From NCBI RefSeq assembly GCF_014204715.1, contig NZ_JACHLY010000002.1:372001-436000 (forward strand): 64,000 nucleotides of DNA, written 5' to 3'. Position 1 is the first letter of the stretch. Each line of letters begins with the position of its first letter. Positions 1-64,000 of the stretch are shown here, one piece after another. This DNA is from Streptomonospora salina. Its GTDB lineage: Bacteria; Actinomycetota; Actinomycetes; Streptosporangiales; Streptosporangiaceae. The translations under genes were made by a program, and so were the position numbers. A model generated the notes under the pieces. The model worked only from the letters and a program-made list of their open reading frames with translations, did not search any database and had not been told where the DNA came from.

Positions 1-1
1 G

Positions 2-964
2 TGGGTGTTCGCGCTGGGGATGTTCTGCGTCGGCTGGATGGACGCGTGGATGGATTCGGCTATGAACGCCCACGGACTGCGCGTACAGCGCCGCTACGGA
101 CGCTCCATCATCAACACCTTCCACGGCCTCTGGAGCGTCGCCGCGGTCGGCGGCGGCCTGGTCGGTTCGGCGATGGCCGGATGGGGTGTGCCCGTCGCCG
201 CCCACATCGCCGCGGTCACCGCCCTGCTGATCGCGGGTGTTCTGACGATCGCGCGACTGCTGCTTCCGGGGCCCGAAGACGACGCCCCCGCCTCCGGAAC
301 CGGCGAGCGGACCGGGGGTGGGCCCGCCGGTGCGCAGGGCGGCCCCGTCGGCGGCGCGCTCCGCCGGTGGCGCATCCCCGGGCGCTCACTGGCGATGCTG
401 CTGGTAGTGAGCGTGCTGCTGATGATGGCGGGTGCCGTCGAGGACTCCGCGGCCTCATGGGGTGCGGTCTACATGCGCGACGAACTGGCTGCGCCGCTGC
501 TCCTGGTCGGCCTCCCGTTCGTCGCCTGCCAGGCGATGATGACGGTCGGGCGACTGACCGGGGACCGCATCACCGACCGGTTCGGCGCGGTGGCGGTGGC
601 GCGCACCGGCGGCCTGCTGGCCGCGGGGGGCATGGCGCTGGCGCTGCTGACTTCGGCACCTGTAGGCGCCATTGTGGGATTCGGCCTGATGGGGCTGGGT
701 GTGGCAACGCTCTTCCCGCTCTCCCTGGCGGCCGCAGGGGAGATCCCGGGACTGGCCGGCGGGCACGGCGTGGCGCTGGCGGCGTGGCTGGCCCGTATCG
801 GCTTTCTGGGGATGCCGCCGCTCATCGGCGTGGTCGCCGACACCGTTTCGCTGACGGCGGGACTGTGGCTGATTCCCGTGGCGGGACTGCTCGCCGCCGT
901 TCTGGCGACGGGGCTGCGCCCGTCCCGCGGGAACGGCGCGCACGGCCGGGCCGCACCGGCGTGA
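2..964 (+). CDS. MFS transporter, C-terminal part (5' truncated by window)
   Basis: The reading frame is open from the first bases and ends at TGA 962-964, so the true start lies upstream of the window. About 320 residues are visible, with repeated hydrophobic segments (for example around residues 40-75, 125-145, 165-185 and 195-245) typical of the second half of a major facilitator permease. A basic, Gly/Pro-rich cytoplasmic loop at about residues 95-125 separates the two helical bundles. The substrate cannot be told from the sequence; a sugar or drug efflux role is possible. It converges on the LPXTG gene downstream. Confidence 0.8.
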   Translation, partial: WVFALGMFCVGWMDAWMDSAMNAHGLRVQRRYGRSIINTFHGLWSVAAVGGGLVGSAMAGWGVPVAAHIAAVTALLIAGVLTIARLLLPGPEDDAPASGTGERTGGGPAGAQGGPVGGALRRWRIPGRSLAMLLVVSVLLMMAGAVEDSAASWGAVYMRDELAAPLLLVGLPFVACQAMMTVGRLTGDRITDRFGAVAVARTGGLLAAGGMALALLTSAPVGAIVGFGLMGLGVATLFPLSLAAAGEIPGLAGGHGVALAAWLARIGFLGMPPLIGVVADTVSLTAGLWLIPVAGLLAAVLATGLRPSRGNGAHGRAAPA

Positions 965-1055
965 AGCCGGGCCGGACGCCGTCGCCGGAGAGCAGGCGCG
1001 GGTCCGCTCCCGCCCCGAGGGGCCGCCGGGCCGGGAGCGGCCGAGCCGTGCGGGG

Positions 1056-1898
1056 CTACTCCACCTGTGCCGGGCGGCGGGTGGCGTAGAGGGTCACCGC
1101 GCCGATACCCGTCGCGACGGCTCCGCCGAGGACGAAGCCGGTCAGGTCGACGCCGGTGGTGGGCAGGTTCCCGCCACCGGCGGCGCCGGAGGAGGCGCTG
1201 TCCGTCGCGGTACCGACGTCGCCACCGGTACTCCCGCCGTCTCCGGCGCCGGTGCCACCGCCGTTTCCGGCGCCGGAGGGCGGATCGCCGGCGTCGCCAC
1301 CGCCGCCATCACCATCGCCGGGGCCCTCACCCCCGCCATCACCATCGCCGGGATCCTCACCCCCGCCATCACCATCGCCGGGGCCCTCACCCCCGCCATC
1401 ACCATCGCCGGGGCCCTCACCCCCGCCATCACCATCGCCGGGGCCCTCACCCCCGCCATCACCATCGCCGGGGCCCTCACCCCCGCCATCACCATCGCCG
1501 GGGCCCTCACCCCCGCCATCACCATCGCCGGGGCCCTCACCCCCGCCATCACCGTCACCGGGGCCCTCACCCCCGCCATCACCATCGCCGGGGCCCTCAC
1601 CCCCGCCATCACCATCGCCGGGGCCCTCACCCCCGCCGCCGGGCTCCGGGTCTTCGTCGGCGGGCTCCGGGGCTTCGTCGGCGGCGCGGGCCGGGACACC
1701 GGCGCCTTCCACCGCACCGACGAGTCCGACCTCCGGCTCGACGACCTGCTCCTCCTGCTCCGCAGTCGGCGGGACGGCCTCCTGCGCGTCGGGGGCCGCA
1801 TCCGCGTCCGCGGTGCCGGCGTAGGCCGGTGCGCCGGCGAAGCCCGCGGCAATCAAGCCGGCCGCGGCCACGCCGATCGCACGTGGTTTCCAGGACAT
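1056..1898 (-). CDS. LPXTG-anchored, repeat-containing cell-surface protein
   Basis: This 280-residue protein has an N-terminal signal peptide (MSWKPR, then a hydrophobic stretch ending in AYAG at about residue 28). A C-terminal sortase signal follows the classical plan: LPTTG at residues 245-249, a hydrophobic helix, then a basic tail (RRP). The middle, about residues 90-210, is a Gly/Asp/Pro-rich repeat with a 10-residue unit close to GGEGPGDGDG. No enzymatic domain is visible. The acidic Gly-rich stalk probably extends an N-terminal segment from the wall or is structural; this is inference. A sortase would be expected elsewhere in the genome. It starts at ATG, 26 bases past the end of the next upstream gene on the same strand. 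Confidence 0.85.
   Translation of the reverse strand: MSWKPRAIGVAAAGLIAAGFAGAPAYAGTADADAAPDAQEAVPPTAEQEEQVVEPEVGLVGAVEGAGVPARAADEAPEPADEDPEPGGGGEGPGDGDGGGEGPGDGDGGGEGPGDGDGGGEGPGDGDGGGEGPGDGDGGGEGPGDGDGGGEGPGDGDGGGEGPGDGDGGGEGPGDGDGGGEDPGDGDGGGEGPGDGDGGGGDAGDPPSGAGNGGGTGAGDGGSTGGDVGTATDSASSGAAGGGNLPTTGVDLTGFVLGGAVATGIGAVTLYATRRPAQVE
1321..1637. repeat. 30-bp tandem repeat (about 10.5 copies) inside the LPXTG gene
   Basis: Ten contiguous 30-bp units run from 1321 to 1620 with a partial eleventh to 1637 and a diverged unit just before 1321. Unit 2 carries a two-base change (G to D-coding variant) and unit 8 two changes near its end; the rest are identical. The period is a multiple of three, so copy-number changes keep the reading frame. 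This is a minisatellite/VNTR, not a CRISPR, because there are no spacers. Confidence 0.95.
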
Positions 1899-1924
1899 AT
1901 CGCTCCATTCCGCTTATCAAGGGG

Positions 1925-3334
1925 TTATTCGGGCACGAGGGCGTACAGGTCGCCGTCGGCGACGACGACCGCGCGGCCGCCGAGCAGCCCCCACGGCCGC
2001 GCGACGTCGCCCTCGAGTTCGATCGGCTCTGCGCCCGCGGTGGCCGCGACCGCACCGCCGCCCACGGCGCCGAAGACGGTGTCGCCGGCGGCGCTGACGG
2101 CCCCGAACCCCTCCAGGGCGTCGGCGTCGCCGGCCTGCGGATCGGCGACGACGGGGCCGAAGGCGGCTGCGCCGGAGCTGTGCACGTACGCGCCTTCGCG
2201 GAGGCCCTCCAACGGGGCTTCCGCGGCGGCCGCGACCGAACCGTCCGACCAGTCGTGGAACGCGAGCAGCACCCGGTCGTCTTCGCCGGGCAGGCTCCAG
2301 GCGGCGACGACGCGGCCGCCGCCGGCGGTGTAGACCTCGTGGAGGGCGCCGGCGCCCTCGGGCGGCCGGGGCTGGACGCTCCGGTTCGTGCCGTCGGGTG
2401 CGACCCAGATCCACGGGCCCTGCACGACGGCGGTCAGCACCTGTTCGCCGTCGGAGAGCACCGCGCCGGTCCCCTGAGGCTTGTCGACGGAGGCGAGCTC
2501 TCCGTCGATCGGGATCGAGGCACGGCCGCCGGCGATGACCAGCGGCGCGCCGCCGGCGAAGCTGACGTCGGCGCCTTCGGGGAGTTCGATCTCCTCCGGG
2601 GTGCCGCCGTCGGGCGGCCACAGCCACAGTGCTCCGCCGCCGACCACCGCGACGGCCGTACCGGCGCCCGCGTGCACGAAGCGCGGCGAGCCCGCGACGT
2701 CGTCGGCGGGAATCGGGAGGTCGGCCCGCCATACGGGCTCACCGTCGGGCCCCACGACGCTCAGTCGGCCGCCGGTGTCGATGTAGGCGGCGCGTTCGCC
2801 GCCGGGGGCGACGTCGGGCCGTGTGTCGGCGTGCATGGTCCGGCGCCAGACCGCTTCCCGGGTGAACCCGGGCGGCGCCTGCCGTGTCTGCATGGTCGCG
2901 GCGTGCTGCTCCTGGGCAGGGGCGGTCGTGTCGGGCCGCGGTTCGGGTCCGTAGCGCACGGCGGCGAGAGCACCGCCGGCGAGGAGCGCCGCGGCGAGGA
3001 CCGCGCCGGCCGCGGCCAGGGCGATGCGCCTGCCGCGCGTGGACGTGCGTTTCCCGCTCAGCCGGGCGGCCTCGGTGCCGCCGGCGGCGCGCACGACGCC
3101 GGCGGGGGTGACGGTCAGCCGCCAGAGGCCGTTGCCGTCGCGGGCGTCGACCAGAACGGGCCTGCCCAGGTGGGCGGCGTACGCGGCGGCCCGGTCCAGG
3201 GCGGCGTTGCGCGTCTCTTTCGGCGTAGTGCCGACGACCGTGTGCGTATGGCGCTCGACGGTGACCTCGGCGCTGCGCTCGTCGGCGGAGACGACCAGGA
3301 TCACGGGACTGCTGTGCGGCGCCGGTTCACTCAC
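1925..3334 (-). CDS. Membrane-anchored protein with propeller-like extracytoplasmic domain
   Basis: A 469-residue protein of unknown function. The cytoplasmic N-terminus (residues 1-100) looks like a compact alpha/beta domain. One transmembrane helix follows at about 104-125. The long outer part (about 160-469) shows recurring short units with Asp-Gly turns and alternating hydrophobic strands (VVGPDGEP, WLWPPDGG, WVAPDGTN), as in PQQ-like or WD-type propellers. No catalytic motif is recognisable. It lies just upstream of the LPXTG gene in the same direction, so the two may be co-transcribed. A sensing or surface-binding role is only a guess. Confidence 0.75.
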   Translation of the reverse strand: MSEPAPHSSPVILVVSADERSAEVTVERHTHTVVGTTPKETRNAALDRAAAYAAHLGRPVLVDARDGNGLWRLTVTPAGVVRAAGGTEAARLSGKRTSTRGRRIALAAAGAVLAAALLAGGALAAVRYGPEPRPDTTAPAQEQHAATMQTRQAPPGFTREAVWRRTMHADTRPDVAPGGERAAYIDTGGRLSVVGPDGEPVWRADLPIPADDVAGSPRFVHAGAGTAVAVVGGGALWLWPPDGGTPEEIELPEGADVSFAGGAPLVIAGGRASIPIDGELASVDKPQGTGAVLSDGEQVLTAVVQGPWIWVAPDGTNRSVQPRPPEGAGALHEVYTAGGGRVVAAWSLPGEDDRVLLAFHDWSDGSVAAAAEAPLEGLREGAYVHSSGAAAFGPVVADPQAGDADALEGFGAVSAAGDTVFGAVGGGAVAATAGAEPIELEGDVARPWGLLGGRAVVVADGDLYALVPE

Positions 3335-3420
3335 GGCCTCCTCCGGGAGCGCGGGGCCGCACCGGCGGGCACCGCCTGCGGCGGACGCGGCGGTGGAGGC
3401 GCTGCGGTCATCAGGGTTCT

Positions 3421-3460
3421 GCGGCGGATACCCCGGTCGTCAGGCCGGGGAGGACGCCGC
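3421..3460 (+). repeat. Two-tier hairpin, IS605-like right-end structure
   Basis: An inner stem of CCCCGG (3431-3436) with CCGGGG (3445-3450) is enclosed by an outer stem of GCGGCG (3421-3426) with CGCCGC (3455-3460), with a small symmetric internal loop. The layout resembles the subterminal hairpin at the 3' end of IS200/IS605-type elements and their omega-RNAs. No transposase or TnpB gene is intact next to it. Confidence 0.4.
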
Positions 3461-4256
3461 TTCCTCCTTTCCGGTGGTGTTGCCTTCGGGCCGGTTCGTG
3501 TAGCCGTGACCGTCCGCCGCCGCCGGCGGCGATGCCGGAGAACGCCTCGGTGCGGGGCATACGCAACCTCGGGAACCCGTGGTGCCGGTCGCGCACGAAC
3601 ACGTCCGGGTGCACCTCACGGTGCTGCTCCCTGACCGGGGGTCGGTCGGGGGCGGCGCCCCGCCGGCTGAAGCGCCGCGGCCTCCTCTCGCACGTGTTCC
3701 GCACCGGGGGCCGCGGGGCGCCCGGCTCCCGTTCGTCCCTGTTCCCGGGGGTGTCTGCCCGGCCGGGGTCCGGAGCAGGCCGCTGAGGAGGCACGGCCTG
3801 GCGGGTCTGCTGTCCTGTGTGCAACGGAGCCAACGGGGTCACCTCCCTCGGGTGTCGGCCGGTGCTGGTAACGGCGGGCCTCGCCCCCGGCGGGTGCGCC
3901 CCGCCTTCAGGCGGGAGAACCCGTTGCGGGGGCCGATCCCGTTCCGCCGCTAAGGGATGCTGTCGTGCCGGGCGCTCGGAGGCGGAGGGCACCGCCGCCG
4001 GAGCCGGCCGCCTTGCGGGGTCGGCCTGCTGCAGGGAGTAAGGTCGCGCCACGGCGATAATACTTCCGCCCCGCCGCCCCCGCCCCCGGTACGCAGCGGG
4101 CGACGGCGGCCGCGGCGCCGCCGGATCGTTCCGCGGGGCCGCGCACGGCGGCCTGCGTCGCAGCGTGTGTGCGCACGACGGTGCACACCGGCGGCCGCGG
4201 GGCATCCGCCGTCGTCGGCCCTGCGGGTCTGTTCTGGCCACATCCGGCCGCCGTAG

Positions 4257-4284
4257 GAATCCCCGGGTTTTAGCCCGGGGAGCG
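4257..4284 (+). repeat. Hairpin matching the typical actinobacterial IS200/IS605 right end
   Basis: A perfect 7-bp stem (CCCCGGG 4261-4267 with CCCGGGG 4274-4280) encloses the loop TTTTAG, preceded by GAAT and followed by AGCGG. This GAAT-stem-TTTTAG-stem-AG arrangement is characteristic of right ends of TnpB-carrying IS605/IS1341-like elements as I know them. It sits in the same orientation as the hairpin at 3421. Confidence 0.5.
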
Positions 4285-4400
4285 GAAGCCAAAGGCCGCT
4301 CGCTCCCGGTTTGGAGCGTGCGCAGCGGCGCCCGCCCCGGAACCGGGGGTCCGGGGCCGGGGGTCCGGGGCGGAAAGGCGGGGCGCGGCTGCGGGGCGGT

Positions 4401-5174
4401 TCAGCAGTCCGCCAGCGCCTCTTCCAGGGCAGCGTGGTCGTCGGCGGGCAGCCGGAGACCGTACTCGTCGATCACATCCACGTAGGTGAGGGCGTAGGTG
4501 CAGCGAAACGCCGGATACGGCTGCCACTCCCCCGGCCCGGAGTCGCTCTTGGCCTGGTTGGCCGGGCCGTCGGCGGCGAGCAGGTTGTCGGGGTCGTTGG
4601 CGAACTCCACACGCGTGTCGCGGTCCCATTCGCTCGCCCCGGTCCGCCAGGCCAGCGCCAACGGGACGACGTGGTCGATCTGGACCTCCGCCGGCGCCTC
4701 GGCGGAGAAACGGGTCCGCTCCCCCGTGTAGGGGTCCTCCAGCACTCCCTCGGAGACACCGCAGTCCTCGTCGGTGCGGGTGTCGCTCAGGTCGCGGGCG
4801 AGGACGTCGTCGCGGGTCCGGCAGCCGTTGTCGTCGGTGTCGACCCAGGAGGAGCCGAACGCGTCGCGGTCGTAGTCCGCTCCGGAGGATTCGGGGCCCA
4901 CCTCGGCGTCCTGCAGGCGCGACCGGGCCTGCTCGACGCGTTCGGCGGTGGGCGGGGCGGCGGACCCCGCCCCGGGCGCCGACGGCCCGTCGGCGGGCGG
5001 GCTCGACGGCGCGCTCGACTCGGCGCCGGACGGGCCGCCGGTGTCGACGTCCGACGGCGGCAGCAGGCCGCAGCCGGCCAGCGCCAGGACGAGCGCGGCG
5101 GCGCCGGCGGCGCGGCGCGACCGCCGGCGGGCGACCCCGCCGACGGAACCGGGAGCGCAGACCATGGTGACCAC
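4401..5174 (-). CDS. Lipoprotein HNH nuclease family protein (DUF1524/GmrSD C-terminal-like)
   Basis: A 257-residue exported protein. The N-terminus has an Arg-rich start, a hydrophobic core and a lipobox ending LALAGC (Cys 35), so it should be a lipoprotein outside the membrane. A Ser/Pro/Gly-rich linker (about 40-80) leads to a DUF1524-type HNH fold. The core is IDHVVPLA with His 168, then an Asn-rich NLLAADGPANQAK segment, as in extracellular nucleases of this family. Metal-dependent DNA cleavage for nutrient scavenging or DNA processing is inferred from the family. A second in-frame ATG at codon 4 is possible. Confidence 0.85.
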   Translation of the reverse strand: MVTMVCAPGSVGGVARRRSRRAAGAAALVLALAGCGLLPPSDVDTGGPSGAESSAPSSPPADGPSAPGAGSAAPPTAERVEQARSRLQDAEVGPESSGADYDRDAFGSSWVDTDDNGCRTRDDVLARDLSDTRTDEDCGVSEGVLEDPYTGERTRFSAEAPAEVQIDHVVPLALAWRTGASEWDRDTRVEFANDPDNLLAADGPANQAKSDSGPGEWQPYPAFRCTYALTYVDVIDEYGLRLPADDHAALEEALADC

Positions 5175-5219
5175 CCAGCCGGCGCGGAGTATGGGGATTC
5201 GGGAGGAACGCGCCGGTTC

Positions 5220-6422
5220 CTACGAGGATGCCCCAGGCTCCTGCCGACCGTCCCCGCGGGGGTGGGCCGGCCCGTGCCCGCCGTCCCCCGGTTCCGCGGG
5301 CGGAGCGTCCGCTCGGGCTTCGCCGGATTCCTCGCCGTCGCGGCCCTCGCCCCAGCTCAGCCGCCGCCACATGCGCGCGGCCATCTCCGCCGACGTCTCG
5401 ACCAGCGCATCACCGGGCGCGCCGGTGGCCTGAAGCGCGGCTTCGCGGCGCTCCACCATGCGGCGGGCCCGCTCGTGGCGCCGGGCGGCGATCCGGGCGC
5501 GGGCCGCGGCGGTGCGCGGGGTCGGCCACATGGCGTCGGTCTCGGCGTTGAGCGCCGATCCGATCAGCACCGCCAGCGCCATCACCCACAGCCACACGAG
5601 CACGGCGATGGGCGCCGCCAGCGAGCCGTAGATGGTCACCTGCCCGAAGGAGGCGTCCAGGTACACGCGCAGTACAGCCGACCCGACGAGCAGGATGAGC
5701 ATCGCCGCCACCGCACCGGGCAGGTAGCGCCACGGCGGTGTGCGTACCGGGGTGCTCAGCATGTACAGCATGGCCACCGCCAGCGTCGACAGGACGCACA
5801 CCAGAGGCCAGTAGAGCAGGTGCAGGTAGCCGACGGTGGCCGGGAGCAGCCGGTGCACGACGTCGGGTCCGGCCACCAGTGCCGGAAGCACCAGCAGCGC
5901 GAACAGCAGCCCGCCCAGGTAGGCGACCAGCGCCAGCACGCGGCGGCCCATGTAGCCGCGCAGTTCGTCGAGTCCGTAGGCGATGGTGATGGCGTCGATG
6001 AACACGTTCATGGCGCGCGATCCCGACCACAGCGACACGACGAAGGTCACCGAGAGCATCCCGCCCTGCGCGCCGTCCAGGAACTCGTCGACGAGCGGGG
6101 CGACGAGCGAGCCGACGGTGTCGGAGGTGAGTACGGAGGCGGCGAGGCCCAGCATCCAGCCGCGGATCTCCCGGACGGTGTCGGAACCCAGGACCGGTTC
6201 CATGTGGCCCAGCGTCCCCACGAGCCCCAGCAGCAGCGCCGGCAGCGACAGCAGGGAGAAGAAGGCCGACTCGGCGGCCAGCCCGACCACGCGCGTACGC
6301 GAGACGGAACGCACGGTGCGGGTCAGGAGCACGGCCAGCGCGCCCGGCACCGGGTGGCGCGCACGCCAGGCCGCCGCCCGCGCTCGGGCGGCTTCCGCGG
6401 TCCGACTCCACCAAGCCCACAC
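5220..6422 (-). CDS. YihY/BrkB family inner-membrane protein
   Basis: An integral membrane protein with about six hydrophobic helices and the YihY/virulence-factor-BrkB pattern: AFFSLLSLPALLLGLVG near the N-terminus, then YGSLAAPIAVLVWLW towards the end. The C-terminal tail is long, charged and cytoplasmic. These proteins were once annotated as RNase BN, which is now considered wrong; their function is unknown, with envelope or transport roles proposed. The frame stays open to 6758, but the part beyond 6422 is Arg-rich and unlike the family, so I chose the GTG at 6420-6422 with a weak AGG upstream. The start is uncertain. Confidence 0.8.
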   Translation of the reverse strand: MWAWWSRTAEAARARAAAWRARHPVPGALAVLLTRTVRSVSRTRVVGLAAESAFFSLLSLPALLLGLVGTLGHMEPVLGSDTVREIRGWMLGLAASVLTSDTVGSLVAPLVDEFLDGAQGGMLSVTFVVSLWSGSRAMNVFIDAITIAYGLDELRGYMGRRVLALVAYLGGLLFALLVLPALVAGPDVVHRLLPATVGYLHLLYWPLVCVLSTLAVAMLYMLSTPVRTPPWRYLPGAVAAMLILLVGSAVLRVYLDASFGQVTIYGSLAAPIAVLVWLWVMALAVLIGSALNAETDAMWPTPRTAAARARIAARRHERARRMVERREAALQATGAPGDALVETSAEMAARMWRRLSWGEGRDGEESGEARADAPPAEPGDGGHGPAHPRGDGRQEPGASS

Positions 6423-6603
6423 TCTGCCCAACCTAGGTGCACCGGTCCCGGGCGCCCCGCCTGCGGCGCGCTCGAAGCGCTCTTCGATAGCCGACCGTGA
6501 CCGGTGCCGGGAACCGGCACCGCCCGCTGCGTGACGAGGTTCACGGCCGCGGGCGCGGGCGGTATCTGGACAACCGGGTCTGCGGCATGCGATTGTCGAA
6601 GAC

Positions 6604-6693
6604 ATGATGGCTGTCCTGGACCCGATGCTCTGCGTGCGCCGCCACGTAGACCTCCTTCGAGTTCGCAGCGCCATCTGTCGCAACGTCGGCTGA
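6604..6693 (+). CDS. Cysteine leader peptide upstream of sulfite reductase operon
   Basis: A 29-residue open frame starting at ATG-ATG and ending at TGA 6691-6693. It reads MMAVLDPMLC, then RRHVDLLRVRSAICRNVG. The HVDLLRV-SA-CR signature matches the short actinobacterial leader peptides found before sulfur-assimilation genes. Its two Cys codons (residues 10 and 25) fit translational attenuation, with ribosome stalling under cysteine shortage altering expression downstream. It lies 175 bases before the sulfite reductase start. Identity rests on the motif; the attenuation mechanism is from family knowledge. Confidence 0.85.
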   Translation: MMAVLDPMLCVRRHVDLLRVRSAICRNVG

Positions 6694-6868
6694 CCCCGCC
6701 GCTTTCTGTTTCCACGCCCGTATCTCCAGGGGCGCAAGCGGCGCCGACGTTGGTCCACGCCGAACCACCGCTCCTTCCGGATTCACGACGACGTGCCGGA
6801 CAGCGAGGTTCCGCTGTGGTGCGCGCCGGCCCTCTGCGCCCCGCGCAATCGCTTCGGAGGACCCCGCG

Positions 6869-8548
6869 ATGCCTCCCACGTCCGCATCGACGAGCGGCGC
6901 CCGGCCGCGCCGAGGCGAGGGCCAATGGGCCCTCGGCTACCGGGAACCGCTCAACAAGAACGAAGAGAACAAGAAGAACGATGACGGGCTGAACGTCCAG
7001 CAGCGCATCATCGACATCTACTCCAAGGCCGGCTTCGATTCCATCGACCCCGCCGACCTGCGCGGCCGCTTCCGCTGGTTGGGCCTGTACACCCAGCGCG
7101 CTCCCGGCATCGACGGCGGCAAGACCGCGGTGCTGGAGCCCGAGGAGCTCGACGACCGCTACTTCATGATGCGGGTCCGCATCGACGGCGGCCAGTTGAG
7201 CGTGGCCCAGCTGCGCGCCATCGGCGAGATCTCCACCTCCTACGCGCGCGACACCGCCGACGTCACCGACCGGCAGAACGTCCAGCTGCACTGGATCCGG
7301 GTCGAGGACGTCCCCGCGATCTGGGAGAAGCTGGAGTCCGTGGGGCTGTCGACCATGGAGGCCTGCGGCGACACTCCCCGCGTGATCCTGGGCTGCCCCC
7401 TGGCCGGCATCGACGCCGACGAGATCGTCGACGCCACCCCCCAGATTCAGCAGATCAACGAGGAGTACGTCGGCAGTTCGCTGTTCTCGAACCTGCCGCG
7501 CAAGTTCAAGTCCTCGATCTCTGGGTGCTCGGCGTACTGCACCAACCACGAGATCAACGACGTGTCCTTCGCGGGCGTGGTCGGCCCGGACGGCACCCCC
7601 GGATACGACCTGCTGGTGGGCGGCGGGCTGTCGACCAATCCGATGTTCGCTCAGCGGCTGGGCGCTTTCGTGCGCCCCGACCAGGTCAGCGAGGTCTGGG
7701 CGGGCGTCACCGCGGTCTTCCGCGACTACGGCTTCCGGCGCCTGCGCCACCGTGCCCGCATCAAGTTCCTGATCAAGGACTGGGGGCCGGAGGCGTTCCG
7801 CGAGGTGCTCGAAAAGGAGTACCTGGGCTATGCGCTGCCCGACGGTCCCGAGGTGGATATGCGCGAGGGCCAGCAGCGCGACCACATCGGCGTCCACCCC
7901 CAGCGCGACGGCGGCAACTACGTCGGCTTCGCGCCGCGCGTGGGACGGGTGTCGGGCACGCTGCTCTCGCGCATCGCCGGTATCGCCGAGGAGCACGGCT
8001 CCGACCGCATCCGCACCACGGCCGACCAGAAGCTCGTCGTCCTCGACGTCGAGGACCGGCGGCTCGACTCCATCACGGCGGCGCTGGAGGCCGAGGACCT
8101 GCAGGTGCGGCCCAGCGTCTTCCGCCGCCAGACCATGGCCTGCACCGGGATCGAATTCTGCAAGCTGGCGATCGTCGAGACCAAGGACCGCGGCTCGGAG
8201 CTGATCGACGAGCTGGAGCGCCGGCTGCCGGACTTCCCCGAGCCGGTCACCATCAACCTCAACGGCTGCCCCAACTCCTGCGCGCGCATCCAGGTGGCCG
8301 ACATCGGGCTCAAGGGCCAGTTGGTGACCGACGCCGACGGCCGGCAGGTCGAGGGCTTCCAGGTGCACCTGGGCGGCGGCATGGGGCTCACCCCCTCCTT
8401 CGGACGCAAGGTGCGCGGGCTCAAGACCACCTCGGCGGAGCTGCCCGACTACATCGAGCGGGTGCTGCGGCGCTTCCTGGACGGGCGCGAGGAGGACGAG
8501 TCGTTCGCCTCGTGGGCCGCCCGCGCCGAGGACGGCGATCTGAAGTGA
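6869..8548 (+). CDS. sir: Assimilatory sulfite reductase (ferredoxin), sirohaem/4Fe-4S
   Basis: A 559-residue nitrite/sulfite reductase reducing sulfite to sulfide with six electrons from ferredoxin. Two ferredoxin-like and two sirohaem-binding halves are present. The cluster ligands are visible as ACTGIEFC (Cys 425, Cys 431) and NGCPNSC (Cys 467, Cys 471), one of which also bridges to sirohaem. The N-terminal RRGEGQWALGYREPLN is typical of actinobacterial SirA. The ATG has GGAGG upstream. It opens the operon that continues with the zinc ribbon, APS reductase and chelatase. Sulfite rather than nitrite is supported by that context. Confidence 0.95.
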   Translation: MPPTSASTSGARPRRGEGQWALGYREPLNKNEENKKNDDGLNVQQRIIDIYSKAGFDSIDPADLRGRFRWLGLYTQRAPGIDGGKTAVLEPEELDDRYFMMRVRIDGGQLSVAQLRAIGEISTSYARDTADVTDRQNVQLHWIRVEDVPAIWEKLESVGLSTMEACGDTPRVILGCPLAGIDADEIVDATPQIQQINEEYVGSSLFSNLPRKFKSSISGCSAYCTNHEINDVSFAGVVGPDGTPGYDLLVGGGLSTNPMFAQRLGAFVRPDQVSEVWAGVTAVFRDYGFRRLRHRARIKFLIKDWGPEAFREVLEKEYLGYALPDGPEVDMREGQQRDHIGVHPQRDGGNYVGFAPRVGRVSGTLLSRIAGIAEEHGSDRIRTTADQKLVVLDVEDRRLDSITAALEAEDLQVRPSVFRRQTMACTGIEFCKLAIVETKDRGSELIDELERRLPDFPEPVTINLNGCPNSCARIQVADIGLKGQLVTDADGRQVEGFQVHLGGGMGLTPSFGRKVRGLKTTSAELPDYIERVLRRFLDGREEDESFASWAARAEDGDLK

Positions 8549-8669
8549 GCGCAGGATGCCGGCGCCCCGCGAGCGCCGGCGCCGGCCGTGCAGCGCTGCG
8601 CGGCCGGGGCGGGACCGCCCGCCGCCCGGACCGAGTGAGCGACCCGACGGCAGGGGTGAGGAACACACG

Positions 8670-8876
8670 ATGAGCGAACGCGCCGCCCCGCACTACTGCC
8701 CCTACTGCGGGGACGAGGACTTGATGCCGCACGAGGACGACGGCGAAGCCGGCGCGGGCTACCCCTGGGCCTGCCTGGCCTGCGCGCGGGTGTTCCGGGT
8801 GAAGTTCATCGGCCTGCGCTCGGCCGCTTTCGGCGGCCCCGACAGCGGCCGTACACCGACGGATGGGAACGCATGA
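8670..8876 (+). CDS. Small zinc-ribbon protein of the sulfite reductase operon
   Basis: A 68-residue protein with two Cys pairs, CPYC near the N-terminus and CLAC about 25 residues later, forming a probable zinc ribbon. A GTGAGGA ribosome site precedes ATG 8670. Its stop overlaps the start of cysH (ATGA at 8873-8876), so the two are translationally coupled. Small proteins of this kind sit between sir and cysH in many actinobacteria; the function is unknown. A role in cluster or partner handling is only suggested by position. Confidence 0.85.
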   Translation: MSERAAPHYCPYCGDEDLMPHEDDGEAGAGYPWACLACARVFRVKFIGLRSAAFGGPDSGRTPTDGNA

Positions 8877-9565
8877 ACGTCACATTGGACGGCCAGGACC
8901 TGGCGGACAGGGCCGCGGCCGAACTGGAAGACGCAAGCGCTCAGGAGATCATCCAGTGGGCCTCCGAGACCTTCGGCGACCGGCTGTGCATGACCTCCTC
9001 CATGGCCGACGCACTCATGGTCGACCTGGCCTCCCAGGTCGTCCCCGGAATCGACGTCATCTTCCTGGACACCGGCTACCACTTCGCCGAGACCATCGGC
9101 ACGCGCGACGCGGTGGAGTCCGTCTACCCCATCAATCTGATCAACGTCGAACCGCAGCGCAGCGTGGCCGAGCAGGACCGCGACCTGGGCCCGCGGCTGC
9201 ACGGCCGCAACCCCGGAATCTGCTGCCACGTGCGCAAGGTGGAACCGCTGCAGCGCGCGCTGGAGCCCTACGACGCGTGGCTGACCGGCCTGCGCCGCGA
9301 CGACGCCGCCACCCGCCGCGGCACCGGAGTGGTCCAGTGGGACCGCCGCAAGAAGATGGTCAAGGTCAACCCGATCGCCCGGTGGACCCGCGAAGAGGTC
9401 GACACCTACATCGAGGAGAAGGGTGTCCTGGTCAACCCGCTGCAGTACGACGGGTTCCCGTCCATCGGCTGCGCCCCCTGCACGCGGCGGGTGGCCGGGG
9501 GCGAGGATCCGCGCAGCGGCCGCTGGGCGGGGATGAACAAGACCGAGTGCGGCATACACGTTTGA
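8873..9565 (+). CDS. cysH: Adenylylsulfate (APS) reductase, CysH family
   Basis: A 230-residue thioredoxin-dependent reductase converting activated sulfate to sulfite. The [4Fe-4S] ligands that mark the APS-using type are present: Cys-Cys at 117-118 (ICCHVRKVEPL) and CxxC at 200-203 (GCAPCT). The catalytic Cys is in the C-terminal ECGIH motif (Cys 226). The PP-loop nucleotide site lies in the N-terminal third (MTSSMADALM). The cluster cysteines argue for APS rather than PAPS as substrate. It overlaps the zinc-ribbon gene by four bases. Confidence 0.95.
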   Translation: MNVTLDGQDLADRAAAELEDASAQEIIQWASETFGDRLCMTSSMADALMVDLASQVVPGIDVIFLDTGYHFAETIGTRDAVESVYPINLINVEPQRSVAEQDRDLGPRLHGRNPGICCHVRKVEPLQRALEPYDAWLTGLRRDDAATRRGTGVVQWDRRKKMVKVNPIARWTREEVDTYIEEKGVLVNPLQYDGFPSIGCAPCTRRVAGGEDPRSGRWAGMNKTECGIHV

Positions 9566-9576
9566 GCGGGGCCGGG

Positions 9577-10353
9577 ATGAGCGACGGAGCGCGGAGCGGT
9601 GCGGACGTTCCGCTGGTAGCGGTGGCCCACGGCAGCGCGGACACGCGCTCGGCGCGGGCCGTCGAGGCGCTGTTCGAGCGCGTGCGCGGAATGCGGCCCG
9701 GCCTGGACGTGCGCGTGGCCTACCTGGACCACGTGGCGCCGGGCGCCGAGGATGCGCTGACCGGGCTGGCGGCCGAGGGAGCCGGTGAGGCCGTAGTGCT
9801 GCCGGCGCTGCTGACGGCCGCTTACCACAGCAAAGTCGACCTGCCCTCGGTCCTGGACCGGGTGCGGGAGTCGTGCCCGTGGCTGCGGGTGCACTACGGC
9901 TCGACCCTGGGGCCGCACCCGCTGCTGCTGGACGCGGTGGAGCGGCGCCTGGCCCGAACGCCCCGGGCGCGCCGGGCGGGGACGTCGCTGGTGCTGGCGT
10001 CCGCGGGGTCCAGCCACGCCGACGCCAACGCGGTGATCGCCGGCGCCGCCGCCGACCTGTGGCGGCGCGGTCCCTGGGAGCGCGTGGTTCCGGCGTTCGC
10101 GTCGGCGGCCTCCCCCGACCCCGGCGAGGCGGTGGCCGCCCTGCGTGCCGAGGGCGCCGCGCGTGTGGCCGTGGCCGGCTACCTGCTGGCACCGGGCTAC
10201 TTCGCCGACCGGGTGGCCGAGCGGTCCTTCGCCGCGGGCGCGGAGGCGGTCTCGCCCGCTCTGGGCGACGCCCCCGAGGTGGCCGAGGCGGTGCTGCGCC
10301 GCTACGACGAGGCGCTGGGCCGCGTACCGGTGCCGGACGCGGCGGCGCGGTAG
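9577..10353 (+). CDS. Sirohydrochlorin chelatase (CbiX/SirB family)
   Basis: A 258-residue protein with two CbiX-like repeats. The start VAVAHGSAD carries the conserved metal-binding His of class II chelatases, and AAYHSKVD carries the second His. In this operon it most likely inserts Fe(II) into sirohydrochlorin to make sirohaem for the sulfite reductase encoded upstream. Cobalt insertion for cobalamin is the alternative. ATG 9577 lies 11 bases after the cysH stop. A GC-rich hairpin follows the gene. No ATP sulfurylase or APS kinase gene is in this cluster. Confidence 0.88.
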   Translation: MSDGARSGADVPLVAVAHGSADTRSARAVEALFERVRGMRPGLDVRVAYLDHVAPGAEDALTGLAAEGAGEAVVLPALLTAAYHSKVDLPSVLDRVRESCPWLRVHYGSTLGPHPLLLDAVERRLARTPRARRAGTSLVLASAGSSHADANAVIAGAAADLWRRGPWERVVPAFASAASPDPGEAVAALRAEGAARVAVAGYLLAPGYFADRVAERSFAAGAEAVSPALGDAPEVAEAVLRRYDEALGRVPVPDAAAR

Positions 10354-10374
10354 GCGCGCGAGATCGCGGCCCCT

Positions 10375-10396
10375 CCCGCCGGCGATCGGCGGCGGG
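10375..10396 (+). terminator. Hairpin after the sulfate assimilation operon
   Basis: CCCGCCG (10375-10381) pairs with CGGCGGG (10390-10396) across an 8-base loop, just after the chelatase stop. There is no T-run, as is common in GC-rich actinobacteria. Confidence 0.4.
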
Positions 10397-10627
10397 CGTG
10401 GGATCACCCGACGGCGGGCGCCGCGCCGCACCGGCGGTGCGTGGGCCCGGTGGGCGCCAGCTCGGAACCTGTACTCCTGCCCCCGCTTGGCGCCCCGCTG
10501 CCGGAGCTTCCTTACGCTGCGGAGCTGGCCCGAGTGGCGGTCCCGCGTCCGGTGCGCGGCCAGGCGTTAGGCTGGCCCCCACCGTGACCCGAATCGCATT
10601 CGGGAGTCGTCGAAGGGAAGCCGCGCC

Positions 10628-12262
10628 ATGCCCCCTACGCACGAGGTTTTCAACCAGCCCGAGCCGCTGGAGGACCACGACGCCGCCGCCGATCCCGCGC
10701 TGCTGTCGGGGCTGGAGCGCGAGGAGGCCGGCTGGGCGGCCGAGGAGGTGCACGAGCTGGGGCGTCTGGCCGGCACCGCCCGCGCCCAGGCCTGGGGCGA
10801 GCAGGCCAACGCCAACGAGCCGGTGCTGCGCACCCACGACCGCTACGGCCACCGCGTCGACGAGGTCGACTTCCACCCCGCTTGGCACGTGCTGATGGAC
10901 ACGGCCGTGACCCGCGGGCTGCACGCCGCGCCGTGGGCCGACGACCGCCCCGGCGCCCACGTCGCCCGCGCCGCGAAGTTCTACACCTGGTCGCAGGTGG
11001 AGAACGGGCACGGCTGCCCGATCTCGATGACGTATGCGGCGGTGCCGGCGCTGCGCCACTCCCCCGAGCTGGCCGCGCGCCTGGAGCCGCTGCTGACGGC
11101 GCGCACCTACGACTTCGGGCTGCGCCCGCCGGAATCCAAGAGCGGCCTGCTCGCGGGCATGTCGATGACCGAGAAGCAGGGCGGCTCCGACGTGCGGGCC
11201 AACACCACGCGCGCCGTGCCCGCCGCCGAGGGCGGCTACCGCCTCACCGGGCACAAGTGGTTCACGTCGGCGCCGATGGGCGACCTGTTCCTCACTCTCG
11301 CCCAGGCGCCGGAAGGGCTGACCTGCTTCCTGGTGCCGCGGGTGCTGGAGGACGGCACGCGCAACGCGCTGGCGATCCAGCGGCTCAAGGACAAGCTCGG
11401 CAACCGGTCCAACGCCTCGGCGGAGCTGGAGTACGACGGCGCCTTCGCCTGGCCGGTGGGAGAACCGGGCCGGGGCGTGCGCACCATCCTCGAAATGGTC
11501 AACGGCACGCGGCTGGACTGCGTGATCGGGTCGGCGGCCGGCATGCGGGCCGGGCTGGTACAGGCCCTCCACCACGCCGCGCAGCGCCACGCCTTCGGCG
11601 GTGCCCTCATCGGACAGCCGCTGATGCGCAACGTGCTGGCCGACCTCGCGCTGGAGTCGGAGGCCGCGACCGCCCTGATGATGCGCCTGGCCGGCGCCGC
11701 AGACCGGGCGGTCCGCGGCGACGAGGGCGAAGCCGCCTTCCGCCGGGTCGCGGTGGCGGTGGGCAAGTTCTGGGTGACCAAGCGGCTGGCCGCACACTCC
11801 GCCGAGGCACTGGAGTGCCTGGGCGGCAACGGCTATGTCGAGGAGTCCGGGATGCCGCGGCTGTTCCGGGAGTCGCCGCTGAACTCGATCTGGGAGGGGT
11901 CGGGCAACGTCGCGGCGCTGGACGTGCTGCGCGCGCTGGGGCGCCGTCCCGAGGCGGTCGAGGCGTTCGTCGCCGAACTGCGCCGCGCCGAGGGCGCCGA
12001 CTCCCGGTTCGACGGTGCGCTGAAGACACTGCTGGAACTGCTGCACGACACCGACGAGGCCGAGTTCCGGGCGCGCCGGATCGTCGAGTCCATGGCGCTG
12101 CTCCTGCAGGCCTCGCTGCTGATCCGGCACGGCCCCGGGCCCGTCGCCGACGCGTTCGCCGCGTCGCGTCTGGGCGGCGACTGGGGCGGCGTGTTCGGGA
12201 CCCTGCCGCGCGGCGCCGACACCGCCGCGATCATCGACCGCGCCCGTCCCGAGCCCGCCTGA
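10628..12262 (+). CDS. aidB: AidB-like acyl-CoA dehydrogenase family protein
   Basis: A 544-residue flavoprotein of the AidB branch of acyl-CoA dehydrogenases. Typical features are the GHGCPISMTYAAVPAL segment, the FAD-binding MTEKQGGSDVRANTT motif and the C-terminal ECLGGNGYVEE and PLNSIWEGSGNV motifs. The length fits AidB (about 540) rather than ordinary acyl-CoA dehydrogenases (about 380). E. coli AidB binds DNA and is induced by alkylation; substrate and role in actinobacteria are unclear. It stands alone, with hairpins on both sides. Confidence 0.9.
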   Translation: MPPTHEVFNQPEPLEDHDAAADPALLSGLEREEAGWAAEEVHELGRLAGTARAQAWGEQANANEPVLRTHDRYGHRVDEVDFHPAWHVLMDTAVTRGLHAAPWADDRPGAHVARAAKFYTWSQVENGHGCPISMTYAAVPALRHSPELAARLEPLLTARTYDFGLRPPESKSGLLAGMSMTEKQGGSDVRANTTRAVPAAEGGYRLTGHKWFTSAPMGDLFLTLAQAPEGLTCFLVPRVLEDGTRNALAIQRLKDKLGNRSNASAELEYDGAFAWPVGEPGRGVRTILEMVNGTRLDCVIGSAAGMRAGLVQALHHAAQRHAFGGALIGQPLMRNVLADLALESEAATALMMRLAGAADRAVRGDEGEAAFRRVAVAVGKFWVTKRLAAHSAEALECLGGNGYVEESGMPRLFRESPLNSIWEGSGNVAALDVLRALGRRPEAVEAFVAELRRAEGADSRFDGALKTLLELLHDTDEAEFRARRIVESMALLLQASLLIRHGPGPVADAFAASRLGGDWGGVFGTLPRGADTAAIIDRARPEPA

Positions 12263-12264
12263 CA

Positions 12265-12310
12265 GCTGCGCCCCGGCCGGGGTGTCCGCAATCCCCGATC
12301 CGGGCGCAGC
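12265..12310 (+). terminator. Terminator-like hairpin after aidB
   Basis: GCTGCGCCC (12265-12273) pairs with GGGCGCAGC (12302-12310). Inside lies a further CCCC/GGGG pairing. It begins two bases after the aidB stop. Confidence 0.55.
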
Positions 12311-12468
12311 CGTGGGGGCCGAAACCGGACACCAATGCGGCAAGCACGTCGGAATCGGGCATCGCCCCCGTGGTGACCTGCACGATTCGGCGACAGGAGG
12401 AATACTCGACCGGCCAGGACGGAACAACCATCTCGTCACAGGACGAATGAGAAACGAGATTGCTTGCC

Positions 12469-14592
<2,124 letters not shown>

Positions 14593-14682
14593 GGGCCGCC
14601 TTCCCGGGTCCGCGGCGGGTGCCCGGCCCGGGGAGGGGCTCGGTACCCGCGGGCCCGGCGGACCGCGGCAGGCGGTGTTGTT

Positions 14683-14688
14683 TAGGCT
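14683..14688 (+). promoter_or_regulatory. Putative -10 element for a leaderless transcript
   Basis: TAGGCT ends seven bases before ATG 14696, with no Shine-Dalgarno sequence between. This fits transcription beginning at or next to the start codon. Confidence 0.5.
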
Positions 14689-14695
14689 CGCAACC

Positions 14696-15466
14696 ATGAC
14701 TTCCGCACCCACCGCCGCCGCAGGTCAGGGCCCCCGGTTCCGCGCGCTGCTCCCGCATCCCCAGGACGGGGCCGACATCGTCGCCGCCTACGCCTATCCG
14801 GAGGGCCTCGCGCGCCCCTGGCTGCGCGCCAACATGGTCTCCAGCGCCGACGGCGGGGCCTGGGGCCCGTCGGGCCGCACCGCCGACCTGTCCTCCCCGC
14901 CCGACCGCGCCGTGATGAGCGTGCTGCGCGGGCACGCCGACGTCGTGCTGGCGGGGGCGGGGACGGCGCGCATCGAAGGGTACCGTCCGGTGCGCCCGCG
15001 CGAGCTGTGGGGCGATCTGCGCGACGGGCGCCCCGAAACCCCGCCCCTGGCGGTGGTGACCCGCACCCTGGACGTGCATCCCGACGTGCTCGCGGGGGCG
15101 CCGCCGCACTCGCGCACCGTCGTGATCACCACGGAGTCGGCTCCGGCCGACCGGCGCCGCGAGGCCGAGCGGACCGCCGACGTGGTGGTGGCGGGCAGCA
15201 CGTGGGTGCGCCCCCAGGCGGTGCTGGATGCGCTGGCCGAGCGCGGCCTGTACCGGGTCCTGACCGAAGGCGGGCCGCACCTGCTGGCGGAGTTCGCGGC
15301 GGAGGGGCTGCTGGATGAGCTGTGCCTGACGCTGAGCCCGCGTCTGCTGGGCCCCGAGCCCGCCCGGATCGTCGCCGGCGACGCCCCGTCCCACACGCGC
15401 GACCTGCGCATGGCGGGGCTGCTGGAGTCGGAGGAGTCGCTGTTCATCAGGTACACGCGGCCCTGA
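14696..15466 (+). CDS. Pyrimidine reductase family protein (RibD C-terminal domain)
   Basis: A 256-residue reductase of the RibD C-terminal/dihydrofolate-reductase-like fold. Visible motifs are NMVSSADGG near residue 40, the NADPH-binding LAGAGTARIEGY and the C-terminal RVLTEGGPHLLAEF. It lacks the deaminase half of bifunctional RibD. It may reduce a pyrimidine in riboflavin synthesis or another pterin-like substrate; no other riboflavin gene is nearby, so this is open. It appears leaderless. Confidence 0.85.
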   Translation: MTSAPTAAAGQGPRFRALLPHPQDGADIVAAYAYPEGLARPWLRANMVSSADGGAWGPSGRTADLSSPPDRAVMSVLRGHADVVLAGAGTARIEGYRPVRPRELWGDLRDGRPETPPLAVVTRTLDVHPDVLAGAPPHSRTVVITTESAPADRRREAERTADVVVAGSTWVRPQAVLDALAERGLYRVLTEGGPHLLAEFAAEGLLDELCLTLSPRLLGPEPARIVAGDAPSHTRDLRMAGLLESEESLFIRYTRP

Positions 15467-15542
15467 TCGCCGGTCCCGGCGTGAGCGCCGGGCTTCGCGC
15501 CGGCGGCGGGTCCGGCCGGTTCCGGACCGCCGCCGGGGACGC

Positions 15543-15587
15543 ATAACCGAACCGTCTGCGGGACATACCCGGAGTGTGGTTCGTTAT
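15543..15587. promoter_or_regulatory. Inverted repeat upstream of the GntR gene, candidate operator
   Basis: ATAACCGAACC (15543-15553) and GGTTCGTTAT (15578-15587) form an imperfect dyad about 140 bases before the GntR start, in an otherwise GC-rich gap. The AT-rich arms are consistent with an operator, possibly for autoregulation. Confidence 0.4.
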
Positions 15588-15727
15588 CACGCTCCCCCCT
15601 ATGTGGGTGGTAAACGAGGCAATCGGCAAGATTCCCGACCCCCGACCCGGCTCCCCCAGCGAAGGCGGCGCGGTCACGGCCGGAGCGCCGCCCCCTTCCG
15701 CCGTCCCAGTGCTTTCCGGGCGAGAGG

Positions 15728-16492
15728 ATGAACGCAGTGCCGACGTCCGAAAACGACGCACCGCTCTACCGCGAGATCGCCGAGGATGTGCGAGCCGCCA
15801 TCGCCTCGGGACGGTTCTCCGACGGAGACCGCGTTCCCGGCGAGAACGACCTGATGAAGCAGTACGGCGTCGCCCGGGCCACGGCCCGCCAAGCGCTGTC
15901 GGTGCTGATCGACGAGGGCGTCGTCGTGGCGATCCGCGGTTCCGGGGTCTACGTCCGCACCTTCCGACCGCTGCGCCGGCACGGTCCGCGACGGCTGTCG
16001 CGGGATCTGTGGGGCGCGGGGCGCGCCGTCTGGCAGGCCGACGCCGCCGGCGGCTCCTTCGAGACCGACGGGATCGAGGTGGACACGGCCCCCGCTCCTG
16101 CCTACGTCGCCCGCGCGCTGGGGCTGGACGACCGGGCGCCGGTGGTGCGGCGCCACCGGCGCTACCGGTTGGCCCAGCGGCCGATGCAGCTGGCCACGTC
16201 CTACCTCCCGGCGGATCTGGCGCGGGGCACGGCCATCGCCGAGCCCGACACCGGCCCCGGCGGCATCTACGCCCGCCTGGCCGAGCAGGGGCGGGCGCCC
16301 GCCCACTTCACCGAGGAGGTCCGGGTGCGCATGCCCACGCCCGACGAGTCGCGGGCGCTGGCCCTGCAGCGGGGCACCCCGGTGCTGGACGTCTTGCGCA
16401 CGGCGCTGACCGCCGAACACACGCCCGTGGAGTTCAACGAGATGACCCTGGACGGTTCGGCCTATGTGCTGCAGTACGACTTCGACGCGTGA
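15728..16492 (+). CDS. GntR family transcriptional regulator (HutC/UTRA type)
   Basis: A 254-residue regulator. An N-terminal winged helix (residues about 10-75, with LYREIAEDVRAAI and ARATARQALSVL) is followed by a UTRA effector domain ending in LDGSAYVLQYDFDA. HutC-type regulators respond to small metabolites such as sugars or amino-acid catabolites. No target gene is obvious next to it, so the ligand is unknown. A GC-rich terminator separates it from the convergent gene downstream. Confidence 0.9.
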   Translation: MNAVPTSENDAPLYREIAEDVRAAIASGRFSDGDRVPGENDLMKQYGVARATARQALSVLIDEGVVVAIRGSGVYVRTFRPLRRHGPRRLSRDLWGAGRAVWQADAAGGSFETDGIEVDTAPAPAYVARALGLDDRAPVVRRHRRYRLAQRPMQLATSYLPADLARGTAIAEPDTGPGGIYARLAEQGRAPAHFTEEVRVRMPTPDESRALALQRGTPVLDVLRTALTAEHTPVEFNEMTLDGSAYVLQYDFDA

Positions 16493-16680
16493 GCGGCGTT
16501 CGGGGATCCGGCCGCGGTGGGGGCTGCGGCGGGCACGCTGCGCGCGGCCGGGCCGCGTGCGGCTTCCGGGCCGGCGACTGTTGACGTGCAGGCGCTTTCG
16601 TGCCCGTATAGAGGGCGGGGTTCACTAGGGAACCTGCGGCGCCCCGCCGGCGGCCACGCGTCTCGGCACGGTGCCGTGTG

Positions 16681-16718
16681 CTCGGCGGGCCGGGAGAGGA
16701 CGGCCCCGGCCCGCCGAG
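16681..16718. terminator. Bidirectional hairpin between converging genes
   Basis: CTCGGCGGGCCGG (16681-16693) pairs perfectly with CCGGCCCGCCGAG (16706-16718), a 13-bp stem. It lies between the GntR gene and the membrane protein gene on the opposite strand, so it can serve both. The remaining 16493-16680 holds no gene that I recognise. Confidence 0.7.
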
Positions 16719-16736
16719 CGAGCCGGGTGCCTGAAC

Positions 16737-17225
16737 CTACCGCCGCCCTCGTATCCGGTCCGCCCCCGCCCGGTCTCCGTCGACCGAGGCGAAGACCAGG
16801 AAGACCAGGGCGATGAGGGCTCCTCCGACGGCGACCGCCCCGCCCGCGGCGGGCAGGACGTCGCCGGAACCACCGGCGAACCACCGGCTGAGGGCGAAGC
16901 CCAGCAGGCCGGCGACGACCAGCGATCCGAAGGCGATCACACACAGCAGCGCGAGCAGCTTCCCGTCGGTCCACGGGCCCGGACGCGCCCGGAGCGCGCG
17001 CAAGGCCGCGGCGCCGGCGGTGAGCCGGACGGCCCAGTCGACTTCGGAAGCGGCTGCGGCGACTGCGTTCCACCCCGGCCGGGTCCCCTCACGGATCCGG
17101 CCGAGCTGGTGATCGACCCAGAGGCGGTAGTAGCGGGCCCACCCCACATGGAGCGGCTGTCGGTGAATCAATGGCTGTCGATACGAAACCAGCATTGTCA
17201 CACTCCCGGCTGCCGATAGCCTCAC
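16737..17225 (-). CDS. Hypothetical membrane protein
   Basis: A 162-residue protein I do not recognise. Residues 1-90 are soluble and include WARYYRLWVDHQLG; two hydrophobic helices follow (about 92-112 and 123-145), and the C-terminus is a short charged tail. The frame starts at GTG 17223-17225; an in-frame ATG 11 codons later could be the true start. A 160-base gap separates it from the divergent msrB. Confidence 0.6.
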   Translation of the reverse strand: MRLSAAGSVTMLVSYRQPLIHRQPLHVGWARYYRLWVDHQLGRIREGTRPGWNAVAAAASEVDWAVRLTAGAAALRALRARPGPWTDGKLLALLCVIAFGSLVVAGLLGFALSRWFAGGSGDVLPAAGGAVAVGGALIALVFLVFASVDGDRAGADRIRGRR

Positions 17226-17376
17226 TACGTTCCGTACCCGAACGCCTTTCCGACGAACTTCCCAGGAGTGAAGAAACAGGCATTGATCAGCCCATGGTGT
17301 GTTGACTCCACACCCACCGGCCGTCGTCTCCCCAATCGGACGAGGGAGTGCGAATCGCGGAAACGCGGTAGCGCGG

Positions 17377-17382
17377 TAGCGT
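17377..17382 (+). promoter_or_regulatory. Putative -10 element, leaderless msrB
   Basis: TAGCGT lies seven bases before the msrB ATG, and no ribosome site fits between. Confidence 0.45.
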
Positions 17383-17389
17383 CGCAGGT

Positions 17390-17812
17390 ATGGATGAAAC
17401 CACCGGCTCCGTGCACAAGTCCGACGAGGAGTGGCGCTCCCTGCTCGATCCGGCGGCCTTCGCCGTGCTGCGCCAGGGGGCCACCGAACGCCCGTGGAGC
17501 GGCGACTACGTCTCCACGTCGACCACCGGCGTCTACCGCTGCCGCGCCTGCGGCACCGAGTTGTTCCGCTCCGCCGAGAAGTTCGAGTCCCACTGCGGCT
17601 GGCCGAGCTTCTTCGACCCCGCCGAAAGCGAGGCGGTCGCGCTGTACGAGGACCGCTCCCTGGGTATGGTGCGCACGGAGGCGCGCTGCGCGCAGTGCGA
17701 CTCCCACCTCGGCCACGTCTTCTACGGCGAGGGGTACGACACGCCGACCGACGCCCGCTACTGCATCAACTCCGTGGCCCTCACGCTGGAGGCGGACGAC
17801 TCAGTGCAATAG
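17390..17812 (+). CDS. msrB: Peptide methionine-(R)-S-oxide reductase MsrB
   Basis: A 140-residue cytoplasmic enzyme repairing the R-sulfoxide of methionine with thioredoxin. Two zinc-binding CxxC pairs are present (CRAC and CAQC), with the conserved ESHCGWPSF segment and the catalytic Cys 125 in RYCINSVAL. The length is standard for MsrB. It appears leaderless. No msrA lies beside it. Confidence 0.95.
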   Translation: MDETTGSVHKSDEEWRSLLDPAAFAVLRQGATERPWSGDYVSTSTTGVYRCRACGTELFRSAEKFESHCGWPSFFDPAESEAVALYEDRSLGMVRTEARCAQCDSHLGHVFYGEGYDTPTDARYCINSVALTLEADDSVQ

Positions 17813-17929
17813 CATCCTCTTCCACGGGTCTACTCGGCTGGTCGTCTTGGGTCCTCCAGCCGTTACGATCGCTGTGCCCGCCCGCACACGCACGGCCCGG
17901 CCCGGCCCCCGCCCCGACGGAAGTTGGCG

Positions 17930-18598
17930 ATGACCGAACACGACCGGCAGACACCGGCCCCCGCCCGCACCTGGCGACGCATCCGGACCGGTATGGCCCG
18001 CGGGTCGGCGCCGTGGCTGCTGCCGGCCTTCGCCCTCGTCCTCGCCCTGGGAGCCGTGTCCGCCGTCGTGCCCGTCGTGCTGGCGGCCGCCCTGCCCGCG
18101 GTAGCGCTGGCGCTGGCGATGGTGTGGTTCTTCCGCGATCCCGACCGCGTCACCGCCGGCGCCGGAATCGCCTGTGCGGCCGACGGCGTCGTGCAGTTCA
18201 TCGACCCCCGCAGCGACGGCAGCACCCGCGTCGCCGTCTTCATGAACCCCCTGAACGTGCACGTCAACCGTGCACCGCTGGAAGGGGTCGTGGCCGGTGT
18301 CCAGCACCGGCCCGGCGGCTTCCGACCTGCATTCGACAAGGACAGCGAGCGTAATGAGCGCGTCATCTGGACCTTCCAAACCGAGATCGGTGAGGTCACG
18401 GTCGTTCAAATCGCCGGCGCGATGGTCCGGCGTATCGTCCCGTATCTCACTGAAGGGCAGAAGGTGGAGAAGGGGCAGAGGATCGGCCTCATCCGCTTCG
18501 GCTCCCGTGTCGACGTCTACCTCCCGCCGGGGGTCGCCCCGGCGGTGGCGGTCGGCCAGAAGGTTCGAGCCGGGGAAGCCCGCCTCGACCGGGAGTGA
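17930..18598 (+). CDS. psd: Phosphatidylserine decarboxylase proenzyme
   Basis: A 222-residue PSD of the short type. Two N-terminal hydrophobic helices (about 27-70) anchor it. The self-cleavage site is Gly-Ser at residues 191-192 (RFGSRVDV), where Ser 192 would become the pyruvoyl group of the small subunit. FMNPLNVHVNRAP carries conserved active-site residues. It turns phosphatidylserine into phosphatidylethanolamine and is followed directly by pssA, which makes the substrate. ATG 17930 was chosen; an in-frame TTG two codons upstream is less likely. Confidence 0.92.
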   Translation: MTEHDRQTPAPARTWRRIRTGMARGSAPWLLPAFALVLALGAVSAVVPVVLAAALPAVALALAMVWFFRDPDRVTAGAGIACAADGVVQFIDPRSDGSTRVAVFMNPLNVHVNRAPLEGVVAGVQHRPGGFRPAFDKDSERNERVIWTFQTEIGEVTVVQIAGAMVRRIVPYLTEGQKVEKGQRIGLIRFGSRVDVYLPPGVAPAVAVGQKVRAGEARLDRE

Positions 18599-18629
18599 CA
18601 CCGCACCTCCCGGCGGCGACGGCGTCCCG

Positions 18630-19451
18630 GTGGCGGCTGCCGCAGGCGGGGCGGCGGCCGATGCGCCCGTGCCGCGGCTGCGCCTGGCCGTGGCCGACTA
18701 CCTGACGCTGGGCAACGCGCTGTGCGGGTTCATGGCGGTCTGGCAGCTGGCGGCAGCCCAGTCGGCCCACCTCGCCGCGGGCGGATCCGGGCCGCTGGAC
18801 CGGGGCGCCATCGCGGCCGCCGTCGTGCTGCTGCTCGTGGCCGCGGGCTTCGACCTGTTCGACGGCCGGGTCGCGCGCAAGCTCGGCGGCAGCGGGATGG
18901 GCGCCGAACTGGACAATCTCGCCGACGTCATCAGCTTCGGGTTCGCGCCGGCGTTCTTCGTCGTCGCTTGGGGAACGTTCAGCGGCGACGGCGGAGCGCT
19001 GCCCGTCGCGGCCGCGGCAGCGGTACTGCTGGCGGTAGTGGTACGACTGGCGCGGTTCTCCTGCCAGAGCCCGGGCTGCGGCAACTTCACCGGGTTGCCC
19101 AGCCCTTTCGGCGCCATGGCGGTGATCACCGTCGTGCTCCTGGACCCGCCGGTGCTGCTGGGCGCGGCCGCGGTGCTGGCGGTGGCCTGGCTGATGGTCA
19201 GCCGTATCGAATACCCCAAACCGCGGGGACGGGCCGCCTACGCGGTGCTGGTCTGGATCGCGGGCAGCGTGGCGTGCCTGACCCTGTGGGCGGTGAACGC
19301 ACCGGCCGCCGACGCGCTGCTCTACTCCGGTTCCAGTCTGGTCCTGGTCCTGCTGGCGGCGGTCCCGGTCTACCTGCTGGCCAGCCGCCGCCACGCCCGC
19401 GCGCACGCGCCCGGCCCCGCCATGCCGCCGCCCGCCGGGCCCGTGGACTGA
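18630..19451 (+). CDS. pssA: CDP-diacylglycerol--serine O-phosphatidyltransferase
   Basis: A roughly 273-residue integral membrane enzyme. The CDP-alcohol phosphatidyltransferase signature DG-x2-AR-x8-G-x3-D-x3-D is intact in FDGRVARKLGGSGMGAELD and the LADV that follows. Several transmembrane helices cover the rest. It makes phosphatidylserine for Psd encoded just upstream. The start is uncertain: GTG 18630 and GTG 18669 are both in frame and neither has a strong ribosome site. Confidence 0.9.
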   Translation: MAAAAGGAAADAPVPRLRLAVADYLTLGNALCGFMAVWQLAAAQSAHLAAGGSGPLDRGAIAAAVVLLLVAAGFDLFDGRVARKLGGSGMGAELDNLADVISFGFAPAFFVVAWGTFSGDGGALPVAAAAAVLLAVVVRLARFSCQSPGCGNFTGLPSPFGAMAVITVVLLDPPVLLGAAAVLAVAWLMVSRIEYPKPRGRAAYAVLVWIAGSVACLTLWAVNAPAADALLYSGSSLVLVLLAAVPVYLLASRRHARAHAPGPAMPPPAGPVD

Positions 19452-19452
19452 C

Positions 19453-19494
19453 GGCGCCGGCAGGCGGAGCGGGACCCGCCCGCCGGCCGGCGCC
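19453..19494. terminator. Bidirectional hairpin between pssA and hemQ
   Basis: GGCGCCGGC (19453-19461) pairs with GCCGGCGCC (19486-19494), with further pairing inside the loop. It separates two convergent genes. Confidence 0.55.
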
Positions 19495-19512
19495 CGATCG
19501 GCCCCGCCGGCC

Positions 19513-20223
19513 TCAGGCCAGCGCCTCGACCAGCTCGGCGGGGCTCTTGCGGCGTCCGGTGTAGAAGGGGACCTCCACCCGCGTGTGGCGCCGCGCCTCG
19601 GCGCCGCGCAGGTGGCGCATCAGGTCGACGATGCGGTGCAGCTCCTCGGCCTCGAAGGCCAGCATCCACTCGTAGTCGCTCAGTCCGAAGGTGGAGACGG
19701 TGTTGGCCCGGACGTCGGGGTAGGGTCCGGCCATCTTGCCGTGCTCGGCCAGCATCGCGCGGCGCTCCTCGTCGGGCAGCAGGTACCACTCGTAGGAGCG
19801 CACGAACGGGTAGATGCACAGGTGCTCGCCCGGCTCCTCGCCGGCCAGGAACGCCGGAACGTGGCTGCGGTTGAACTCGGCCGGGCGGTGCATGCCCACC
19901 ACGGACCACACCGGCGTGCTCAGCCGCCCCAGGCGGGTGCGGCGGAACGAGGCGTACATCTCCTGCACCGCCTCGGAACTCTCACCGATCCACCAGAACA
20001 TCATGTCGGCGTCGGCGCGGAAGCCCTGCACGTCGTACGAGCCGCGCGTGGTCACACCCCGGTCCGCCGCGCCGTCGAACAGCGCTTCCAGCTCCCCGCC
20101 GGCGGCGGCGCGGTCGGTGCCGTCCAGGTCCCCGGCCTTGAACACCGACCACATCGTGTAGCGGATGAGCTGGTTGAGGTCCTGCGCGTCGTCCGCGCCC
20201 TGGCTGCTGTGCCCCGTGCTCAC
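19513..20223 (-). CDS. hemQ: Coproheme decarboxylase HemQ (ChdC), chlorite dismutase fold
   Basis: A 236-residue HemQ that decarboxylates coprohaem to haem b in the coproporphyrin-dependent pathway used by Gram-positive bacteria. Typical motifs are [14 protein letters not shown] at the start, [16 protein letters not shown], and [11 protein letters not shown] with the conserved Tyr. The C-terminal [15 protein letters not shown] is also characteristic. GTG 20221-20223 overlaps the hemG stop (GTGA), so translation is coupled to hemG. Confidence 0.95.
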
Positions 20224-21716
20224 GGATGGCTCCTTGTCGGGTCGTCGCTGGTGGTCGTGTACGCCCGGGCTCCGGCGGCGCCGGCCGCCGGAGCCCGGAT
20301 CTCCTCGGCGGCGCGGGTCGCGCCGGCGATGCAGGCGGGGATGCCGATCCCGTCGTAGGCGGCGCCGCACACGGCGAGGCCGCCCAGCCCGGCGACTTCG
20401 GCGCGGATGCGCTCGACACGGGATCCGTGGCCGGTGTTGTACTGCGGAATGCCGCCGCCCCAGCGGGTGACCCGCCGCTCGACGGGGTCGCCGGCGATAC
20501 CGCAGACGGCGGCGAGGTCGGCGGCGGCCGCGGCGGCCAGGTCGTCGTCGCCGCGCTGCAGCCGGTCCTCCTGCCCCGCACGCCCGATCGAGCAGCGCAC
20601 CAGGACGGTCTCCGGGTCCCGGCCCGCTTCGCGGAGCTCTCGCGACAGCCACGGCCACTTCAGGCTGCTGAAGGTGGCGGCTTTGACGGTCAGGTGTTCA
20701 CGGGCCGAGACCAGGAACCCGCTGCCCGGCGGGCGGCGGGCGAAGGCGCTCGCCGGGTAGGCGAAGGTCACCACGGCCATGCTGGCGTACTCGATCCCGG
20801 CGAGATCGTCGGCGACGGCCGGGGCGAGCGGACGCAGGAGCTTGGCGGCCGCCGGTGCGGGGCAGGCCAGCACGACGGCGTCGGCGGCGACCTCGCGCGG
20901 CGGCGAGGCGGGCGCGTCGGGCGCCGCCGCGCCGACCGTCAGCGACCATCCGCCGGAGGGGGTGCGCTCCATCCGGCGCACGGTCGCCGACGTCTCGACC
21001 CGGGCGGCGCCGCTGTCGGCCAGGGCCCGGGTGAGGGTCGCGATTCCGCCGCGCAGCGTGGCGAAGGCCGGGGCTCCGGGCGCGGACCGGGCGCGCTGCT
21101 CGCGGGCAGCGCGCCCCACGGCCCGGGCCAGGGACCGCTCCTGGCGGGCCTGCGGCGCGAGCTGGGGCAGGGTGGAGTCCAGGGACAGCCGCTCGGCCCG
21201 TCCGGCGTAGACGCCGCCCAGCATCGGCTCGACGAGGCGTTCGACGACCTCGCGGCCCATGCGGGCACCGATGTAGCCGGCGACGGACGGGTCGCCCTCC
21301 ATCGCGGTGTGCGGCAGCACGCGGTCCAGACCGGCGCGCAGCACGCCGGGGACCGACAGCACCCGGCTGCGGGCGAGGGCCGAGAGGTCCCCGGGCACGC
21401 CCATCACCTGGCCCTTGGGGAACGAGCGCAGCCGGCCGCGGCTGTAGATGGCCGCAGGCAGCGGCGCGGGGTGCTCCACGCGGTCGGAGAGCCCGAGTTC
21501 GTCGATGAGGTCCAGCGCCTCGGGCCTGCGCGCCAGCACCGACTCCGCCCCGGCGTCGACCGGGACGCCGGCGACGGGAGAGGCGTGCAGCTTTCCGCCC
21601 ACGCGCGGCGCCGCCTCCACTACGGTGACCTCGGCTCCCGCCCGGCCCAGGCGGTAGGCGGCCGTGAGGCCGGAGATCCCGGCTCCCACCACCACGACAT
21701 GCGGTTTCGGCTGCAT
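20220..21716 (-). CDS. hemG: Coproporphyrinogen III oxidase (HemY-type, CgoX)
   Basis: A 498-residue FAD enzyme. The N-terminal dinucleotide fold reads [17 protein letters not shown], and the C-terminal FAD segment reads [19 protein letters not shown]. In actinobacteria with HemQ, this HemY-type enzyme oxidises coproporphyrinogen III to coproporphyrin III rather than protoporphyrinogen. It overlaps hemQ by four bases. Ferrochelatase (CpfC), the step between them, is not in this window. Confidence 0.93.
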
Positions 21717-21874
21717 GATCCCAGCTTTCCAGATACACGGGACCGCTGCGTGCGGGGTCGGGTGTGCGGCGGGCTCCGCCGGGCCCGGGTCCGCCGCTTC
21801 CGACTGTGACCGAGCCGCAACCCGCGTGCCGAAACGCCCGGCGCGGCCGCACGCGTCGCAGGGGCATGTGGTTT

Positions 21875-22870
21875 ATGCGCATCCCCGCCCCCGACCGCCG
21901 ACGCCGCCGGCTCGCCGCCGTCGTCGCGCCGCTGGCCCTTCTCGCCGCCCTGGCGGGGTGCTCCGCGAACGGGGGTACCACGGCCGGCGGCGAGGCGGCG
22001 GCTCCCGACGAACGGGCCGACGCCGGCGACGGCGCCGCCCGGGCCGAGGACGCGGACTCCGGTTCCGGCTCCAACCCGGCGGCGGACGTGTCCGCGGCCG
22101 AGCGTGATCTCGTCCACACGGCCGACCTCGCGGTCGAGGCCGAAGACGTGGCGAAGGCGGCCGGCGAGGCCGTGGACGTCGCGGAGTCGGCCGGCGGTTA
22201 CGTCGCCGCGGAGAAGGTGAGCACCGCCGAGGGCGAGCCGCCGCACGCGTCGCTGACCCTGCACGTGCCGCAGGAGCGCTACGAAGCCGCCCTGGAGGAC
22301 CTGTCGGCGCTGGGGGCACGCGCCGACCTCGAACGCCGCGTCGAGGACGTGACCGAGGAGGTGGCCGACGTCGACAGCAGGGTGGAGTCGGCCCAGGCGT
22401 CGCTGGATCGGCTGCGCGAACTGCTCGACGAGGCGGAGTCCGTCGAGGACGTGCTGGCCGTGGAGGAGCAGATCAGTACGCGCCAGGAGGATCTGGAGGC
22501 GCTGCAGGCCCGCCGGGAGACCCTGGCCCAGCAGACGTCCTACGGCACCGTGCGGCTGGATCTGGACCCGCCGGAGACCTATGTGGACGAGGGCGCGGGC
22601 GACTCGATCGGCTTCCTCGGCGGTCTGCGGCGCGGCTGGCGGGCCCTGGTCGGGGTGGCCCGAACGGCGTCGGTCGCGGTGGGCTGGCTGGTGCCGTTCG
22701 CCGTCCCGGCCGCAGCGGTCGCAGCGGCGGTCTGGCTGCCCCGGCGCCGCCGTGCGGCGCGGCGCCGGTCCGAGCAGGCCGAGCATGCCGGCGAGGGCTC
22801 GGAACCCGCCCGAGGCGCACAGGCAGACCCCGCCGGCGGCGATCCGGAGGAGGGTGGAGACCGCGGCTGA
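21875..22870 (+). CDS. DUF4349 lipoprotein
   Basis: A 331-residue protein. A signal peptide ends in the lipobox LAALAGC. After a low-complexity linker comes the DUF4349 domain: an alpha/beta start (VHTADLAVEAEDV), a predicted coiled coil over about residues 145-215 (RVEDVTEEVADVDSRVES and following) and YGTVRLDLDPPE. One C-terminal transmembrane helix (about 265-285) precedes a basic tail. Function is unknown. It lies between hemE and hemG on the opposite strand. An in-frame ATG three codons upstream (21866) is an alternative start. Confidence 0.88.
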   Translation: MRIPAPDRRRRRLAAVVAPLALLAALAGCSANGGTTAGGEAAAPDERADAGDGAARAEDADSGSGSNPAADVSAAERDLVHTADLAVEAEDVAKAAGEAVDVAESAGGYVAAEKVSTAEGEPPHASLTLHVPQERYEAALEDLSALGARADLERRVEDVTEEVADVDSRVESAQASLDRLRELLDEAESVEDVLAVEEQISTRQEDLEALQARRETLAQQTSYGTVRLDLDPPETYVDEGAGDSIGFLGGLRRGWRALVGVARTASVAVGWLVPFAVPAAAVAAAVWLPRRRRAARRRSEQAEHAGEGSEPARGAQADPAGGDPEEGGDRG

Positions 22871-22973
22871 GGCGACTGCGGCGACGGGGGCGGGGGCGCG
22901 GAGCCCGGGTACCTGGTCGCCCCCCGGGCGCGCGTGCCCGCCGCCGCAGCGCGTGCCGGCGACGGGGCTGGTG

Positions 22974-24005
22974 TCAGCGGGCCGTCTCGGTGTGGACGTA
23001 GTCGGTCAGCCGAGCCAGAGTGTCGGGGTCGGTGTCGGGCAGCACTCCGTGGCCCAGGTTGAAGATGTGGCCTTCGGCGGCGGAGCCGGCGGCGACGACG
23101 TCGGAGGCCCGGTGCGCGACCGCGTCCCAGGGTGCGAACAGCGTCGCGGGGTCGAGGTTGCCCTGCAGCGCGGTGCCGGGTCGGACCCGCTGAGCGGCCT
23201 TGTTCAGCGGAACCCGCCAGTCCACGCCCACCACGTCGGCGCCGGCCTCGCTGAGCAGGCCGAGCAGCTCGCCGGTGCCGACTCCGAAGTGGATGCGCGG
23301 GATGTCCGATTCGGCGAGGCGCTCGAAGATCCAGGAGGTGTAGGGCAGGACGGAGGCGCGGTAGTCGTCGGCGCTGAGCGCACCCACCCAGGAGTCGAAC
23401 ACCTGGACGGCGCCGGCGCCGGCGGCCGCCTGGACCCGCAGGAACTCCACGGTGACGGCGGACAGCCGCTGCATCAGGTCGGCCCACAGGTCGGGCGCCC
23501 CGTACATCAGCGCCTTGGTGTTCTCGTGGTTCTTGGAGGGGCCGCCCTCGATCAGGTAGGAGGCCAGGGTGAACGGGCCGCCAGCGAATCCGATCAGCGG
23601 CCGGTCGCCGAGTTCACCGACGAGTTCGCCCACCGCCTCGGTGACGTAGGGGACGTCGTCGGGTTCGAGTGCGCGCAGCCGTTTGACGCCTTCGGCGTCG
23701 CGGATCGGGTGGGCCACGACGGGCCCCACCCCGGGCTTGATGTCGAGATCGATGCCGATGGCCTTGAGCGGCACCACGATGTCGCTGAAGTAGATGGCGG
23801 CGTCGACGCCGTACCGGCGCACGGGCTGCATGGTGATCTCGGTGATCATGTCGGGCCGCGCACAGGCCTCGAGCATGGGCACGTCGGCGCGCACCCTGCG
23901 GTATTCGGGCAATGAGCGCCCGGCCTGGCGCATGAACCACACCGGCGTGTGCGGCACCGGCAGGCGCCGGCAGGCGCGGAGGAATGGAGAGTCGTGCAGC
24001 GTCAC
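22974..24005 (-). CDS. hemE: Uroporphyrinogen decarboxylase
   Basis: A 343-residue enzyme making coproporphyrinogen III by removing four carboxyl groups. The signatures are PVWFMRQAGRSLPEYR near the N-terminus and GFAGGPFTLASYLIEGG in the middle, with a C-terminal GHGVLPDTDPDTL. The start is GTG 24003-24005 with GGAG close upstream. Its product feeds hemG and hemQ encoded about 1.3 kb downstream on the same strand, beyond the DUF4349 gene. Confidence 0.95.
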   Translation of the reverse strand: MTLHDSPFLRACRRLPVPHTPVWFMRQAGRSLPEYRRVRADVPMLEACARPDMITEITMQPVRRYGVDAAIYFSDIVVPLKAIGIDLDIKPGVGPVVAHPIRDAEGVKRLRALEPDDVPYVTEAVGELVGELGDRPLIGFAGGPFTLASYLIEGGPSKNHENTKALMYGAPDLWADLMQRLSAVTVEFLRVQAAAGAGAVQVFDSWVGALSADDYRASVLPYTSWIFERLAESDIPRIHFGVGTGELLGLLSEAGADVVGVDWRVPLNKAAQRVRPGTALQGNLDPATLFAPWDAVAHRASDVVAAGSAAEGHIFNLGHGVLPDTDPDTLARLTDYVHTETAR

Positions 24006-24472
24006 ACTCCGATCGTGCCACGTGTGCGGAGCCCGTGTGTCCGTGGCGGACCGCCCGCACCCGGCCGCGGCCCGATCCGGCCGCGCCGGATCCCCGCGGC
24101 GACGGCGGGTGGCGCGCGCCGACACGGGGGGTGAAAACGGAAGGGGGCGCGACGCCTCGGCGCGCGGCCGCCGCCGGCGGGCCGGAACCGGGCGCGCGGG
24201 CGTCCTCCGGCGGGCGCCGCGCGGCTGCCTCAAGCCCCGCGGTTCCGCCGATCCCAAGATCATTACGAATGGCCGACACGCCGGGAGAGCTCCGCCTGAA
24301 CACCGGTGGACCGTGCAACCGTCATGGCGTATCCGCCGACACGCACCGCAACCGCCGATGCGCTCGGCTGCGGACCGCGGACACGTGTCCCGTAATCCCT
24401 CCGGGCGCGCGGCCGCGGGCGCGCCGGCGCTGCCAGTGCCCTGCAAACTAGATTAAGGCTGTCGTTTCCATC
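24006..24472. other. Divergent intergenic region between hemE and DUF3000
   Basis: About 470 bases with no supported gene. For the rightward gene, TAAGGCT (24454-24460) is a plausible -10, giving a very short 5' leader. The hemE side shows no clear promoter. I see no riboswitch-like structure. Confidence 0.4.
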
Positions 24473-25054
24473 ATGCCCCCTCTCGGTAGGGTCGATGACG
24501 CGCCGCCCGCGTTCCGACGAGCGGTCGAGAGTCTGCGCGCACCCGCGGTCCGGCCGGAGATCGCGGTGGAGGAGATCCCCGCCCCCAAGCGCCTCGCGCC
24601 CCACGCCGTGGCCATGTCGGCCACGGTCCGCCCCGACGGCGAGGACGCCGCTTTCGGCCGGCTCATCGTCCTCTACGACCCCGACGGAACCCGCGATTGG
24701 CCCACCCCGTTCCGGGCCGTGGTCTGGGTCACCTCGGACCTGGAGACCGAGATCGCCTCCGATCCGCTGCTGGGCCAGGTGGCCTGGAGCTGGCTGACCG
24801 AAGCGCTCGAAGCGCGGCAGACCCCGCATCCCGGACTGAGCGGAACGGTCACCCGCGCCACGACCGAGGGCTTCGCGGGCAAAGCCGACCAGCCGGTCAC
24901 CACCGAGCTGGAGCTGCGCGCCTCATGGTCGCCCGAGGGCGCGGATCTGTCCGGCGACATGCAGGTGTGGCTGGACCTGCTGTCGGCCGCGGCGGGGCTT
25001 CCGCCGGTGGACGTCGCCGATATCACGCAGCGGCGGGGACGCGCCGAGGGGTGA
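24473..25054 (+). CDS. DUF3000 family protein
   Basis: A 193-residue soluble protein of the actinobacterial DUF3000 family. Conserved stretches are RLAPHAVAMSATV, the DWPTPFRAVVWV region and VAWSWLTEALEAR. The family has no known function but is typically found next to hemE and RNase D genes, as here. It is probably transcribed with the downstream rnd. Confidence 0.85.
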   Translation: MPPLGRVDDAPPAFRRAVESLRAPAVRPEIAVEEIPAPKRLAPHAVAMSATVRPDGEDAAFGRLIVLYDPDGTRDWPTPFRAVVWVTSDLETEIASDPLLGQVAWSWLTEALEARQTPHPGLSGTVTRATTEGFAGKADQPVTTELELRASWSPEGADLSGDMQVWLDLLSAAAGLPPVDVADITQRRGRAEG

Positions 25055-25218
25055 GCGCTCCGGCGCGGCCGCGGGGCCGATACACCCTCCGCACGGGTCC
25101 GGTGCCGGGGAGCGGCGCCGCGACGCCGGCCGGTGCCGCGGGCGCGGCACCGGCCGGCGCGTCCGTCTGAGCCCCCTGCGCGCGCGCCCGCGGCGCAGCG
25201 AGCACATACCGTGGAGGG

Positions 25219-26505
25219 GTGGCGAACGTGCTGAACTCGAAGACAGGGCCCCCGGATCCGGACGACGGGCAGGGTGATGCGCACGGAGAGGCCGAGCCCG
25301 AGGCGCCGTTGCTGCGCGAGCCGCGCGAGGGGCTGCCGCCGGTCGTGGCCGATTCCGCGCACCTGGGCCGCGTCGTCGACGCGTTCGCCGCGGGCACGGG
25401 GCCGGTCGCGGTCGATGCCGAACGCGCGTCGGGCTACCGCTACGGGCAGCGCGCGTACCTGGTTCAGCTGCGCCGCGCCGAGGCGGGATCGGCGCTGATC
25501 GACCCGATCGCCTGCCCCGACCTGGCGGGCCTGGGCTCGGCGCTGCCCGGGACCGAGATGGTGCTGCACGCCGCCCACCAGGACCTTCCCTGCCTCACCG
25601 AGATCGGACTGGTGCCCGGCGAGCTGTTCGACACCGAGCTGGCGGGGCGGCTGCTGGGGTATCAGCGCGTGGGCCTGGGATCGATGGTCGAGCGGGTGCT
25701 GGGGCTGCGCCTGGCCAAGGAGCACTCGGCGGTGGACTGGTCGGTGCGCCCGCTGCCTGAGGACTGGCTGACCTACGCGGCGCTGGATGTGGAGGTCCTG
25801 GTCGACCTGCGCGATGCGCTGCGCGCCGAGCTGGAGGAATCCGGCAAGCTGGAGTGGGCCCGCGAGGAGTTCGCCTGGGTGCTGCAGGCGCCGCCCAAGG
25901 AGCCGCGCCCGGATCCGTGGCGCCGTACCTCGGGGATCCACCGCGTACGCACTCAGCGGGGGCTGGGCGTGGTCCGCGAGCTGTGGCAGGAGCGCGACCG
26001 CATCGCGCGTGAACGCGACATCTCGCCGGGTCGGGTGCTGGCGGATTCGGCCATCGTCGAGGCCGCCACGGCGATGCCCGCCACCGCGCCCGAACTCACC
26101 GCCATCAAGTCCTTCGGCGTCCGGTTGGCGCGGCGTTACGTGCCCGCCTGGCTCAAGGCCGTCAACCGCGTCCGCGGCATGCCCCAGGCGGAGTTGCCGC
26201 AGCCCGGAGCCCCGGGCGACGGTCCGCCGGCGACCAACCGGTGGGCCGACCGCGACCCCGCGGCCGCCAAGCGGCTGGATGCGGCGCGGTCGGAGCTGGC
26301 GGCCGTCGCCGAGCGGATCGCGATGCCGGCGGAGAATCTGCTGCAGCCCGACACGGTCCGGCGGCTGGCATGGTCCCCGCCGGAGCGGGTCGACGCCGGG
26401 TCGGTGGCCGATCAGCTGCGCGAGCACCACGCGCGCGCCTGGCAGGTGGACCTGACCGCGGAACGGTTGGCCGCGGCGCTGCACCGGGCGGCTTCGGCCG
26501 GGTGA
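25219..26505 (+). CDS. rnd: Ribonuclease D family protein with HRDC domain
   Basis: A 428-residue 3'-5' exoribonuclease of the DEDD superfamily. The three exonuclease motifs are visible: VAVDAERASGY, the AAHQDLPCL region, and LTYAALDVEVL with the YxxxD of DEDDy enzymes. An HRDC domain follows at about 235-310. It trims structured RNAs such as tRNA 3' ends. The GTG start has TACCGT six bases upstream and GAGGGG immediately before it, so either leaderless or very short-leader initiation is possible. Confidence 0.92.
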   Translation: MANVLNSKTGPPDPDDGQGDAHGEAEPEAPLLREPREGLPPVVADSAHLGRVVDAFAAGTGPVAVDAERASGYRYGQRAYLVQLRRAEAGSALIDPIACPDLAGLGSALPGTEMVLHAAHQDLPCLTEIGLVPGELFDTELAGRLLGYQRVGLGSMVERVLGLRLAKEHSAVDWSVRPLPEDWLTYAALDVEVLVDLRDALRAELEESGKLEWAREEFAWVLQAPPKEPRPDPWRRTSGIHRVRTQRGLGVVRELWQERDRIARERDISPGRVLADSAIVEAATAMPATAPELTAIKSFGVRLARRYVPAWLKAVNRVRGMPQAELPQPGAPGDGPPATNRWADRDPAAAKRLDAARSELAAVAERIAMPAENLLQPDTVRRLAWSPPERVDAGSVADQLREHHARAWQVDLTAERLAAALHRAASAG

Positions 26506-26597
26506 GCCGTCCGCGGCCCGGGGGCGCGGAACACCGCTTTTTCACCCGCAGTCGGCTCCGCTAAACCCGATTTTACCCGATCGAGGCAGAAGTGACG

Positions 26598-26613
26598 CAT
26601 GTCATGCGACATG
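26598..26613. promoter_or_regulatory. CATGTC-GACATG dyad upstream of the TPR gene
   Basis: CATGTC (26598-26603) and GACATG (26608-26613) form a perfect 6-bp inverted repeat about 125 bases before the TPR gene, in a locally AT-richer stretch that also holds a TATGTT-like -10 near 26652. It may be an operator. Confidence 0.35.
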
Positions 26614-26736
26614 GCACGGTGTCTTTATCCCGCGCCGACCGAGAGCGGATTATGTTATGGAATCGTGCTGTTCTTGATGCGAAGTGGCGAGGTTCCGTTG
26701 GCTTCGACCGGTGTGTCCGATTGGGGGGTGAGGCTT

Positions 26737-27606
26737 GTGAAGTTCTGGCGCTCGCTGCTCAACAAGGCCGGTTTCGCGCCGGCTGAGCCCGGAATCGCAA
26801 CCCGCTCCGCCGACGGCGAGCACGGGCGGACCCCGGCCATGCGCGCCGCGGCGCTGGAGCAGGTCCTGGAGCGGCACATCGCGTCGCTGGGCTCGGACAA
26901 CCCCCGCACCATCGCCACCCGCAACAACCTCGCGAGCAAATACGCCCAGATCGGCCGCCGCGGGGCCGCCGTCGCCCAGTTCGAGCAGGCCCTGAGCGAC
27001 GCCGTGGGCACCTACGGCGACGCCCACGAGCAGACCGACGTCATCCGCGAGAACCTGGCCTGGAGCTACGAGGACGCCGGGCAGCACGCCGACGCCGTCG
27101 AGCAGTGGGAGGCGCTGCTCAAGCGCCGCGACGAGCGGCTGGGGCCGGTCGCGGCCGACACCGTCACGGCGCGCAGCCGGCTGGCCATCAGCTACCGCAA
27201 GAGCGGGCGCCACGAAGCGGCGATCGCCCACTACGAGAAGGCGGTCGAGGACGCCGCCGTCCCCGAGGGGCGCGAGGACCTGCGCCTGGGCCTGAGCCTG
27301 GCTTTCGGAGCCGTGGGCCGCGACGACGACGCGGTCCAGCAGCTGCGCATGGTGCTGGCCCAGCGCCGCCGCCGGCTGGGCTCGCGCCACCTGGACACCC
27401 TGCTGGTCCAGCACCGGCTGGGCCGGGCCTACACCCAGGCCGGCCGTCTGGAGGATGCGGCCGAGACGCTGCGCGGGGCCTACCTCAACGGGCTCTCCGC
27501 CTCCGGGGACCCCGACATCCGGATGCTGACCCTGCGCCTGCGCCGCGACCTCGCCAGCGCGCTGAGCGCCCAGGGTCTGCACCGCGACGCGGCGGCCCTG
27601 TTCTAG
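26737..27606 (+). CDS. Tetratricopeptide repeat protein
   Basis: A roughly 289-residue soluble protein built of repeated helical hairpins. TPR-like units start about every 42 residues: TRNNLASKYAQIGR, IRENLAWSYEDAGQ, SRLAISYRKSGRHEA, VQHRLGRAYTQAGR. The 42-residue spacing matches kinesin-light-chain-type TPRs found in actinobacterial signalling proteins. It probably mediates protein contacts; the partner is unknown. GTG 26737 was chosen because GGGGGGTGAGG lies just upstream; GTG 26728 is also possible. Confidence 0.8.
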   Translation: MKFWRSLLNKAGFAPAEPGIATRSADGEHGRTPAMRAAALEQVLERHIASLGSDNPRTIATRNNLASKYAQIGRRGAAVAQFEQALSDAVGTYGDAHEQTDVIRENLAWSYEDAGQHADAVEQWEALLKRRDERLGPVAADTVTARSRLAISYRKSGRHEAAIAHYEKAVEDAAVPEGREDLRLGLSLAFGAVGRDDDAVQQLRMVLAQRRRRLGSRHLDTLLVQHRLGRAYTQAGRLEDAAETLRGAYLNGLSASGDPDIRMLTLRLRRDLASALSAQGLHRDAAALF

Positions 27607-27760
27607 GACGCGTCCGGCGGACCGCCGCCCTGGCGAGCGGCGCCCCGCACCGGTGGAGGCGCATCGGGCGCAGGGCGCACGCGCGGGCGCCGCCCGCTGC
27701 GGACGCGCCCACCGGACGCTCCCCGGGGGTGCCGGGCCCCGACCCGCCGGCTCCGCGAAG

Positions 27761-27831
27761 CGGGGCGGTCGCCGCCGCCCCGCGCCGGACGCCCGGAGGC
27801 GCCCTTCGGGCGTCGGGCGGCGACCGCCCCG
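27761..27831 (+). terminator. Long nested hairpin between the TPR gene and fadA
   Basis: A perfect 16-bp outer stem (27761-27776 with 27816-27831) encloses an 8-bp inner stem (27788-27795 with 27807-27814). It lies 155 bases after the TPR stop and just before the fadA promoter region. It should isolate fadAB from upstream transcription. Confidence 0.7.
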
Positions 27832-27865
27832 CTGAACGCCTTCCGCGCGCCTGCTCGCCGCACTA

Positions 27866-27881
27866 GTTACTGGCGAGTAGC
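27866..27881. promoter_or_regulatory. Dyad in the fadAB promoter, candidate repressor site
   Basis: GTTACT-GGCG-AGTAGC is a near-perfect inverted repeat (one mismatch in the arms) 47 bases before the fadA start. Its size and place suit a TetR-type regulator of beta-oxidation. No such regulator gene is adjacent. Confidence 0.45.
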
Positions 27882-27927
27882 ATTGGCTCGTATCCGGTCA
27901 TCGTCCGTTGAACCAGGAGGGCAAATC

Positions 27928-29130
27928 GTGCCGCGAACTGCCCGTGATGTCGTTTTTGTCGACGGGGTCAGGACTCCGTTCGGCAAGGCCGGCAAGGGCC
28001 TCTACGCCGAGACACGCGCCGACGACCTCGTCGTGCGCGTCATCCGCGAGCTACTGCGCCGCAACCCCGGCCTGCCGCCGGAGCGCGTCGACGAGGTGGC
28101 CGTCGCCGCCACCACCCAGACAGGCGACCAGGGCCTGACGATCGGCCGCAGCGCGGCCCTGCTGGCGGGACTTCCCCGCAGCGTCCCCGGCTATGCCATC
28201 GACCGCATGTGCGCCGGCGCCATGACCGCCGTCACCACCAGCGGCGCGGGCATCTCGTTCGGCGCCTACGACGTCGCCATCGCCGGCGGCGTCGAACACA
28301 TGGGCCGCCACCCGATGGGCGAGGGCGTCGACCCCAACCCGCGCTTCCTCTCCGAGAAGCTCGTCGACACCTCGGCACTGGTCATGGGCAACACCGCCGA
28401 GAACCTGCACGACCGCTACCCCTCCATCACCAAGGAGCGGGCCGACGCCTACGCCCTGCGCAGCCAGGAGAAGGTCGCCAAGGCCTACGCCGACGGCAAC
28501 CTGCAGCCGGACCTCGTCGAGATGCTGGTGCGTTCGGCCGAGGAGGGCTACGGCCTGGCCAGCGCCGACGAGCCGCCGCGGCCCGAGACCACACTGGAGG
28601 GCCTGGCCGGGCTGAAGACGCCGTTCCGCTCGCACGGCAACGTGACCCCGGGCAACTCCGCCGGCCTCAACGACGGTGCCACCGGCGCCGTCATCGCCGC
28701 CGAGGACACCGCCGCCGACCTGGGCCTGGACGCCCGGATGCGCCTGGTGGACTTCTCCTTCGCCGGTGTGGACCCCGAGGTCATGGGCGAGGGCCCGGTC
28801 CCGGCCACCGAGCGGCTGCTCCAGCGCCAGCAGCTGACCATGGACGACATCGGCCTCGTCGAGATCAACGAGGCCTTCGCCGTGCAGGTCCTGGCGTTCC
28901 TGGAGCACTTCGGCGTCGCCGATGACGACGCCCGCGTCAACCCCTGGGGCGGGGCCATCGCCCTGGGCCACCCGCTGGCCTCTTCGGGTGTGCGGCTGAT
29001 GATGCAGCTCGCGCGCCAGTTCGCCGAGCGCCCCGACGTCCGCTACGGCCTGACGACCATGTGCGTCGGTCTGGGCATGGGCGGAACCGTGCTGTGGGAG
29101 AACACCGACTGGGAAGGAAGCGCCAAGTGA
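27928..29130 (+). CDS. fadA: Acetyl-CoA C-acyltransferase (thiolase) FadA
   Basis: A 400-residue thiolase for the last step of beta-oxidation. The nucleophilic Cys is in the IDRMCAGAMTAV segment, the conserved NEAFAVQVLAFL follows near residue 315, and the GHPLASSGVR and MCVGLGMGG motifs hold the catalytic His and second Cys. GTG 27928 has a strong AGGAGG ribosome site. The stop overlaps the start of fadB, so both subunits are made together. Confidence 0.95.
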   Translation: MPRTARDVVFVDGVRTPFGKAGKGLYAETRADDLVVRVIRELLRRNPGLPPERVDEVAVAATTQTGDQGLTIGRSAALLAGLPRSVPGYAIDRMCAGAMTAVTTSGAGISFGAYDVAIAGGVEHMGRHPMGEGVDPNPRFLSEKLVDTSALVMGNTAENLHDRYPSITKERADAYALRSQEKVAKAYADGNLQPDLVEMLVRSAEEGYGLASADEPPRPETTLEGLAGLKTPFRSHGNVTPGNSAGLNDGATGAVIAAEDTAADLGLDARMRLVDFSFAGVDPEVMGEGPVPATERLLQRQQLTMDDIGLVEINEAFAVQVLAFLEHFGVADDDARVNPWGGAIALGHPLASSGVRLMMQLARQFAERPDVRYGLTTMCVGLGMGGTVLWENTDWEGSAK

Positions 29131-31256
29131 GCAGCACCGACGACCGGGGCGCCGCGGCCGGTGCCCCCGTCTCCCGCGAGGCCCTGCGCGACGTCTTCTC
29201 CGACGAGGTGGTCACCCGCGCGCTGTCCCGCGATGTCCAACTGCCCTACGGCGCGGGCACAGCGGTGCTGATCACCCTGGACAACGGGCACGACCACACC
29301 AAGCCCAACACCTTCGGCCCGTCCGGACTGCTCAGCCTGGACGACGCGATCGAGGCGGCGCGCGCCCGCACCGACATCTCCGCGGTGGCCGTCACCGGCA
29401 AGCCGTTCATCTTCGCCGTGGGCGCCGACCTGTCCGGCGTTCCCCAGGTGCAGAACCGCGACCAGGCCCTCGCGGTGGCCGAGCTCGGCCACGACGTCTT
29501 CCGCAAGCTCGGCGAGCTGGACGTACCGACCTTCGCCTTCGTCAACGGCGCGGCCATGGGCGGCGGCGTCGAGGTGGCGCTGCACTGCCGCTACCGCACG
29601 GTCTCCTCGGGGATCCCCGCCCTGTCCCTGCCCGAGGCGTTCTTGGGGCTGGTACCGGGGTGGGGCGGCACCTACCTGCTGCCGCGGCTCATCGGCGTCG
29701 AGAAGGCGCTGAAGATCGTCATCGACAACCCGCTGGCCCAGAACAAGACGATCAAGGGCCCCGAAGTCCGCGAGCTGGGCATCGCCGACGCGATGTTCGA
29801 ACCCGCCGACTTCGTCGAGGAGTCGCTGCGCTGGGCCGCCCGTGTCGTCACCGGCGAGATCTCCGTCGAGCGGCCCGAGGTCGACACCGGCCCGGCCTGG
29901 GACCAGGCGATCGACCACGCCCGGTTCATGCTGGAGGGCAAGCTGCAGGGCGCCGCACCGGCGCCGGTGCGTGCGCTGGAACTGGTCGCCGCGTCCAAGG
30001 ACCGCACCCGCGACGAGGGCTTCGCCGCCGAGGACGCGGCGCTGGCCGACCTGATGATGAGCGAGGAGCTCACGGCCGGCCTGTACGCCTTCGACCTCAA
30101 CCAGAAGCGGGCCAAGCGCCCCGCGGGCGCACCCGACACGTCGCTGGCCCGCCGGGTCACCAAGGTCGGCGTGGTCGGCGCCGGGCTGATGGCCGGCCAG
30201 CTCGCGCTGCTGTTCGCCCGGCGCCTGGACGTACCGGTCGTCATGACCGACCTCGACCAGTCGCGGCTGGACAACGGCGTCGCCTACGTGCACGGCGAGA
30301 TCGACAAGCTGCTCGCCAAGGGGCGTATCAGCGCCGACAAGGCCAACCGCCTCAAGGGCCAGGTGAGCGGTTCGCTGAGCATGGACGCCTTCGCCGACGC
30401 CGACTTCGTCATCGAAGCCGTCTTCGAGAAGATGTCGGTCAAGCAGGACGTGTTCGCGCGCGTGGAGGCGGCGGTCTCGCCCGAGGCGGTGCTGGCCACC
30501 AACACCTCCTCGCTGTCGGTCACCGAGATGGCGTCGAAGCTGGAGCACCCCGAGCGGGTCGTGGGCTTCCACTTCTTCAACCCGGTTGCGGTGCTGCCGC
30601 TGCTGGAGATCGTCCGCGGCGAGCGCACCGACGACGCGTCGCTGGCGACCGCTTTCGGTACCGCCAAGCAGCTGAAGAAGACGGCCGTGCTGTGCAAGGA
30701 CGCGCCCGCATTCGTCGTCAACCGACTGCTGACCCTGTTCATGGGTGCGGTACTGAGCGCTGTGGAAGAGGGCACCGAGCCCGAGGTCGCCGACCGCGCC
30801 GTGGCGCCGCTGGGGCTGCCCATGTCGCCGCTGATGCTGCTCCAGTTGGTGGGCCCGGCGGTGGCGCTGCACGTGTCCGAGACCCTGCACGAGGCGTTCC
30901 CGGACCGCTTCGCCGTCTCCGAGCAACTGCGGCGGGTGGTCGATTCGGGCACGACGCAGATCTACGGCCCCGATCTGCAGATCGACCCCGAGGTGCGGAA
31001 GCTGTTCTCCGGCGGCGGGGCCCCCTCCGGTGAGGACGAGATCCGTCGGCGCGCGCTGGAGGCGCTGGCCCGCGAGATCCGCATCATGCTCGACGAGGGC
31101 GTGGTGGCCGAGCCCGCCGACATCGACCTGTGCCTGATCACCGGCGCCGGCTGGCCCTTCCACCTGGGCGGGATCACGCCCTATCTGGACCGCTCCGGCG
31201 TCTCGGAGAAGGTCAACGGGTCGCTGTTCCACCCGGACGGCCCCACGGCGGTGTGA
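29127..31256 (+). CDS. fadB: FadB: enoyl-CoA hydratase / 3-hydroxyacyl-CoA dehydrogenase
   Basis: A 709-residue bifunctional beta-oxidation subunit. The N-terminal crotonase domain (about 1-250) includes FAFVNGAAMGGGVEVALHC and SLPEAFLGLVPGWGGTYLLP. The dehydrogenase half begins near residue 345 with the NAD site VGVVGAGLMAGQLAL and continues through HFFNPVAVLPLLEIV and KDAPAFVVNRLLTLF. GTG 29127 overlaps the fadA stop (GTGA). Together the two form the trifunctional complex. A perfect hairpin follows the stop. Confidence 0.95.
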   Translation: MSSTDDRGAAAGAPVSREALRDVFSDEVVTRALSRDVQLPYGAGTAVLITLDNGHDHTKPNTFGPSGLLSLDDAIEAARARTDISAVAVTGKPFIFAVGADLSGVPQVQNRDQALAVAELGHDVFRKLGELDVPTFAFVNGAAMGGGVEVALHCRYRTVSSGIPALSLPEAFLGLVPGWGGTYLLPRLIGVEKALKIVIDNPLAQNKTIKGPEVRELGIADAMFEPADFVEESLRWAARVVTGEISVERPEVDTGPAWDQAIDHARFMLEGKLQGAAPAPVRALELVAASKDRTRDEGFAAEDAALADLMMSEELTAGLYAFDLNQKRAKRPAGAPDTSLARRVTKVGVVGAGLMAGQLALLFARRLDVPVVMTDLDQSRLDNGVAYVHGEIDKLLAKGRISADKANRLKGQVSGSLSMDAFADADFVIEAVFEKMSVKQDVFARVEAAVSPEAVLATNTSSLSVTEMASKLEHPERVVGFHFFNPVAVLPLLEIVRGERTDDASLATAFGTAKQLKKTAVLCKDAPAFVVNRLLTLFMGAVLSAVEEGTEPEVADRAVAPLGLPMSPLMLLQLVGPAVALHVSETLHEAFPDRFAVSEQLRRVVDSGTTQIYGPDLQIDPEVRKLFSGGGAPSGEDEIRRRALEALAREIRIMLDEGVVAEPADIDLCLITGAGWPFHLGGITPYLDRSGVSEKVNGSLFHPDGPTAV

Positions 31257-31262
31257 CCGCCT

Positions 31263-31296
31263 CCGCCGGTGCCGCGGTGCGCAGCGGCACCGGCGG
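31263..31296 (+). terminator. Terminator after fadB
   Basis: A perfect 13-bp stem (31263-31275 with 31284-31296) with an 8-base loop starts seven bases after the fadB stop. Confidence 0.75.
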
Positions 31297-31405
31297 TCCT
31301 GCGGTGAGCCCGCGGGCCGCGCCTGCGGCGCCGTCACGGCGGCGTCCCCGGCCCGCGGGCGACCGCCCCGGCGCCCGCGCCTGCGACGCCGGGCGCGGCA
31401 GGACT

Positions 31406-31411
31406 TATGCT
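31406..31411 (+). promoter_or_regulatory. Putative -10 element (TATGCT), leaderless gene
   Basis: TATGCT ends six bases before ATG 31418, with no ribosome site between. Confidence 0.5.
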
Positions 31412-31417
31412 GGGGCC

Positions 31418-31972
31418 ATGGCGGGCGCAACGGCACCCTTCGTTCTCACCAACCGCTTCCGCGTCACGTGGGAGGGGGCGTGGCTGGCGATCGCCTGCAC
31501 GGTGTTCACCGGCACCGGTATCGCCCTGATCCTGCGCGGGGGCCTGCTCGACGTCGTGATGGGCCTGATGGCGGTCCTGGTCTTCGGAGGCGCGGGCACC
31601 GGATCGGTCGCGCGCTTCCTCTCACCGCGGCCCGTGCTGGTCCTGGACCGCCAGGGAGCGCGGTTCCCCGCTCCCTGGCCCCGCTCCGGCCGCGAGGACG
31701 TCGTCCTGCCCTGGGACGACGTCGCGATGCTGCGCGCATGCACCCAGGTCGTCCCGCACCGGGGAGGCACGGTGAACATGCACTACCTGGACTTCGTCCC
31801 CGCATGCGAGGCCGACCGCCCGTTCCGCACTCCCCCGCCGTGGGGCGCCGACCACGCGGTCCGGGTGCGGCCCACCTGGGACCGCAGCCTCGACGAGATC
31901 GTGGCGGCCGCGCGCGTCCGCCGCCCCGGCCTGCCCTTCGACGACCGCCGCCCTCGCAGCGACCGGGTCTGA
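31418..31972 (+). CDS. Small membrane protein of unknown function
   Basis: A 184-residue protein with two N-terminal transmembrane helices (about 21-40 and 43-65). The soluble domain reads VLVLDRQGARFPAP, then VVLPWDDVAMLRA, a pattern like bacterial PH-like membrane proteins in which a basic loop meets the bilayer. I do not recognise a named family. It appears leaderless. It converges on the MMPL gene, whose stop lies only eight bases beyond its own. Confidence 0.65.
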   Translation: MAGATAPFVLTNRFRVTWEGAWLAIACTVFTGTGIALILRGGLLDVVMGLMAVLVFGGAGTGSVARFLSPRPVLVLDRQGARFPAPWPRSGREDVVLPWDDVAMLRACTQVVPHRGGTVNMHYLDFVPACEADRPFRTPPPWGADHAVRVRPTWDRSLDEIVAAARVRRPGLPFDDRRPRSDRV

Positions 31973-31979
31973 GGCCCGA

Positions 31980-34211
31980 TCAGCCCTGCAGGGCGGCGGG
32001 GGCGCGCTCGGAGGTGTGCGGCTGCGCCGCCGCGGCACCCTCGCCTTCGGTGATGCCGACGCGGTCGTGCAGCCGTCGCAGCGGCGCCGGAAGCCACCAG
32101 TTCGCGCGGCCCAGCAGCCGCATCGTGGCCGGCACCAGCAGGGCCCGCACGAGCGTGGCGTCGACGGCCACCGCCATGGCCAGCCCCACGCCGATGATCT
32201 TGAGGAAGAGCAGGTCCGAGGTCCCCATCCCGACGAGCACGACCACCAGCAGCACGGCGGCGCTGGTGATGATGCCGCCGGTGCGCTGCAGTCCCGTGGC
32301 CACCGAGTGCGGGTTGTCGCCGGTGGCCGCGTACTCTTCGCGGACCCGGCTGAGCAGGAACAGCTCGTAGTCCATCGCCAGTCCGAAGGCCACGATCACG
32401 ATCAGCACGAGGAAGGTCGGGTCGATCGTGCCGACGGTGGTGAAGCCCAGCGCATCGGAGAGGTGTCCCTCCTGGAATCCCCACACGACCACGCCGAGCG
32501 ACGCGCCCAGTGACAGCGCCCCCATGACCACGGCCTTGAGGGGCAGCAGGATCGATCCGAAGGCCAGGAACAGCAGGACCAGCGTGACCGCGACGACGAA
32601 CGTGAGCGTGTAGGGCAGGGCGTCGACGATGGCGTCGACGTTGTCGATCTGCATGGCGGCGGGTCCGCCGACCAGGACCTCGTCGGCGCCGCGGGGCGGT
32701 GCGGCTTCGCGTACGTCGCGCACCAGTCCTGCGGTGGCGGGGTCGTCCGCGGCGCCTTCGTAGGCCACGGTCAGGTGGGCGGTGTCCGGGCCGGTCCGGG
32801 AGACCTCGGTGCGCTCGGCGCCATCGAGCCCGCCCAGCCGGTCGGCGAAGCCCTGCAGTTCCGGTTCGGAGGCGCCGCCGGTGACGGCGACGTCGATCTC
32901 GCCGATGCCGCCGGCCGGGAAGTCCCGCTCCAGCGACTCCATCGCCGCACGGCTGCCGGATTCCTCGGGCAGGTAGCGCTGGTCGGTCGCGCCCAGTTCG
33001 GTGTGGGCCAACGACGATGCGAAGGCCAGCAGCACCGCTGCCACGGCCACCAGGTAGGTCGCGGGCCGCCGCATGACACTGTGGCCCAGCCGCGCCCAGC
33101 CGCCGCCGCGGGCCTCGGGGGCCTCGCCCCGCTGCCGGGCCCGGGCGCGCCGGAACTCGCGGCGGCGCCGGCGGCGGGCGAACAGCGGCAGTGCGTCGAT
33201 GCGCCGGCCGGCGACGGCCAGCAGCGCGGGCAGGGCGACCAGCGCCGCCAACACGTCGAAGAGCACCACCGCGATACCGCCGAGGCCGATGGAGCGCAGG
33301 ATGGGCTGGGGGAAGAACAGCAGTCCGGCGAAGGCGATCATCACGGTGACGCCGGAGAAGGCGACCGTGCGCCCGGCGGTGGACAGGGTGCGCGGTAGTG
33401 CCTCCCGCACCGCGGCACCGCCGGACAGCTCCTCGCGGAAGCGGCTGACCATGAAGAGGCCGTAGTCGATCGCCAGGCCCAGGCCGAGGATGGTGGCGAC
33501 GTTGACCGCGAACACCGAGACTTCGGTGACCTCGGTGAGCGCACGCAGCAGGGTCAGCGAGCCCAGGATCGCCAATCCGCCCACGGCCAGCGGCATCAGC
33601 GCCGCGACGACGCCTCCGAAGATGAGCACCAGCAGCAGGAGCAGCACCGGAAGCGACATCAGCTCGGCGCGCACCACGTCGCTCTCGGCCCTGTTGGAGA
33701 GGTCCTGTTGGATGGCGACGGTGCCGCCGAGCTCGGTCTCCAGGGGGCCGGCGTCCAGCTCCCGTTCGATGGCCTCGAAGCTGTGCATCCGCTCGGCGTC
33801 GGAGTCGCCGGCCAGCGTGATGGGCACGTAGGTGGCATGGCGGTCCTCGGATACGAGGATGCCGCGCTCGGTTTCGCCGAGGCCGTCGTCGAGGTAGGTG
33901 CGCATCGACGCGATGCGGTCCTCGGGCAGGTCCTCGCGCAGCTTGGAGATCTGAGCGGCGAAGGAGGGGTTGTCGATGCGGATCTCGTCGCTGCGGTAGA
34001 CCGCCACGACGTCGACCTGGTCGTGGCCGAGCTGTCGTTCCAGCACGTCGGCCGCGCGGGAGGACTCCGCCTCGGGCGGTTCGAACCCGCCGTCGCTGAC
34101 CGCGCCGAACACGCCGCCGCCCCAGACGGCGGAGAAGGCGGCGAACAGCGCCGTCGCGGCCAGCACCAGCACCCGCCACCGGTGGGTGAAACGGCCCAGA
34201 CCTGCGAACAT
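31980..34211 (-). CDS. MMPL family RND-type transporter
   Basis: A 743-residue transporter with the MMPL layout: one N-terminal helix, a large outer loop, five to six helices, then a second copy of the same plan. Characteristic are GLGLAIDYGLFMVSRFREE and its counterpart AFGLAMDYELFLLSRVREEY, each holding an intramembrane Asp used in proton coupling. Such proteins export lipids, siderophores or antibiotics. ATG 34211 has GGAGGG upstream. It is divergent from a TetR gene that is its likely repressor, so drug or lipid efflux is plausible. Confidence 0.92.
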   Translation of the reverse strand: MFAGLGRFTHRWRVLVLAATALFAAFSAVWGGGVFGAVSDGGFEPPEAESSRAADVLERQLGHDQVDVVAVYRSDEIRIDNPSFAAQISKLREDLPEDRIASMRTYLDDGLGETERGILVSEDRHATYVPITLAGDSDAERMHSFEAIERELDAGPLETELGGTVAIQQDLSNRAESDVVRAELMSLPVLLLLLVLIFGGVVAALMPLAVGGLAILGSLTLLRALTEVTEVSVFAVNVATILGLGLAIDYGLFMVSRFREELSGGAAVREALPRTLSTAGRTVAFSGVTVMIAFAGLLFFPQPILRSIGLGGIAVVLFDVLAALVALPALLAVAGRRIDALPLFARRRRRREFRRARARQRGEAPEARGGGWARLGHSVMRRPATYLVAVAAVLLAFASSLAHTELGATDQRYLPEESGSRAAMESLERDFPAGGIGEIDVAVTGGASEPELQGFADRLGGLDGAERTEVSRTGPDTAHLTVAYEGAADDPATAGLVRDVREAAPPRGADEVLVGGPAAMQIDNVDAIVDALPYTLTFVVAVTLVLLFLAFGSILLPLKAVVMGALSLGASLGVVVWGFQEGHLSDALGFTTVGTIDPTFLVLIVIVAFGLAMDYELFLLSRVREEYAATGDNPHSVATGLQRTGGIITSAAVLLVVVLVGMGTSDLLFLKIIGVGLAMAVAVDATLVRALLVPATMRLLGRANWWLPAPLRRLHDRVGITEGEGAAAAQPHTSERAPAALQG

Positions 34212-34275
34212 GCCCTGATCCCTCCGTAGCCGTTCGGACGTAGAGTGAGAGAGAGTCGGCCCCGTCGGACTGTTT

Positions 34276-34301
34276 ACGGCGTTCACGGAAAGATACGCCG
34301 T
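34276..34301. promoter_or_regulatory. Candidate TetR operator between MMPL and TetR genes
   Basis: ACGGCGT (34276-34282) and ACGCCGT (34295-34301) form an inverted repeat in the 150-base divergent promoter, flanked by AT-rich TTTA and TTTATC. The position fits repression of both genes. Confidence 0.5.
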
Positions 34302-34362
34302 TTATCAGAGTATGCTCACGTCGGACCGACCGGTGCACACGCCGGCCCCAGAAGGATGAGGT

Positions 34363-35115
34363 GTGATCGAAGATCCGGCATCTCCCCAGGTCGCCAACGC
34401 ACCGCCGGGCAACCGCCGCGAGCGTGTGCGCCAGGCCACAACCGAGGAGATCAAGAAGATCGCCCGGCGCCACCTGACCGCGCACGGGGCGTCGGGGGTG
34501 TCGCTGCGTGCCGTCGCCCGCGAGATGGGCATGACGGCACCCGGACTGTACCGCTACTTCGGTGGGCTCGGCGATCTCGTCGAGGCGCTGCAGGCCGACC
34601 TGTTCACCGAGCTCGGCGCGGCGGTCGGCGCCGCCGAGGCGTCGCTGCCGGCCGGCGACACCGACGGCCGGCTGCTGGCCGCGCTGCGGGCCGTGCGCGC
34701 ATGGGGGCTGGACAACCGCTCCGAATTCGCGCTGCTGTTCGGCCCCGCCTCCACCCGGCCCCCGGACGACACCGGCCCGTCCGCCGAGGCGGGGCGGCGC
34801 TTCGCCGCGACCTTCGTCGCCCTGTTCGACCGGCTCATCGCCGAGGGCCGCTTCACCGTCCCCGACGAGCCCGAGGCCTCCCCCGCACTGTGCACGCAAC
34901 TGGAGGCCTTCGCGCGGCTGACCGGATTCGGCGGCGACCGGGCCTCCACCGGCGCGATCCGCGTCATGCTGCGCTGCTGGGTGCGCTTCTACGGCATCGT
35001 CTGTATGGAGGTCTTCCAGCACCTGGGCTTCGTCGCCGACGACATGGAGGCCCTTTTCGAGGCCGAGCTGCACGATCTCGCCCGCGACCTGGGCGTGTCC
35101 TACCGCGCGCCCTGA
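34363..35115 (+). CDS. TetR family transcriptional regulator
   Basis: A 250-residue regulator. The N-terminal helix-turn-helix spans about 25-70 (GVSLRAVAREMGMTAPGLYRYF), followed by an all-helical ligand domain including a TetR_C_33-like WG segment (RAWGLDNRSEFALLFGP). The start is GTG 34363 with GGATGAGGT upstream. The divergent MMPL exporter is the obvious target. The ligand is unknown. Confidence 0.92.
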   Translation: MIEDPASPQVANAPPGNRRERVRQATTEEIKKIARRHLTAHGASGVSLRAVAREMGMTAPGLYRYFGGLGDLVEALQADLFTELGAAVGAAEASLPAGDTDGRLLAALRAVRAWGLDNRSEFALLFGPASTRPPDDTGPSAEAGRRFAATFVALFDRLIAEGRFTVPDEPEASPALCTQLEAFARLTGFGGDRASTGAIRVMLRCWVRFYGIVCMEVFQHLGFVADDMEALFEAELHDLARDLGVSYRAP

Positions 35116-35293
35116 CCGAGTCCGCCCCACGCCGGTGCGGGACGCGCCCGCCTCCGCGTTGAACAGCGGCGAGGCGTTACCGCGGTGCCCGCGGGCAGGC
35201 TGCGGCGCTGCGCTCGTAGAACACGATCTCCGCGGGCACGGCGAAACCCCTCAGCCGAGGCCGGAGGGGGAAGGTCGAGGGCGGCAGGGAGTT

Positions 35294-35488
35294 CTACAGC
35301 CCAGCCGTCCGAACGGCTGCCACGAACGCCGCCCACTCGGTGGAGGGCATCTCAAGGTGCCCCGCGCCGCGATCCCTGGTGTCACGCACAGCCGCGCCGT
35401 GGTCGGACGTAGCAGCGACCTCTACGCACTCGCCGCCCGTCTGATTGCTATAGCTGCTCTTCTTCCACGTGCCTTCAACAATACTCAC
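35294..35488 (-). CDS. DUF397 domain protein
   Basis: A 64-residue protein with the DUF397 hallmarks WKKSSYSNQTGGECVEVA, VRDTRDR and a C-terminal EWAAFVAAV. GTG 35486-35488 was chosen because AGGAGG lies six bases upstream; it overlaps the end of the XRE gene by 14 bases. DUF397 proteins are nearly always encoded beside Scr1-type XRE regulators in actinobacteria and bind or antagonise them, in a relation compared with toxin-antitoxin pairs. Confidence 0.9.
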   Translation of the reverse strand: MSIVEGTWKKSSYSNQTGGECVEVAATSDHGAAVRDTRDRGAGHLEMPSTEWAAFVAAVRTAGL

Positions 35489-36188
35489 GTCCGGCCTCCT
35501 CAATCAGTTGCAGCGATTCGGCTTCCGGAAGCGCTGCACCGCGCAAGTCTCCGAAGTGCCGCACGTAGTTGCGCCGTACGCCGGCGTCCTCGACAGGTCC
35601 ACCCGCGTCACGCGTCTCCATGTAGAGGACTTCGGTCCCGTCCGGCATGGCGAGCAGTGTGAATCCTTCCGAGAGTCCGGGGTGGCACTCAGCCCCGAGA
35701 GGGATGACTTGAATGATCACGCGCGAGCCGTGCGACACCTCGACCAGTCGTTCCAGCTGACGGCTCATGATCTCACGTCCTCCTGTACGGCGCCGTAGCA
35801 CGGCCTCGTCAAGGACGTAGACGAGCAGAGGTGGCGTCCCGGATTCCAGTACCTCTTGCCGTTCCATCCGCGCAGCTACGCGGCCGTGGATCTCCTCCTC
35901 ACCGGCGACGCGGTCGCCGTCGCGCAAGATCCGGTGAGCGTACGCCTCGGTCTGTAGCAAGCCGGGGATGACCATCGGACTATAGGCCCGGATCTCCAGG
36001 GCCGCCCGTTCCAGCGAATCGATGGCCGAGAACGCGGACGGCACTCCACTGGACTTGTTCGCGGTCTCCCACACCCGGACGAGTACTCCACCCGCCGCCA
36101 GCGCTTTGTCCAGTTCAACCACGTAGTCGTCTCTGGGCTGCCGCGTACCGCGCTCGAAACCACTGATCAGAGCATGCGACACCTGCAC
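35475..36188 (-). CDS. Scr1-type XRE regulator (DUF5753), main open frame, missing its first helix
   Basis: A 237-residue frame. It begins inside the DNA-binding domain with VSHALISGFERGTRQPRDDYV and continues through the DUF5753 domain (about 85-235: YSPMVIPGLLQTEAYA, VLDEAVLRR, VIPLGAECHPGLSEGF). Family members have about 28 more N-terminal residues supplying the first helix of the helix-turn-helix. Those residues are encoded directly upstream in another frame (36189-36286), so this gene is frameshifted. The start used here (GTG 36186-36188) is only the first available in this frame. It sits with DUF397 and an RsbW-like ATPase divergently encoded. Confidence 0.85.
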   Translation of the reverse strand: MQVSHALISGFERGTRQPRDDYVVELDKALAAGGVLVRVWETANKSSGVPSAFSAIDSLERAALEIRAYSPMVIPGLLQTEAYAHRILRDGDRVAGEEEIHGRVAARMERQEVLESGTPPLLVYVLDEAVLRRRTGGREIMSRQLERLVEVSHGSRVIIQVIPLGAECHPGLSEGFTLLAMPDGTEVLYMETRDAGGPVEDAGVRRNYVRHFGDLRGAALPEAESLQLIEEAGREYC

Positions 36189-36286
36189 GAGCGATCCTAG
36201 CCCCCTTGGGACATGCCCGCCTGAACGCGCAGTCGTCGAAGCTCACGCCCAAACCGCACCCACTGGTGACGCACCTTGTCAGCCAT
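36189..36286 (-). pseudogene. Out-of-frame N-terminus of the Scr1-type XRE gene
   Basis: From ATG 36284-36286 the minus strand reads MADKVRHQWVRFGRELRR, then LRVQAGMSQGG and a TAG stop. This is the standard N-terminus of this regulator family. Adding one G to the run of five G (plus-strand C 36201-36205) would join it exactly to the downstream frame as MSQGGLGSLVQVSHALIS, the expected spacing. It is therefore a one-base deletion in a homopolymer: a real inactivation, a phase-variable tract, or a sequencing error. Confidence 0.8.
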
Positions 36287-36296
36287 ACATAACAGT

Positions 36297-36378
36297 GTTC
36301 TACAGCACGGACATGGGCCTCAACAGGAGATACAAGGTTTCTCCACATCTGTTTAACAGTGCACCAGTGCTGTTGAAC
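36297..36378. promoter_or_regulatory. Repeated GTGCTGTWGAAC half-sites in divergent promoter
   Basis: GTTCTACAGCAC (36297-36308) is the reverse of GTGCTGTTGAAC (36367-36378) with one change, and the latter forms a dyad with GTTTAACAGTGCAC (36351-36364). The region lies between the leftward XRE gene and the rightward small-protein/ATPase operon. It is markedly AT-richer than its surroundings. These look like binding sites for the XRE regulator or a relative. Confidence 0.5.
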
Positions 36379-36502
36379 GACTATCGGGCGGTGCTGCGCT
36401 TAAGCAGAGTTGGAGTGCCGATTACAAACAGACGGCCCTGTCGGTGCTTCGCGGGCACCGGCAGGGCCTTGATCCCCGACCTGAACACGCAGGTGGAGAC
36501 CC

Positions 36503-36766
36503 ATGCGCAACTTTAGCCGCCCGAACCCGGGCCAGATGCCCGATGCCCGCCGGCACGAGACCGGTGCCCGGCCGCGCCGCGCCCGCCGCCCGCGCGGCGC
36601 ACGTCCGTACCTGGCGATGCAGCCCGCTCCCGAGCCCCCTGTGCTGCCCGTCTCCGACGACGGCACGGCCGAGCTGTGCAGCGCGGTCCGGCGGCTGCTG
36701 GCCGCTCGCCCCGACCTGGCCCAATCGGCCCACTCGGCCCGCACCACGGCGGGAGTGCACCGATGA
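36503..36766 (+). CDS. Small hypothetical protein upstream of the RsbW-like ATPase
   Basis: An 87-residue basic protein I do not recognise, with an Arg-rich N-terminal half and a short C-terminal helix (GTAELCSAVRRLLAARPDLA). A good ribosome site (GGTGGAGA) precedes the ATG, and the stop overlaps the next start (ATGA), which supports a real gene. It is the first member of a three-gene overlapping operon. Confidence 0.65.
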   Translation: MRNFSRPNPGQMPDARRHETGARPRRARRPRGARPYLAMQPAPEPPVLPVSDDGTAELCSAVRRLLAARPDLAQSAHSARTTAGVHR

Positions 36767-37233
36767 CACTCACGCCCCCCGGAATCCTGGTCGCCCGCAC
36801 CTTCCCCGGCACCCCGGACCAGGTCGGCACCGCCCGCCGCTGGCTGGAGGACACCCTCACCCGCACCCCCGGGCGCATCCCCGATGCGACCACCGCCACA
36901 GCCGTGCTCCTGCTGTCGGAAACCGCCACCAACACCCTGCGCCACACCGCCAGCGGCGCCCCCGGCGGGACCTTCACCGTCCACGTCCACGCCGACCGGC
37001 ACACCCTGGCCGTCATCGTCCAGGACGCGGGCAGCGCCACCACCCGGCCCGAACGCGCGCGAACCTCCATCGAGGACGACCACGGGCGCGGCCTGGCTCT
37101 CGTCGACGCCTTCGCCGACACCTGGCAACCGCTCCCCACCGGCAACGGAATCTCCTTCACGCTCAGCCTCACCCCGGCACCGACCGGCACGGACCGTGCC
37201 GTCGCCCGCACGGCACGGGAGCACGCGCGATGA
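36763..37233 (+). CDS. ATP-binding protein, RsbW/anti-sigma-like GHKL kinase
   Basis: A 156-residue single-domain GHKL ATPase. The N box is SETATNTLRHTASG, the G1 box VQDAGSATTRP and the G2 box DDHGRGLALVDAFADTW. Such RsbW-like proteins phosphorylate anti-anti-sigma factors or act as signalling ATPases, and are often encoded with DUF397/XRE pairs in actinobacteria. It overlaps both neighbours by four bases, indicating tight coupling. The partner sigma or anti-anti-sigma factor is not in the window. Confidence 0.9.
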   Translation: MTLTPPGILVARTFPGTPDQVGTARRWLEDTLTRTPGRIPDATTATAVLLLSETATNTLRHTASGAPGGTFTVHVHADRHTLAVIVQDAGSATTRPERARTSIEDDHGRGLALVDAFADTWQPLPTGNGISFTLSLTPAPTGTDRAVARTAREHAR

Positions 37234-37514
37234 CCGCTATCCCCTACGCCCAACTCGGCCCCGGCGGCCACGACCCGCACGGATGCCTCAACCACCGGTT
37301 CGGCGCCGTCTGGCGCATCCGATGCGACCTCAGCCCCGACGGGCAGTACTGGATCGCCGACCGCTACGAGCGCGCCCCCGCCGACGCCGCCGCTCACGGC
37401 GTGTGCGACCGGCACGCGGGATGGATGCGCCCCGCCGAACTGTGGCGGTGGTTGCAGGAGGAGGAAACCGCCTGGCACCGCTGGAACACCGGACAACCGC
37501 CCACCACCGACTGA
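37230..37514 (+). CDS. Small hypothetical protein coupled to the RsbW-like ATPase
   Basis: A 94-residue protein with conserved-looking aromatic and charged segments (GGHDPHGCLNHRFGA, GQYWIADRYERAP, ELWRWLQEEETAWHRW). It has three Cys and several His but no clear metal motif. The ATG overlaps the ATPase stop. A damaged copy of its start is fused to a piece of the ATPase gene at about 38186. Function unknown. Confidence 0.75.
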   Translation: MTAIPYAQLGPGGHDPHGCLNHRFGAVWRIRCDLSPDGQYWIADRYERAPADAAAHGVCDRHAGWMRPAELWRWLQEEETAWHRWNTGQPPTTD

Positions 37515-37587
37515 GCGACTGTCGGGTGTCCAGTCGCGCACGGTGGGCAGATCCGGGGCCGACGCGTCGGTCGCCCGGGCAGTGGTG

Positions 37588-37712
37588 GAGGCACCCTCCG
37601 GGAACCACAGGCATCGCCGCCACCACAGAGGTTGCGGCAATGGGGCGCAGCTCGCCCCGCGAGCGAGCCGGCTTGCCGCCGAGCGCACGCCGCACCTTGA
37701 AGCGGGACCCGC
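37588..37712. repeat. Left arm of a 125-bp near-perfect inverted repeat
   Basis: The 125 bases match the reverse complement of 37999-38123 at 124 positions; the one mismatch is G 37610 against T 38101. The arms are separated by 286 bases (37713-37998). No transposase, target-site duplication or recognised gene is visible. On the minus strand the arm encodes part of an open frame in which RFKVRRALGGKPARSRGE looks protein-like, so the arms may derive from an inverted duplication of a lost gene. Confidence 0.97.
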
Positions 37713-37998
37713 ACAGCAGCGCGCACAGCACGGTGGCCGGGACGGTGCCGATCCCACGGCGGAGGCCGCGTCCGTCGCGCGGATCGTCCACGGCGGTGCG
37801 GTGTCGGGCGAGGTCGCCGACGGCGGGGCCGGGGCGCGGCAGAGTGGTGGGGCAGCGGTGTTCTTGTGGATCCGGAGAGTCGTGTCCCCGCGCTCCGGAG
37901 CTCCGTTGTTGTGTGTCGGTCGATCGCCGCAACCGTCATGATGCCGTGACCTGTCTCATCGCTCGCACCGAACGACTGCGAATCAGCCCTGGGTGGTG

Positions 37999-38123
37999 GC
38001 GGGTCCCGCTTCAAGGTGCGGCGTGCGCTCGGCGGCAAGCCGGCTCGCTCGCGGGGCGAGCTGCGCCCCATTGCCGCAACCTCTGTGGTGGCGGCGATGC
38101 TTGTGGTTCCCGGAGGGTGCCTC
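37999..38123. repeat. Right arm of the 125-bp inverted repeat
   Basis: Reverse-complement partner of 37588-37712. It lies between the spacer and a rearranged copy of neighbouring genes (about 38186). Transcription through both arms would give a very long hairpin RNA. The whole interval 37515-38484 contains no other supported gene. Confidence 0.97.
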
Positions 38124-38185
38124 CTCGGTCCGCAGCCCCTCGGCAAACCCCCATCACCGATCTAGCTAGCCCGACCGGGGCGCAC

Positions 38186-38275
38186 GTGAGGACCTCCGTC
38201 GAGGACGACCACGGCCACGACCCGCACGGCCGCCTCAACCACCGCTTCGGCGCCACCCGGCGGATCGAACCGGAA
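38186..38275 (+). pseudogene. Chimeric relic: ATPase fragment fused to start of its partner gene
   Basis: In one frame this reads VRTSVEDDHG followed at once by HDPHGRLNHRFGATRRIE. The first part matches RTSIEDDHG of the ATPase (about 37063-37087), the second matches HDPHGCLNHRFGAVWRI of the 94-residue protein (about 37270-37320). The roughly 180 bases between them in the intact genes are missing. The join falls in a short shared CGG/CACG stretch, so it looks like a deletion in a diverged second copy. Confidence 0.75.
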
Positions 38276-38484
38276 CCGGCGCCGGCGGGGTCCGGCGGAG
38301 GCATGCGGGAGTGTCCGCTGCGGAGCTGCGCATCGACGGACCCGCCCCGCCGGTCCGGCCCTTCCGTGCGCTACCCTCCGCCTGTGCCCGAATAGGGTGG
38401 TTGGTCACGCATTATCCCCTCCATCCTTCGGGCGACCGCAGAGCCGCACGAACGCAGAGCCGCACAACCCGAGAAGAGTCCCCC

Positions 38485-39486
38485 GTGGAGCCCACCCCTG
38501 ACGGCGAACGGCCTGCGGGGCCCAGCCGCCCCGCCGCGCCGAATCCCCCGCCGGGCATCCCCCACCGCCCCGGTCCCCCGCCCTTCCCTCCGGCGGCACC
38601 CCCGCCGCGCCGCCACCGTTCGGCCGCCGTGTGGCTGACCGTGGGCGCCGCGGCGCTGACCGCGCTGGCCGCGTTCACCGCCTGCGTACTACTGGTGGTG
38701 ATGACTCCGCTGCCCTGGCAGTCCGGTTCCGCTCCCGCATCCGCCGACCCGGCCGACCACACCAGTTCACAGCTCGAAGCCCGCCCGGCACCGGTGGAGA
38801 TCGACGTGGCCGACCACCCCGCCTACGGGCTCACCGTCCCCGACGCCGTCGACTGCTCCCTGCCCGACGTCGACGCGGGGTCGGCCGATTCGTGGACGGA
38901 CTTCAACGCCGCGATTTCGGACTGCCTCACCCGGCTGTGGCGGCCCCGCCTGGACGAACTGGGCGTCCACGCCGTCGAACCGGAACTGCGCGTCTCCAAC
39001 GAGAAGCCCGAACCGGTCGGATCCGTCGACGAGGACTACACCCAGGCCTACTACGACAACCGGGAGATGTCGATCACCGTCGTTCTGCCCAACGTCGTCC
39101 CGATGGCGCGCAGCATGCCGGCCGACTGGCAGCAGACGACGTGGATCTCGCTGCTGACCCACGAGTACGGCCACCACGTCCAGCAGCTCACCGGGATCCT
39201 GCCCGCCGGCTACGATATGGAGCGCACAGCCGCCGACGAGGACGAGCGCCTGGAGGCGACGCGCCGGACGGAGCTGCAGGCCGAGTGCCTGGGCGGGATG
39301 GCGATGGACGGTCTGGGTCTGAGCGGGTCCGAGATCCGCCGGGCCGCGGAGTCCCTCGCGGCCGGCGACGACTTCGCCACCCACGGAACGGCGAGCAACC
39401 GCAGCACCTGGTTCTCCGACGGCGCCGGCGGCGACACCGTCGGCGCCTGCAACACCTACGACGCGTCGCAGTCCCGGGTGGCCTGA
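38485..39486 (+). CDS. Neutral zinc metallopeptidase, membrane-anchored
   Basis: A 333-residue protein. A Pro-rich cytoplasmic segment (about 1-45) precedes one transmembrane helix (about 52-75). The outer catalytic domain carries HEYGHHVQ with the zinc-binding His residues and, about 50 residues later, ELQAECLGG with the third ligand Glu. This is the putative neutral zinc metallopeptidase (YpfJ-like) family. The substrate is unknown. Start GTG 38485 was chosen because the upstream frame is unlike the family. It ends convergently with fprA. Confidence 0.88.
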   Translation: MEPTPDGERPAGPSRPAAPNPPPGIPHRPGPPPFPPAAPPPRRHRSAAVWLTVGAAALTALAAFTACVLLVVMTPLPWQSGSAPASADPADHTSSQLEARPAPVEIDVADHPAYGLTVPDAVDCSLPDVDAGSADSWTDFNAAISDCLTRLWRPRLDELGVHAVEPELRVSNEKPEPVGSVDEDYTQAYYDNREMSITVVLPNVVPMARSMPADWQQTTWISLLTHEYGHHVQQLTGILPAGYDMERTAADEDERLEATRRTELQAECLGGMAMDGLGLSGSEIRRAAESLAAGDDFATHGTASNRSTWFSDGAGGDTVGACNTYDASQSRVA

Positions 39487-39492
39487 CGCGCG

Positions 39493-39538
39493 GCGCTGGG
39501 CCGCCGGGGCGCCCGCGGCGGCCTCAGCGGCCCAGCGC
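39493..39538. terminator. Bidirectional terminator overlapping the fprA 3' end
   Basis: GCGCTGGGCCGC (39493-39504) pairs with GCGGCCCAGCGC (39527-39538), a perfect 12-bp stem. The right arm contains the last codons of fprA, so the stem is partly coding. Confidence 0.65.
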
Positions 39539-40891
39539 GCCGTACATGTCGTCCCAGCTGCGCAGCTTGACCCGCTCACCGCGGCCCAGCGCCGCGCCCA
39601 GCTCGGCTTCGGCGGCGTCGATACTCAACCAGTCGCCGTAATCGGTGACCGCGGCGCCGCTGCCGTCGAGCACGTCCTCGACCGGTTCCAGACCCGCGGA
39701 CGTGCCGCCGGCGGCGGCCCGCAGCTCGGCGGCGTCGTCGAGCAGGCTGCGCACCGTCGCGGCCGCGTCGGACTTGTTGGTGCCGATGACCCCGGTGGCG
39801 CCGCGCTTGATCCACCCGGCGACGTAGTCGCCCCGGCGCACCTCGCCGCCGGAGCCCAGCACCCGTCCCGCGTCGTGCGGCACGGTGCGGGTCCGCTCGT
39901 CGAACGGAACGCCCGGCAACGGGGTTCCGGCGTAGCCGATGGAGCGGAACACCATGCCCGCCTCGACCGTGTCGAAGACTCCGGTGCCCTGCAGCCGCCC
40001 GTCCTCGTCGAGCTCGGTCTCCTCCACCCGCAGGCCTTCGGCGCGCTCGGCGCCCAGGACCTCGACCGGACGCCGCCAGAACCGCAGGTCGATGCGGCGC
40101 GGAAGGTCGCGGGGAGTGCGCCCGGCCCACTCGGCGAGGACCTTGAGGTTGGTGCGCGCGGCCCGCTCGGCCGTGCGCATGGCCGGGTCGTCGGGGGCGA
40201 TGTCGACCTGGTCGGACCGCAGCGCCACCTCGGCGTTGTCGAGCTTGCCCAAGTCGCGCAGCTCGGGGGCGGTGAACTTGGCCTGGAGGGGGCCGCGCCG
40301 CGCCAGCAGGTCGATGCGGCGGACCTTGCTGGCCGCCAGCACGTCCAGCATGGGCTGGGGGATATCGGTGCGCTGCAGCTCGTCGGCGCTCTTGGCGAGC
40401 AGGCGCACGACGTCGAGGGCGACGTTGCCGGCGCCGACCACGGCGACCTCTTCGGAGTCGAGTAGGAAAGACTCGACCTCGGAGTCGGGGTGGCCGCAGT
40501 ACCAGTTGACGAAGTCGGTGGCGGCGACGCTGCCGGGCAGGTCCTCGCCGGGGACGCCCATCCGGCGGTCGACGCTGGCGCCGGTGGCGTAGACGACGGC
40601 GTGGTAGGAGCGGCCCAGGCTTTCGCGGGTGATGTGGCGGCCGAACTCCACGCCGCCGACGAAGCGCACCTGCGGCTTCTCCAGCACCTCGCGCAGCGAC
40701 CGCGCCACGCCTTTGATCTTCAGATGGTCGGGGGCCACGCCGTACCGCACGAGGCCGTAGGGGGTGGGCAGTCGATCGACGATGTCGACGGCCACCTCTT
40801 CGCGGCTCTGCCGGGTGAGGGCGTCTGCAGCGTAGATGCCGGCGGGACCGGAGCCGATCACCGCCACCCGCAGGGGGTCGGGAGAGGTCAT
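39524..40891 (-). CDS. fprA: Ferredoxin/adrenodoxin--NADP+ reductase FprA
   Basis: A 455-residue adrenodoxin-reductase-like flavoprotein that passes electrons between NADPH and ferredoxins. The FAD fold starts with VAVIGSGPAGIYAADAL, the NADP fold is at VAVVGAGNVALDVVRLLA, and the C-terminal GYVAGWIKRGATGVIGTNK motif (here GDYVAGW) is typical. It could supply reduced ferredoxin to enzymes such as the sulfite reductase encoded in this window. ATG 40891 was chosen over in-frame upstream starts. Confidence 0.93.
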   Translation of the reverse strand: MTSPDPLRVAVIGSGPAGIYAADALTRQSREEVAVDIVDRLPTPYGLVRYGVAPDHLKIKGVARSLREVLEKPQVRFVGGVEFGRHITRESLGRSYHAVVYATGASVDRRMGVPGEDLPGSVAATDFVNWYCGHPDSEVESFLLDSEEVAVVGAGNVALDVVRLLAKSADELQRTDIPQPMLDVLAASKVRRIDLLARRGPLQAKFTAPELRDLGKLDNAEVALRSDQVDIAPDDPAMRTAERAARTNLKVLAEWAGRTPRDLPRRIDLRFWRRPVEVLGAERAEGLRVEETELDEDGRLQGTGVFDTVEAGMVFRSIGYAGTPLPGVPFDERTRTVPHDAGRVLGSGGEVRRGDYVAGWIKRGATGVIGTNKSDAAATVRSLLDDAAELRAAAGGTSAGLEPVEDVLDGSGAAVTDYGDWLSIDAAEAELGAALGRGERVKLRSWDDMYGALGR

Positions 40892-41013
40892 GCCACCATT
40901 CTGGCCCATTGCGGCGCCGCGGCGCTGCCCCACGCGGGCAGGAAAAGCGCGGGGCGGCGCCGGCGCCGGCGGGGATCCGTCCGCCCTGCCGCTTTCCGGC
41001 GCGGGTGCGCGAC

Positions 41014-41036
41014 GCCCCCGCGCGGAGGGCGGGGGC
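41014..41036 (-). terminator. Hairpin downstream of dxs
   Basis: GCCCCCGC (41014-41021) pairs with GCGGGGGC (41029-41036), starting 33 bases past the dxs stop on the minus strand. Confidence 0.55.
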
Positions 41037-41069
41037 GGCCGATCCCGGCCGTCCCGCCCCGGCCGTTCC

Positions 41070-43058
41070 CTACGTGCCAGCGGTCTCCTCGTCGGCGTCC
41101 TCGGCCTGGCGGGAAACCGTCTCGGTGAGCGTGCGGGCCAGGCTCTGCGGTGTCAGCCCCAGCTCACCGAGGATGTCGTCGCGCTTGGCATGCTGCAGGA
41201 ACTCCTGCTCGATGCCGAAGGTGCGCACCGGCACGTCCAGGTCGGCGTCGCGCAGCATGCGGGCCACGGAGTCGCCCACGGCTCCCACGCGGCCGTTGTC
41301 CTCGACCACGGCGACCACGCGGTGGCGGGCGGCCTCGCCGACCAGTGCCGGGTCGAGCGGCTTGACCCAGCGGGGGTCGACGACGGTGACACCGATCCCC
41401 TGGTCGGCCATACGGTCGGCGACCTCACAGCAGATCTGGGCCATGGGGCCCACGGCGATCAGCAGCAGGTCTTCACCGGGCCCGCCGGAGCCGTCGCCGG
41501 AGCCCCCGGCGGGAGCGTCTCCGCGCTCGGCCCGGCGCAGCACGTCCACGGTGCCCAGCCGCTCCACCGCCTCGATCTCGGGTGCCACGGCGCCGGTGGG
41601 GTAGCGCAGCACCGTGGGCGCGTCCTCGACCGCCACCGCCTCGCGCAGCTCCTCGCGCAGCCGGGGCGCGTCGCGCGGCACGGCCAGCCGCAGCCCGGGC
41701 ACCACCTGCAGGATGGACAGGTCCCACATGCCGTGGTGGCTGGCGCCGTCGGGGCCGGTGACACCGGAGCGGTCCAGGCACAGTGTGACGCCCTGGCGGT
41801 GCAGGGCGGCGTCCATCAGCACCTGGTCGAAGCAGCGGTTGAGGAAGGTGGCGTAGACGGCCATGACCGGGTGCAACCCGCCCATGGCCAGCCCCGTGGC
41901 GGAGGTGGCGGCGTGCTGCTCGGCGATGCCCACGTCGAAGCAGCGGTCGGGGTAGGCCTCCGCGAACGGCGCCAGTCCCGTGGGATGCAGCATGGCGGCG
42001 GTGATGCCGACGATGTCGGAGCGCTCGGCGCCGAGGGCGACGATCTCCTCGCTGAAGACCTTGGTCCACTTCTGCGGCGCGGGCGCGGGCGGCTCGCCCG
42101 CCGCCGGAGCGGGCTTGGCCGCGCCGATGGCGTGGAACTGGTCCACGTCGTGGTTCTCGGCGGGCGCGTGGCCCTTGCCCTTCTGGGTCAGGCAGTGCAC
42201 GATCACCGGGCCGCCGAAGTCGCGGGCGCGGCGCAGCGCCTTCTCCACGGTCTGCTCGTCGTGGCCGTCGATGGGACCGAGGTACTTCAGTCCGAGGTCC
42301 TCGAACATCATCTGCGGCTGGATGGCGTCCTTGATGCCCTTCTTGACGCCGTGCAGCGCCTCGTACAGCGGCTGGCCGACCACGGGTGCCCGGTTCAGCG
42401 CCGTCTTGGCCAGCTCCAGAGCCTGCTCGTATCCCTGGGTCATGCGCAGCGACGCCAGATGGTCGGCCAGGCCGCCCGTCGTCGGCGAATAGGAGCGGCC
42501 GTTGTCGTTGACGACGATGACGACCCGGCGGTCGCCGGCCGCGATGTTGTTCAGCGCCTCCCAGGCCATGCCGCCGGTCAGCGCGCCGTCGCCGATCACC
42601 GCGACGACGCTGCGGTCGGCGCGGCGCTGGATGACGTTGGCTTTGGCCAGGCCGTCGGCGTAGGACAGCACGGTGGAGGCGTGGGAGTTCTCGATGAAGT
42701 CGTGCTCGGACTCGGCGCGCGAGGGGTAGCCCGACATTCCGTCCCTGCTGCGCAGTCCGGAGAAGTCCTGGCGCCCGGTGATCAGCTTGTGCACGTAGGA
42801 CTGGTGGCCGGTGTCGAAGAGGATGGGGTCGCGGGGGGAGTCGAAGACCCGGTGCAGCGCCATGGTGAGCTCGACCACGCCCAGGTTGGGACCCAGGTGC
42901 CCTCCGGTGCGGCTGACCTCGGTGACGAGGAACTCCCGGATCTCGGCGGCCAGATGCGGCAGCTTCTCGGCCGGAAGACGCTTGAGGTCGTCCGGTGTGC
43001 GCAGCGAGTCGAGTAGCGTCAACGTCTCGTCAGTCCCCTCGTCCGGCGTGGCCGACAC
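41070..43058 (-). CDS. dxs: 1-deoxy-D-xylulose-5-phosphate synthase
   Basis: A 662-residue thiamine-diphosphate enzyme that starts the MEP isoprenoid pathway from pyruvate and glyceraldehyde-3-phosphate. The cofactor motif [16 protein letters not shown] is clear, as are [11 protein letters not shown] near the N-terminus, [15 protein letters not shown] and the C-terminal transketolase domain. It has a short Gly/Ser-rich insert near residue 515 ([13 protein letters not shown]). The TTG at about codon 13 would give the more usual MTLLDS start, so the annotated ATG may be slightly long. Confidence 0.95.
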
Positions 43059-43133
43059 AGCGGTGCCTCCTGTGCGCCCGGCACGCCCGTCCTGCTCGGT
43101 TCCACAGAGTCTACGAGCCGCTTGAGGCGGCTG

Positions 43134-43757
43134 TTAACCGGATCCGGCGCTTGTGGTCCGGAGCCGCTCCACCGGGCCGCCCAGTTCGGCGGCGATTCCC
43201 GCCGCGCTCCAGCGGGCGTTGAGGCCGCTGGGGTTGGGCAGCACCCGCACCGGCGTGCCGGCGATCGGCTCCTCCCGCGGGCCGATTCGGGCGGCGGAGT
43301 CGCCGAAGGCCCGGCGGAAGGCGGTGACGCCCAGTACGGCCAGGGCGCCGGGCCGGTAGGCGCGCAGTGTCTCCTCCAGGTCGGCGGCGCCGTCACGCAG
43401 TTCCCGGGCGCCGAGCTCGTCGGCGCGTGCGGTGGTGCGGGCGACCAGGTTGGTGATTCCCAGGCCCCACTGCGGCAGCAGGTGCTGTTCCTCGGGGAGC
43501 AGCCGCCGCGGGGTCAGCCCGGCCAGGTGCAGCACGGACCAGAACCGGTTTCCGGGTCGGGCGAAATGATATCCGCTCCATCCGGAGTACAGGCCCGGGT
43601 TGATGCCGCAGAAGAGCAGGTCCAGGCCGGGGGCCAGGACATCGGGGATGGTGGCGCCGGCCGCGGCGGCGAGCTCGTCGGCGCCGGGGCGCCGGGCGGT
43701 CCGGTTCCGGGTGCCGGAGGCGGGATCGGGGCCTGCGGGGCCGGGTCGGGCGCTCAT
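43134..43757 (-). CDS. mug: G/U mismatch-specific uracil-DNA glycosylase (Mug family)
   Basis: A 207-residue uracil-DNA glycosylase of family 2. The active-site loop reads LLFCGINPGLYSGWSGYHFARPGNRFW, of which GINPG is the catalytic motif, and the DNA-wedge loop is PNPSGLNARW. It removes uracil or thymine from G mismatches in base-excision repair. The first about 35 residues are Pro/Arg-rich and may be an overlong start. It ends 75 bases before the dxs start. Confidence 0.9.
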   Translation of the reverse strand: MSARPGPAGPDPASGTRNRTARRPGADELAAAAGATIPDVLAPGLDLLFCGINPGLYSGWSGYHFARPGNRFWSVLHLAGLTPRRLLPEEQHLLPQWGLGITNLVARTTARADELGARELRDGAADLEETLRAYRPGALAVLGVTAFRRAFGDSAARIGPREEPIAGTPVRVLPNPSGLNARWSAAGIAAELGGPVERLRTTSAGSG

Positions 43758-43770
43758 CTCCCCCCAGAGG

Positions 43771-44493
43771 CTACCCCAGCGCCGACTGCACCAGGAGCGC
43801 GACGCCGGAGACGGTGACCACCGCGAGCAGGGCGGCGCGCATCCGGCCGGCGTCGACCACGCGGCACAGCGGGCGCCCCACGGCGAACCCGGCCGCCACG
43901 AAGGGGATCAGCCCGAGCCCCGCACCGACTTCGGCGGCGTGCAGCTGGCCGCCCGCAGCCAGCAGGCACAGCGACATCAGAACGCCGGCGAGGAAGAAGG
44001 CGGCCAGGGTCCCCCGGATGCGCCCGGCGCTTTCGTGCTGGTACAGCAGTGCGATGGGCGGGCCGCCGATGGAAGTGGCGGTGCCGGTGAAGCCGGAGAC
44101 CAGCCCCGCCAGCAGCAGGGAGCCCCGGTGGATGCGCACCCGCACTGCGCGCAGGGTCAGCGCGACGGCCACGAGCACCATGGCGCCCACGCCGGCGGCC
44201 AGCGCCTGCGGCGGCGCGGTGGCCACGACCCACACCGCCGCCGCCGAGCCGGGCGTGCGCCCCAGCACGGCCCAGCCCAGACCGCGCCAGTCGACGTTGC
44301 GCCACTCCGCGGCGAGGGTGAAGGCCGGCAGGACGAACGTGGCGATCAGCATCGTTCCGGGCATCAGGGCGGGGTCGAGCATGGCCACGACGGGGGCGGC
44401 GACCAGCCCCAGGCCCAGGCCGACACTGCTCTGCACGACGGCGCCGAGCAGGACGGCGGCGCCGGCCACCAGGAAGAAGGAGAGTTCGGGCAT
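43771..44493 (-). CDS. Sulfite exporter TauE/SafE family (TSUP) membrane protein
   Basis: A 240-residue protein with about seven to eight hydrophobic helices. The TSUP half-repeat motifs are visible as SSVGLGLGLVAAPVVAMLDP near the N-terminus and SGFTGTATSIGGPPIALLY near residue 115. These permeases move sulfite, organosulfonates or other anions. No sulfonate catabolic gene is adjacent, so the substrate is unknown. Confidence 0.9.
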   Translation of the reverse strand: MPELSFFLVAGAAVLLGAVVQSSVGLGLGLVAAPVVAMLDPALMPGTMLIATFVLPAFTLAAEWRNVDWRGLGWAVLGRTPGSAAAVWVVATAPPQALAAGVGAMVLVAVALTLRAVRVRIHRGSLLLAGLVSGFTGTATSIGGPPIALLYQHESAGRIRGTLAAFFLAGVLMSLCLLAAGGQLHAAEVGAGLGLIPFVAAGFAVGRPLCRVVDAGRMRAALLAVVTVSGVALLVQSALG

Positions 44494-44580
44494 AGGCGGC
44501 TGACGTTATATCCCGCTTCGCCCGACCGGGATTCAGGGGTGGGGACATCGGACATCGTCCGCGCCCGGCTCCGAACAGGC

Positions 44581-44616
44581 CGGCGCCCCCAGAGGGGAGG
44601 GACTCTGGGGGCGCCG
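44581..44616 (-). terminator. Strong terminator after the sugar ABC operon
   Basis: A perfect 14-bp stem (44581-44594 with 44603-44616) with an 8-base loop lies 86 bases past the permease stop in the direction of transcription. Confidence 0.75.
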
Positions 44617-44701
44617 GGGAGGCCGCTCCGCACCGGGGTGGGGAGTGGAGCGGGCGGCCTGGGCTGCGTGCGCCGGGAGGAGCGCACGCGGGGTTGTACG
44701 G

Positions 44702-45973
44702 TCAGCCTCCCCGGGCGTGCGCGCGGCGGCTGCGGCGCGACATCGCGTCCAGGGTGACCGCGATCAGCAGCACCAGGGCGGTGATCATGAACCGCACCGG
44801 AGTGCCCATCTGCAGCAGGTACAGGCCCGAGGTGATCGCGCCCAGCACCAGACCGCCCAGCAGGGCGGAGTACGCGTTGCCGCGTCCGCCGAAGAGGCTG
44901 GTGCCGCCGATGACCGCTGCGGCGATGCCCATCATCAGTTCCTCGCCGGCCGCCGTGTCCAGGCTGGCCGAGAAGGAGCGCGAGACCAGGATGATGCCGC
45001 CCATCGCCGACAGCATCGAGGCCAGGGCGAACACCGAGATGCGCACCCGGTCGACGTTGATGCCGGCGCGGCGGGCCGCCTCGGCTCCGCCGCCGACGGC
45101 GAAGACCATGCGCCCGTAACGGGTCTTGCGCAGCATCAGGTCGAAGGCCACCACGAATCCGACGAAGATGATCAGCGCCAGCGGCAGCCCCTTGTACTGG
45201 TTGAGGATGTAGACGGAACCGAAGACCGGAATCGCCAGCGCGATGCTGCGCACCGCGATCTCCAGCGTCGACATCGATCCGAGTCCCGCGGACGCGCGGC
45301 GGCGCTCGCCGTAGAAGGTGAGCACGACGAACACGCCGACCACCGCTGCGGCGATCCCCCAGCCGAAGGCGGGCACGAAGAACGTGTGCGTCAGCGCGGC
45401 GATGGGGCCGTTGTCGCTGATGTTGATCGTGCCGTCGTTGCCCAGCAGCTGCAGTTGCACGCCCTGCCAGCCCAACAGGCCGGCCAGGGTGACGACGAAC
45501 GCCGGTACCCCGACTTTGGCGAAGAGCGTGCCGTGCACGATGCCGATGACCAGACCGGTGGCCGCTGCGGCCACGATCGCCGCCCATTCGGGAATGCCGA
45601 CCCGGACCGCGAGCACGGCGAGAACGGCCGCCGAGGCGCCGGCCACCGACCCGATGGACAGGTCGATCTCGCCGAGCAGCAGGACCATGATGACGCCGGT
45701 GGTCATCAGGCCCACACCGGCCACCTGCACGGTCAGGTTGGACAGGTTCTGCGGCGAGAGGAACCGTTCGTGCAGCAGCTGGAAGGTGATGCAGATGGCG
45801 ATGAGGCCGACGATGACCGGCATCGCGCCCAGTTCGCCGCCGCGGATGCGCCGCTTGAGTGCGGCGAGCAGGCTCGCGGGGCTGGTGCGGGTGACCATCA
45901 GCCGCGGATCCCGGTCGAAGGCGGTCGCCCCGGTGCTCTCCTCAGAGCTGGAGACGGGTGTCTGCTGTGCCAT
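44702..45973 (-). CDS. Sugar ABC transporter permease (XylH/RbsC-like)
   Basis: A 423-residue permease of the BPD_transp_2 family with about ten helices. Characteristic are GEIDLSIGSVAGASAAV, ARRAGINVDRVRISVFALASML and GGTSLFGGRGNAYSALLGGL. The length and the preceding genes point to a xylose- or ribose-type importer. ATG overlaps the stop of the ATPase gene (TGATG), so the two are coupled. The operon ends here. Confidence 0.93.
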   Translation of the reverse strand: MAQQTPVSSSEESTGATAFDRDPRLMVTRTSPASLLAALKRRIRGGELGAMPVIVGLIAICITFQLLHERFLSPQNLSNLTVQVAGVGLMTTGVIMVLLLGEIDLSIGSVAGASAAVLAVLAVRVGIPEWAAIVAAAATGLVIGIVHGTLFAKVGVPAFVVTLAGLLGWQGVQLQLLGNDGTINISDNGPIAALTHTFFVPAFGWGIAAAVVGVFVVLTFYGERRRASAGLGSMSTLEIAVRSIALAIPVFGSVYILNQYKGLPLALIIFVGFVVAFDLMLRKTRYGRMVFAVGGGAEAARRAGINVDRVRISVFALASMLSAMGGIILVSRSFSASLDTAAGEELMMGIAAAVIGGTSLFGGRGNAYSALLGGLVLGAITSGLYLLQMGTPVRFMITALVLLIAVTLDAMSRRSRRAHARGG

Positions 45974-46749
45974 CAGGCTTCCTCCGTCCGGGTCACCGAG
46001 GCGCGGCGCGAGACCGGGTTGTCGGAGGCGCCGGTGATAGCCGCCACGATCTCCTCGTAGCTGGTCTCTTCGACGCCGAAGTCGCCGGCGTTGCGGCCCA
46101 GGCGCAGGACTGCCGCCCGGTCGGCGACGGCGCGGACGTCGGCCATGTTGTGGCTGACGAGGATGACGCCGAGGCCGCGGTCGCGCAGCCGCTCCAGCAG
46201 GTCGAGCACCTGTGCGGTCTGGGCCACGCCCAGGGCCGCGGTGGGCTCGTCCAGCAGGACGACCTTCGGCTCGCCCAGCAGCGCGCGGGCGATCGCGATG
46301 ATCTGGCGCTGGCCGCCGGAGAGCGAGGCCACGGGGACCCGCAGGCTGGGGATCTTGACCGAGAGGGAATCGAGCAGCTCCGTGGCCCGCCGCTCCATTT
46401 CGACCTCGTCGAGCGCCCCGAACGCCGTCTTCTCGACGCCGAGGAAGAGGTTGGCGACGATGTCCAGGTTGTCGCACAGCGCGAGGTCCTGGTAGATCGT
46501 GGCGATCCCCAGGCGCTGGGCGTCGGCGGGCCGCTGGATGTCGACCCGCTCGCCCTCCCAGAGGATGTCCCCGCTGTCACCGGAGTTCACGCCGGCGATG
46601 ACTTTGACGAGGGTGGATTTGCCTGCGCCGTTGTCGCCCAGCAGGGCGACGACCTCGCCGGGGTCGACCGCGAGGTCGACCTGGTTGAGCGCCTGTACGG
46701 CGCCGAAGCTCTTGGATATCCCGGACAGTTCCAGGACTGGTCTACTCAA
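45973..46749 (-). CDS. Sugar ABC transporter ATP-binding protein
   Basis: A 258-residue single-domain ATPase. Walker A is GDNGAGKST, the ABC signature LSGGQRQ, Walker B VVLLDEPTAAL and the switch His in LVSHNMADV. Unlike XylG and RbsA, which have two ATPase domains (about 500 residues), this is one domain, as in FrcA-type importers. It would energise uptake of the sugar bound by the upstream lipoprotein. Confidence 0.93.
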   Translation of the reverse strand: MSRPVLELSGISKSFGAVQALNQVDLAVDPGEVVALLGDNGAGKSTLVKVIAGVNSGDSGDILWEGERVDIQRPADAQRLGIATIYQDLALCDNLDIVANLFLGVEKTAFGALDEVEMERRATELLDSLSVKIPSLRVPVASLSGGQRQIIAIARALLGEPKVVLLDEPTAALGVAQTAQVLDLLERLRDRGLGVILVSHNMADVRAVADRAAVLRLGRNAGDFGVEETSYEEIVAAITGASDNPVSRRASVTRTEEA

Positions 46750-46810
46750 TATCCTGTCCTTTAGGCTGCGCCCACGACGGGAGTCGCGTGTCTGGTGTGG
46801 TCCCGTGCGC

Positions 46811-46844
46811 GGACGGGCGCCGGTTAGCGGACCGACGCCCGTCC
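46811..46844 (-). terminator. Intercistronic hairpin between binding-protein and ATPase genes
   Basis: GGACGGGCG (46811-46819) pairs with CGCCCGTCC (46836-46844). Placed right after the binding-protein gene, it probably attenuates transcription or stabilises the upstream message, giving more binding protein than membrane components. Confidence 0.5.
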
Positions 46845-46866
46845 TATACGTCTGCCGTTCGCGCTC

Positions 46867-48000
46867 CTACTGCAGGTCCTGGCAGAAGTCGGTGTCGGCG
46901 TAGCGGTCGGTGCAGATCTCCTCGACGGTGTAGAAGCCGTCGGAGATCACGGTGTCCTCGACGTCGTCGACGGTCACCGGGATCGGATCGATCAGGACCG
47001 ACTTGATCTCGTTGCCGTTGCCGTCCTCCACCTCGGTCGTGCCGTATTCGCCGTTGCCCTCGTACTCTTCGCCGGTGGCAGCAGCGACCGCCATCTCGGC
47101 GGCGACCTCGGCCTCGGGCCGGATGGCCTTGTAGACGGTCATGTACTGCTCGCCGGAGATGACGCGCTGGATGCCGGCGATCTCGGCGTCCTGACCGGTG
47201 ATGGGCGGCAGGTCATCGACGCCCGCGCCCTTCAGCGCGGCGACGATGCCGGCGGCCATGCCGTCGTTGGCGGAGTAGACGCCGTCGATCTCGTCGGCGC
47301 CGACCGCGGTGATGGCCTGCTCCATCTCGACCTGGGCCTCATCGGGATTCCACTCGGGAGTGTCGTACTCCTTGGCGATCTCGACCTGGCCGTCCAGGAC
47401 GTCGTGCGCGCCCTGCTTGAACTTGGCGGCGTTGGGGTCGGTCGGCGAGCCGTTGATCATCACGATCTGGCTGTCCTCGCCGCCGCCGTTCTGGTCCAGA
47501 GCCTGCAGCAGCGACTGGCCCTGCACCTCGCCCACGCGCCGGTTGTCGAAGGAGACGTAGTAGTCGACTCCGCCCTCGGCCAGGCGGTCGTAGGCGACGA
47601 CCGGCACGTCCTGGCTCTGGGCGTTCTGGACGATGCCGGAGGCGGACTCGGCGTCGACAGCGTCCAGCACCAGCACGTCCACGCCCGAGGTCAGCAGCGA
47701 CTCGGCCTGGTCCTGCTGTTTGGAGGTCTCCTGGTCTGCGTTCTGGTAGAGCAGTTCGCAGTTCTCGCAGAGCTCGTTGAGCCCTTCTTCGAAGTAGGGC
47801 TTGTCGAACTCTTCGTACCGCGCCGTCTGCGTCTCCGGCAGCAGCAGTCCGACCTTGAAGCCCTCCTCGACGCTGGCGTCGCCGCCGCCGTCGCCGCTCG
47901 ACGCGCCGTCGGTAGTGGCGCCGCATCCGGCTGCGAGCAGCGACAGCGCCGCCGCCGCCCCGACCGCGGCGCGGAACATGGATCCGCTTCGCTTATTCAA
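46867..48000 (-). CDS. Sugar ABC transporter substrate-binding lipoprotein (XylF/RbsB-like)
   Basis: A 377-residue periplasmic-binding-protein type 1 family member. The signal peptide ends in the lipobox LLAAGC. The domain begins with FKVGLLLPETQTARYEEFD and includes GVDVLVLDAVDAESASGIV and VYSANDGMAAGIVAALKGAG. The nearest described type is xylose-binding XylF, but the sugar cannot be assigned from sequence. The start is TTG 47998-48000 with AGGAGG eight bases upstream; an ATG seven codons later lacks a ribosome site. Confidence 0.92.
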   Translation of the reverse strand: MNKRSGSMFRAAVGAAAALSLLAAGCGATTDGASSGDGGGDASVEEGFKVGLLLPETQTARYEEFDKPYFEEGLNELCENCELLYQNADQETSKQQDQAESLLTSGVDVLVLDAVDAESASGIVQNAQSQDVPVVAYDRLAEGGVDYYVSFDNRRVGEVQGQSLLQALDQNGGGEDSQIVMINGSPTDPNAAKFKQGAHDVLDGQVEIAKEYDTPEWNPDEAQVEMEQAITAVGADEIDGVYSANDGMAAGIVAALKGAGVDDLPPITGQDAEIAGIQRVISGEQYMTVYKAIRPEAEVAAEMAVAAATGEEYEGNGEYGTTEVEDGNGNEIKSVLIDPIPVTVDDVEDTVISDGFYTVEEICTDRYADTDFCQDLQ

Positions 48001-48114
48001 CGGGTTGACCTCCTCTTGCGGCCCCCGAGCACGTTGCCTGGGGGAAGTCCGACACGGGTCTGTGCGTCGGATCACTCGGTGGACCAATGCCGTGAAGTCA
48101 AGCTGGTTCACTCG

Positions 48115-48182
48115 TTGACGTCAAGCCTTGAACACATAACCGAAATGTCACGAGGACTTCATTCAACCGGTGAAACCGAAAT
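48115..48182. promoter_or_regulatory. Promoter/operator region of the sugar ABC operon
   Basis: A perfect palindrome TTGACGTCAA lies at 48115-48124, and AACCGAAAT is repeated directly at 48138-48146 and 48174-48182. The stretch is AT-richer than its surroundings and lies between the ROK repressor gene and the binding-protein gene. It is the likely ROK-binding region. Confidence 0.4.
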
Positions 48183-48288
48183 ATTCGCAGGTCACAGGAG
48201 TTACACCGATTGCCGTACCCCCGGGGAAACGCACCGGGATTTTACCCGCGCGGAACACGTTCGACCTGGTCACCGCCCCGTTACGGGA

Positions 48289-49467
48289 TCAGGCCGGCGC
48301 CTCCTCGGCCGCTGCGGTCGCCGCCAGCACCAGCGCTCCGCGCAGCGCCGCGTCGTCGTCCAGGCTTCCCCGCACGATCCGCATCCGGGCCAGGGCACTG
48401 CCCAGGGTTCCCAGTTCCAGGGTGCGGCGCACCGGCTCCAGCAGCGCCTCGCCCGCCTCGACCAGGTCTCCGCCCAGCACCACCAGCTCGGGGTTGAACG
48501 TGTTGGCAAGAACGCCCAGTCCCCGGCCCAGGGCGGCACCGGCCTCGGCGACCACCCGGCGCGAGCCCGGATCGCCCTCATCGGCCGCCGCCACCAGCTC
48601 CGCGACGCTCGCCGGCGGCTGCTGGCCCTGCTGGGGCACCATGCCCAGCAGGTAGGGAGCACCCAGCACGGTCTCCAGGCACCCGCGGTTGCCGCAGCGG
48701 CACACCTGGCCGCGCTCGTCCAGGCCGATGTGGCCGATCTCGCCGGCCGTGCCTCCCGCACCGCGGAACAGGTCGCCGCCGACGACGATGCCGGCGCCCA
48801 CGCCTTCCTTGATGCGGACGTAGATGACGTGCTCGCTCCCGGCAGCGGCACCGCCGCGCATCTCGGCGAGCGCGCACAGGTTCGCGTCGTTCTCGGCCTG
48901 CACCGGAACGCGCAGCCGCGCCGACAGCGCCGCAGCCGGCCGGTACCCGGCCCACCGCGGCATGCACGTGATGGCTCCGATCTCGCCGGTGTCCAGGTCG
49001 ACCGGGCCGGGCACCGACGCGGTGACCGCGGCGATGGTGGCGTGGTCGACCCTCAGGCGCGTCAACAGGGTCTCCACCAGCCACACCGCCCTGCGGACGG
49101 CGCGGTCGGGGTCGGCGGTGACGTCGTAGGCGATGCTCTCGCGCGCCAGGACCGCCCCCTCGCTGTCGCCCAGGGCGGCGGTGAGCCGGTCCAGCGCGAA
49201 GTCGAGCGCTACGACCGCGCCGGGGGGACGGATCAGCGTGACCGCGCGGGCCCGCCGTCCGTTGGAGGAGGTTTCGCGGACCGAGACCGTACCCGCCGCA
49301 CGCAGGTTGCGTACGATGTTGGAGACACTGGCCGGTGAGAGCCCGGTGTAACGGGCCAGTCCGGCTTGGGTCAGCGTCCCTCCGCTGCGCAGCGCATCGA
49401 CCACGCGCTGCTGGTTGGCCCGCCGCAGCCCTGCCTGGGATCCGGGGGTCGCCTCGGCGTCGGTCAC
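48289..49467 (-). CDS. ROK family transcriptional repressor
   Basis: A 392-residue XylR/NagC-type regulator. The N-terminal winged helix (about 15-75) contains LARYTGLSPASVSNIVRNL. The ROK sugar-kinase-like domain includes the zinc motif CRCGNRGCLE and the phosphate loops around DFALDRLTAAL and GVGAGIVVGG. It is encoded directly upstream of the ABC importer on the same strand and most likely represses it until its sugar is present. GTG 49465-49467 has GAGGGA upstream. Confidence 0.93.
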   Translation of the reverse strand: MTDAEATPGSQAGLRRANQQRVVDALRSGGTLTQAGLARYTGLSPASVSNIVRNLRAAGTVSVRETSSNGRRARAVTLIRPPGAVVALDFALDRLTAALGDSEGAVLARESIAYDVTADPDRAVRRAVWLVETLLTRLRVDHATIAAVTASVPGPVDLDTGEIGAITCMPRWAGYRPAAALSARLRVPVQAENDANLCALAEMRGGAAAGSEHVIYVRIKEGVGAGIVVGGDLFRGAGGTAGEIGHIGLDERGQVCRCGNRGCLETVLGAPYLLGMVPQQGQQPPASVAELVAAADEGDPGSRRVVAEAGAALGRGLGVLANTFNPELVVLGGDLVEAGEALLEPVRRTLELGTLGSALARMRIVRGSLDDDAALRGALVLAATAAAEEAPA

Positions 49468-49534
49468 GGGGTCCCTCTCCTCTGCGTGAAGGCGGGCGCT
49501 GCTGGTGAACTGGAGCTTACAAGACGTGAATTCA

Positions 49535-50137
49535 ATGCGGGAGCCCGGGTCCGGCCGCCGTTCTCCGACGCCTCCCGTGCTCAGCGCCGAGGATCCCGGC
49601 TGGAGCCGGCGCGCGGCCCGAGCGCTGCGGAACTCCCCCGCCCGGGCGGGGCGGTGCCGCGTGCTCGCGGTCGAAGGCCGCTCAGGAGCGGGAAAGTCCG
49701 TGCTCGCCGGGCGCATCGCCGCAGAGGCCGGCTGCCCGCTGCTGCATATGGACGACCTCTACCCCGGCTGGGAAGGCCTGGAGGCCGCGGTGCCCCTCGT
49801 CCGCGCATGGATCCTGGAGCCCGTGGCGCACGGCGGAAACCCGCACTGGCAGCGCTACGACTGGGAGCGCGGCACTCCCGGCGAATGGCAGTACACACCC
49901 GTACAGGACCTGCTGGTGATCGAAGGCTGCGGCTCCGGCGCCCGGCGACTGCGCCCGTTCCTGTCCCTGCTGGCGTGGGTCGGCGCCCCGGACGCTGTTC
50001 GGGCGGCGCGGCTGGACGCACGCGAGGACGCCGCCGACTACGCCCCGTACCGGCATCTGTGGGCGCGCCAAGAGGAGGACTTCTACACCGGCCACCGCGT
50101 GGCCGAACACGCCGGCCTGATCATCGACAATCCGTGA
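49535..50137 (+). CDS. Uridine kinase-like P-loop protein
   Basis: A 200-residue NTP-binding protein. Walker A is EGRSGAGKSVLA; the following LLHMDDLYPGWEGL places an Asp-Asp pair as in uridine kinases and related small-molecule kinases. VIEGCG may serve as a lid-associated segment. The substrate is uncertain. ATG 49535 was chosen; an in-frame ATG ten codons upstream lacks a ribosome site. It is divergent from the ROK gene and convergent with the acidic lipoprotein. Confidence 0.8.
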   Translation: MREPGSGRRSPTPPVLSAEDPGWSRRAARALRNSPARAGRCRVLAVEGRSGAGKSVLAGRIAAEAGCPLLHMDDLYPGWEGLEAAVPLVRAWILEPVAHGGNPHWQRYDWERGTPGEWQYTPVQDLLVIEGCGSGARRLRPFLSLLAWVGAPDAVRAARLDAREDAADYAPYRHLWARQEEDFYTGHRVAEHAGLIIDNP

Positions 50138-50145
50138 ATCCGGCG

Positions 50146-50197
50146 CCCGTCGCCGCCGGGCCGCCGCCGGTGCGACGAGCACGCCGGCGGCGACGGG
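50146..50197. terminator. Bidirectional terminator
   Basis: CCCGTCGCCGCCGG (50146-50159) pairs perfectly with CCGGCGGCGACGGG (50184-50197), a 14-bp stem between converging genes. Confidence 0.7.
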
Positions 50198-50236
50198 CGG
50201 GGCCCGCGGGCGGCACCGCAGGCCCCGCATCCGGTC

Positions 50237-50605
50237 CTACCGGTCGTCCATCTCCTCCTCGCCGTCCATCTCGTCTCCCTCGTCCATGCCGTCCCCGGAC
50301 TCCCCGTCCATGGACGCGTCTTCGCCGTCCTCCATCTGCTCGTCGCCGCCCTCGTCCATGCCGTCCCCGGACTCCCCGTCCATGGACGGGTCCTCGCCGT
50401 CCTCCATCTGCTCGTCGCCGCCCTCGTCTTCCATGTCCTCGTCGCCGGACTCGCCCTGCTGCTCGGCGCCGTCCTGCTCGGTGGTGACTTCGTCGCCGCT
50501 TCCGCCTTCGCCGTCGTTGCAGGCGGCCAGCGAGAACACGGCGGCCAGGCCGAGGGCTCCGACGGCTACCAGGCGGCGCAGGGTGCTCAGCGATGCGGTG
50601 GGCAT
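50237..50605 (-). CDS. Small acidic, methionine-rich lipoprotein with internal repeat
   Basis: A 122-residue protein. The signal peptide ends in SLAAC (Cys at about residue 29), so it should be lipid-anchored outside the membrane. The mature part is almost only Asp, Glu, Gly, Ser, Gln and Met. A unit starting GGDEQMEDGED and ending GDGMDE occurs twice, differing by one Pro/Ala change. All nine methionines after the lipobox are followed by Asp or Glu. No known domain fits. It lies downstream of the Moco oxidoreductase gene, where related clusters often carry a fasciclin lipoprotein. A metal-binding or oxidant-buffering role is inference. Confidence 0.75.
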   Translation of the reverse strand: MPTASLSTLRRLVAVGALGLAAVFSLAACNDGEGGSGDEVTTEQDGAEQQGESGDEDMEDEGGDEQMEDGEDPSMDGESGDGMDEGGDEQMEDGEDASMDGESGDGMDEGDEMDGEEEMDDR

Positions 50606-50650
50606 GGGTGTCTCCTCGCGTTCGATACGTGTTCCTACGGTTGCGCTGTG

Positions 50651-50705
50651 CGCCCGCCGCCGGACGCGGCGGGCGCGGCCCGCGGGGCCGCTGCGGCCCC
50701 GCGGG
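50651..50705 (-). terminator. Tandem hairpins after the Moco oxidoreductase gene
   Basis: Two perfect stems lie side by side: 50651-50660 with 50666-50675 (10 bp) and 50679-50690 with 50694-50705 (12 bp, 3-base loop). They separate the oxidoreductase gene from the acidic lipoprotein gene. Confidence 0.7.
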
Positions 50706-50742
50706 GGCGGGTGGAGCGGCGCCGGCGCTGTGCCGACGCCGC

Positions 50743-52545
50743 TCAGGTGACCGTCACGGCCACGGTGTGGTGGCCGGTGGCCCCGTCGGGGGCCGGCTGC
50801 GCTTCCTCGGCGGTCTGCGTAGCGCCGGACTTGTCGGTCGCACGCACACTGACGGTGTGGTCGCCGGGTTCGGCGTCCCACTCCAGGACCCACTGGCGCC
50901 AGGTGTCGGCGGTGTCCTCGGCGGCCAGGCGCGCGGCCCGCCACGGGCCGTCGTCGATGCGCACCTCGACGCCGTCGACACCGACATGCTGGGCCCAGGC
51001 GACCCCCGCGATCGGCAGGGCGCCCGCGCTCACCTGCGCACCTTCGCGGGGGGTGTCGATGCGCGACTGCGTCTTGATCGGCGCCCGCTGGGACCAGCCG
51101 CGCGGTATCCAGTAGGCGTCGAAGGCGTCGAAGGTGGTGAGTTCCATGTCATCGACCCATTTGCACGCCGAGACGTAGCCGTAGAGGCCCGGAACCACCA
51201 CCCGCGCCGGAAAGCCGTGCTCGGCGGGCAGCGGCGCACCGTTCATCCCCAGCGCCAGGAGCGCGTCGCGGCCGTCCATCAGCGCTTCTACAGGCGTCCC
51301 GATGGTCATGCCGTCGGTGGAGCGCGACACGAGCTGGTCGGCCGGGCCGCCCTCGCCGGGAGGGCGCACCCCCGCCTCGCGCAGCAGTGCGGCGATCGGT
51401 ACGCCGATCCAGCGGGCGTTGCCGACGTAGGTACCGCCGACCCGGTTGGATACGCACGCCAGGGTGACGTCGCGCTCGGCCAGGTCGGAGCGCTCCACCA
51501 GGTCGGCGTAGGTGTATTCGACCTCGCGCGCTCCGCGCCCGTGGATGCGCAGGCGCCAGCGGGTGGCGTCGACGCGCGGCACCGACAGGGCGGTGTCGAC
51601 CCGGTAGAAGTCGCCGTTGGGAGTGAAGAACGGGCTCAGCCCGTCCACGTCGAGTTCGGCCCCGTCGGGCAGCGGCGGCGCCGGGGAATCGGGGCGGGGC
51701 AGCCGGACCGCTTCCCGGCTCGCCTCTCCCCCCGCCCGCGAGGCGGCCCACCAGCGCCCGCCGGCACCGGCGCCGGCCGAGGCCAGGGCCGCGCCGCCCG
51801 CCAGGAGCGCGAACCTGCGGCGGTCGAAAGCGGGGCCTCTCGGCGGCGCGCCCGCCGTGTCCGCAGCGGGCGCGGCACGCTCGGCGGCACCGGTGACCGT
51901 CGCGGCCTCCGGAGCCTCAGCGGCTTCAGGCGCCTCCGGAGCCTCAGCGGCTTCAGGCGCCTCCGAGGATTCCGCGGTCTCCGGAGGCCGGGCGGGCTCG
52001 GCCGCCGGCGCGGCGGACGCTCCGGCGGCCTCCTGCCCGGAGGCGAGGGCGTCGGCCGCCCGCACCGGTGCGGTGCGCACCAGCACGCGCAGCAGGACCA
52101 GTGCCACAGCACCGCCCGCCGCCGACGGCAGGGCATACAGCGCGTCGGCTTCGGGCCGGGTGAGCGCGGCGGCCAGCGAGACCGCGGCCAGTGCCGCGAT
52201 GCCGGCGTCTCCGATCAGCGGCCGCCGCAGGGCGCCGACGCCGGTCGCCGCCGCCAGCAGCGCCAGCAGCACCGCCGTTCCGGCGACCAGCAGCGGCCGG
52301 TCGGCCTCGCCTACCGCCGAGATCGCGAACTCCCGCAGCTCCTGCGGCGTGAGGTCGATGACCGCCTGCCCGACCGCGATCAGCGGGGTGGCGTCGGGCC
52401 GGAGGAACGCCGCGGCGACCTCGGCCGTGCCCAGGGCGGCGCCGGCGGCGACGAGCCCGCACAGCGCGCCGACACGCGGGCGGGGGCGCTGCACCGGCTG
52501 CGCGGCCGACGGTTCCGTCGGCGGAGTGGTTTCATGATCAGACAC
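50743..52545 (-). CDS. Membrane-anchored molybdopterin-dependent oxidoreductase (sulfite oxidase/YedY-like)
   Basis: A 600-residue protein in three parts. Four N-terminal helices (about 25-165) anchor it. A low-complexity Ala/Glu/Pro linker follows (about 175-225, repeated EAPEAAEAPEAP units), then a further helix. The outer Moco domain (about 290-490) has the molybdenum-binding Cys 364 in LACVSNRVGG, and a C-terminal Ig-like dimerisation domain ends the chain. The fold covers sulfite oxidases and the periplasmic methionine sulfoxide reductase MsrP/YedY; the substrate is unknown. It is divergent from the SigK-like sigma gene. Start GTG 52543-52545. Confidence 0.9.
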   Translation of the reverse strand: MSDHETTPPTEPSAAQPVQRPRPRVGALCGLVAAGAALGTAEVAAAFLRPDATPLIAVGQAVIDLTPQELREFAISAVGEADRPLLVAGTAVLLALLAAATGVGALRRPLIGDAGIAALAAVSLAAALTRPEADALYALPSAAGGAVALVLLRVLVRTAPVRAADALASGQEAAGASAAPAAEPARPPETAESSEAPEAAEAPEAPEAAEAPEAATVTGAAERAAPAADTAGAPPRGPAFDRRRFALLAGGAALASAGAGAGGRWWAASRAGGEASREAVRLPRPDSPAPPLPDGAELDVDGLSPFFTPNGDFYRVDTALSVPRVDATRWRLRIHGRGAREVEYTYADLVERSDLAERDVTLACVSNRVGGTYVGNARWIGVPIAALLREAGVRPPGEGGPADQLVSRSTDGMTIGTPVEALMDGRDALLALGMNGAPLPAEHGFPARVVVPGLYGYVSACKWVDDMELTTFDAFDAYWIPRGWSQRAPIKTQSRIDTPREGAQVSAGALPIAGVAWAQHVGVDGVEVRIDDGPWRAARLAAEDTADTWRQWVLEWDAEPGDHTVSVRATDKSGATQTAEEAQPAPDGATGHHTVAVTVT

Positions 52546-52684
52546 GCCCCTGCTTCGGATCCGCATCCGGCATGGAGACCCCGGCTTCGATAACGGAAAT
52601 ATAACACTCGTGGTGCGGGTGGGGCGGCGCGGTCGCCGCGGCCGGACCGGCTCCGAACGCAGACTGGAATGGATACGACGAACG

Positions 52685-53344
52685 GTGTCGGAGCCGAGGA
52701 CGGTGGCACGAGTGGAACACGCGATACCGGCGCAGCCGCCGGACCGCAAGCAGTCGGCCGGCAGCGCGGCGGGCGGCACCGGCGGTCCCGACGACGAGCG
52801 CCGACTGGTCGCTCTGCTGCAGCGCACCGCCCTGGGTGAACTCGACGCGTTCGAAGAGGTCTACCGCGAGCTGGCGGGCCCGGTGTTCGGTCTCGCCCGC
52901 CGTGTCCTGCTGGACCGGGCCCAGGCCGAGGAGGTGACCCAGGAGGTGTTCACCGAGCTGTGGCGCCTGGCCGCACGCTTCGACCCCGGCCGGGGCGGCA
53001 TACGCGCCTGGGTGCTCACTCTGGCCCACCGCCGCGCCGTGGACCGGGTCCGCGCGGAGCAGTCGGCGGCCACCCGCATGGAGGCCGCCGGCCGCATGGC
53101 GCCGGAGTCGTCCCCGCCCGAGGACGTCGCCGAGCAGGTGGAGCACCGGTTGGAGCGGGAGAAGGTGCGCCGCTGCCTGCACCGGCTGACCGAGGTGCAG
53201 AACGAGGCGGTGCGGCTGACCTACTACACCGGCTACACCCAGCGCGAAACCGCCGAGCTGCTGGGGGTGCCGCTGACCACGGTGAAGGGCCGTCTGCGCG
53301 ACGGGCTGATCCGGCTGCGCGACTGCCTGGGGGTGATGGTGTGA
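52685..53344 (+). CDS. ECF sigma factor, SigK-like
   Basis: A roughly 219-residue group 4 sigma factor. Region 2 (about 35-100) includes ALGELDAFEEVYRELAGPVF and QAEEVTQEVFTELWRLA, and region 4 (about 145-210) includes YYTGYTQRETAELLGVPLTT. The closest type is SigK, which is controlled by RskA anti-sigma factors, and the next gene is one. Several GTG codons (52685, 52703, 52712) could start it. The stop overlaps the anti-sigma start, so the two are made together. Confidence 0.9.
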   Translation: MSEPRTVARVEHAIPAQPPDRKQSAGSAAGGTGGPDDERRLVALLQRTALGELDAFEEVYRELAGPVFGLARRVLLDRAQAEEVTQEVFTELWRLAARFDPGRGGIRAWVLTLAHRRAVDRVRAEQSAATRMEAAGRMAPESSPPEDVAEQVEHRLEREKVRRCLHRLTEVQNEAVRLTYYTGYTQRETAELLGVPLTTVKGRLRDGLIRLRDCLGVMV

Positions 53345-54144
53345 GTGCCCGGGAGCACGATGTGCACGGACTGACAGCCGCCTATGCGGTCGACGCGTTG
53401 AGCGGCGCGGAGCGTGAACGCGCGCGGCGCCACGTCGACGAGTGCGCCGACTGCCGACGCGACCTGGGCGAATTCCGCGCCACGACGGTACGGCTGGCCT
53501 ACGCGCAGGCCGAGCGCCCGCCCGAGGCGGTCTGGGAGCGGCTGCGCGCGGCGGTGTCCGACGTACGCCCCCTGCCGCCGGACACGTCCGACTCCCGGCC
53601 GGAGGCCGAGAGCGGCGACGGCGGACGCGGCTCCGACCCGGGCGGCGGCGCCGACGGCGGCGCCCGGGTCCTCGACACGGCCTCCCGCCGGCGCGGCGGT
53701 CGGCTCCCGTGGCTGCTGGCCGCGGCCTGCGCTGTGCTCGCCGTGGTGCTGGGCGCGACGATCGTGTCCATGCAGCAGCGCATGGCGGAGATGAGCGAGC
53801 ACACGGCCGAGGTGGAGGCGCTGCTGGCCTCGTCCGACACCAGCATGGCCGAACAGCCGGTCAGCCACAGCCGGGCGCAGGCGACCGTGTTCACCTCCGA
53901 CCGCAACGACACGGTGATGATCATGGTCAAGGGCCTTCCGGTGCCGCCGGAGGACATGGACTACCAGATGTGGTACGTCGACGACTCGGGGATGCGCTCG
54001 GCCGGGATGCTGGAGCGCTCCGGGGCGGGCATGTACTCGGGGATGGCCGGGGACATGGGATCCGCCCGGCAGCTGGGAATCAGCCTGGAACCGGCGGGCG
54101 GCATGCCCGAGCCGAGTGAAGAACCGATGAAGGTCGAGCTCTAG
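53341..54144 (+). CDS. RskA-like anti-sigma factor
   Basis: A 267-residue membrane anti-sigma factor. The cytoplasmic zinc anti-sigma motif H-x3-C-x2-C is present at His 31, Cys 35 and Cys 38 (RRHVDECADC). One transmembrane helix lies at about 122-144. The outer RskA domain (about 180-267) has the typical YQMWYVDDSGMRSAG and LEPAGG segments. It contains about fifteen methionines after the membrane helix, more than usual, many as GM or DM. It should hold the sigma factor inactive until proteolysis after an outside signal. Confidence 0.9.
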   Translation: MSAREHDVHGLTAAYAVDALSGAERERARRHVDECADCRRDLGEFRATTVRLAYAQAERPPEAVWERLRAAVSDVRPLPPDTSDSRPEAESGDGGRGSDPGGGADGGARVLDTASRRRGGRLPWLLAAACAVLAVVLGATIVSMQQRMAEMSEHTAEVEALLASSDTSMAEQPVSHSRAQATVFTSDRNDTVMIMVKGLPVPPEDMDYQMWYVDDSGMRSAGMLERSGAGMYSGMAGDMGSARQLGISLEPAGGMPEPSEEPMKVEL

Positions 54145-54302
54145 GCACGGGTTCCGCAGGGGCGCGGGGCGGCGGGGTGCCGCGGACGCCGGACAGCGGG
54201 AGTCTCTACACTCGCTCCGGAGGTCGCAGCGCACCGCCGCCGCCTCCCACGAGCGCCGGAGCACGGCCCCGGCTCCCCTCCCCCGACCGAAGGAAGACCC
54301 CC

Positions 54303-54743
54303 ATGCCTTCGACACCAGGACCGCGCGTCACGCGCACCGCCGGCGCCTGCTCCGTTGCGGCCGCCGCCGTACTGGCGGGCTGCGCCGTGAATCCCTTCGC
54401 CGTCCCGTCGGACAGTGTCTACCGCCTCGACGTCGGCACCTGCCTGGACGGCGACGCGGGCAGCGGCGGGATCGCCGACTTCACTCCCACCGCCTGCGAC
54501 CGGCCCCACCACGGCGAGATCTACGCCCGCATCGCGATACCGGACGGCGACCAGCTGAGCGAGGACGAACTGGGCGCCACGGCCGACACGGAGTGCGGCT
54601 ACGAGTTCGAGCACTACGTCGGCACCGGACTCCCCCAGTCCGAATTCGAGATGGCCACGGCTCTCGACGGCCGCGAGGCCACCTGCATCGCCGTCGACCC
54701 CACCGGGGCGACCACCGGAAGCGTCGCCGGCACCCGACGCTGA
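54303..54743 (+). CDS. Septum formation-family (Septum_form) lipoprotein
   Basis: A 146-residue lipoprotein with lipobox VLAGC (about residue 27). The mature domain has four Cys spaced as in Septum_form proteins: TCLDGDAG, TACDRPHHGEIYA, DTECGYEFEHYVG and ATCIAVDPTG. The CDRPHHGE motif is the family hallmark. Function is poorly known despite the name. AAGGAAG precedes the ATG. It may belong to the regulon of the sigma factor just upstream. Confidence 0.85.
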   Translation: MPSTPGPRVTRTAGACSVAAAAVLAGCAVNPFAVPSDSVYRLDVGTCLDGDAGSGGIADFTPTACDRPHHGEIYARIAIPDGDQLSEDELGATADTECGYEFEHYVGTGLPQSEFEMATALDGREATCIAVDPTGATTGSVAGTRR

Positions 54744-54849
54744 GGACACGGCGGCGGGCGCCCGGTCACGGGTCCGCCCCCGCAGGGGCGCCCGGGCGGC
54801 CGGCGAGCAGACCCCGCGGCCCGGTCGCGGGGCCGGTGCCGGATACCGC

Positions 54850-54886
54850 CGGGGCCGCCGCCCGTATGTGACGGACGGCGGCCCCG
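54850..54886. terminator. Bidirectional terminator before acnA 3' end
   Basis: An 11-bp stem (54850-54860 with 54876-54886) continues as CCGT/ACGG with one mismatch and a 5-base loop. It lies between the convergent septum-family and aconitase genes. Confidence 0.75.
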
Positions 54887-54929
54887 GGATGTCCTCATGC
54901 GGCCGGGCGGCCGCGGGCGGAACGCGCCC

Positions 54930-57665
<2,736 letters not shown>

Positions 57666-57918
57666 GGTGTTTGCCTCCTGATCTCGCCACTTTCTCCCGG
57701 AATCCTGCCGTAACGCAGAAGCCGGGACATCACTGAGGCTGCCCTTATCGAGATGGCCGTGAGTGCGCTGCGGCACCACCCCGCGGCACGCCGGTTCCCC
57801 CGTTCTACCAGCGGTGTCCGAGCGGTCACCGGCGCCGCGCGCATTCCGGGGCCCGGCACGTGGCACGGCTGCGCGCGAGGGCGGCCGATGCGGCCCGTCC
57901 CGTCCTGTCGCCTCACTT

Positions 57919-57964
57919 TATCTCGATATCAAGCTATCCAAGACAGTATCTCGACATCAAGTTA
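57919..57964. promoter_or_regulatory. Two tandem operator-like sites upstream of acnA
   Basis: TATCTCGATATCAAGCTA (57919-57936) and TATCTCGACATCAAGTTA (57947-57964) match at 16 of 18 positions, and each is a near-palindrome around GATATC/GACATC. Centres are 28 bases apart. On the minus strand they overlap a plausible acnA promoter (TTGATG, 18 bases, TAGCTT). The sharp AT-richness against the background supports a regulatory role. Confidence 0.6.
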
Positions 57965-58032
57965 CCTTGTGGAAGGCCGGGCGCGGGACCGGCTGCGCGC
58001 CCCGAGGCGCCCCGGCGGGGAACGCCGGCCGG

Positions 58033-58431
58033 ATGCGCCGCGTCCGAACCCGGCACGGACCCGGCCCGGACGGTGCGTACGGCACACCCGGGCCGCGGCG
58101 CACCCCGCCTCCTCCTCCGCCACCCGACGCGCCGACCTCTCAGAGCCCCCGCGATGCGCTCACTGCGCGACACACTCGTTTTTTCGTCCTCGGCGGAATC
58201 GCACTGACCGCCTGGGGGACCATCACGTCGCTCTCGCCCGGCGCCGGCGAGGCGGCGGACGCGGGCTCGCCCTACCGGACCATCCCGCTGGGGATCCTGA
58301 CGCTCGCCGCCGGGATCGGGCCGAACGCCTCCGCGCGCGCCCGGCGCCGCCGGAACGCGGCGGCACCGGGCGCGCGGCGCGGTGGCGACCGGGCCCGCGG
58401 CCCCGAGGACACCGCTCCGCCGGCGCCCTGA
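58033..58431 (+). CDS. Possible small membrane protein
   Basis: A tentative 132-residue frame. A basic start leads to a run of Pro (about 30-36), then two hydrophobic segments (FFVLGGIALTAWGTI and IPLGILTLAAGIG) and a strongly basic tail. The hydrophobic part looks like a real protein, but the start is doubtful because no ribosome site is visible and upstream residues are low complexity. It lies just downstream of the acnA operator sites on the opposite strand. Confidence 0.4.
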   Translation: MRRVRTRHGPGPDGAYGTPGPRRTPPPPPPPDAPTSQSPRDALTARHTRFFVLGGIALTAWGTITSLSPGAGEAADAGSPYRTIPLGILTLAAGIGPNASARARRRRNAAAPGARRGGDRARGPEDTAPPAP

Positions 58432-58459
58432 GGGCCGGGACGGCCCGATCGCCCCCCGA

Positions 58460-59392
58460 CTACTGGAGCTGGCGCGAGACCTGCGCCGCGATCAACTCCA
58501 GGTGGTCCAGATCGGACAGGTCGAGCACCTGGAGATACACGCGCTCGCAGCCGATCTCGTGGAACCGGCCGAGCTTCTCCACGACCTCGGCCGGGCTGCC
58601 CGCGAGCCCGTCGCGCCGCAGCTCGTCGGGATCGCGGCCGATCGCCGCCGCCCGGCGCTTGAACTCGGACTCGTCGCGCCCGCAGCAGACGACCTGCGCG
58701 GCGGAGTAGACCATCGGCGCACTGCGGCCGGCCGCGGCCACCGCAGCCTGCACCCGGCCGAACGCGGCCGCGGTGTCCTCGACCGCGGCGAACGGCACGT
58801 TGTACTCGTCGGCGTGGTCGGCCGCCAGCCGCGGCGTGCGGGTGGGGCCCGTGCCGCCGATGAGCACCGGCGGGCGCGGCTCCTGCTGCGGCTTGGGCAG
58901 CGCCGGCCCCTCGGCGAAGCGGTAGTGGCGCCCCTCGTAGCGGAACGTCTCGCCCACCGGCGTGGCCCACAGGCCGGTGATGACGTCCAACTGCTCCTCG
59001 TAGCGGTCGAACCGCTCCCGCGCGGAGGCGGGGAAGGGGATCCCGTAGGCGGTGTGCTCGTCCTCGTACCAGCCGGCGCCGAACCCGAACTCGACGCGGC
59101 CCCCGCTCATCGCGTCCACCTGGGCCACCGAGATGGCGAGGGGGCCGGGGTGGCGGAACGTCGCGGCGGTCATCAGCGTGCCCAGGCGCACGTGCGTGGT
59201 CTCCCGCGCCAGTCCGGCGAGAGTGACCCAGGAGTCGGTCGGCCCGGGCAGGCCGTCCACGCCTCCCATCTTCAGATAGTGGTCGGAACGGAAGAAGGCG
59301 TCGAACCCCAGGTCCTCGGTCGCCTTGGCCACCGCCAGCTGCGCGTCGTAGCTGGCGCCCTGCTGCGGTTCGGTGAAGATCCTCAAGCGCAT
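58460..59392 (-). CDS. LLM class F420-dependent oxidoreductase
   Basis: A 310-residue luciferase-like TIM-barrel enzyme. Typical segments are DAFFRSDHYLKM, the LGTLMTAATFRHPGPLAI strand-loop and GRVEFGFGAGWYEDEH, followed by a C-terminal VLIGGTGPTRTPRLAADHAD. The F420 rather than FMN cofactor is inferred from subfamily resemblance and host type. The substrate is unknown. An in-frame ATG three codons upstream (59401) is also possible. Confidence 0.9.
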   Translation of the reverse strand: MRLRIFTEPQQGASYDAQLAVAKATEDLGFDAFFRSDHYLKMGGVDGLPGPTDSWVTLAGLARETTHVRLGTLMTAATFRHPGPLAISVAQVDAMSGGRVEFGFGAGWYEDEHTAYGIPFPASARERFDRYEEQLDVITGLWATPVGETFRYEGRHYRFAEGPALPKPQQEPRPPVLIGGTGPTRTPRLAADHADEYNVPFAAVEDTAAAFGRVQAAVAAAGRSAPMVYSAAQVVCCGRDESEFKRRAAAIGRDPDELRRDGLAGSPAEVVEKLGRFHEIGCERVYLQVLDLSDLDHLELIAAQVSRQLQ

Positions 59393-59483
59393 GGCACCCA
59401 TTGTCGTACCGCCGGGCGCCCAGACCGAACCGAAACGCACGGCCGTCCCCGGCGTGTGCGCCGGATGCGGCCCGACGGGCCCC

Positions 59484-60788
59484 TCAGTCGCGCCGCAGCA
59501 CCGCGAGGCACTCCACGTGGTGGGTCATCGGGAAGGAGTCGAAAGCGCGCAGCTCGGTCAGCTCATAGCCCTCTTCGATGAACGCCGCCAGGTCGCGGGC
59601 CAGCGTCGCCGGATCGCAGGAGACGTAGGCCACCCGGCGATTGCGCAGTTCGGACAGCTGGCGCGCCACGACGGTGCCGGCGCCGGTGCGCGGCGGGTCC
59701 AGCACGGCGAAGTCCACGCGCATGTCCACCCACTCGCGCAGCTGCGCGTCGGTGTCGGCGTGGGCCACCCGCACCCAGGGCATGTCGCGCAGGTTGTACC
59801 GGGCGTCGCGGACCGACTCGGCGTCGTTCTCCACGCCCAGCATCCGCCCCTCGGGCCCCACAGCCTCGGCCAGTCCGGCGGCGAACAGGCCTGCGCCGCA
59901 GAAGAGGTCCAGCCCGGTCTCGCCGGGTTCGGGCGCCAGCGCTTCGACGACGGCTTCCGACAGCACCCGCGCCGCCGAGGAGTGCACCTGCCAGAACCCG
60001 CCGGCGCTGACCCGGAACTCGCGCTCGCCCACCTGCTCGCGGATGTGGCGGCGGCCGCGCACCTGCTGCACCCGGCCGTTGCTGAAACGGCGCAGCACCG
60101 CCGACGAGGCCTTGGGCTCGGGCAGCGCGGGCAGCTTGGCGCCGTCGGGATTGACCACCAGAGCGGTGTCGCGCGTGGTGGCGGAGGCGATCGCCTCCAC
60201 GTCGCGCATCCGCGGCCACTCCAACTCGGTCACGCCGAGCTCGTCGACGCGCGGGTGGGCGATGCGGCAGCGGTCGATCGGCTCGATCTCGTGCGAGCGG
60301 TGTCGGCGCAGCCCCGCGCGGCCCTCGTCGTCGACGGCGTAACGCACACGGGTGCGCCAGCCCAGCCCGTCGGGGGCGCCGGGCATCTCCTCGACCTCCA
60401 CCCGGCGGTCGATCTTGGCGATGCGGCGCAGCTGTTCGGAGACCACGTGGCCCTTGAGCCGGCGCTGGGCCTCCAGCGAGGCGTGCTGCCAGTCGCAGCC
60501 GCCGCACTTGCCGGGTCCGGCGAAGGGGCAGGGCGCCTCGACGCGGTCGGGCGACGCCTCCAGCACCTCGACGGCGTCGGCACGCAGGAACCGGGCGGTC
60601 TCCTCGGTCACCCGTACGCGCACCAGCTCGCCGGGCAGCGTGTGCCGGACGAAGACGACGCGCTCGCCGTCGCGTCCCACGCACCAGCCGCCGTGGGCGA
60701 CCCCGTCCACGCGCAGCTCCAGCTCGGTGCCGACCAGGCCGGCGGCCGCTTCGCTCGCGGCGGTATCGGGATTTCGGGCAGGACTCAA
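59484..60788 (-). CDS. Class I SAM-dependent RNA methyltransferase (TrmA/RlmD-like, TRAM domain)
   Basis: A 434-residue RNA (uracil-5)-methyltransferase. An N-terminal TRAM domain (about 15-75) precedes an iron-sulfur motif CPFAGPGKCGGC, with a later Cys in DRCRIAHP as likely fourth ligand. The SAM site reads LDLFCGAGLFAAGLAEAVG, and the nucleophile is Cys 391 in YVSCDPATLARD. It methylates U in tRNA or 23S rRNA; which one is unclear. Start TTG 60786-60788 was chosen because GGAGG lies nine bases upstream and the frame further up is not family-like. Confidence 0.9.
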   Translation of the reverse strand: MSPARNPDTAASEAAAGLVGTELELRVDGVAHGGWCVGRDGERVVFVRHTLPGELVRVRVTEETARFLRADAVEVLEASPDRVEAPCPFAGPGKCGGCDWQHASLEAQRRLKGHVVSEQLRRIAKIDRRVEVEEMPGAPDGLGWRTRVRYAVDDEGRAGLRRHRSHEIEPIDRCRIAHPRVDELGVTELEWPRMRDVEAIASATTRDTALVVNPDGAKLPALPEPKASSAVLRRFSNGRVQQVRGRRHIREQVGEREFRVSAGGFWQVHSSAARVLSEAVVEALAPEPGETGLDLFCGAGLFAAGLAEAVGPEGRMLGVENDAESVRDARYNLRDMPWVRVAHADTDAQLREWVDMRVDFAVLDPPRTGAGTVVARQLSELRNRRVAYVSCDPATLARDLAAFIEEGYELTELRAFDSFPMTHHVECLAVLRRD

Positions 60789-61030
60789 CGCAGACGACCT
60801 CCGGGAGACGGTGGGTGGTGGGTACGGGTTTCGCGCGGGTGACCCCCCACGCAGCGCCACCGCCCATCGCAGCCCACTGTAGCCGAGCGTGCGCACCCGA
60901 CAGGCGCTGCGGGATACCCCGCTCCGGCCGCCGCGCCCGCTCCCGCACACGCCCATATGGGTATACCGTCGCCCAGGGGCGGGCGGCACCCGCGCCCGGC
61001 CCGTGCAGCGACGGCAGAAGCGAGTGAGCA

Positions 61031-61714
61031 GTGCACATCGTGATCTTGGGATGCGGGCGTGTGGGCTCCACGCTCGCCCACACGCTTGAGGACCGGGGCC
61101 ACACGGTCGCCGTGATCGACCAGGCGCCCGAGGCGTTCCGCAGACTGCGTCCGGCCACCGCCAAGGCCGCCGTGGGCGGCGCGGGCCAGAACCGCGACGT
61201 GCTGGTGGCGGCCGGCATCGAGTCGGCCTCCGCCTTCGCCGCCGTGAGCAGCGGCGACAATTCCAACATCATCACCGCGCGGGTGGCGCGGGAGACCTTC
61301 GGGGTCGAGAACGTCGCGGCGCGCATCTACGATCCGCGGCGCGCCGCCGTCTACCAGCGCCTCGGCATCCCCACGGTCGGCACCGTGCACTGGACCGCCG
61401 ACACCATCCTGCGTCGGCTGGTACCCGGTTCCCCGGGCCTGGACGTGGGTCCGCTGTGGCGCGACCCCTCCGGCAGCCTGGTGATGACCGAGGCTCCGCT
61501 GAGCGGCTCCTGGGTGGGCCGGCGCGTCGAGCAGATGGAGGGCGCCTTCCCGCTGCGTGTGGCCTACCTGGTGCGGGCCGGGCACGTGCTGCTGCCCCGG
61601 GGCGACGAGACGCTTCAGGCCGGCGACGTGCTGCACGTACTCACCCGTGCCGAGGACATCGACCGGATCCAGGCCCGCCTCGGCGAGGCGGGCGACGACA
61701 GGCAGGGAGGCTAG
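61031..61714 (+). CDS. TrkA-type potassium uptake regulatory subunit (first)
   Basis: A 227-residue protein. The RCK N-terminal Rossmann fold begins HIVILGCGRVGSTLAHTLEDRGH and binds NAD/NADH. A TrkA_C domain follows at about 135-215 (SWVGRRVEQMEGAFPL and VLLPRGDETLQAGDVLHVL). Such subunits gate Trk/Ktr potassium channels. It is one base upstream of a second TrkA-type gene. No potassium channel subunit is encoded here. Confidence 0.92.
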   Translation: MHIVILGCGRVGSTLAHTLEDRGHTVAVIDQAPEAFRRLRPATAKAAVGGAGQNRDVLVAAGIESASAFAAVSSGDNSNIITARVARETFGVENVAARIYDPRRAAVYQRLGIPTVGTVHWTADTILRRLVPGSPGLDVGPLWRDPSGSLVMTEAPLSGSWVGRRVEQMEGAFPLRVAYLVRAGHVLLPRGDETLQAGDVLHVLTRAEDIDRIQARLGEAGDDRQGG

Positions 61715-61715
61715 G

Positions 61716-62387
61716 ATGCGCGTCGCCATCGCCGGAGCCGGCAGCGTCGGGCGCTCCATCGCGGCCGAGCTGAGCGGCAGCGGCCACGAAGTCCTGCTGA
61801 TCGACCACGACTCCCGCGCCATCGGGGTGGACGAGCTGCCGCGGGCGGAGTGGCTGCTGGCCGACGCCTGCGAACTGTCGTCGCTGGAGGACGCACGGCT
61901 GGCCGGATTCGATTCCGTGGTCGCCGCCAGCGGCGACGACAAGGTCAACCTGGTGGTGTCGCTGCTGGCCAAAACCGAATTCGGAGTCGGCCGGGTCGTC
62001 GCCCGCATCAACGACCCGCACAACGAGTGGCTGTTCTCCGAATCCTGGGGCGTGGACGTGGCCGTCTCGCCGCCGCGGATGATGGCGGCGCTGGTCGAGG
62101 AGCCCGACGAGGAGGACGGGGGCGCCGATGCTGTCAACGCCCTCTCGCTGCCCCAGACCGACCTGTTGGAGTTCACGCTCCCCGAGGGCTCTCCGCACGG
62201 CGGACGCCGGGTGGGTGAGCTGGTGCCGAAGCTGCCGGAGGGCATCGTGCTGGTCGCCCTGGTACGCGAGGGCCGCGCCCGCGAACCGGATCCGGAAACC
62301 CCGCTGCAGGGCGGTGACGACCTGGTGTTCCTCAGCAGCGCCGCCTCGGTCGACGAACTCGGCGCGCTGCTGGCCGCCGAGGACTGA
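61716..62387 (+). CDS. TrkA-type potassium uptake regulatory subunit (second)
   Basis: A 223-residue partner of the preceding gene with the same layout: VAIAGAGSVGRSIAAELSGSGH at the start, a mid-domain VVAASGDDKVNLVVSLLAKTEF and a C-terminal TrkA_C half (about 140-220). The pair is conserved in actinobacteria, often near an APC permease. Here no permease lies between it and the RNA methyltransferase gene. ATG 61716 has GGGAGG upstream. Confidence 0.92.
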   Translation: MRVAIAGAGSVGRSIAAELSGSGHEVLLIDHDSRAIGVDELPRAEWLLADACELSSLEDARLAGFDSVVAASGDDKVNLVVSLLAKTEFGVGRVVARINDPHNEWLFSESWGVDVAVSPPRMMAALVEEPDEEDGGADAVNALSLPQTDLLEFTLPEGSPHGGRRVGELVPKLPEGIVLVALVREGRAREPDPETPLQGGDDLVFLSSAASVDELGALLAAED

Positions 62388-62506
62388 CACAACCGGGGCC
62401 GGGGATCGGAGCGGCGCCGGCCTCCCGCGCTCCGGTGCGGCCCCGGGGGACCGCGACTCGCGGAAGAACGCGGCAACGGAACCGCCCGGCACGGACCGGA
62501 AGGTGC

Positions 62507-63322
62507 CTAGCTCCCCCGCGGTTCGACCGGGGCGTCGTCGGACTCGGCATCGGCGTCGGCCGCCGCCGCGAACGCGTCGTCGGAGTCGACCGGCGTGCGC
62601 CCGCGCGCCAGCAGCCACACCATGCCGGCGAACGCGGCCACCTGCAGCGGCCATCCCAGCGCGATCTTGGAGATGCCCAGCAGCGCGAAGGTGCTGGCCA
62701 CGCCGTAACTCTCGGCCGCCCACAGCGGAAGCTGCACCGCCACGCGCACCACGCACGGCAGCACCAGCAGCCAGGTCAGCCGGGAGCTGAGAGTGACGAC
62801 CGCGGGGTTGCGGCGCCAGGCGGTGACGTCGCCGGTGACCGCGCCGATCAGCAGCCCCATGGCCGGCCAGCGGAGGAGGACGGTCAGCGTGAGCACGACC
62901 GCGTAGACGGCGTTGTAGATGATGCCGGGCAGTGCGAAGTCTTCGGCTTCGCCGCTGCGCAGCGCGAAGACGGCGGCGATGGCCATCCCGAAGAGGCTGT
63001 TGACCACGAACTGCACCGAGGAGCGCTGGACCAGCCGCACGGCCCCCAGCGCGATCGCGAGTGCGAACCCGATCGCCAGCGACGTGCGCAGGTCCTCCAA
63101 CGCGAGGTAGGAGAACGTGAAGCCCAGGGTGGGCACGGCGGTTTCGAGCATGCCGCGCTTTCCGCCCAGGGCTTTGGACAGCTGCTGGCGGACGACGGCC
63201 TCGACCGTCTGCTCCGAAACCTGCTCGCGCGCCGCCGGCGCCTCGTCGGAGTCGCCGGAGGCCTCGTCGGTCCGCCCACCGGCGGAATCGGCGGGCTCGG
63301 CGGCTCGCTCGTGGTCGGTCAT
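62507..63322 (-). CDS. DUF3159 membrane protein
   Basis: A 271-residue protein with an acidic N-terminal tail (about 1-35) and about six hydrophobic helices. Family-like segments are LGGKRGMLETAVPTLGFTFSY, the RLVQRSSVQFVVNSLFG region and PGIIYNAVYAVVLTL. DUF3159 proteins are typical neighbours of the TrkA pair in actinobacteria. Function unknown. The C-terminus is again acidic. Confidence 0.9.
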   Translation of the reverse strand: MTDHERAAEPADSAGGRTDEASGDSDEAPAAREQVSEQTVEAVVRQQLSKALGGKRGMLETAVPTLGFTFSYLALEDLRTSLAIGFALAIALGAVRLVQRSSVQFVVNSLFGMAIAAVFALRSGEAEDFALPGIIYNAVYAVVLTLTVLLRWPAMGLLIGAVTGDVTAWRRNPAVVTLSSRLTWLLVLPCVVRVAVQLPLWAAESYGVASTFALLGISKIALGWPLQVAAFAGMVWLLARGRTPVDSDDAFAAAADADAESDDAPVEPRGS

Positions 63323-63415
63323 ACAGCTCCCGATCTGGGTCGGCTACGGCTTCCACCCTAGAACAACGCGCCGGCGGTATTCAGCGCTGCGCAGCGATAC
63401 GTCCGCATCCGCCCC

Positions 63416-63682
63416 CTATGCCGTGCGGATACGCCGGAAAAGCGTCCGCCGCCCGTGTCGCCCGGGACCGCCCGGGCCGATGGCGGCGGCCGCCTCCGTG
63501 GTCGTGCGCGGAGGGCACGCGCCTCCGCGCTTGCCGACGACCACCGCGGCGAGCAGGAGGCAGCTCGCCAGGATCCGGGCCAGGCCGCGCAGCCGTGCGG
63601 CGACGTCGGCCACGGCGGTGCCGCCCCCGCCGTCGGCGTGGGCGCGCACCTGCGCGCTGCCGGCCACCGTGGAGCACGGCAC
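63416..63682 (-). CDS. Possible small membrane protein
   Basis: A weakly supported 88-residue frame with one hydrophobic segment (ILASCLLLAAVVVG, about residues 37-50) and a basic C-terminus. Its codons are partly GC3-rich, but the late part uses less typical codons and no strong ribosome site is visible. The rest of 63323-63872 holds only a possible -10 (TAGCCT near 63814) for the next gene. Confidence 0.3.
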   Translation of the reverse strand: MPCSTVAGSAQVRAHADGGGGTAVADVAARLRGLARILASCLLLAAVVVGKRGGACPPRTTTEAAAAIGPGGPGRHGRRTLFRRIRTA

Positions 63683-63872
63683 GGAAAGCGCTCCCCATTC
63701 GACGGAAGGCTCAGATCAAGCGCCCGCCGATCTCGCGTCGACGCTCGCCGAATGCGTCGCCTCGACCACTCCGGGTGCCGAGGGCCCCCGGCGACGCGGG
63801 GAGCCGGGGCGTTAGCCTGGCCGCAGAGCCGGTCGGCGGTGTCCCGCCGACAGACGTCTTGGAGTGTGCGCG

Positions 63873-64000
63873 ATGCCCGTATCCCTGCGCCCCGACCACC
63901 GCGACTTCGCTCTGCGGCTCGACTCCGCGCTGGAGCAGGCGGGGCTGCGGGAACGGGCGTGGTCACCGCTGTCGGTCGCCGGCGCGCTGGGGCTGGTGGC
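63873..64000 (+). CDS. Start of an unidentified gene (3' truncated by window)
   Basis: The frame opens at ATG 63873 after GGAG and runs to the window end: MPVSLRPDHRDFALRLDSA and on. Codon use is strongly GC3-rich, as in real genes here. Only 42 residues are visible, beginning with an amphipathic helix, so no family can be given. By usual gene order near DUF3159 it could be a conserved actinobacterial core gene, but this is not shown. Confidence 0.6.
   Translation, partial: MPVSLRPDHRDFALRLDSALEQAGLRERAWSPLSVAGALGLV

Follow-up and report, generated by a model that had tools for sequence, protein, structure and literature searches.

What explains two arms of 126 nt that face each other across 286 nt in the genome of Streptomonospora salina and are almost perfect copies of one another? 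Within the window, by which we mean the whole 64,000-nt stretch of DNA analysed, the left arm (37587..37712, forward strand) and the right arm (37999..38124, reverse strand) are 99% complementary, with one difference over 126 positions. The original prediction of a 125-bp inverted repeat at this site is therefore sound, each arm being one base longer at its outer end than was described there. It had traced the near-identity to either recent origin or active homogenisation and had proposed that the locus might be a non-autonomous element, a scar of inverted duplication or a source of RNA. We think it probable that the locus represents a dispersed, non-autonomous mobile repeat in a rearranged form that is probably no longer mobile and whose left arm was copied from the right by fold-back. 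The near-identity of the arms then most likely reflects recent rearrangement and not an RNA function.

A chance origin of the arms is excluded by the presence of at least 27 matches to the arm (E ≤ 0.001; query and partner included, many of them partial, the best 40 of 109 candidates being scored) in the same 5.6-Mb genome. Each arm contains a hairpin core (37630..37688 on the forward strand in the left arm and 38023..38081 on the reverse strand in the right arm), and each core scores 77.5 bits against a covariance model of the arm core, R1. Other inverted pairs occur in S. salina at C1:343.0-343.8 kb and C1:677.7-678.7 kb, and a further pair surrounds a gene at C1:2350.4-2351.7 kb. Near-identical inverted repeats such as these arms are error-prone in short-read assembly, and the pair could in principle be an artefact of that kind. 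This is exceedingly unlikely given that the two arms differ by one base and are flanked on either side by different sequences, and that they lie on a 510-kb contig of a three-contig genome.

The right arm runs on into the outer end of the element (38125..38161, reverse strand). The last 18 bases of this end (38144-38161), which read ATCGGTGATGGGGGTTTG on the reverse strand, match one end of an IS982-like IS exactly and are followed by CTAG (38162..38165), as at the IS982-like copies that we read. Two IS copies of ~980 bp in S. salina, whose 306-aa transposases are identical, also have this end. The best family for this transposase is IS982 (NF033520), at 117 bits against the NCBIfam cut-off of 130. 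A length of ~980 bp fits IS982, and the ends begin ATCGGTG or ATCGTTG, not AC; members of the IS982 family are given as ~1 kb long with AC ends in the part of PMC7335449 that covers them.

The spacer between the arms has a separate source. Most of it (37713..37991, reverse strand) is the 5' part of an ISAs1-family IS whose end lies at 37984-37991, and it is 97% identical to the interior of the pair at C1:677.7-678.7 kb. In this fuller copy both arms and both IS982-like terminal repeats are present, CGAG stands at either side, and the arms enclose an ISAs1-family IS that has been shortened. The interior aligns in two pieces, at 86% identity, with an ISAs1-family IS at C1:4125 kb, which is bounded by 21-bp inverted ends and a 9-bp direct repeat; the middle of the IS is absent from the fuller copy. 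The ISAs1 transposase domain is called in the fuller copy (PF13808, 38.5 bits, cut-off 32.3), and a relative of the same family at locus L107 scores 161 bits with NF033564 (cut-off 70). In the window, a match located an N-terminal transposase remnant of 30 residues from the PF13808 region (37702..37791, reverse strand). The claim that no transposase is present thus holds for intact IS genes, none of which lies in the interval, and fails for this ISAs1-family remnant of ~30 residues in the spacer and for the IS-type terminal repeat beyond the right arm.

Both IS ends and matching target-site flanks, as expected of an IS982-derived MITE, are present in the fuller copy; the window copy has the right end only. 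An IS982-like transposase may have moved the ancestor in trans, and we infer that such mobility was conferred by the captured IS ends. The evidence for transposition as a unit is one 4-bp flank match, because the fuller copy is the only one with both ends known. The suggestion of a non-autonomous element is borne out at the level of the arm family, which looks like one. That the window copy is itself an intact MITE, with the 126-bp arms as its terminal inverted repeats, is highly unlikely: two inverted arms, a short non-coding interior and many copies would suit such an element, but the arms are subterminal, and the terminal repeat is external to them, both in the fuller copy and at the right end of the window copy, and is absent at the left end of the latter.

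Comparison with the fuller copy indicates where the window copy was altered. Read on the reverse strand, the window is 97% identical to the fuller copy over 465 aligned positions (463 bp of shared sequence), from the outer end to a 12-nt microhomology, GCGGGTCCCGCT (37701..37712, reverse strand), which occurs a second time in the right arm at 37999-38010. Past GCGGGTCCCGCT the window switches to a reverse copy of its own arm. The same 12 nt recur 359 bp further on in the fuller copy, and relative to that copy the window lacks the left end and 359 bp of interior. The left arm in the window is probably an inverted copy of the right arm, without the outer terminal repeat. It differs from the fuller copy's two arms at 7 and 12 positions. 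At the 8 positions that separate the arms of the fuller copy, the window right arm has the right-arm type at 7, while the window left arm shares the type of its partner at 6 and has the other type at 1. Four bases are private to the two window arms and occur in none of the other four arms compared, which supports the recent origin that had been proposed.

These observations suggest that replication or repair, having slipped at GCGGGTCCCGCT, made a reverse copy of 126 nt from the right arm before it rejoined elsewhere, with removal of the left end. A fold-back template switch at the microhomology would explain the identity of the arms, the deletion and the lost end together, and by parsimony we infer a single step. 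The single mismatch between the window arms implies that such an event was recent. This contrast is modest, since the arms of the other comparable pairs differ at only 6 (C1:343 kb) and 8 (the fuller copy) positions. The same two pairs, which have the same interior type, indicate two ancestral arms and so lend some weight to a possible though distinctly less probable alternative, gene conversion, in which the right arm recently overwrote a pre-existing, diverged left arm and the 359-bp deletion and the loss of the left end were separate events. The homology also stops near the natural ends of the arms, as gene conversion would allow. Nevertheless, gene conversion requires more events, and the identical tract and the deletion share one exact endpoint, the 12-nt microhomology. 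We therefore prefer the fold-back event, under which the two identical arms of the window copy fit an inverted-duplication scar, as one of the original proposals had it, and active homogenisation is not required to explain their identity.

The original prediction had also recommended that the genome and its relatives be searched for single arms, and this search revealed a dispersed family. With up to 150 candidates scored per genome, model R1 identified 18 arms in S. salina, at least 150 in Streptomonospora sp. PA3, 19 in Streptomonospora alba, 28 in G147, 51 in G072 and 80 in the actinomycete metagenome bin DX1.bin85 (DX1), with 2 in G063, 1 in G192 and none in G030 or G107. Wider scans with strict filters and few candidates scored gave R1 matches in 8 of 345 genomes of the order and in 2 of 394 drawn from the class, both of the latter belonging to the same family as S. 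salina. The exact core pattern was found in 108 stretches, of which 82 are from PA3, 24 from DX1 and 1 from S. alba, in a search that may have left out records close to the S. salina genome; the remaining match is isolated, in an unrelated Vogelbacteria bin. A search of plasmid DNA gave no match. G030 and G107 are Streptomonospora genomes in which the covariance model detects no arm, and four congeners have from 18 to at least 150, which implies rapid gain or loss.

Copy number is thus high, and placement is mostly extragenic, as in REPINs and BIMEs. Crude gene prediction places 7 of 43 DX1 arms, 11 of 209 PA3 arms and 5 of 17 from G147 and G072 combined inside genes, against a coding share of 65-77% of the DNA. 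The PA3 genes that flank arms are convergent in 62 cases and divergent in 14.

Each arm is an imperfect hairpin with an outer stem (GCGGCAA/TTGCCGC), a bulge, a short stem (GGC/GCC or replacements of it) and a variable apical hairpin. We assessed this structure on 56 diverse arms, bearing in mind that it was drawn after viewing the same alignment, which favours it over slid versions. The proportion of paired cells (87.5% against 83.8 in shuffles), the covariation score (0.152 against 0.090, with slid structures at 0.062 or lower) and the number of cells with double changes (41 against 20.7) were each equalled in 0 of 500 shuffles. The numbers of pairs with a double change (5, reached in 244 of 500 shuffles) and of further pair types (20, reached in 146 of 500) did not exceed shuffles. 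On three of five covariation measures, then, the arm is an imperfect palindrome with compensatory changes like those of REPINs and BIMEs. The weakest helix is the apical one, at 71.5% paired. A GNA triloop caps 46 of the 56 arms (N being A in 27, C in 16, T in 2 and G in 1), with GC/GC closure in 38; the apex of the window arms is CCC and not GNA. A loop count over the whole core (GCGNAGC in 252 of 265) was dropped, since type-B arms hold that word outside the apex. GNA loops closed by at least two G-C pairs form unusually stable DNA mini-hairpins, according to the relevant part of PMC4686876.

The usual unit in relatives is an inverted doublet of two arms. Doublets are 112-143 bp long in G072 (n = 11) and 147-193 bp long in 21 of 23 cases in DX1. 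Beyond GG/CC they have no outside sequence in common, as judged from a DX1 consensus of 53 pattern matches, a few of them due to chance. Across all loci compared, mostly from PA3, the distance between arms is exactly 60 bp in 50 of 88 close pairs. In PA3, inverted arms also alternate in tandem arrays that repeat every 273-274 bp (L112 924-2196 and L113 2975-3619), so that inverted doublets and, in PA3, alternating tandem clusters are both found, as in REPINs and BIMEs. No fixed target-site duplication was seen at bare doublets (DX1 n = 23, G072 n = 11, G147 n = 3, S. alba n = 2), and although the 72 PA3 doublets show an excess, their shared flanks confound it. A larger repeat of ~1.9 kb, with internal tandem repeats and no clear gene, surrounds many of the PA3 doublets (L124 ~1800-3700 and ~25-28 other loci). 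At one DX1 locus (L119), tRNA-Met genes with the same anticodon (2175-2249 and 2748-2822) stand on either side of a doublet.

In most of the relatives' doublets that we read, the inner hairpins of the two arms are unlike, and arm-to-arm identity is therefore not a trait of the family. This bears on the proposal of an RNA-producing locus, or more generally of arms kept identical over 126 bp by selection for a long RNA hairpin or a DNA cruciform, which we consider very unlikely. Read-through across the locus would take in both arms, as they lie between two forward-strand genes, and the covariation of the family core in three of five measures is also consistent with such a role. However, none of eight sequence sources matched Rfam at the gathering score; at a loose E-value, six of the relatives' loci gave two tRNAs and one sub-threshold CRISPR repeat, none of them on the element. 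A scan of the locus revealed no promoter- or terminator-like site, but with 0.0 promoters expected in this DNA it had almost no power. Folding energies of single cores are unremarkable: as RNA they fold no better than shuffles (z = −0.58 and −0.90), and as DNA the z values are −0.02, −2.12, −1.39, 0.65 and −0.79.

The surroundings of the locus also speak against a selected RNA or cruciform. The arms lie in a gap between a small ORF that ends at 37514 and a Zn-peptidase gene (PF04228), both on the forward strand. In 5 of 5 other Streptomonospora genomes compared, TetR, Zn-peptidase and reductase-like genes are adjacent (the last corresponding to the gene at 39524-40933, which we take to be reductase-like), and the block that holds the repeat is missing between these same neighbours. 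In S. salina, a DUF5753 regulator, an HATPase gene, the small ORF, the element and, next to it, what is left of a second HATPase/small-ORF pair, as degenerate fragments fused together (38185..38266, forward strand), are found there. This lineage-specific block spans ~35475-38270 of the window and, judged from sequence, is itself an insertion.

If the window copy is a damaged mobile element, the question becomes how the family spreads. In S. salina the doublets have the IS982-like ends described above, and many PA3 doublets end in a CTACGTCCTGTTTAAGAA-like sequence (61 matches at ≤2 mismatches) that resembles the 19-bp ends of an IS5-family IS in S. salina. An IS of ~1040 bp with perfect 19-bp ends lies at L289 1501-2540, the one locus in which its IS5-family transposase was read, and S. 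salina has three further end pairs 1040 bp apart and two single ends of this IS5-like IS. By sequence resemblance, the same doublet thus bears ends like those of two IS of unrelated kinds. IS are known to target REPs (PMC1525189, in the part concerned), and the doublets may have been captured by IS ends later, by IS982-like ends in S. salina and IS5-like ends in PA3.

The transposase to be expected of REP-like doublets is a RAYT, and we rejected it as a general mobiliser. Among ten genomes, Y1_Tnp matches were found in four (S. salina, G147, G072 and G192) and none in PA3, S. alba or DX1, three genomes with multiple copies of the arm; at none of seven Y1_Tnp loci did an arm core lie within the 1.5-kb flanks.

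Another candidate is a gene for a protein of 302 aa, which we take to be Vsr-like. It lies between two inverted arms in S. salina (C1:2350.4-2351.7 kb; L322 8390-9711, cores at 8437 and 9622), and in PA3 a homologue of 71% identity is likewise flanked by two inverted arms (G080:C5:125.4-126.7 kb; L323 9429-10684, cores at 9475 and 10592). The two sites are non-syntenic, and DNA alignments between the species take in the gene with both of its arms, ending ~40-46 bp beyond the cores. Within 19-20 kb around both genes, open frames of at least 150 residues include a single other matching pair, at 33%. A dN/dS of 0.25 for the gene pair indicates purifying selection. The protein has a weak match, below the cut-off, to PF18741 (restriction-endonuclease-like), no NCBIfam family and only one match in a PDB sequence search (E = 0.16); its structure predicted from the single sequence has a mean pLDDT of 35.5. 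Three plasmid protein records are related to it (67-69% coverage, 30-43% identity), two of them annotated as DUF559.

We tentatively raise the idea, which we regard as rather doubtful, that the doublets are the non-autonomous form of an undescribed element consisting of an arm, a DUF559/Vsr-like endonuclease gene and a second arm, which would spread paired single-strand DNA hairpins without a tyrosine (RAYT) or DDE transposase. The association of gene and arms comes from two genomes. Searches by tblastn of 321 loci and of all loci from L239 on, including 40 stretches around part of the arms in G072, G147, S. alba, DX1 and G063, gave no third case, and the gene may therefore equally be a passenger. 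Several pairs of arms 0.25-3.5 kb apart that appeared with a loose pattern were gone under a stricter one.

For the window itself the outcome is sobering, since its eye-catching inverted repeat, almost perfect though it is, was most likely left as a scar by a mobile element that has been damaged. Its arm family, on the other hand, gives the actinomycetes a REP-like repeat of hairpin doublets with which no RAYT was found. The family also provides a natural test of what mobilises such a repeat, as the model finds no arm in two of six Streptomonospora genomes and at least 150 in one. If it is true that the endonuclease-like gene drives the doublets, repeats in bacteria would have a new means of spreading. 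Among the papers listed in a limited open-access search of the literature on actinomycete or Streptomonospora repeats, there was no description of the arm family.

Three kinds of known system resemble parts of what we have described. The first is the ISAs1-family IS, to which the interior of the fuller copy is related in two pieces and of which the window keeps part of the first piece; the fuller copy differs from it in the internal deletion and in flanking sequences that are inverted copies of each other and not a direct repeat. The second is the IS982-like MITE. The outer 18 bp of the element (22 with CTAG) equal one IS end, and the fuller copy has matching 4-bp flanks, but the interior does not come from that IS and the window copy has one end only. 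The parent IS in turn departs from IS982 in scoring below the model cut-off and in lacking AC ends.

The third and closest comparison is with REPINs and BIMEs, whose working mode is treated in parts of PMC2817692, PMC3116915, PMC3733652 and PMC6006769. The arm family shares with them a mostly extragenic location, tens to at least 150 arms, imperfect palindromes and sharp-edged inverted doublets, as well as alternating tandem arrays, those of PA3 resembling BIME-2 clusters, and pairs of unlike hairpins (heterodimers). A table in PMC2817692 shows the GCGNAGC apex in enterobacterial REPs as well. Membership nevertheless fails, because no RAYT was found with the arms and there is no GTAG tag: neither 5' GTAG nor GT[AG]G, nor a CGTC tag, stands at the foot of the hairpin, where GG precedes the foot and the bases before GG vary. 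The hairpin core is longer, at ~50 nt, and the family occurs in actinomycetes, whereas the part of PMC3733652 that lists GTAG and CGTC families takes them from other phyla, and the words 'actinobacteria' and 'streptomyces' do not appear in its main text. The CGTC REPs of that paper, for which the part concerned gives no dedicated transposase, differ from the arm family in tag, stem length and phyla. They are likewise REP-like repeats without an associated transposase gene. By analogy, the arm family probably works in a REPIN/BIME-like mode, its underlying doublets probably behaving as REPINs do, as paired hairpins that would be recognised as single-stranded DNA and spread by some enzyme.
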